23,472 nt of DNA, from the IMG/VR virus record IMGVR_UViG_3300037193_003321, positions 1-23,472 of that record; one strand, given 5' to 3'. Positions 1-23,472 of the stretch are shown one piece after another (position 1 is the first letter of the stretch; every line of letters starts with the position of its first letter). Under the pieces are notes generated by a model. It was not told where the DNA came from and did no database searches. It was given only the letters and a program-made list of their open reading frames with translations. Source of the DNA: a virus. The translations under genes were made by a program, and so were the position numbers.

Positions 1-119
1 AGATCCTCCGACTCGTCAAGCCATACACCGGCACCGACGATCCGCCGCCCCCCGTCGAGCCGCCGCCGGCGCTTCCCCTCGACCGCTACGAAGCCGACAA
101 GGAACTCTTCGACACATGA
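1..119 (+). CDS. 3' end of an unidentified gene
   Basis: This is the last 38 codons of a gene that begins before the window; the reading frame starts at base 3 and ends in TGA at 117-119. The visible part has a proline-rich linker (DDPPPPVEPPPALPL) followed by a charged tail ending ELFDT. Codon third positions are almost all G or C, as in the neighbours, which supports coding. The stop overlaps the next start in an ATGA arrangement, so the two genes are probably translationally coupled. No domain can be recognised from this fragment. Confidence 0.55.
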   Translation, partial: ILRLVKPYTGTDDPPPPVEPPPALPLDRYEADKELFDT

Positions 120-457
120 AGACGAACACCGACCCCCGGCTCATCCCCCTCGCCCGGCGAAACCCCCGGCTCATCATCATCATCCTCGGGCACCTCTACG
201 AAGCCGACGAACCCTTCCCCTGGGACGAGTTCGTCGGCTTCCTCACCAGCGACGAGCACCCATGGAAGACCGTCGAGAACACCATCTACGACCTCATCGC
301 CTTCGGAGCCATCCACAAAATCGGGAGCTACCGCGCCAAAGGCAAGACCGACACCCGAGCCCTCAAGCTCACCCCGCTCGGCCGGGCCTGGTCTGACCGG
401 GAACGGATCCCCTACCTCGTCGAAGACGAAGCCGAAGAAGATGACGAGGATTTCTAG
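116..457 (+). CDS. Small winged-helix-like phage protein
   Basis: The product is 113 residues and has no family I can name with certainty. The middle (about residues 20-90) reads as alternating helices with a turn (NTIYDLIAFGAIHKIG) and then a basic strand/loop and RALKLTPLGRAW, a pattern common in winged-helix DNA-binding proteins where a hairpin wing follows the recognition helix. The C-terminus is very acidic (about residues 101-112). The ATG overlaps the upstream stop (ATGA) and an AAGGA lies 12 bases upstream. Its place before the HNH and terminase genes would suit a small regulator or packaging accessory, but this is inference. The winged-helix call rests on pattern only. Confidence 0.6.
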   Translation: MKTNTDPRLIPLARRNPRLIIIILGHLYEADEPFPWDEFVGFLTSDEHPWKTVENTIYDLIAFGAIHKIGSYRAKGKTDTRALKLTPLGRAWSDRERIPYLVEDEAEEDDEDF

Positions 458-666
458 GCGGCCAGCGCCTCGAGACCAACGACTACTACGGCCGAGGCGA
501 GATCGAGCGGCTCACCCGTCTCCCGATCGAACAGCGCGCCGCCCACCTCGACCACTAACACGAGGCGCGGACCATCTTCCTCGAGCACTACCGCAGCCGG
601 AAGAAGAGCGTCCTGCATGCCCAAAATTCTACCCAGGCACGTCGACACGACCCCTCAAAATTCTGA
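441..666 (+). pseudogene. Broken small gene (frameshift plus in-frame TAA)
   Basis: From 445 to 666 the frame starting at 445 reads as protein with strongly GC-ending codons: it gives ETNDYYGRGEIERLTRLPIE, then HLDH, then TAA at 556-558, then HEARTIFLEHYRSRKKSVLH and a stop TGA at 664. Sequence of the same helical, charged character continues across the stop, and a single C-to-A change (TAC to TAA) would explain it. There is no ATG, GTG or TTG in this frame before the TAA. The nearest start, ATG at 441, overlaps the end of the previous gene but lies in another frame, so a one-base indel near 455-465 would also be needed to join it. I therefore read this as a small gene with two lesions. Sequencing error, or a -1 extension of the upstream gene, is an alternative. 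Confidence 0.4.
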
Positions 667-830
667 TTCCCCAGACTTCACGGTCGGCCTCGACGACGTC
701 TCCGTCTGGCGCTCCCCGGCTCCGCGAAGGGGGAGCCTAGCCAGCACGTCAAGGACTCGTCAACGACGACGGGCTCGACCGTGCCCCCGAAAAAAATTCT
801 CAGCATCCCCCCTCCACCTACCATCCCCCC
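667..830 (+). other. Gap without a convincing gene; hairpin and AT-rich octamers
   Basis: No reading frame here carries a good start, ribosome site and family match. A 7-bp inverted repeat (GCTCCCC at 711-717, GGGGAGC at 730-736) could form a hairpin, with an overlapping alternative pairing of 718-723 with 732-737; no T-run follows. The octamer AAAATTCT stands out in this GC-rich setting at 793-800, and also at 623-630 and 657-664 just upstream. The gap may hold the promoter of the HNH gene, but nothing visible proves it. Confidence 0.35.
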
Positions 831-1268
831 ATGCCCTCGGCCAACCCCCGCCCCTGCACCGCCTGGCCCTGCGAAAAATTTCGGCCGTGCCCCATCCACG
901 ACAAGAAGGACCACGACCCCGAGCTCGAGCGGGAACGCAACGCCCGCCGCTCCGCGTCCATCGCCATCTACCGATCCCCCCGATGGAAACGACTCCGCCG
1001 ACGCATCCTCCTCGAGCGACCCTGGTGCGAGTGGTCCGCTCCCTGCCCCCTTCCCGCCACCGACGTCGACCATCGCATCCCCATCGAAGACGGCGGGGAG
1101 CCCTGGGACGAACTCAACCTCGCCGCCCTCTGCCACGCCCACCACTCCCGCAAGACTGCCGACGACGTCGCTGCCCGGCGCCGGCGGGGGATAGGGGGGT
1201 CGAAATCGCGAGAACCCGGCGTCGGGCACCGCCGGGGGGAGCCCCGCGCAGATCGGCGAGGGTCCTAG
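831..1268 (+). CDS. HNH endonuclease
   Basis: The product (145 residues) has an HNH nuclease core at about residues 64-108: a cysteine pair C66 and C72, then D80-H81 (VDHRIPI), N96 (ELNL) and the C-terminal LCHAHHSRKT with C101 and H102/H104/H105. This is the beta-beta-alpha metal-binding nuclease fold that cuts DNA. The residues before it are basic (about 40-60), suited to DNA contact. HNH proteins encoded beside terminase genes in HK97-like phages are known to work with the terminase in DNA packaging, and this gene lies about 0.6 kb upstream of the small terminase. The start at 831 has no clear ribosome site, and the last 30 or so residues are low-complexity Arg/Gly-rich, so the exact ends are less certain than the core. 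The TAG stop at 1266-1268 lies inside a promoter-like motif. Confidence 0.85.
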   Translation: MPSANPRPCTAWPCEKFRPCPIHDKKDHDPELERERNARRSASIAIYRSPRWKRLRRRILLERPWCEWSAPCPLPATDVDHRIPIEDGGEPWDELNLAALCHAHHSRKTADDVAARRRRGIGGSKSREPGVGHRRGEPRADRRGS

Positions 1269-1296
1269 AGGCGAAGTGAGGGCGGCCGTAGCCTCG
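1261..1296 (+). promoter_or_regulatory. Promoter-like motif, copy 1 (GGTCC-N23-TAGCCTCG)
   Basis: GGTCC at 1261-1265 is followed exactly 28 bases downstream by TAGCCTCG at 1289-1296. TAGCCT fits the actinobacterial -10 pattern TANNNT. The same two blocks with the same spacing occur three more times in the window. An RNA starting about 7 bases after the -10 would begin near 1301 and carry the AGGAGG at 1313-1318 ahead of the GTG at 1324. The gap between the blocks is too long for a normal -35/-10 pair, so the left block may bind an activator. Function is inferred. Confidence 0.6.
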
Positions 1297-1323
1297 GGGA
1301 AGAACGTTCTCGAGGAGGCCGCC

Positions 1324-1665
1324 GTGAAGCTCTTCGCCCGCCATGACCTCGGCCATCTGGCCGATGACGAGCCGGTCTTCTTGGTCCGGGGCCGGGACGC
1401 CGAGGGTCCGAACATCCTGCGGAAGCTGGCGTTCTTGGTCCGGGCCCGCCATGGGGCGGAGATGTTGGCGGGGGAGATCGAGGCGTTCGCCGACGAGATG
1501 TTCGCCTGGCAGCATTCGGAGGGGAGGTCGGCGCCGCCGCCGGAGCGGGACGAGGCGGCCCCGTCGGAGGCGACGATCGAGGAGGAGCCGGCGCCGGCGG
1601 AGGAGCCGGGGACCGTGGTGATCGCCGGGAACGAGGTCACGCCGCGGGAGGAGACCCGACGATGA
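1324..1665 (+). CDS. Conserved-type phage protein of unknown function
   Basis: I chose GTG at 1324 (113 residues) over the longer GTG at 1276 because AGGAGG sits at 1313-1318, five bases before it, and a promoter-like motif ends at 1296. The first 60 residues (KLFARHDLGHLADDEPVFLV, then a helix-rich part) look like a compact globular domain. The rest is an acidic, Ala/Pro/Glu-rich tail, probably disordered. Small proteins of this style are common just upstream of terminase genes in actinobacterial phages, but I cannot assign a role. The stop overlaps the next start (ATGA at 1662), so the two are likely made together. Confidence 0.7.
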   Translation: MKLFARHDLGHLADDEPVFLVRGRDAEGPNILRKLAFLVRARHGAEMLAGEIEAFADEMFAWQHSEGRSAPPPERDEAAPSEATIEEEPAPAEEPGTVVIAGNEVTPREETRR

Positions 1666-1862
1666 AGGCGCCGGCCGCCGAGCTCGCCGTCAGGGTCCGG
1701 GCGGAACCCCGGGGCCGGGTGACGGGCTGGTCGGTCTTCTGCCCGGACCATGGGGCGATGCCGGTGCTCGCCCCGGGGAAGGCGGCGGCGCTGATCGCGG
1801 CTGGCCGCCATGTCGAGACCGAGCACTTCGGCCGGGGCCGGGTGGTAGTCGCCGATGCCTAG
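1662..1862 (+). CDS. Small protein with possible zinc-binding motif
   Basis: This 66-residue product starts in an ATGA overlap with the previous gene, and its TAG (1860-1862) lies inside the start region of the small terminase gene (ATG 1855). The sequence contains C27-P-D-H30-G and later H50 and H55 (GRHVETEHF), a spacing that could form one Cys/His zinc site, though it matches no family I can name. It lacks membrane segments. The tight packing between gene 1324 and the terminase genes suggests it belongs to the packaging unit. Its function is unknown. Confidence 0.65.
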   Translation: MKAPAAELAVRVRAEPRGRVTGWSVFCPDHGAMPVLAPGKAAALIAAGRHVETEHFGRGRVVVADA

Positions 1863-2400
1863 GCGGCCGGGCCCGCCCCGCCAGCCGGCGGACGTGATCG
1901 AGCTTCACGGCAACCGCTCGAAGCTCTCGAAGGACGAGCTCGAGGCGCGCCGGGAGGAGGAGGTCAAGGCCCGGCCGCTCCGCCCGGACCCGCCGAAGGA
2001 TCTCACCCCGCTCGAGCGGGAATGCTGGAATCTCCACGCCCCCGAGCTCGAGCGTCTGGCGCTCCTCTCCGTCCTCGACGCCGGGAGCTTCCGGTTCGCC
2101 TGCGCGTCCTACGCCCTGGCCATCACCGCCCTCGGGGAGATGCGACCCCGCAAGGCGGACGGGTCGATCGACGCCCGGAAGAAGGGCTATATCGTCACCG
2201 AGGTCGACCGGGTCCACGGCGGGATGCTCAAGAAGCATCCGGCGTTCGCCATCTACGCCCAGGCCGTGAGGGACTACCGCTCCTGGTGTGTCGAGTTCGG
2301 GCTCACGCCCTCGGCGCGGCTCGGGCTCCGCCCCGGGGCGCAACCGCCGCTGCCCGGGGCCGATGAGCACGAAGACGACGACGAGTTCTTCGGCACCTGA
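1855..2400 (+). CDS. terS: Terminase small subunit, P27 family
   Basis: The product (181 residues) would bind the phage DNA start site and load the large terminase. It follows the P27 (Terminase_4) pattern: a basic proline-rich opening (MPRRPGPPRQPADV), then helices including LTPLERECWNLHAPEL and the central helix around SFRFACASYALA, then KKHPAFAIYAQAVRDYR and the family's typical EFGLTPSARLGLRPG near the C-terminus (about residues 147-161), followed by an acidic tail. The length is normal for the family. It overlaps the previous gene by 8 bases and the large terminase by 38 bases. The family assignment rests on the EFGLTPSAR signature, the domain order and the neighbour. Confidence 0.88.
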   Translation: MPRRPGPPRQPADVIELHGNRSKLSKDELEARREEEVKARPLRPDPPKDLTPLERECWNLHAPELERLALLSVLDAGSFRFACASYALAITALGEMRPRKADGSIDARKKGYIVTEVDRVHGGMLKKHPAFAIYAQAVRDYRSWCVEFGLTPSARLGLRPGAQPPLPGADEHEDDDEFFGT

Positions 2401-4219
2401 CCGGATCCCGACCGGCGCGCAGCTCCTCGACCCGGAATGGCGCCGCCGGCGGGTCGAGGCCGACCTCGCCCATCTCCCCGGCCTGAAAGCGGCGCTCGTC
2501 GAGCTCGGCCTCTACGCCGACCTCGACGCCGAGATCACCAAATGCGTCCCCCCGATGTACGTCTCGCCGCAGCCGCCCCGGGACATCCGCCGGCGTTACG
2601 GGATCTATTTCGACGTCCGGGAGGTCGCTCGCTTCGTCGAGTTCTGCCGGCGGCTCCGCCACGTCAAGGGCCGATGGGCCGGCCATTCGTTCATCCCCGA
2701 TCTCTGGGAGATCGTCTACGTCCTCGGGCCCGTCTTCGGCTGGCGTCAGAAGGACGGCAACCGCTACTTCCGGGAGCTCTTCCTCGAAGTGCCCCGCAAG
2801 AACGGCAAGAGCACCCTGGCCGCGGCCATCGCCCTCTACCTCCTCATGGCCGACTCGAACGTCGCCGCCGGCCGCCTCTTCGAATCCGGCGCCGAGGTCT
2901 ACGCGGCGGCCACCACCACCGCCCAAGCCAAGAACGTCTTCCGCCCCGCCGAGGCGATGGCGCGGCGATCCCCGTCGCTCTCCCGGCGTCTCGCCATCCG
3001 CAAGGATGAAGCCCTGATCTACGAACGGACCGTGAGCCGCTTCGAGGTCATCTCCGGCGACCCGGCCAAAGCCGAGGAGAAGATGGGCGGGAACGTCTCC
3101 GGTGCCATCATCGACGAGACCCACGTCCACAAGGACCGCCGACTCATCGACACCATCGAGACCGGCACGCCCGGCCGGGAACAACCCCTCATCGCCCACC
3201 TGACCACCGCCGGCTCCGACGTCGAGGGCACCATCTACGCCGAGAAGCACGACCTGGCCATCGCCATCGCCGAGGGGAAAGTCCGGGAGATCCGGACATG
3301 GGCCGTCGTCTACTCCGTCCCCGAGGACCTCCTCGAGCGGTGGGACGACCCCGAGGTCTGGCAGGTCGCCAACCCGGGACTTCGGATCTCGGTGTCGGTC
3401 GACTACCTCGACGACGCCGCCACCAAAGCCCGCCGCTCGGAGCCGAAGCGGCTCGCGTTCCTCCGCCTCCACCTCAACGTCCGGACCTCGACCGTCTCCC
3501 GGTGGATCGACCTTGAAGGCTACGACCGGGGCGCCGCCTTCCTCCCCGTCGTCTGGCCCGAACTCAAAGGCAAGGTCGGTTTCGCCGGCCTCGACCTGTC
3601 CAGCTCCTTCGACCTGGCCGCCCTCGCCGTCCTCATCCCCCGATGGGTCGACGACCCGGCCGACCCCGAATTCGAGATCGAGGTCCTCGAGGTCCTCCTC
3701 CGGGTCTGGACCCCGAAGGACCGCATCGGGAAGCGGGCCCCCCGCGAGCGGGAGCTCTTCGCCCGGTGGGTCAAGGACGGCCATCTCCTGACCTCGCCGG
3801 GGGAGACGATCGACTACGACGCCATCGAGGACGAGGCCTACCGCCTGGCCGACGAGCTCGAGCTCGACCGGCTCTCCTTCGACCGGTGGGGATCGAAGCA
3901 GATTGTCAACCATCTCCGCGACGGCGGCCTCACCGTGGCCGAGCTCGGCCAGGGCTTCGCCGGGATCTCGGCCGCCATGAAGGAGACCGAGCGGATCATC
4001 GCCGAGGGCCGCCTCCGGACCGGCGGCCACCCGGTCCTCCGCTACGCCTTCGAGAACATGGCCGTCGAAATGGACGCCGCCGGCAACATCAAACCCAACC
4101 GGGCGAAGTCGACCGGCCACATCGACCCCGCCGTCGCCGTCGTCATGGCCGCCGACGGCTACGCGCGCTCCACCTACGCCGAGTCGGTCTACGAAGAGCG
4201 GGGCCTGGCCACGGCCTGA
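2363..4219 (+). CDS. terL: Terminase large subunit (ATPase-nuclease)
   Basis: This 618-residue protein is the packaging motor that translocates DNA into the prohead and cuts it. The ATPase half has a Walker A-like VPRKNGKST (residues 143-151) and a Walker B AIIDE (248-252). The nuclease half has FAGLDLSS with D411, SFDRWGSKQ with D507, and HIDPAVAV with D588, matching the three-acid RNase H-like centre of Terminase_1 proteins. I chose ATG at 2363, inside the end of the small subunit gene, over an upstream GTG at 2288 whose extra residues are low complexity and overlap the small terminase by more than 100 bases. The stop TGA is part of the next spaced motif. Start choice is moderately sure; the function is very sure. 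Confidence 0.95.
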   Translation: MSTKTTTSSSAPDRIPTGAQLLDPEWRRRRVEADLAHLPGLKAALVELGLYADLDAEITKCVPPMYVSPQPPRDIRRRYGIYFDVREVARFVEFCRRLRHVKGRWAGHSFIPDLWEIVYVLGPVFGWRQKDGNRYFRELFLEVPRKNGKSTLAAAIALYLLMADSNVAAGRLFESGAEVYAAATTTAQAKNVFRPAEAMARRSPSLSRRLAIRKDEALIYERTVSRFEVISGDPAKAEEKMGGNVSGAIIDETHVHKDRRLIDTIETGTPGREQPLIAHLTTAGSDVEGTIYAEKHDLAIAIAEGKVREIRTWAVVYSVPEDLLERWDDPEVWQVANPGLRISVSVDYLDDAATKARRSEPKRLAFLRLHLNVRTSTVSRWIDLEGYDRGAAFLPVVWPELKGKVGFAGLDLSSSFDLAALAVLIPRWVDDPADPEFEIEVLEVLLRVWTPKDRIGKRAPRERELFARWVKDGHLLTSPGETIDYDAIEDEAYRLADELELDRLSFDRWGSKQIVNHLRDGGLTVAELGQGFAGISAAMKETERIIAEGRLRTGGHPVLRYAFENMAVEMDAAGNIKPNRAKSTGHIDPAVAVVMAADGYARSTYAESVYEERGLATA

Positions 4220-4221
4220 CG

Positions 4222-4257
4222 GGTCCCCGACGGCCGGGCGCGGCGCTTCTAGCCTCG
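4222..4257 (+). promoter_or_regulatory. Promoter-like motif, copy 2 (GGTCC-N23-TAGCCTCG)
   Basis: GGTCC at 4222-4226 and TAGCCTCG at 4250-4257 repeat the spacing of 28 seen at 1261. The left block is part of an 11-base identity with the copy near 19396 (CTGACGGGTCC at 4216-4226), which includes the TGA stop of the large terminase. Its right block ends six bases before the ATG at 4264, where no AGGAGG is visible, so a short-leader or near-leaderless transcript is possible. Function is inferred from recurrence, spacing and position. Confidence 0.6.
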
Positions 4258-4263
4258 GTGGCG

Positions 4264-4518
4264 ATGAAAAGCAAGGACCTCGATGGCGCCTGGCGGCCAC
4301 TCCTGACCCGGCGGCTCCTCGTGAATCTGCGGCCGGCGGCCGACACCCCGGACCGAGCAATCCGAGGTGTGCTCTGGGATCAGCGGGGCCCGCTCCTGAT
4401 TCTCAAGAGCGCCGAACTCATCGAGACTGGCCAGCAGGTCCGCCGGGTCGACGGCGAGGTCGTCATCGAACGCCGCAACGTCGACTTCGTCCAGGTACTT
4501 CCGAACCCGGAGGATTGA
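4264..4518 (+). CDS. Small Sm-like (LSm-type) protein, unknown role
   Basis: The product has 84 residues. Residues 18-52 (LLVNL, then IRGVLWDQRGPLLILKSAEL) and 63-79 (DGEVVIERRNVDFVQVL) resemble the two halves of an Sm fold: strand, G-x-L-hydrophobic, D, L-x-L, then a glycine and a basic strand followed by N-V-x-hydrophobic. Sm proteins form rings that bind U-rich RNA. The resemblance is by eye only, and a small beta-barrel head or connector component would look similar. Small proteins of this kind sit between terminase and portal genes in some actinobacterial phages. It is preceded directly by a promoter-like motif and followed three bases later by the portal start. I am sure it is a gene, less sure of the fold. 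Confidence 0.75.
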   Translation: MKSKDLDGAWRPLLTRRLLVNLRPAADTPDRAIRGVLWDQRGPLLILKSAELIETGQQVRRVDGEVVIERRNVDFVQVLPNPED

Positions 4519-4521
4519 CCC

Positions 4522-6552
4522 GTGGCCGTCGTGGTCTCCGAAGGATCGCTGACCATGTCCCATACCGAGCCCTTTCGGCCGTTCGTGAACTACGGATCGA
4601 TCGACCTCTATTCCGGCCGGACCGAGGACTACGCCGCCATCTACCGCACCCAACCCAACGTCCGGCTCGTCGTCCGGTTCCTCGGCCGCAACATCGCCCA
4701 GCTCGGCCTTCACGGCTACCGGCGGATCGCCGCTGCCGAGCGGGCCCAGCTCGACGCCGGCCACGACCTCGCCCAGTTCCTCAAGAACCCGACGCCAGCG
4801 GCGACGAAGCCGGTCACCCGCCACCGGTGGATCCGAGGGATCGTCGAGGACCTCGCCATCTTCGACACGGCGTATCTCTTGAAAGCGCGCAACACGGCGA
4901 CGGCGCGCCTCAACGGATTCCGGATCCCGCCCCAGATGATGAGACCGATCGGCGATTCATGGCTCTGGCCCGAGGGCTACGAGCTCCTCGGCAACAAGCA
5001 GCGGGTCACCTACCCGCCCGACGCCGTCGTCCACATCTTCGGCCACAACCCCGAGGATCCCCGCCAGGGCCTCTCGCCCCTCGAGAGTCTCCGCCGGCTT
5101 CTCGCCGAGGAAGCATCCGCCGGCGAGTGGCGGGAACAGTACTGGCGGGGCGGCGCCCGAATCTCCGGCGTGATCGAGCGGCCGGCAGACGCGCCGAAGT
5201 GGTCCGACACCGCCCGGAACCGGTTCCGATCCGACTGGCAGGCCGCCTACTCCGGGACCGGCGGAGAAGCCGGGTGGACCCCGATCCTCGAAGAGGGGAT
5301 GAAGTTCGACCCGACATCCTTCTCGGCGAAGGAATCCGAGTACCTCGCCGCCCGGCGTCTGTCGCGGGAGGAGGCGGCCGCCGCCTACTTCATCCCCCCC
5401 GCCTTCGTCGGGATCCTCGAAAACGCCAACTTCTCGAACATCAAGGAGCAGCACGTCTCCCTCTACGCCGACACCCTCGGCCCCTGGCTCGACTGGATCA
5501 CCGAGGACCTCGAGCTCCAGCTCCTCCCCGAATTCGACGACGTCGACGACGTCTACCTCGAATTCAACCTCGAGGAGAAGCTCCGCGGGTCCTTCGAGGA
5601 GCAGGCCACCGCCGCGCAAGCGTCGGTCGGCGCCCCGTGGGTCACCCGCAACGAACAACGGGCCCGGTTCAACCTCCCGCCCGCCCCCGGCGGAGACGTT
5701 CTCGTCACGCCGCTCAACGTCCTCGTCGGCGGCCAGGCCTCCCCCCGAGATTCGGCACCCACCGGCGCGCTGGCCCGGTCGAAGGCCGGCGACCACCACC
5801 ACGGCACGAAGAGCCTGCCCCGCTACCTCCTCGGATGGGAGGCGAAACACCGGGAGATCCTCGAGAGCTTCTTCATGCGCCAGCAGGAGAGTGTGATCTC
5901 CAAGCTCGGCGCCGGCCTCGACCTCGACGAGGCGTTCGCCGCCGACCGCTGGAACGAGGAGCTCGGCCATGACCTCGGCGCCGTCGCCGCCGAGATGGCC
6001 GGCGAGCTCGGCGCCGCCGTCGCCGAGGACTTCGGCGCCGAGTTCGACGTCGAGCGGGCCCTCCCATGGCTCACCGAGAACGCCCGCATCGCTGCCGGGA
6101 GCGTCAACACCGCCACCTACGACCAGCTCGCCGAGGCCTGGTCGGGCGTACCCCGCCGCGGCGCCGCCGGCCGGAAGCAGATCGACGACCTCGACGACCT
6201 CGGCGGAGTCGACTCCGACGACGACGACCTCGAGGACCCCCTCGGAGGCGACAGCTTCCTCAACCCGGCCCGCGACGTCTTCGCCCTGGCCGTCACCGCC
6301 CGGGCGGCCACCATCGCCACCACCCGGGCCACCACCGTCGGCCAGTGGTCGAGACGGGAAGGCGCCAGCCAGGCCGGCGCCGGCTCGAAAACCTGGGTCG
6401 TCAACTCGGCCAACTCCCGGCACGCCGCGCTCGAGGGAGAGACCGTCCCCCTCGGAGAGCCGTTCAGCAACGGGGCCCAGTACCCCGGAGACCCGACCCT
6501 CGGCGTCGACGAGACGGCCGGCTGCCTCTGCTCACTCGATTTCTCCGCATAG
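4522..6552 (+). CDS. Portal protein fused to a MuF-like minor head domain
   Basis: The 676-residue product makes the dodecameric vertex ring through which DNA enters and leaves. Residues about 20-405 follow the HK97-type portal pattern (VRFLGRNIAQLGLHGYRR; LLEEASAGEWREQYWRGG-like stem region; FIPPAFVGILENANFSNIKE near residue 300). After a linker, residues about 435-676 form a second, helix-rich domain ending in SANSRHAALEGE, PFSNGAQYPGDP and ETAGCLCSLDF, the typical C-terminal signature of Mu gpF-like minor head proteins. These are usually two genes, so this is a fusion; no stop or strong internal start separates them. GTG at 4522 has GGAGG at 4509-4513; ATG at 4555 is an alternative start. 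The TAG stop overlaps the ribosome site of the next gene. Confidence 0.92.
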   Translation: MAVVVSEGSLTMSHTEPFRPFVNYGSIDLYSGRTEDYAAIYRTQPNVRLVVRFLGRNIAQLGLHGYRRIAAAERAQLDAGHDLAQFLKNPTPAATKPVTRHRWIRGIVEDLAIFDTAYLLKARNTATARLNGFRIPPQMMRPIGDSWLWPEGYELLGNKQRVTYPPDAVVHIFGHNPEDPRQGLSPLESLRRLLAEEASAGEWREQYWRGGARISGVIERPADAPKWSDTARNRFRSDWQAAYSGTGGEAGWTPILEEGMKFDPTSFSAKESEYLAARRLSREEAAAAYFIPPAFVGILENANFSNIKEQHVSLYADTLGPWLDWITEDLELQLLPEFDDVDDVYLEFNLEEKLRGSFEEQATAAQASVGAPWVTRNEQRARFNLPPAPGGDVLVTPLNVLVGGQASPRDSAPTGALARSKAGDHHHGTKSLPRYLLGWEAKHREILESFFMRQQESVISKLGAGLDLDEAFAADRWNEELGHDLGAVAAEMAGELGAAVAEDFGAEFDVERALPWLTENARIAAGSVNTATYDQLAEAWSGVPRRGAAGRKQIDDLDDLGGVDSDDDDLEDPLGGDSFLNPARDVFALAVTARAATIATTRATTVGQWSRREGASQAGAGSKTWVVNSANSRHAALEGETVPLGEPFSNGAQYPGDPTLGVDETAGCLCSLDFSA

Positions 6553-6565
6553 GAGGGAAGAACCC

Positions 6566-8146
6566 ATGCCCAAGACCGCTCTCCGCCAGGGCCGGATCGC
6601 CGGTGTCGCCCACGGTCTCAAGAGCCTCGGCGGGATCGGCGGGAACGCGCCGGGAACCTGGGAAGCGATCGTCGCCGTCTTCGGCAACGTCGACTACCAA
6701 GGCGACCGGATCATCGCCGGCGCCTTCTCGAAGTCGCTGGCCAACTGGGCGACCTCGGGTGACCCCCTCCCCGTCATCTTCTCCCACCAGTGGGACACCC
6801 TCCCCGCCCACATCGGCACCGTCCTCGAAGCCAAGGAACTCTTCCCCGGCGACGAGGCCCTCCCGGCCGAGCTCCGAGGCAACGGCGGCCTCTGGGCGAA
6901 GTTCCGCCTCGACGTCGACCATCCGGAGACCTACGCGCCCACGATCGACCGGCTCATGAGCGAACGGCGCCTCAAGGAGTTCTCCTTTGCCTACGACGTC
7001 TTCGACGAGCGTCGCGGCTCCGACGGCGCCAACGAGCTCCTGGAGCTCGACGTCCTCGAGCTCGGCCCCACCCTCAAAGGCGCCAACCCGGCGACCAGGC
7101 TCCTGTCCCGCAGGGCCGACGCCGCCAAGTTCGTCCCCCACGCCTTCGCGCCCGGCGACGCCGACGCCGACGAGGACCCCACCCGGTGCATCCTCTGCGG
7201 CCTGACCCGCAACACCGCCGCCCACAATGCCCTCGCCCGCCTCGCCGACGGGAAGGCGGCCATCGCCTCCCACTCCACGGCGACGAGCGACGCGTCGTGG
7301 GACGGGCCCGCCAACGAGGCCAACCTGTCCACCGACGACGGCGCCGAGGTCTACCGGCAGGCCTACGCCTGGGTCGACCCCGACGGCGACCCCGACGTGA
7401 AGTCGAGCTACAAGTTCATCCACCACTTCGTCTCCGACTCCGGATCCGTCGGAGCGGCCAGCACCACCGCCTCTTCGACCGGCATTGGCATCCTCAACGG
7501 CGGCCGGGGCGGCACCACCATCCCCGACGCCGACCGCCAAGGCGTCTACAACCACCTCGCCAAGCATCTCCGCGACGCCGACATGGAACCCCCCGAGCTC
7601 GCCAGCGCCTCCGGCGAGGCGGCCGGCGACGCCGACGGGGCGAAAGCATGGGTCACCCTCGACGGTGCTCTCGAACAACGCCAGGAGGCCGTCTACCAAG
7701 CCGGCTCCCGATGGGCGGCCGACAACGAGATCGGCAACGGCGGCTTCTACGCCGCCTACCTCGAGGCGACGTTCGAGGACCGGGTCGTCCTCCTCGTCGA
7801 GGGATGGGCCGACCCCTGCTACGAGGGAACCTACTGGGAGCTCGACTACACCATCGAGACCGATGGCACCGCCACCGTCAGCAACCCCCGGGAAGTCGCG
7901 CTCCAGACGACGACCGTGGCGAAGGCCCGGGCCATGAAACATCGGGCCCGCCCGGGGTCCGCCATGCCCGAGAAGACGTCGGATACCGTCTCGGGCGAGC
8001 CACACCCCGGCAAGTCGAAGGGCAAGGCCGAGGCCCGCGAGGGTAAGGCCGAGGACCCCGAAGCGAGGACCGGATCAGGCGAAGACGGCGCCGCGGGGAA
8101 CCCCGCGAGCGCCCTGTTGGAGCTCGAGGAGCTCGAGCTCTCCTGA
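6566..8146 (+). CDS. Prohead protease with long multi-domain C-terminus
   Basis: The start has AGGAGGG at 6551-6557. Residues about 20-190 match HK97-family prohead proteases (peptidase S78): GNVDYQGDRIIAGAF, the catalytic histidine H74 in FSHQWD, and serine S140 in KEFSFAY. The enzyme cleaves scaffold and capsid delta domains during head maturation. At 526 residues it is more than twice the usual length. After the protease come a C208-x2-C211 pair with a nearby histidine (CILCGLTRN), then a domain at about 250-350 with SSYKFIHHFVS, GILNGGRGGTTIP and VYNHLAKHLRDAD, known as an extension in phage proteases and structural proteins, then a beta-rich part and a charged Lys/Glu tail that could serve as scaffold. 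The major capsid gene follows 21 bases later. The protease call is firm; roles of the later domains are inferred. Confidence 0.9.
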   Translation: MPKTALRQGRIAGVAHGLKSLGGIGGNAPGTWEAIVAVFGNVDYQGDRIIAGAFSKSLANWATSGDPLPVIFSHQWDTLPAHIGTVLEAKELFPGDEALPAELRGNGGLWAKFRLDVDHPETYAPTIDRLMSERRLKEFSFAYDVFDERRGSDGANELLELDVLELGPTLKGANPATRLLSRRADAAKFVPHAFAPGDADADEDPTRCILCGLTRNTAAHNALARLADGKAAIASHSTATSDASWDGPANEANLSTDDGAEVYRQAYAWVDPDGDPDVKSSYKFIHHFVSDSGSVGAASTTASSTGIGILNGGRGGTTIPDADRQGVYNHLAKHLRDADMEPPELASASGEAAGDADGAKAWVTLDGALEQRQEAVYQAGSRWAADNEIGNGGFYAAYLEATFEDRVVLLVEGWADPCYEGTYWELDYTIETDGTATVSNPREVALQTTTVAKARAMKHRARPGSAMPEKTSDTVSGEPHPGKSKGKAEAREGKAEDPEARTGSGEDGAAGNPASALLELEELELS

Positions 8147-8167
8147 TCCCGCGCTAAGGAGGACCCC

Positions 8168-9469
8168 ATGCCCACCAAGACTCGGGCTGAGCTCGAGGCC
8201 GAGAAGCTCGCGTTTGTCGAGAAGGCCCGCGAGATCGCGACGAAGGCCGACAACGAAGCCCGGATGCTCACCGGTGAGGAGCGGACCGAGATCACCCGCC
8301 TCGTCACCGAAGCGAAGTCCCGCCACGACGAGGTCAAGGCCATCGACGGCGACGCCGAGCTCCGCGAGAGCCTCAACGTCCTCGGCCGCCCCGTCGGCGA
8401 GCTCGCCACGGGCCCCGCCGCCGGCCCCGGCCGCGGCGTCTCCCTCGGCGAGAAGTTCACCAACTCCCCCGAGTTCAAGAACTGGCTCTCGTCCGTCGCG
8501 CCCGGCGGCATGGTCCCCGACTCCAAGGGATCCCGGGTCGGGAACTCGCCGCCGGTCGCCTTCGGGATGAAGGACGTCATCACCGGCGGATCGGTCACCA
8601 GCGCCGGCGCGCTCGTCACGCCCGACCAGCTTGGTCTCCTCGACGGCCTGGGCCAGTTCCAGCGGCCGCTCACCATCGTCGACCTCATCACCCGCGGCAC
8701 CACGGGCACCGACACCGTCGAATACGCCCGGGTGACCGGCTTCACCAACGCCGCGGCGACCGTTCCCGAGGCGACCACCGCCGGCGCCATCCCCGACCCG
8801 GACGCCGACAACACCGCCGGCCTCAAGCCGGAATCGGCGATGCTCCTCGAGAAGAAGACGGCCGTCGTGAAGACCATCGCCCACTGGCTCCCGGCCACCA
8901 AGCGGGCCCTCTCCGATGCCGCCCAGATCCGGACCCTGATCGACAACTTCCTCCGCTACGGCCTCGAGGAGGAACTCGAGGACCAGGTCCTCACCGGCAA
9001 CAGCGTCGGCGAGGACTTCGAAGGCATCCTCAACACGCCCAACACCCAGGTCCAGGCCTTCGACACCGACCTCCTCGTGACCACCCGCAAGGCCCGCACG
9101 CTCGTCCGCACCGTCGGCCGGGCCCGGCCCACCGCCTTCGTCTTCCATCCCAACGACAACGAGGCCATCGACCTCCTCCGGGACCTCAACGGCCAGTTCT
9201 ACTTCGGCGGGCCCAGCTCGGCCCCGTCGGCGCCGCTCTGGGGCCTACCCCGGGTCGAGTCGGAGGCGATGCCGGAAGGGACCGGGATGGTCGCCGACTG
9301 GCGGATGGCCGTCCTCTGGGACCGCGAGCAGGCCGCCATTCAGGTCTCCGACTCGCACGCCGACTTCTTCGTCCGGAACCTCGTCGCCATCCTCGCCGAG
9401 ATGCGAGCCGCGTTCGGCGTGATCCGGCCGAAGGCGTTCGTCGAGATCGACCTCGCCGCCGGCAGCTAA
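8168..9469 (+). CDS. Major capsid protein, HK97 fold
   Basis: The 433-residue product forms the capsid shell. Residues about 1-80 are charged and helical, as expected for the delta (scaffolding) region removed by the protease encoded next door. From about residue 130 the sequence follows HK97-type capsid proteins: SVTSAGALVTPDQ, the E-loop area around VEYARVTGFTNAAATVPE, HWLPATKRALSDAAQIRTLI for the spine region, and the C-terminal ending with FFVRNLVAILAEMRAAFGV. It has the strongest ribosome site in the window, AAGGAGG at 8156-8162, five bases before the ATG, in line with very high output. A 12-bp perfect hairpin follows the stop. Confidence 0.94.
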   Translation: MPTKTRAELEAEKLAFVEKAREIATKADNEARMLTGEERTEITRLVTEAKSRHDEVKAIDGDAELRESLNVLGRPVGELATGPAAGPGRGVSLGEKFTNSPEFKNWLSSVAPGGMVPDSKGSRVGNSPPVAFGMKDVITGGSVTSAGALVTPDQLGLLDGLGQFQRPLTIVDLITRGTTGTDTVEYARVTGFTNAAATVPEATTAGAIPDPDADNTAGLKPESAMLLEKKTAVVKTIAHWLPATKRALSDAAQIRTLIDNFLRYGLEEELEDQVLTGNSVGEDFEGILNTPNTQVQAFDTDLLVTTRKARTLVRTVGRARPTAFVFHPNDNEAIDLLRDLNGQFYFGGPSSAPSAPLWGLPRVESEAMPEGTGMVADWRMAVLWDREQAAIQVSDSHADFFVRNLVAILAEMRAAFGVIRPKAFVEIDLAAGS

Positions 9470-9480
9470 CCCGAACCCGG

Positions 9481-9516
9481 CTCCCCGGGGCCAGCATCGT
9501 CGCAGGCCCCGGGGAG
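9481..9516 (+). terminator. Strong GC hairpin after the capsid gene
   Basis: A perfect 12-bp inverted repeat (CTCCCCGGGGCC at 9481-9492 and GGCCCCGGGGAG at 9505-9516) encloses a 12-base loop. It begins 12 bases after the capsid stop and lies ahead of the next ribosome site (GGAGGG at 9528-9533). No T-run follows, so it is not a classical intrinsic terminator. It may partly end transcription, or protect the 3' end of a processed capsid message. Confidence 0.6.
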
Positions 9517-9542
9517 ACTCGTCGCGTGGAGGGAAAACCACC

Positions 9543-9824
9543 ATGCCCAGAATCCGACACGGCACTCTCGAACCCGACGAGATCGAAGAGGTCAACCTCG
9601 GCGTCGACGTCGGCGAAGTCGAGGTGATGAACGTCGACGGCGCGGAGGCGATCTACGTCCGGACTGACGGCGAAGACCCAGAAGTCGAAGGCGAGGACTC
9701 CTACGTCATCCCCGCCGTCATCGGCTCCACGGCCATCATCCCCGTCCGAACCGCCGGGCCGACCGTCGTCAAGCTCATCTCCGCCGGCACCGTCGCCTTC
9801 TCGGTCACGGCGGAGTTCGCATGA
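9543..9824 (+). CDS. Small beta-rich protein, candidate head decoration
   Basis: The 93-residue product has a GGAGGG ribosome site at 9528-9533. The sequence reads as a string of short beta strands with acidic turns (VEVMNVDGAEAIYVRTDG, then YVIPAVIGSTAIIPV and VVKLISAGTVAFSVTAEF). Small proteins with this plan (strand, T-D-G-x-x-P turn, Y-V-I-P, V-K-L-I-S-x-G-T) are frequent behind capsid or tail genes in actinobacterial phages and are thought to be virion surface proteins, though I cannot name a family. Sitting directly behind the capsid gene and overlapping the collagen-like gene by ATGA, it could decorate the capsid or anchor the collagen-like stalk. Function is inferred. Confidence 0.7.
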   Translation: MPRIRHGTLEPDEIEEVNLGVDVGEVEVMNVDGAEAIYVRTDGEDPEVEGEDSYVIPAVIGSTAIIPVRTAGPTVVKLISAGTVAFSVTAEFA

Positions 9825-10042
9825 GCCCCCGGCGGGGCGGCGGCGGCGGCGCCGAAGGACCCACGGGCCCGCCCGGGCCGCCGGGCCCGCCCGGGCCGCC
9901 CGGGCCGAAAGGCGACCCGGGCCCGGCCGGGACCTTCGCCGTCGTTGACCTCGAGGCGAGAGTCGCCACGCTCGAAACGAGCGTCGCCGAACTCACCGCC
10001 CAGCTCGTGGCCCACGCCGCCGACAAGAAGGCACACAAGTAG
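9821..10042 (+). CDS. Collagen-like protein with C-terminal coiled coil
   Basis: This 73-residue product has a short basic, glycine-rich start, then eight uninterrupted Gly-X-Y triplets (residues 13-36, mostly GPP, also GPK, GDP, GPA), then a heptad pattern from about residue 45 with L/V at 3-4 spacing (DLEARVATLETSVAELTAQL). Collagen triplets followed by a coiled coil form trimers, so it is probably a thin trimeric fibre on the virion. No membrane or signal segment is visible. The ATG overlaps the stop of the preceding small protein, and the next gene starts at the base after its stop, so expression should be coupled. Collagen-like repeats are known in phage fibres; a capsid location is inferred from position. 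Confidence 0.8.
   Translation: MSPRRGGGGGAEGPTGPPGPPGPPGPPGPKGDPGPAGTFAVVDLEARVATLETSVAELTAQLVAHAADKKAHK
9865..9900 (+). repeat. Two perfect 18-bp tandem repeats in the collagen-like gene
   Basis: The 18-base unit GGGCCCGCCCGGGCCGCC occurs at 9865-9882 and again at 9883-9900, with a partial third copy after it. Each unit encodes two Gly-Pro-Pro triplets. In-frame gain or loss of a unit would change the stalk length by six residues. Confidence 0.85.
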
Positions 10043-10552
10043 GTGCCGAGCTCGAACCTGGCGCTCGCGCCGACCGTGATCCACCTCGTGCACATCGCAG
10101 AGCCGCACCGGACCGTCCTCGACGTCGGCCCCGGCCGGGGGAAGTACGGGGTCCTCCTCCGGGAATACCTCAATGAGCCGCCCGAGGTCCTCGACGCCGT
10201 CGAGGTCGAGCCGAGCTACGTCACCAACCGACTCAAAGCGATCTACGACGAGGTCTTCATCGACGACGTCCGCAACTTCACCAACCTCGAGTTCGCCTAC
10301 TACGACGTCGTCCTCCTCGTTGACGTCATCGAGCACCTCGACAAGGACGACGGCCTCGAGCTCCTCCGGCGGATCCCCGGCCGGGTCGTCGTCTGCACCC
10401 CGGAGGAGTTCTTCGACAACGGCCCCGGCCTGCCGGCATCGGAGGAACACCGGTCCCTCTGGACCCGAGAGGACTTCGCCGCCGTCCGGACGATCGACGT
10501 CGACGCCTCCGCCCTCGGGGGAATCGTCGTCTCCCTCGCCCCGCAAGGGTGA
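10043..10552 (+). CDS. SAM-dependent methyltransferase (class I)
   Basis: The 169-residue product has the Rossmann-type methyltransferase motifs: motif I at VLDVGPGRGKYG (D27, G29, G31, G33), an acidic end of strand 2 (AVEVEPSY), and the motif-IV region DVVLLVDVIEHLDKDDG (D88, D94, E97-H98) typical of methyltransferase family 11/23 proteins acting on small molecules or sugars. No DNA-methylase catalytic motif (DPPY or PC) is seen. The GTG follows the previous stop directly, and the end overlaps the glycosyltransferase start (GTGA), which suggests the two act on the same substrate, for example a sugar added to the virion. The substrate is not readable from the sequence. Confidence 0.85.
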   Translation: MPSSNLALAPTVIHLVHIAEPHRTVLDVGPGRGKYGVLLREYLNEPPEVLDAVEVEPSYVTNRLKAIYDEVFIDDVRNFTNLEFAYYDVVLLVDVIEHLDKDDGLELLRRIPGRVVVCTPEEFFDNGPGLPASEEHRSLWTREDFAAVRTIDVDASALGGIVVSLAPQG

Positions 10553-13026
10553 ACATCCTCGCCCACGTCCACAAGGCGCCTCCAGAGCACAACGCCGGCG
10601 CCGAATGGATGCTCCTCACCATCGGCCGGGAACTCGTCCGCCGCGGCCACGAGTTCACCATCTACGCCAGCCACAACCGGCGGGCCACCACCCTCGACGG
10701 CGTCCGCATTGTCCCCAGGAGCCCAACCCGGCGCCTCGACGAGCTCCACCGCCACGCCGACCTCGTCATCACCCATCTCGACGAGACCCGGCGGGCCGTC
10801 GCCCTCGCCGGCCGCCACGGCCGCCCCGTCGTCCACCTCGTCCACAACGACCGCCAGCTCACCTACCACGGCATCACGCCGGCGGCCGCCGCCCTCGTCG
10901 TCCTCAACTCCCGGTGGATCGCCGACACCGCTGGATGGCCCGGGCCATCACTCGTCGTCCACCCACCCGTCTTCGCCGCCGACTACCGCACCACCCCCGG
11001 CGACCGGGTCACCCTCCTCAACCTCTCCGAAGCGAAAGGCGGGCCGCTGTTCTTCGACCTCGCCGAGCGGATGCCCGACGTCGGCTTCCTGGCCGTCCGG
11101 GGCGCCTACGCCGCCCAGCACAACCCACGCGGGCCCGGCCGCAACGTCGAGGTCATCGGGAACACCGCCCACGTCGTCCGCGACGTCTACGCGAGGACCC
11201 GCATCCTTCTCGTCCCCTCGAGCTACGAATCGTGGGGCCGGGTCGCCATCGAGGCGGCCGCCAGCGGGATCCCCACGATCGCCCATCCGACCCCCGGCCT
11301 CCTCGAGAGCCTCGGCCCCGCCGGGATCTTCGTCGACCGGAACGACCCCGCCGGCTGGGAACGGGAGATCCGCCGGCTCCTCGACGACGCCGACCACTAC
11401 ACCGCCGCCTCCCGCCGCGCGATAACCCGCGCGGCCGAGCTCGACCCGACCGCCCAACTCGACGCCCTCGACGCCGAACTCCGCCGCCTGGTCGACGTCG
11501 ACCGCCGGCGGCCGGTCGACTTCGCCGCCCACACCGCGCCCTACGTCGAGCATCTCGCCCCGATCTACCGGGCCATGCCCCCCGAGCACCGCGGCATCTT
11601 CTACGTCACCTCCTGGGCCCGGGCCCGGGCCGTCGAACTCGGGATCCCCGAGGACGAGCTCGTCATCGACGACGGTCACCCGCTCCCGGCCGGCGCCGAG
11701 ATCGTCGTCGCCTCCTACCGGGACCTCACCCGGGCCCGGGACCGGCCCGTCATCCTCTGCGAGCACGGCGCAGGCCAGGCCTACTCGAACCGCCACTCGA
11801 GCTACGTCGGCGGCGTCGGCCGGGAACCCGTCGTCCTCTTCGTCGTCCCCAACGACCAGGCCGCCGAACGGAACCGCCGGCGATACCCGTTCACTCCCAA
11901 CGCCGTCGTCGGCTGCCCCAAGCTCGACGAGCTCCTCACCATCCCGGCGCCGGCGGGCCCGCCGACCGTCGCCATCTCCTTCCACTGGCGATGCGACGTC
12001 GCACCCGAGGCCGGCACCGCGCTCGGCGACTATCGGCCCGTCCTCGGCGAGCTCCGCCACGGCCTGGCCGCCGCCGGCATCGATCTCATCGGCCACGGCC
12101 ATCCCGGCATCGCCGGCGAGCTAGAGGCCGTCTACGCCGAGGTCGGCATCGAGTTCGTACCCTCCTTCGTCGACGTCGTCCGCCGCGCCCATCTCTACGC
12201 CGTCGACAACTCCTCGACCCTCTTCGAATTCGCCGCCCTCGGCCGCCCCGTCGTCGTCCTCAACGCCCGCCGATACCGGCGCGGCGTCCGCCACGGCCTC
12301 CGCTTCTGGACCGAGGCCGGCGTCGGCCTCAACGTCGACGACCCGGCCGAGCTCCTCCCGACCATCCTGGCCGCCCTCGAGGACCCCGACGGCGTGAGAC
12401 GGTCCCGAGAGAGCTCCGTCGCGCGTGTCTACCCTGTCCGCGATGGGACTTCGGCACGACGGGCCGCCGCCGCGGTGGTCGCGGTAGTGGCGAAACGCTG
12501 CCTCGTATGTGGAGCCGCCCACGCCTCGTGCGGAGGCCCGACGGACGTCGTCCCGGTGGACGAACAGATGACGAGGAGCGAGCGCGTGCCAGGACCTTTG
12601 AAGCGATACCCGAACCCCGCCCGGGCCGGCGCCTACCTCAAGCTCGACGAGGAGACCGCCCGCCGCATGGGCCTCACCGGCGAACCCGTCGAGCCGCTCC
12701 CGGCGCTCCTGTCCAGCAAGACCGCCGCGGCGAGCTCCACGAGCCGCCAGGAACCGCCAGGAGCCCTGGCCGGGCCCGGACGGCCGGCGGCGTCCTCGGC
12801 GGCCGGCCCCAGGAGCGGCCCTTCCGTCCCCAAGGGCGCCATCCCGCCCGGCGGCGTCACCCACCGGGCCCGCGCCGCGGCCCGAGCCACCGAGGAGGCC
12901 ACCATGGCCGAGGAGCCCGCCCCCGCACCGGAGACGCCGGAGACGCCGGAGACGCCCGAGGTCGAACCGCAGGACAAGAAGCGGCCGGCGCCGAGCTCGC
13001 GGCGCCGGCGCAAGATCAGCGAATAG
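10549..13026 (+). CDS. Two-domain glycosyltransferase run on into small structural genes
   Basis: The open frame encodes 825 residues. Residues 1-310 are a GT-B glycosyltransferase of GT4 style: HNAGAEWMLLTIGRELVRRG near the start and an E-x7-E motif (E227, E235) in YESWGRVAIEAAASGIP. Residues about 325-640 form a second GT-B-like part resembling CDP-glycerol glycerophosphotransferases (HGAGQ at 406-410; DNSSTLFEFAALGRPVVV from D553). After an Arg/Ala linker, residues 649-825 look like unrelated phage proteins: KRCLVCGAAHASC (a C-x2-C zinc ribbon), then LKRYPNPARAGAYLKLDEE, then an acidic/basic low-complexity tail. In-frame starts with ribosome sites lie at GTG 12586 (GAGGAG 12573-12578) and ATG 12904 (GAGGAGG 12892-12898), plus GTG 12487 directly before KRC. 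So the last part may be made separately. The glycosyltransferase call is firm; acceptor and donor are unknown. Confidence 0.85.
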   Translation: MNILAHVHKAPPEHNAGAEWMLLTIGRELVRRGHEFTIYASHNRRATTLDGVRIVPRSPTRRLDELHRHADLVITHLDETRRAVALAGRHGRPVVHLVHNDRQLTYHGITPAAAALVVLNSRWIADTAGWPGPSLVVHPPVFAADYRTTPGDRVTLLNLSEAKGGPLFFDLAERMPDVGFLAVRGAYAAQHNPRGPGRNVEVIGNTAHVVRDVYARTRILLVPSSYESWGRVAIEAAASGIPTIAHPTPGLLESLGPAGIFVDRNDPAGWEREIRRLLDDADHYTAASRRAITRAAELDPTAQLDALDAELRRLVDVDRRRPVDFAAHTAPYVEHLAPIYRAMPPEHRGIFYVTSWARARAVELGIPEDELVIDDGHPLPAGAEIVVASYRDLTRARDRPVILCEHGAGQAYSNRHSSYVGGVGREPVVLFVVPNDQAAERNRRRYPFTPNAVVGCPKLDELLTIPAPAGPPTVAISFHWRCDVAPEAGTALGDYRPVLGELRHGLAAAGIDLIGHGHPGIAGELEAVYAEVGIEFVPSFVDVVRRAHLYAVDNSSTLFEFAALGRPVVVLNARRYRRGVRHGLRFWTEAGVGLNVDDPAELLPTILAALEDPDGVRRSRESSVARVYPVRDGTSARRAAAAVVAVVAKRCLVCGAAHASCGGPTDVVPVDEQMTRSERVPGPLKRYPNPARAGAYLKLDEETARRMGLTGEPVEPLPALLSSKTAAASSTSRQEPPGALAGPGRPAASSAAGPRSGPSVPKGAIPPGGVTHRARAAARATEEATMAEEPAPAPETPETPETPEVEPQDKKRPAPSSRRRRKISE
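12573..12588 (+). promoter_or_regulatory. Internal ribosome site and GTG start inside the long frame
   Basis: GAGGAG at 12573-12578 lies seven bases before an in-frame GTG at 12586. A product from here would begin with PGPLKRYPNP and an AYLKLDEETARRMGL stretch, which looks like the natural beginning of a small neck-region phage protein (146 residues to the shared stop at 13026). Confidence 0.45.
12892..12906 (+). promoter_or_regulatory. Second internal ribosome site and ATG start
   Basis: GAGGAGG at 12892-12898 lies five bases before an in-frame ATG at 12904, a better site than that of most annotated genes here. It would yield a 40-residue peptide with an ETPETPETPE repeat and a basic end (SSRRRRKISE). 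It may be real or may reflect Glu-Glu-Ala coding. Confidence 0.35.
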
Positions 13027-13029
13027 GCC

Positions 13030-13635
13030 ATGCCCGAACTCCTCGCCACCGTCGCCGAGCTCCGCATCTTCCTCGACGACCCGACCCTCGACGAGGACCG
13101 GGCCGAGCTCTTCCTCCGCATCGCCTCCGGCGAGGTCCGCGGCTACACCGGCCAGCTCTTCGACCTGGTCGAAAACGACGAGGTGATCCTCAACGGCCGG
13201 GGGACGAGGATCCTGCTCCTCCCCGAGCTCCCGGTCCTGGCCGTCACCGAGGTGCTCGAGGCCTACGCCACCACCGACGAGGCCACCATCGCCGGGCCCC
13301 TCGACGCCTCGCCGATCTACGAATGGGACGAGGACGGCGTCCTCGAACGGATCGACGGCGGAGTCTTCCGCCGCCGGCGCCGCTGGTACCAGATCACCTA
13401 CGACCACGGCTACGCCACCGTCCCCGACGAGGTCAAATCCGTCGTCCTCCGCGCCGCCGGCCGCGCGTTCGAGAACCCCGAAGGCATCCGCCAGGAAACC
13501 CTCGGCCGCTACAGCTACACCCTCGCCGGCGAACAGGCCGGCATCGGCCTCTACGCCCCCGACCGACGCGACCTCGAGCCCTACCGGCACGAGACCCGGG
13601 GTCGGGCCGGGACGGCCGCCGGAGTCGGCTCGTGA
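13030..13635 (+). CDS. Head-tail connector (adaptor, HK97 gp6-like)
   Basis: The 201-residue product begins with a helical part (LLATVAELRIFLDDPTLDE; RAELFLRIASGEVRGYTGQ) that matches the start of gp6/gp15-type adaptor proteins, which form a ring beneath the portal. A strand-rich section (RILLLPELPVLAVTEVLEAY) and TYDHGYATVPDEVKSVVLRA follow, the second being a strong signature of this family (Y-x-x-G-Y-x-x-V-P-x-x-[IV]). The last part is long and basic. It starts three bases after the preceding stop and its end overlaps the zinc-ribbon gene (GTGA). Position between capsid genes and the closure protein agrees. Confidence 0.85.
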   Translation: MPELLATVAELRIFLDDPTLDEDRAELFLRIASGEVRGYTGQLFDLVENDEVILNGRGTRILLLPELPVLAVTEVLEAYATTDEATIAGPLDASPIYEWDEDGVLERIDGGVFRRRRRWYQITYDHGYATVPDEVKSVVLRAAGRAFENPEGIRQETLGRYSYTLAGEQAGIGLYAPDRRDLEPYRHETRGRAGTAAGVGS

Positions 13636-13826
13636 ACTGTGACAACTGCGGCCGGCCGATGGCCGATCACTGTTGGGTCCACCTCATCCCCTGTTGCCCC
13701 GGGAAATGCCCGGCCACCCTCGACGAGTACCTCGAGCTCATCGACCGGGAACGGAACCAGCGGCCGGCCGAGGCCATGCTCGCCGATGAGATCCGCCGCC
13801 TCCGCTCCCTCGTGGAGACGAAGTGA
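13632..13826 (+). CDS. Zinc-ribbon miniprotein in the neck cluster
   Basis: The 64-residue product begins MNCDNCGRPMADHC (C3, C6, C14) and continues IPCCPGKCP (C21, C22, C26). The cysteine pairs could bind one or two zinc ions as a small knuckle. The second half is a single charged helix (LDEYLELIDRERNQRPAEAM). The GTG overlaps the stop of the adaptor gene, and its own TGA overlaps the GTG of the next gene. Its role is unknown; zinc miniproteins in phage late operons can be regulators or assembly factors. Confidence 0.7.
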   Translation: MNCDNCGRPMADHCWVHLIPCCPGKCPATLDEYLELIDRERNQRPAEAMLADEIRRLRSLVETK

Positions 13827-14182
13827 GCTTCCGCCGGCTCCTCGACCGGACCGTCACCCTCGTCCCCCGGGTCGTCACCGGAAAGGACGGCCGCGGCAAC
13901 GACGTCGTCGGCGACGGCACTCCCGTCCCCGGCGTCCCCGCCGGCCGGGACCTCCTCCAGGCCTCCGAGGAGATCACCAACCGGGACCAGCAGGCGAAGA
14001 CCTTCGTCTACTTCCTGCCCGCCGTCCTCGACGACGGCACTCCCGTCGCCCTCACCGGCTACGACCGGATCGTCGACGAGGACAAGACGTTCGAGGTCCG
14101 GGGCGAGCCGGAGCGGATCGTCCGTCGGCGCGGCGGCCGCCTCCACCACATCGAGGCGATCGCCTACCTCATCGAGGGTTGA
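13823..14182 (+). CDS. Head closure / head-tail joining protein
   Basis: The 119-residue product opens with FRRLLDRTVTLVPRVVTG, followed by a Gly/Asp-rich turn (GKDGRGNDVVGDG), a middle strand region ending VAGVPAGRD-like, TFVYFLPAVLDD, then GYDRIVDEDKTFEVRGEPER. A start of 'L-x-H/R-x-V-T-L-V-x-R' and the late 'G-D-x-I-x-D-x-G-x-x-F-E-V-x-G-x-P' are typical of gp16/gp7-like stopper proteins, which close the head after packaging. Length fits the family. The GTG overlaps the previous stop (GTGA). The neighbours, adaptor before and gp10-like after, give the canonical neck order. Confidence 0.8.
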   Translation: MSFRRLLDRTVTLVPRVVTGKDGRGNDVVGDGTPVPGVPAGRDLLQASEEITNRDQQAKTFVYFLPAVLDDGTPVALTGYDRIVDEDKTFEVRGEPERIVRRRGGRLHHIEAIAYLIEG

Positions 14183-14185
14183 CCA

Positions 14186-14503
14186 GTGGCCAATTTCAAG
14201 CTCAACCCCCACTTCGCCAAGGAGGTCCTCCGGGCGAAGTTCGTCAAGGAGAAGCTCGAGGACCTCGTCGAGGAAGGCGCCGACCGCTACCGCGACGGCG
14301 TCCCCGTCGACGACGCCGACCTCCGAGACTCCGTCTTCGGCGAGGTCGCCCTCACCGAGGAGGGATTCAAGGGCCGGATCGGCGCCACCGACTGGAAGGC
14401 GGCCCTCATCGAGTTCGGCACCTCGAAGAGAAAGCCGGACGGTTCGCTCCGCCGGGCCGTCGAGAGCCTCGGGATCGAGTTCGAGACGAAGGAAGGCCGG
14501 TAG
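14186..14503 (+). CDS. Neck protein, HK97 gp10-like
   Basis: The 105-residue product lies in the slot normally taken by the gp10-like tail-completion protein. It begins with a helix (FKLNPHFAKEVLRAKFVKEK), continues with a charged helix and a strand pair (DLRDSVFGEVALTEEGFKGR), then WKAALIEFGTSKRKPDGSLR, whose I-E-F-G-T motif is the family's most constant part. It starts at GTG 14186, three bases after the previous stop; no strong ribosome site is seen, so translation is probably coupled. The stop TAG shares one base with the next GTG (TAGTG). Confidence 0.82.
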   Translation: MANFKLNPHFAKEVLRAKFVKEKLEDLVEEGADRYRDGVPVDDADLRDSVFGEVALTEEGFKGRIGATDWKAALIEFGTSKRKPDGSLRRAVESLGIEFETKEGR

Positions 14504-14949
14504 TGGCCGAGCTCTACGCCCCGGTCGACGCCGAGACCCTCGCCGTCGCCTACCTCAAATCCGTCGCCGATCTCACGGCCCTCGTCGGCGTCGAGGGGAT
14601 CTCGACGGAGCTCCCCCGGGACTGGGTCGCCGGAGACGCCTACGTCCGGCTCTCGAGGATTGGCGGCACCCCCGCCGATAGCGTCGGCCACCTGGACCGG
14701 GCCCGGATCCAGGTCGAAGCGTTCGGCGCCACCGGCGAGGATGCCTTCTCGATCGCCGGCGAAGCCCTCCTCGCCTTCCGCCTTCTTCCCGGCTCGAGCT
14801 TCGATTACGCCGGCGCCGTCGTGACCGGCGTCGACCAGGACCTCGGCCTCTCCTCACAACCCGATCCCGAGACCGACGCGCCTCGCTACCTCTTCGGTGT
14901 CGTGCTCTTCGTCCACCCGGTCCCAACCGTCGAACCGCCCGGCAGTTAG
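14503..14949 (+). CDS. Tail terminator protein
   Basis: The 148-residue product sits between the gp10-like gene and the tail tube gene, the usual place of the tail terminator that caps the tube and binds the neck. It contains DAETLAVAYLKSVADLTALV (first helix), STELPRDWVAGDAYVRLSRI, ARIQVEAFGATGEDAFSIAG and a C-terminal YLFGVVLFVHPV strand. The order helix, P-x-x-R-x-G strand, Q-V-E/D-x-F/W-G plus helix, then final strand matches gpU/DUF3168-like folds. The GTG start overlaps the previous TAG by one base. The fold call is from pattern and position. Confidence 0.8.
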   Translation: MAELYAPVDAETLAVAYLKSVADLTALVGVEGISTELPRDWVAGDAYVRLSRIGGTPADSVGHLDRARIQVEAFGATGEDAFSIAGEALLAFRLLPGSSFDYAGAVVTGVDQDLGLSSQPDPETDAPRYLFGVVLFVHPVPTVEPPGS

Positions 14950-14954
14950 CCTCG
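14919..14954 (+). promoter_or_regulatory. Promoter-like motif, copy 3 (GGTCC-N23-TAGCCTCG)
   Basis: GGTCC at 14919-14923 and TAGCCTCG at 14947-14954 again lie 28 bases apart; the TAG is also the stop of the tail terminator. A transcript starting about 7 bases beyond the -10-like TAGCCT would begin near 14960, directly before a small hairpin (14962-14976) and the AGGAGG at 14984-14989 of the tail tube gene. This is a sensible place for a promoter, since tube protein is needed in many copies. Function is inferred. Confidence 0.6.
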
Positions 14955-14961
14955 AATCCGT

Positions 14962-14976
14962 CGGGCCCGAAGCCCG
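14962..14976 (+). promoter_or_regulatory. Short hairpin in the tail tube leader
   Basis: CGGGC at 14962-14966 can pair with GCCCG at 14972-14976 around a five-base loop. It lies between the promoter-like motif and the ribosome site of the tail tube gene and could stabilise the 5' end of the message. At five base pairs it may also be chance. Confidence 0.3.
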
Positions 14977-14994
14977 TGAGATCAGGAGGAAACC

Positions 14995-15567
14995 ATGGCC
15001 ACGAAGACCGCCGACGAGATCGTCGTCGGGGCAAACGGCTCGCTCTACGTCGGGCCCGTCGGCTCCGCGGTCCCCGCCTCGATCAGCGTTCCTCTCGGGG
15101 TCGACTGGACCGAGCTCGGCTACACCACCGAGGAAGGGGTCACCTGGGTCGACGGCAAGACCATGCAGAGCATCCGCGCATGGCAGAGCTTCTACGACCT
15201 CCGCCGGATCGTCGAGAGCAAGGAAGGCTCCCTCGCCTTCCAACTTCTCCAGTGGAACGGCGACAATGTCCGCCTCGCCTTCGGCGGCGGGACCGTCTCC
15301 GAACCCTCGCCCGGCGAATACCGCTACACCCCGCCCGCCCCGGAGTTCATCGACGAGCGGGCCCTCGCCGCCGAGTGGCAGGACGGCGACAAGAACTACC
15401 GGCTGATCTTCCCGAAGGGGAACGTCTCCGAGAACATCGAGACGAACATCGTCCGCAGCGGCGGCGCGCTCCTCCCGATCACCTTCTCGCTCCTCGGCGA
15501 GGACGGCGTCGATCCGTTCATCTTCGACACCGACGACCCGGCCTTCGCCAACGCGCTCGGCTCGTGA
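14995..15567 (+). CDS. Major tail (tube) protein
   Basis: The 190-residue product forms the stacked rings of the tail tube. It starts like many tube proteins with a short flexible arm and then GANGSLYVGPVGSAVP, followed by WTELGYTTEEGVTWVDGK, a signature of the family (W-x-x-L-G-Y-x-x-E-G-V). Later parts are strand-rich, including NYRLIFPKGNVSENIE and LLPITFSLLGEDG near the end. The ribosome site AGGAGG at 14984-14989 is strong, in line with high expression, and a promoter-like motif stands just upstream. The stop overlaps the chaperone start (GTGA). Confidence 0.9.
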   Translation: MATKTADEIVVGANGSLYVGPVGSAVPASISVPLGVDWTELGYTTEEGVTWVDGKTMQSIRAWQSFYDLRRIVESKEGSLAFQLLQWNGDNVRLAFGGGTVSEPSPGEYRYTPPAPEFIDERALAAEWQDGDKNYRLIFPKGNVSENIETNIVRSGGALLPITFSLLGEDGVDPFIFDTDDPAFANALGS

Positions 15568-15965
15568 GCGACACCAACGGCGCCGCCGTCGAAGAGCGGC
15601 TCATCGACCTCGACGCCGCCCGGGCCGCCCGCCTCGAGAAGAAGGGCCCGGGCCCGAAGGTCAAGGTCGACGGCCAGGTCTACGACCTCCCCCGGGAGCT
15701 CCCCGCCGAAGCCGTCCACGCCTTCGGAGGCCTCGTCTCCGGCGACCCCTCCATGCTCGAGGTCGGCGTCCGCTCCCTCTTCGGCGACGCCTGGCCTGCC
15801 CTCAAGGCGTCGGGCCTCTCCTTCGACGACGAGGTCTTCCTCCTCGAGACCGCCCTCGCGCTCTACGGGTTCGACCTCCCGGAATTGTCCGCCTCGGGGG
15901 CTTCCTCACCGAACATTGGCAAGCTCTCGAGGCCGACTTCGCCCGCTACTACGCCCTCGACCTAG
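15564..15965 (+). CDS. Tail assembly chaperone, short form (gpG-like)
   Basis: The frame encodes 133 residues and starts at a GTG overlapping the tube gene stop. Residues 11-110 form an acidic, helical protein (VDGQVYDLPRELPAEAVHAF; DDEVFLLETALALYGFDLPE) that fits the G-type chaperone which coats the tape measure while the tail grows. The last 20 or so residues after the GGGGG run (15896-15900) are Ser/Pro/Thr-rich and look like the short out-of-frame end seen when ribosomes do not shift. The other product shifts by -1 there and continues to 16324, giving a 253-residue fusion. Order (tube, chaperones, tape measure) is canonical. Confidence 0.85.
   Translation: MSDTNGAAVEERLIDLDAARAARLEKKGPGPKVKVDGQVYDLPRELPAEAVHAFGGLVSGDPSMLEVGVRSLFGDAWPALKASGLSFDDEVFLLETALALYGFDLPELSASGASSPNIGKLSRPTSPATTPST
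15896..15902 (+). other. Likely -1 frameshift site
   Basis: The zero frame reads TCG GGG GCT; five Gs (15896-15900) allow the GGG codon at 15897 to re-pair one base back at 15896. The -1 frame then reads GGC TTC CTC and stays open to 16321. No canonical X-XXY-YYZ heptamer is present, because the second codon does not re-pair fully, so slippage would be mainly in the P site. Confidence 0.65.
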
Positions 15966-16324
15966 CCGAAGCCGTCTTCGGCGCCACGCCGATCTCCGCC
16001 CGGCGCCTCAAGGTCCTCGTCTACGAGCTCCCCCTCGAGAGCCGGGTCGCCCGAAAGCTCGGCGCCGTCCGGCCCGGCCAGTGGCACAACGTCGAGGAGC
16101 TCCTCGCCGGCCTCGTCGAGCTCACCCACGCCCAAGTCCGGCTCTTCATCCTGGCCAACCGCCACCCGAAGAAGCCGGCGCCGAACATCCCCGCCCTCCA
16201 CATCCCTCGGCCCTGGCGCGACGAAGACCAGAATCGGAAGCGTCCAGCCACCGCCGAGGAGCTCGCCTCGTTCCTCCAAAAGGCCGGGGGAGTCGTGCGC
16301 TACCACCCGAGAGGAGAGGGCTAG
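15899..16324 (+). CDS. Tail assembly chaperone, frameshifted extension (gpT-like)
   Basis: This frame gives 141 residues as the C-terminal half of a gpGT-type fusion: GFLTEHWQALEADFARYYAL at its start, then ISARRLKVLVYELPLESRVA, QWHNVEELLAGLVELTHAQV and a basic, proline-containing tail (PNIPALHIPRPWRDEDQ). Proteins ending this way are the second chaperone of many actinobacterial siphophages. There is no ATG, GTG or TTG in this frame near its beginning or for more than 100 bases upstream, so it cannot be started on its own and must come from a -1 shift in the preceding gene. The stop TAG touches the tape measure ATG, and both are in the same frame. In lambda the fusion recruits tube subunits to the tape measure. 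Confidence 0.85.
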   Translation, partial: GFLTEHWQALEADFARYYALDLAEAVFGATPISARRLKVLVYELPLESRVARKLGAVRPGQWHNVEELLAGLVELTHAQVRLFILANRHPKKPAPNIPALHIPRPWRDEDQNRKRPATAEELASFLQKAGGVVRYHPRGEG

Positions 16325-18625
16325 ATGGCCGCCGAGCTCGAGGCCGGCCGAGCATTCGTCGATCTCGTCCCGCGCCTCCAGGCCGGCTTCGGGAACGCCG
16401 TCGACAAAGAGCTCGACGGGCCCCTCGGCCGCATCAAGGGAAAGGTCGGCGGCCTCGGCAAGGCCATCGGCCTCGGCCTCGGCGCCGGAGTCGCCGCCGG
16501 CGCCGGCGCCCTCTACGCCGCCTCGCTCACCATCGACGGCGCGCTCGACACCATCCGGCTCAAGACCGGCCAGACCGGCGAGACCCTCGCCGGCCTCGAG
16601 ACGTCGTTCCGCAACGTCGGCCGCACCGTCCCCGACGACCTCGGGAAGGTCGGCCAGGCCATCGGCGAGCTCAACCAGCGGACCGGGCTCACCGGCGCCG
16701 CCCTCGAGACCCTCGCCACCCAGGAGCTCGCCCTCGCCCGGATCACCGACTCCGACCTCGGCGCCACCATCGAGACCACGACCCGCCTCTTCGGCGACTG
16801 GTCCGTCGCCACCGCCGATCAGGGCAAGACCCTCGACGAGCTCTTCCGGGCCAGCCAGGCCACCGGCGTCGGCGTCAACGACCTCTCCGCCAGCCTCGTC
16901 CAGTTTGGCGGACCTCTCCGCCAGCTCGGCTTCTCCCTCCAGGAGAGCGCCGCCCTCATCGGCAAGTTCGAGAAGGAAGGCGTCAACACCGAGCTCGTCC
17001 TCGGCTCCCTCCGGATCGCCCTCGGGAAGATGGCCAAAGCCGGCGAGGCCCCGGCCGCCACCCTCCAGCGGACCATCAAGGAGATCAAGAACGCCGGCGA
17101 CGCCGGGAAGGCCAACGCCCTCGCCCTTGAGCTCTTCGGCGCCCGGGCCGGGCCCGACATGGCCGCCGCCATCCGCGAGGGCCGCTTCGAGGTCGACTCC
17201 CTCGTCAAGACGATCTCCGGGGGAAAAGAGACCATCCTCGGGGCGGCCGCCGACACCGACGACGCCGGTGAGGCCTTCGCCCGCCTCAAGAACAAGGTCA
17301 TCCTGGCCGTCGAGCCCCTCGCCGGCCGGTTCCTCAACGCCGTCACCGATGGGATCGAGAAGCTCGAGCCGTTCATCGTCTCCATCGGCGACCGCCTCCC
17401 CGGCGCCTTCGACGCCGTCGAGCGGGCCGTCACCCCCGTCTTCGAGGCCATCGGCAAGATCGCCGGCGCCTTCAAGATCCTCCTCGGCGACGACGGCCCC
17501 CAGGGCTTCGGCGAGATCATGGACAATCTCCTCGGCAACTCCGGGAAGTACGTCGGCCTCTTCCGCTCCATCGGCGAGTGGATCCTCAAGATCGGCGACT
17601 TCATCCGGGCCCACCTCAAGCCCATCCTCATCGGCCTCGGCGTCGCCTTCGTCGCCCTCACCTCGCCGATCTCCCTCGTCGTCGGCGCCCTGGTCCTCGC
17701 CTACGCCAAGAGCGAGGTCTTCCGCAACGTCCTCAACGCCGTGATCGTCTTCATCGCCACGAAGGTCGTCCCCGGCATCGCCGCCTTCGTCGGCTACTTC
17801 GTCGAGCAATTTGGCAACGTCATCGCCTGGATCAAGGACAACTGGGGCCAGATCAGCGAGGCCATCGGCCACGTCGTCGAGGTCGTCTCCGGGATCATCC
17901 GCACCTTCGTCGACGTGATCTCGGCCCTCTGGCGGGCCTGGGGCGATGACATCGCCAACGTCGTCGGCACCATCTTCGACTACATCAAGCGCACCATCGA
18001 GAACGTCGTCAGCGTGATCCAGGGGATCATCAAGACCTTCCTCGCCATCCTCAACGGCGACTGGGGTAAGGCCTGGGACGGGATCAAGCAGGTCGTCGGC
18101 GCGGTCTGGGACCAAATCAAGAACATCATCGGGAGCGCCGTTGACGTCGTGAAGAGCATCATCGGCGGCCTCGCCTCCACCGTCGTCGAGGTCGCCAAGG
18201 GGATCTGGGAACCGATCAAGGACGGCTTCAAGGCCGTCATCAACTGGATCATCCGGGCCTGGAACGGCCTCGAATTCAAGATCCCCGGCTTCGACCCGCC
18301 CGGGCCCGGCCCAAGCTTCGGCGGCTTCACCCTCGGCGTCCCGAACATCAAAGAGCTCGCCGGCGGCGGCACGGTCGTCGGCGCCGGCCTCTCCATCGTC
18401 GGCGAAGGACGACGCGCCGGCGAGCTCCTCGCACTTCCTCGGGGCGCCACCGCCGTCCCCCTCGACGTCGCCCGCATGATCGCCGACGCCGCCGGCGGCC
18501 GCCGAGGCGGCTTCACGATCGAGCACCTCGAGGTGCCCACCGCCGTCGACGCCACCGCTGACGAGGTCGTCGACGCCATCGGCGCCAAGCTCGGCTGGAA
18601 GCTCACCACCAGGAGAGACCGGTAA
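16325..18625 (+). CDS. Tape measure protein
   Basis: The 766-residue product sets tail length and is ejected with the DNA. It opens with FVDLVPRLQAGFGNAVDKEL and a glycine/alanine-rich hydrophobic stretch at about 38-65, then a helical region typical of phage tape measures (ASQATGVGVNDLSASLVQFG; LRQLGFSLQESAALIGKFEK; a KISG-like turn around residues 295-305). Two hydrophobic segments follow at about 433-459 and 469-495, which could insert into the host membrane. The region to about residue 650 has repeated aromatic/valine amphipathic helices (WDGIKQVVGAVWDQIKNIIG). At roughly 1.5 angstrom per residue the tail would be near 115 nm. There is no lysozyme or peptidase domain in sight. Confidence 0.92.
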   Translation: MAAELEAGRAFVDLVPRLQAGFGNAVDKELDGPLGRIKGKVGGLGKAIGLGLGAGVAAGAGALYAASLTIDGALDTIRLKTGQTGETLAGLETSFRNVGRTVPDDLGKVGQAIGELNQRTGLTGAALETLATQELALARITDSDLGATIETTTRLFGDWSVATADQGKTLDELFRASQATGVGVNDLSASLVQFGGPLRQLGFSLQESAALIGKFEKEGVNTELVLGSLRIALGKMAKAGEAPAATLQRTIKEIKNAGDAGKANALALELFGARAGPDMAAAIREGRFEVDSLVKTISGGKETILGAAADTDDAGEAFARLKNKVILAVEPLAGRFLNAVTDGIEKLEPFIVSIGDRLPGAFDAVERAVTPVFEAIGKIAGAFKILLGDDGPQGFGEIMDNLLGNSGKYVGLFRSIGEWILKIGDFIRAHLKPILIGLGVAFVALTSPISLVVGALVLAYAKSEVFRNVLNAVIVFIATKVVPGIAAFVGYFVEQFGNVIAWIKDNWGQISEAIGHVVEVVSGIIRTFVDVISALWRAWGDDIANVVGTIFDYIKRTIENVVSVIQGIIKTFLAILNGDWGKAWDGIKQVVGAVWDQIKNIIGSAVDVVKSIIGGLASTVVEVAKGIWEPIKDGFKAVINWIIRAWNGLEFKIPGFDPPGPGPSFGGFTLGVPNIKELAGGGTVVGAGLSIVGEGRRAGELLALPRGATAVPLDVARMIADAAGGRRGGFTIEHLEVPTAVDATADEVVDAIGAKLGWKLTTRRDR

Positions 18626-19393
18626 GTGGCCATCACCGACGACTGGCAAGGAAGCCTCGCCAGCCTCACCTTCGGCGCCGGGAGCCCCTACCCGTTCACC
18701 GGACCCATCGGTGGCCTCGGGATCCCCGTCCCCCGCACCCGAGATCAGGAGCGAGGCGACCAGGCCGGCGACGCCGGCGGAGACGACGTCCTCCCCAAGC
18801 GGATTCTCACCCTCCCTCTCGGGATCAACGGCACCGACCCCGAGGATGCCTGGGACCTCCTCGAGGACCTCAAGGGCGCCTTCGCCGAGTCCGTCGCCGA
18901 CGTCCCCCTCGACCTCCGCCTCCCCGGCATGGCGACCACCGGCCGGCGCTACTACGGCCGGCCCCGGGGCCTCGACACCGACCTCGGCGCCCTCAAGTCC
19001 GGATGGATCGACGTCCTCGCCACCTACGACGCCCTCGACCCCTTCGCCTACGGCGCCGAAGTGAGCACCGGCCCGCAGGCCGGCTCCTTCAACGTGACCA
19101 ACCCGGGAAGCGCCGACACCGACCGGGTCACCCTCACCATCGTCGGCAACGGCGGAACCCCCAAGGTCGTCAACACCACCGACGACGCCGGAGACGTCAC
19201 CTTCGGCCAGGCCGTGAGCGGCACCCGGATCGTCGACCTCCGGGCCCGCACCATCGTCGACGGCTCGAGCAACGACTTCTACGACGAGCTCGCCGCCGGC
19301 GTCTTGTGGTTCGTGCTCCGCCCCGGCGTCAACGCCCTCGTCCTCACCGGGGCCGCCTCCGTCGACGTCACCCTCCGCGGCGCCTACCGCTGA
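18626..19393 (+). CDS. Distal tail protein (Dit-like)
   Basis: The 255-residue product directly follows the tape measure, where the distal tail protein normally lies; it forms the ring joining tube and tip. The N-terminal half contains a conserved-type core (KRILTLPLGINGTDPEDAWD, LLEDLKGAFAES, LPGMATTGRRYYGRPRGLDT) seen in siphovirus-type tail component proteins: a D-x-L-x-x-L-x-x-A-F helix followed by a strand and the R-x-Y-x-G-R-P turn. The C-terminal half is a beta-sandwich-like domain (FNVTNPGSADTDRVTLTIVG; ending VDVTLRGAYR). GTG at 18626 has AGGAGA at 18611-18616, inside the end of the tape measure gene. The TGA stop is part of the next promoter-like motif. Confidence 0.8.
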   Translation: MAITDDWQGSLASLTFGAGSPYPFTGPIGGLGIPVPRTRDQERGDQAGDAGGDDVLPKRILTLPLGINGTDPEDAWDLLEDLKGAFAESVADVPLDLRLPGMATTGRRYYGRPRGLDTDLGALKSGWIDVLATYDALDPFAYGAEVSTGPQAGSFNVTNPGSADTDRVTLTIVGNGGTPKVVNTTDDAGDVTFGQAVSGTRIVDLRARTIVDGSSNDFYDELAAGVLWFVLRPGVNALVLTGAASVDVTLRGAYR

Positions 19394-19395
19394 CG

Positions 19396-19431
19396 GGTCC
19401 ACGGTGGCAAAGATCCCCGGCGGTAGCGTCG
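19396..19431 (+). promoter_or_regulatory. Promoter-like motif, copy 4 (GGTCC-N23-TAGCGTCG)
   Basis: GGTCC at 19396-19400 and TAGCGTCG at 19424-19431 keep the 28-base spacing. CTGACGGGTCC at 19390-19400 is identical to 4216-4226, and both include the stop of the upstream gene. The ATG at 19436 is seven bases beyond the last T of TAGCGT and has no visible ribosome site, so this copy would give a leaderless message if TAGCGT is the -10. Function is inferred. Confidence 0.6.
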
Positions 19432-19435
19432 AAGC

Positions 19436-19816
19436 ATGGCCGCCATGACGGACTATCTCGAGGACAAGGTCCGCGACCACGTCCTCCGGCAGATCGCCTA
19501 TACCGCCCCCACCTCGGTCAAGCTCCACCTCTACACGACCGCCACCACCGACGCCGGCGGCGGCACCGAAGTCGCCGGCGGGAGCTACGCCGGCCAGACC
19601 GTCACCTTCCAGGCCGGCGCCGCCGGCTCGGGTGCCGCCGACAACTCCGGAGCGGTCTCCTTCGTGAACATGCCGGCCGCCACCGTCACCCACGCGGCCA
19701 TCAAGGACCAGGCCGGGAACATGCTCCTTCACGGGGCTCTCACCGCCCCGAAGACCGTCGGCGCCGGCGACACCCTCACCTTCGCCGCCGGGGACATCGA
19801 CGCCATCTTCGCCTAG
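19436..19816 (+). CDS. Small tail fibre-like protein
   Basis: The 126-residue product begins with an amphipathic helix (MTDYLEDKVRDHVLRQIAYT) and continues APTSVKLHLYTTATTDAGGG, a strand region, then VSFVNMPAATVTHAAIKDQA and a last strand TLTFAAGDIDAIF. The plan 'D-Y-L-x-x-x-x-x-D-H-V-L/F-x-x-x-A-Y-T-x-P' followed by L-x-L-Y-T-x-x-x-T-D-A-G-x-G-T-E-V is widespread in phage tail-tip regions and is usually annotated as a tail fibre or structural protein of unknown detail. ATG at 19445 is an alternative start. The next gene follows after nine bases, so both may be virion surface proteins made from the copy-4 motif. Confidence 0.75.
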   Translation: MAAMTDYLEDKVRDHVLRQIAYTAPTSVKLHLYTTATTDAGGGTEVAGGSYAGQTVTFQAGAAGSGAADNSGAVSFVNMPAATVTHAAIKDQAGNMLLHGALTAPKTVGAGDTLTFAAGDIDAIFA

Positions 19817-19825
19817 GAGAGGACT

Positions 19826-20446
19826 ATGGCCGACACCGTCACGCTGCCCGGCACCGGAGCCGTCGTCGGGACCGACGAAGTCACCATCGGCGGCACCCCC
19901 CAGCAGGTTCAGCGGATCAAGCTCGTCGACGGCTCCGACGGCGGAACCGATCTCCTCCCCGGGTCGGCTGCCCGCGGCCTGTCAACGGACCCCCGCCTCA
20001 AGGTCGTCCGCCTCCAAGTCACACCGACGATCTCGACAACCCCGGCCTACACCGCCAAAGACGCCGTCGGGGGCCTCATGGCCTTCTCCAACGCCGTCCG
20101 GGCCAGCGGCGGCACCTGCCTCCTCCAGGCCCTCCAGCTCGTCGACAAAGGCCAGCAGATGGCCGACCTCGACCTCGTCCTCTTCGACCGGTCGATCACC
20201 GCCCCGACCGACAACGCCATCTTCGCCCCGAGCGACACCGAGCTCGGCTACGTCGTCGGCGTCCTCCCCATCGCCAAGGGCATGTATGCCGACCTGTCCA
20301 CGAACAGCGTCGCCGCCTTCAACGACGTCGGCCTCGAGTGCGTCCTCAACGGCACCGACCTCTTCGGAGTGCTCGTGGCCCGCTCAACCCCGACCTATAC
20401 CGGCACCGGCGACCTCGTTCTCACCCTCACCATCGCCCAGGACTAG
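19826..20446 (+). CDS. Probable tail-associated structural protein
   Basis: The 206-residue product has the ribosome site AGGAGAGG at 19815-19822, overlapping the previous stop. The N-terminus (TVTLPGTGAVVGTDEVTIGG, then QQVQRIKLVDGSDGGTDLLP) has the short repeated turns seen at the start of many actinophage structural proteins. The rest contains several beta strands with FSNAVRASGGTCLLQALQLV, DLDLVLFDRSITAPTDNAIF and VLVARSTPTYTGTGDLVLTL. I do not recognise a named domain, but D-x-x-L-x-F-x-x-S-x-T-x-x-T-D-N-x-x-F is common in virion proteins near the tail tip. No signal peptide or membrane segment is present. Confidence 0.72.
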   Translation: MADTVTLPGTGAVVGTDEVTIGGTPQQVQRIKLVDGSDGGTDLLPGSAARGLSTDPRLKVVRLQVTPTISTTPAYTAKDAVGGLMAFSNAVRASGGTCLLQALQLVDKGQQMADLDLVLFDRSITAPTDNAIFAPSDTELGYVVGVLPIAKGMYADLSTNSVAAFNDVGLECVLNGTDLFGVLVARSTPTYTGTGDLVLTLTIAQD

Positions 20447-21181
20447 ATGGCCAGCAGCCGCCAGTTCCTCGACGCGGCGCTCGCCCTGCAACCCAAACTG
20501 CTCTGGGCCTGCGACCGTGGCACCGGCACCGAACGGGACCTCTCCGGCAACGGCTACGGCCCGAGCTGGAGCGACGCCGCCGACGCCATGGTCCCACTCG
20601 CTCCCGGCCACCAGCTCCTCGTCCCGAAATTCACCACCGCCGGGAAACTCAACCTCGGCGTCACCACCGCCAGCCTCAACGGCAACGTCTCCTTCACCGC
20701 CATGTGCGTCGCCGCCTGGACCGGAACCACCGACTACCACCTCTTCGGCCAACGCGACAGCGGCGCCAACGGCTATCTCGGCCAGTGGCTCATCAACATC
20801 AGCTCGACCGCCCCCGCCGGCCACGTCGCCGGCTACGTCTACGGCACGAACAACCTCTTCGACGTCACCCTCGACGAGGCCGGCATCACAAGATTCCGCG
20901 ATGGCAGACCTCACCTCATCGCCCTCATCCGCGACGTCGCCCGGAGCCGCGCCTACCTCATGGCCGACTGGACCGTCGTCGCCGAAGCCGCCATCAACGG
21001 CTACAGCCTCTCAAACACCCTCGGCATCCATGCTTGGTACAACCAGCGCGACAACAACAACCCCCTCATCGGGACCGGTGGCCCGTGCGGCCTCTGGCAC
21101 CGGGCGCTCGGAGTCGGAGACATCCGCCGCCTAGCCGACGCCCTCCACGGCCGGACCTACACCCGCCGGCGGCGGCTATGA
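20447..21181 (+). CDS. LamG-fold (concanavalin A-like) tail protein, copy A
   Basis: The 244-residue product starts at the base after the previous stop. It has the plan of a LamG/concanavalin A-like lectin domain: an opening helix (FLDAALALQPKLLWACDRG), GTERDLSGNGYGPSW (the D-x-S-G-N-G turn seen in this family), beta strands (VSFTAMCVAAWTGTTDYHLF), FRDGRPHLIALIRDVARSRA with a 'W/R-H-x-x-x-x-x-x' surface, and a C-terminal GPCGLWHRALGVGDIRRLAD, the helical turn that usually ends such domains. It probably binds carbohydrate on the host surface as part of the tail tip. It is followed by a paralogue (ATGA overlap) with the same R-D-L-S-G-N-G turn. Confidence 0.78.
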   Translation: MASSRQFLDAALALQPKLLWACDRGTGTERDLSGNGYGPSWSDAADAMVPLAPGHQLLVPKFTTAGKLNLGVTTASLNGNVSFTAMCVAAWTGTTDYHLFGQRDSGANGYLGQWLINISSTAPAGHVAGYVYGTNNLFDVTLDEAGITRFRDGRPHLIALIRDVARSRAYLMADWTVVAEAAINGYSLSNTLGIHAWYNQRDNNNPLIGTGGPCGLWHRALGVGDIRRLADALHGRTYTRRRRL

Positions 21182-21891
21182 CCACCGCCTGGCAAGCCGC
21201 CATCCTGGCCAAAAACCCGGTCGGCTACTGGCCACTCGACGACGATGCCGGCGCGGTGTTCGCCCGGGACCTCTCCGGCAACGGGCTCCATGCCACGAAG
21301 ATCGGCGCCGTCATCTTCGGCGCCGCAACGAACCCCCTCAATGGCGGCAGTACCTCCGCCAGATTCACCGGCGGCGCCCCCGCCAGCGCCTACCTCAATA
21401 TCGCCGGAGGCGGCGGTTCCAACCCTTACGACACGCTCGAACTCGGCCCCGAACGTTCCGTCGAGTTCTGCGCCAAGATCCTCGGCCCGTCCGGCGCCGG
21501 CGACGGCGATCTCAACATGATCTACCGATGGCGCTACCAGGGCTACTCCCTCTACGTCACCAACGCCGGCAACTGGGGCGCCTTCAGCAGAACCCACCAC
21601 ATCGCCGGCGGGACACCCACCGACTGGCACCACGTCTTCGCCCGGGAAAGCGCTTCCCGCAACGTCAGCGAGCTTTGGATCGACCGCGTCCTCGTCTCCT
21701 CCGGCCCCTACCCGGGCCATCTCACCTACCTCGCCGGCGGCGGTATCGTCATCGGGGAGGACGGAGTTTTCGACGGGACCGAGGGTGGGGACGACACCGT
21801 CAATGGCCACGTCACCGACGTCGCCATCTATGACGCTTTCGTCGGTCTCTTCGGCGCCGGCTGGCAGGTCGGCAGAGTCGGCATCGCATGA
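21178..21891 (+). CDS. LamG-fold (concanavalin A-like) tail protein, copy B
   Basis: The 237-residue product overlaps the preceding gene (ATGA). It is the clearer LamG match: a start of AAILAKNPVGYWPLDDDAG, FARDLSGNGLHATKIGAV (residues about 30-47), the strand RSVEFCAKILGPSGAG, DWHHVFARESASRNVSELWI (the W-H-H-V motif with S-x-x-x-L-W-I-D, about residues 144-163) and a terminal GHVTDVAIYDAF. These are the standard landmarks of LamG-type lectin domains found in phage tail proteins, where they are thought to bind host surface sugars. It overlaps the next gene by ATGA. The two LamG genes probably arose by duplication and then diverged. Confidence 0.82.
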   Translation: MTTAWQAAILAKNPVGYWPLDDDAGAVFARDLSGNGLHATKIGAVIFGAATNPLNGGSTSARFTGGAPASAYLNIAGGGGSNPYDTLELGPERSVEFCAKILGPSGAGDGDLNMIYRWRYQGYSLYVTNAGNWGAFSRTHHIAGGTPTDWHHVFARESASRNVSELWIDRVLVSSGPYPGHLTYLAGGGIVIGEDGVFDGTEGGDDTVNGHVTDVAIYDAFVGLFGAGWQVGRVGIA

Positions 21892-23472
21892 GTCTTCTTC
21901 TCCTCTTCGCTGGTGAGGAAGCGCCTGGCGAAACCGCCGCCGTCCAATTCACCCCCTCGGCCAGCTTCGCGGCGACCGCCACCGTCGAGCAGTTCGCCGC
22001 CGTCTCCTTCGCCGCCACGGCCAGTCTCGCCCCGGCTGCCATGCGGACCGCCTTCGCCGCCGTCGCCTACAGCGCGCCCGCCACGCTCTCGCCCGCCGGG
22101 ACAGTCACCGTCGCCTGGGCCTCGGTCCGGTTTCTCGCCCGGACCACCTTCGACCCGATCATCCGCTCCCGAGGGAAAAGGCGCCGGGTCGTCGTGACCG
22201 ACTTTGACGGCACCCCTTTCGGCGAGCTCGAGAAGGCCAAGGTCGGAACGATCGTCAAGGAGCTCAACCGCCCGGACGAATGGAGCTTCGCCGTCCTCCT
22301 TACCGATCCGAAGGCCGACCTCGTACTTGCCGAACGGATCCGGGAAGCCCAGCTCTGGCGCGGCGACCAGCTCCTCTCCTGGGGCCCAATGGTCCGCCCC
22401 GGCGCTGACAAATCCAACCTCGCCGTCTCCGGGAAAGGTGCTCTCTGGCATCTCACCCGCCGCCACATCGGCAAAGCCGACCGGACCAATTACGTCCTCA
22501 ACGGCGATTTCGAAGACGGCCTCGCCCACTGGAACCTGGCGACGAACCTGCTCGCGCTCCACTATGGCGACCCAGGCGCCCAAGCCACCCCTCCCCTCAA
22601 CGCGATCATCGACTTCCCCGTCCTCACCGGCGCCCGAGCTCTTCGCCTCGAGAACTACACCACCGGCGCCGACGCATGGGCCGGCCAAGCCTTCCTCTGG
22701 ACCGTCGACGAGGACCTCTCACCCGACGGCGACCTCTTCACCCTCAAGGCCTACGTCTACGTCCCCTCCGCCAACTACGTCGCCCCGGCCCTCGACAAGC
22801 GGGGCCTCTTCTTCGCCCGGAATTCCACCACCGAGCTCTGGGACGACCCTCGGGTACAGGCCTTCTCCCCCGGGGCGAAGAAGCCGATCGAGGTCTCCTT
22901 CTTCCCCATCGACGAAAACACCCCGAAGGACATCTGGGTCCCCGTAGAGCTCACCCTCAAGACGCCACCGAAGGCCGGCGAGCCGGAGGTGATCGACCTG
23001 CGGCTCTACGCCCCCAACGGGGTCGCCATCTGGGACCGGGTCTCCCTCACCCTCGACGAGAGCACCGTCTTCTTCGGCGCCGACCAGGCCCTCATCGCCA
23101 AGGGCATCGTCGAACATCTCCAAGACGCCGCCTACGACAAGAGTGACGTCAACATCGGCACCGACTGTCCCCTCACCGGCGTCCTCCGAGACCGCCGCTA
23201 CCGCCACGCCGAACACCCCAACGGCTTCGGCGCCCTCGAGGACTTCACCCACCTCGACAACGGCTTCGACGTCGACATGGCCTATACCCCCACCGAACGG
23301 ATCTTCCGCACCTTCTTCCCAATGAAGGGAACCCGCCGGCCGAAGTACGCCCTCGAGCTCGGCAAGAACATCGCCGACTTCGCCTGGAGCTTCGACGGCG
23401 AGGCCGCCTCGAGCTCGATCATCGTCCTCGGCCAGGGCGACGGCTCCGGCCGCGAGGAAGGCTTCGCCATCG
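21888..23472 (+). CDS. Large tail-tip protein (Pepy6 gp37-like), 3' end missing
   Basis: The frame starts at an ATG overlapping the previous stop and runs off the window, giving 528 residues. Residues 1-15 (MSLLLLFAGEEAPGE) are the standard opening of many actinophage minor tail proteins, followed by three Ala/Val-rich 20-residue units (18-77). Then comes a basic linker and VVVTDFDGTPFGELEKAKVG, TIVKELNRPDEWSFAVLLTD and RIREAQLWRGDQLLSWGPM, the pattern of the siphovirus ReqiPepy6 Gp37-like family, a tail-tip baseplate protein. A carbohydrate-binding-like insertion follows (NYVLNGDFEDGLAHWNLATN to VSLTLDESTVFFG), typical of sugar-binding modules in tail proteins, then the rest of the gp37-like part (DNGFDVDMAYTPTERIFRTF). 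Together with the LamG genes it points to a sugar receptor. Confidence 0.8.
   Translation, partial: MSLLLLFAGEEAPGETAAVQFTPSASFAATATVEQFAAVSFAATASLAPAAMRTAFAAVAYSAPATLSPAGTVTVAWASVRFLARTTFDPIIRSRGKRRRVVVTDFDGTPFGELEKAKVGTIVKELNRPDEWSFAVLLTDPKADLVLAERIREAQLWRGDQLLSWGPMVRPGADKSNLAVSGKGALWHLTRRHIGKADRTNYVLNGDFEDGLAHWNLATNLLALHYGDPGAQATPPLNAIIDFPVLTGARALRLENYTTGADAWAGQAFLWTVDEDLSPDGDLFTLKAYVYVPSANYVAPALDKRGLFFARNSTTELWDDPRVQAFSPGAKKPIEVSFFPIDENTPKDIWVPVELTLKTPPKAGEPEVIDLRLYAPNGVAIWDRVSLTLDESTVFFGADQALIAKGIVEHLQDAAYDKSDVNIGTDCPLTGVLRDRRYRHAEHPNGFGALEDFTHLDNGFDVDMAYTPTERIFRTFFPMKGTRRPKYALELGKNIADFAWSFDGEAASSSIIVLGQGDGSGREEGFAI
21939..22118 (+). repeat. Three degenerate 60-base repeat units in the tail-tip gene
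   Basis: Three in-frame 60-base units (21939-21998, 21999-22058, 22059-22118) each begin GCCGTC and encode 20 residues starting AVQF, AVSF and AVAY, then Ala/Thr/Ser-rich strand-like sequence. Repeats of this kind at the start of actinophage minor tail proteins vary in number between relatives. Confidence 0.65.

Follow-up and report, generated by a model that had tools for sequence, protein, structure and literature searches.

A candidate virion glycosylation cassette with glycosyltransferases fused to a head-gene domain between phage capsid and adaptor genes

Introduction

Virion glycosylation has so far been a matter of a few mycobacteriophages: the virion proteins of Che8, Corndog and Myrna are described as glycosylated in a passage of PMC12363180 that cites Freeman et al. 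2023. Within the head module of Corndog, three transferases and an O-methyltransferase are encoded between the portal and protease genes, and the authors of that study proposed that these enzymes modify the capsid; the enzymes themselves were not detected in virions (PMC4351075). Here we describe a locus of a soil phage from an IMG/VR virus record, a stretch of 23,472 bases (69.8% GC, hereafter “the window”) for which a near-identity search of cultured phages returned no close relative. The locus resembles Che8 and Corndog in combining phage-encoded transferases with a methyltransferase, and Corndog also in placing them within the head module.

Gene order and reading frames

Genes on the + strand of the window run from the terminase small and large subunits through a gene at the portal position, the prohead protease, the capsid and the cassette, to the head-tail adaptor (Ad1), a small Cys-rich gene, head closure, neck, tail terminator, tail tube, tape measure and distal tail. 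The portal-position gene (4515-5972, 485 aa) had no match in Pfam or PHROG. The major capsid protein (MCP), encoded upstream of the cassette (8168..9469, + strand), is of the HK97 type (PF05065, 1.9e-38; phrog_10, 1e-52), and the downstream flank is formed by Ad1 (13030..13635, + strand; phrog_442, 6.3e-33). A 63-aa Cys-rich protein, probably metal-binding, is encoded between the adaptor and head-closure genes (13635-13826).

The cassette itself consists of four genes on the + strand: a small all-beta protein of 93 aa (9543..9824), a collagen-like protein of 73 aa (9821..10042), a class I SAM methyltransferase of 169 aa (MT, 10043..10552) and an 825-aa fusion ORF (10549..13026) that includes two glycosyltransferase domains (GTa and GTb) and a head-gene domain. 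These genes are tightly coupled: successive junctions measure -4, 0 and -4 nt, and Ad1 begins 3 nt past the 825-aa ORF, at 13030. Long spurious ORFs are frequent at the GC content of the window, and one of them, a 1217-aa ORF at 10173-13826, was rejected as a GC-driven shadow (GC3 of 0.56 vs. 0.85-0.95 in the four cassette genes). Codon-position GC and homology together indicate that the four cassette frames are real, which confirms both the ORFs and the tight coupling proposed in the initial annotation. A 12-bp GC-rich hairpin (9481-9516; z of -4.66 vs. shuffles, no T run downstream) lies 3' of the capsid stop codon and 5' of the small gene, and may hold expression of the cassette under that of the capsid gene.

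Methyltransferase and glycosyltransferase domains

The methyltransferase had been recognized initially, and this call stands: SAM motif I (DVGPGRG) is intact, and PF13489 passes, at the borderline, with 27.1 bits vs. a cut-off of 27.0. The first domain of the fusion ORF, GTa (10549..11520, + strand; aa 1 to about 320), is of the GT4 type (PF13692, 1.9e-19; PF00534, 1.3e-16), with intact motifs (HNAGAEWM, and an E-x7-E formed by E227-x7-E235) and a profile that retrieves many solved GT4 enzymes. Its family, phrog_26352 (3.6e-94), is listed as function unknown by PHROG. Some GTa relatives form a subfamily bearing HNAGSEWM (as read in L122 and L152), which includes L122, L128, L152 and similar Streptomyces loci with the adaptor absent nearby; the subfamily is possibly cellular and could offer a route to the substrate.

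The second domain, GTb (11521..12485, + strand; aa about 325-645), adopts a GT-B fold in an AlphaFold2 model with pLDDT mostly above 90 across the domain, and its closest structural matches by Foldseek are UDP-GlcNAc 2-epimerases, followed by TagF. Active-site-type motifs are kept (EHGAG, GHGHP and DNSST), and GTb has the GT-B fold and the HG, H-x-HP-like and D-x-SS motifs in common with TagF and PF04464, albeit at 12-15% identity and with a window score under the Pfam cut-off (19.4 vs. 22.1 bits, E 5.6e-4); the homologs in L084 and L089 score above it (25.6 and 29.2). The “double GT-B enzyme” of the initial annotation is thus correct for aa 1 to ~645, but the remainder of the ORF is a separate, non-enzyme head-gene domain.

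A fused head-gene domain with an internal start

This remaining part (12487..13026, + strand; aa 647-825) comprises a zinc ribbon, CLVCGAAHASCG, then a mini-domain marked by KRYPNP, and lastly a disordered tail whose end is basic, and is mostly disordered in the AlphaFold2 model. The same domain occurs as a stand-alone 197-aa gene in the capsid-adaptor interval of two relatives in which the enzymes are absent (L085 and L086), and whose capsid is 72% identical to that of the window; zinc-ribbon relatives of the domain are likewise stand-alone genes in L254-L257. Beyond the window, it is fused 3' of GTb in L084, L089 and L170, and the idea that the 825-aa ORF results from a frameshift or from an assembly artefact was rejected, since GTb is in frame with the same domain in these three other genomes.

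These four GTb fusions group in one clade (support 0.99), and L189 and L194 in a second (support 1.0), where a family-2-type transferase and GTb share a single ORF, directly 5' of Ad1, with a small domain of another kind. GTa can be fused as well, either to a zinc-ribbon tail (L004) or to another small domain (L077, L079 and L081), and the GTa domains of these fusions do not group with the window GTa in our tree. With two separate GTb clades, and L004- and L077-type GTa domains ungrouped with that of the window, the phylogenies indicate that fusion of a transferase to a small protein at the capsid-adaptor position has arisen more than once. From their position, the small fused proteins are presumably virion parts. 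The tail of L222 and L223 was set aside as a head domain, having by eye the appearance of another transferase.

Within the fusion ORF of the window, an AGGAG (12574-12578) and an in-frame GTG (12586) stand just 5' of KRYPNP (12574..12588, + strand; Shine-Dalgarno (SD) energy -8.1). An ATG occupies the same place in L084, L089, L170 and L085, with a comparable ribosome site (SD energies of -8.1 to -8.5), and an analogous site is found at the start of the small domain in L189 (ATG, -10.2) and L194 (GTG, -11.4). For comparison, the background of such sites inside the glycosyltransferase domains is 0.8% per codon, or about 5.5% per 7-codon span, although a product of these probabilities is only indicative because the five sequences that share the KRYPNP-site start are related. 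The same scan for ribosome sites detected no convincing internal start at the boundary of the L004 and L077 fusions. Since a ribosome site and an in-frame start are kept at the boundary in several fusions, two products could arise from one ORF, and the head protein may be made both in free form and tethered to the enzymes. Another internal ATG, with a ribosome site that is very strong, is present at 12904 in the window (-11.8) and at 13488 in L084 (-11.4); translation from it would give a peptide of roughly 40-50 aa that covers the C-terminus of the fused tail, acidic at first and basic after that.

Recurrence between capsid and adaptor genes

We surveyed GTa relatives in 80 viral and 80 genome loci, the latter, judged by record title, all from actinomycetes, mostly Streptomyces, with a single exception (a Saprospiraceae MAG). 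GTa relatives adjoin Ad1 in 110 of the 160 loci (94 directly before and 16 directly after), many actinomycete prophages among them, a number which, like the other synteny counts, is probably a lower bound, since the profiles used for adaptor and capsid derive from these same loci and lack sensitivity in distant phages, and which does not represent a population frequency, since loci were chosen by conserved patterns and some contigs are repeated. Methyltransferase relatives have GTa directly 3' in 38 of 80 loci, including 28 with the order capsid, MT, GTa, and the three enzymes are consecutive but separate genes in L235, L266 and L274. GTb relatives, on the other hand, mostly lie on contigs without a recognized head gene nearby (59/80). 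In its simplest form, in a Streptomyces prophage (L090), the interval holds capsid, glycosyltransferase and Ad1 with nothing else, the first two genes overlapping by 4 bases. Individual neighbor genes were checked against PHROGs in L090, L189 and L309 only. Across 50,697 deposited phage records, GTa had no substantial match outside phage TurkishDelight.

The cassette had first been thought to break the usual capsid-to-adaptor order, which is not borne out: enzymes at this position are themselves a recurrent order, as the GTa and MT counts above illustrate. At a number of loci, the adaptor is flanked by GTa on both sides (L016-L018, L020, L030, L035, L036, L038, L062, L066, L071, L074-L076, L078, L095, L114 and L125).

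A proposed role in virion glycosylation

Broadly, the position, fusion and recurrence of these enzymes point to modification of the particle, and we favor, with moderate confidence, a reading in which this cassette of the head operon serves virion glycosylation, its enzymes being fused to a head protein and tethered by way of the internal start. GTa and GTb would add a short glycan to a protein of the head or virion surface while it is being assembled, with the capsid protein as the likeliest acceptor, and the MT would modify the added sugar, as its frequent pairing with GTa suggests. Both transferases would be carried on one polypeptide with a zinc-ribbon head protein that is normally encoded between capsid and adaptor. 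As the retained internal start probably yields this head protein in free form too, only a minority of it would bear the enzymes, and this minority would keep them at the assembling particle. The MCP is the simplest acceptor, since the enzyme gene touches only the capsid and adaptor genes in some loci, as is the case in inducible Streptomyces prophages, where these two are the sole genes touching it. The initial proposal of a virion glycosylation cassette thus holds insofar as the GT4, GT-B and SAM motifs are intact and synteny with capsid and adaptor extends across many contigs, but it had missed the fusion to a head protein. On the other side, GTa has a possible cellular subfamily in Streptomyces, and both enzyme families are without a known glycan or acceptor.

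The alternative that survives best is that the virion is glycosylated by soluble enzymes, the fusion reflecting neutral loss of a stop codon between packed genes and tethering being absent. This is quite possible: most adaptor-adjoining GTa relatives are unfused, and those enzymes of Corndog are free proteins that were not seen in virions (PMC4351075), which calls for caution about tethering. Neutral loss fits less well with a fusion that appears repeatedly, on separate branches and with different tails, and is retained in four diverged GTb genomes. In its boldest form, the tethering model would have glycosyltransferases reach the assembling head as the N-terminal half of a head protein, the abundant short form of which starts internally, in several independent lineages and with different enzymes; we regard this version as tentative and rather doubtful. 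If true, sugar coating would be coupled to particle assembly through that N-terminal half.

The small beta and collagen-like proteins

The main targets could instead be the adjoining collagen-like fiber and small protein, as in glycosylated bacterial collagen-like proteins. The small protein is confidently modeled by AlphaFold2 (mean pLDDT of 93, eight strands and zero helix); its family (phrog_32632, 2.1e-6) is of function unknown in PHROG, and its structural neighbors in the PDB were weak generic beta matches only. The collagen-like protein has 9 GXY triplets, counted by eye, followed by a heptad-like helix segment, and PHROG matches to tail fibers. The earlier collagen-like call therefore reflects a real match, but a short one, with a score under the Pfam cut-off (PF01391, 18.6 bits vs. 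27.2).

The adjacency and overlap of these genes with the enzymes in the window favor such targets, as does the presence elsewhere of the small protein 5' of coiled-coil-like genes. The small beta protein homologs of L338 and L341 lie directly 5' of a coiled-coil-like gene, and this repetition of the order seen in the window suggests that the two gene products form a two-piece fiber. Whether relatives lacking the cassette also lack the collagen-like gene had been raised initially, and the answer is mixed: the cassette-less L085 and L086 have neither the small gene nor the collagen-like gene, yet L004, L084, L089 and L170 carry enzymes at the capsid-adaptor position with the collagen-like gene absent. 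As these four genomes and L090 bear the enzymes without it, the collagen-like protein was rejected as an obligatory partner or substrate, and we consider it unlikely that this fiber and the small protein are the main targets.

Host-surface and DNA substrates

Another explanation is that, in the course of infection or in lysogeny, the enzymes remodel wall glycans or teichoic acids of the host, for instance to block superinfection. The GTb fold resembles that of the teichoic-acid polymerase TagF, and the GTa profile reaches the teichoic-acid transferase TarM. However, these are co-directional, overlapping genes within a late head operon, with fusion to a head-gene product, and both features are found in many unrelated phages, so that a host-surface role appears quite unlikely. 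Glycosylation of phage DNA by the cassette enzymes is highly improbable: phage glycosyltransferases can act on DNA, but no base-hydroxylating gene was found among the annotated window genes, and both position and fusion involve head genes. Judging from synteny and intact motifs, virion modification would be a better fit than either wall or DNA modification.

Comparison with known systems

The nearest deposited system is that of the Streptomyces phage TurkishDelight, whose gp20 (NC_073473) belongs to the GTa family and lies between the capsid and adaptor genes. It carries two GTa domains in one gene, instead of GTa-GTb, and has no zinc-ribbon tail; a methyltransferase of the window MT family was not found in the capsid-adaptor stretch of this phage. 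The joining of enzyme and head protein in a single frame has a counterpart in C/Nu3 of phage lambda, where an internal start gives the head protein alone. The window likewise has a predicted in-frame internal start, with a ribosome site at the domain boundary, but the two are not homologous: a protease and a scaffold are joined in lambda, and glycosyltransferases and a zinc-ribbon small head protein here. No description of an enzyme-to-head-protein fusion as an assembly-coupled coat modification was found in the literature searched, and its repeated occurrence suggests a means of tying coat modification to assembly.

Che8 differs in encoding GT2- and GT25-type enzymes and a TylF-like methyltransferase at the genome end. 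Homology of GTa and GTb to these proven enzymes was rejected, as profiles gave no significant match with Che8 gp108-gp110 and the Pfam families differ. The data point to a second, unrelated enzyme set for virion glycosylation, one with a settled place in the head operons of numerous uncultured phages and Streptomyces prophages; with so widespread an enzyme set, virion glycosylation looks more common than cultured phages imply. For Che8, Corndog and Myrna, no such joining of an enzyme to a head protein is reported. On our best reading, then, virion glycosylation itself was already known, while the enzyme set is unrelated to that of Che8 and the fused architecture is new.
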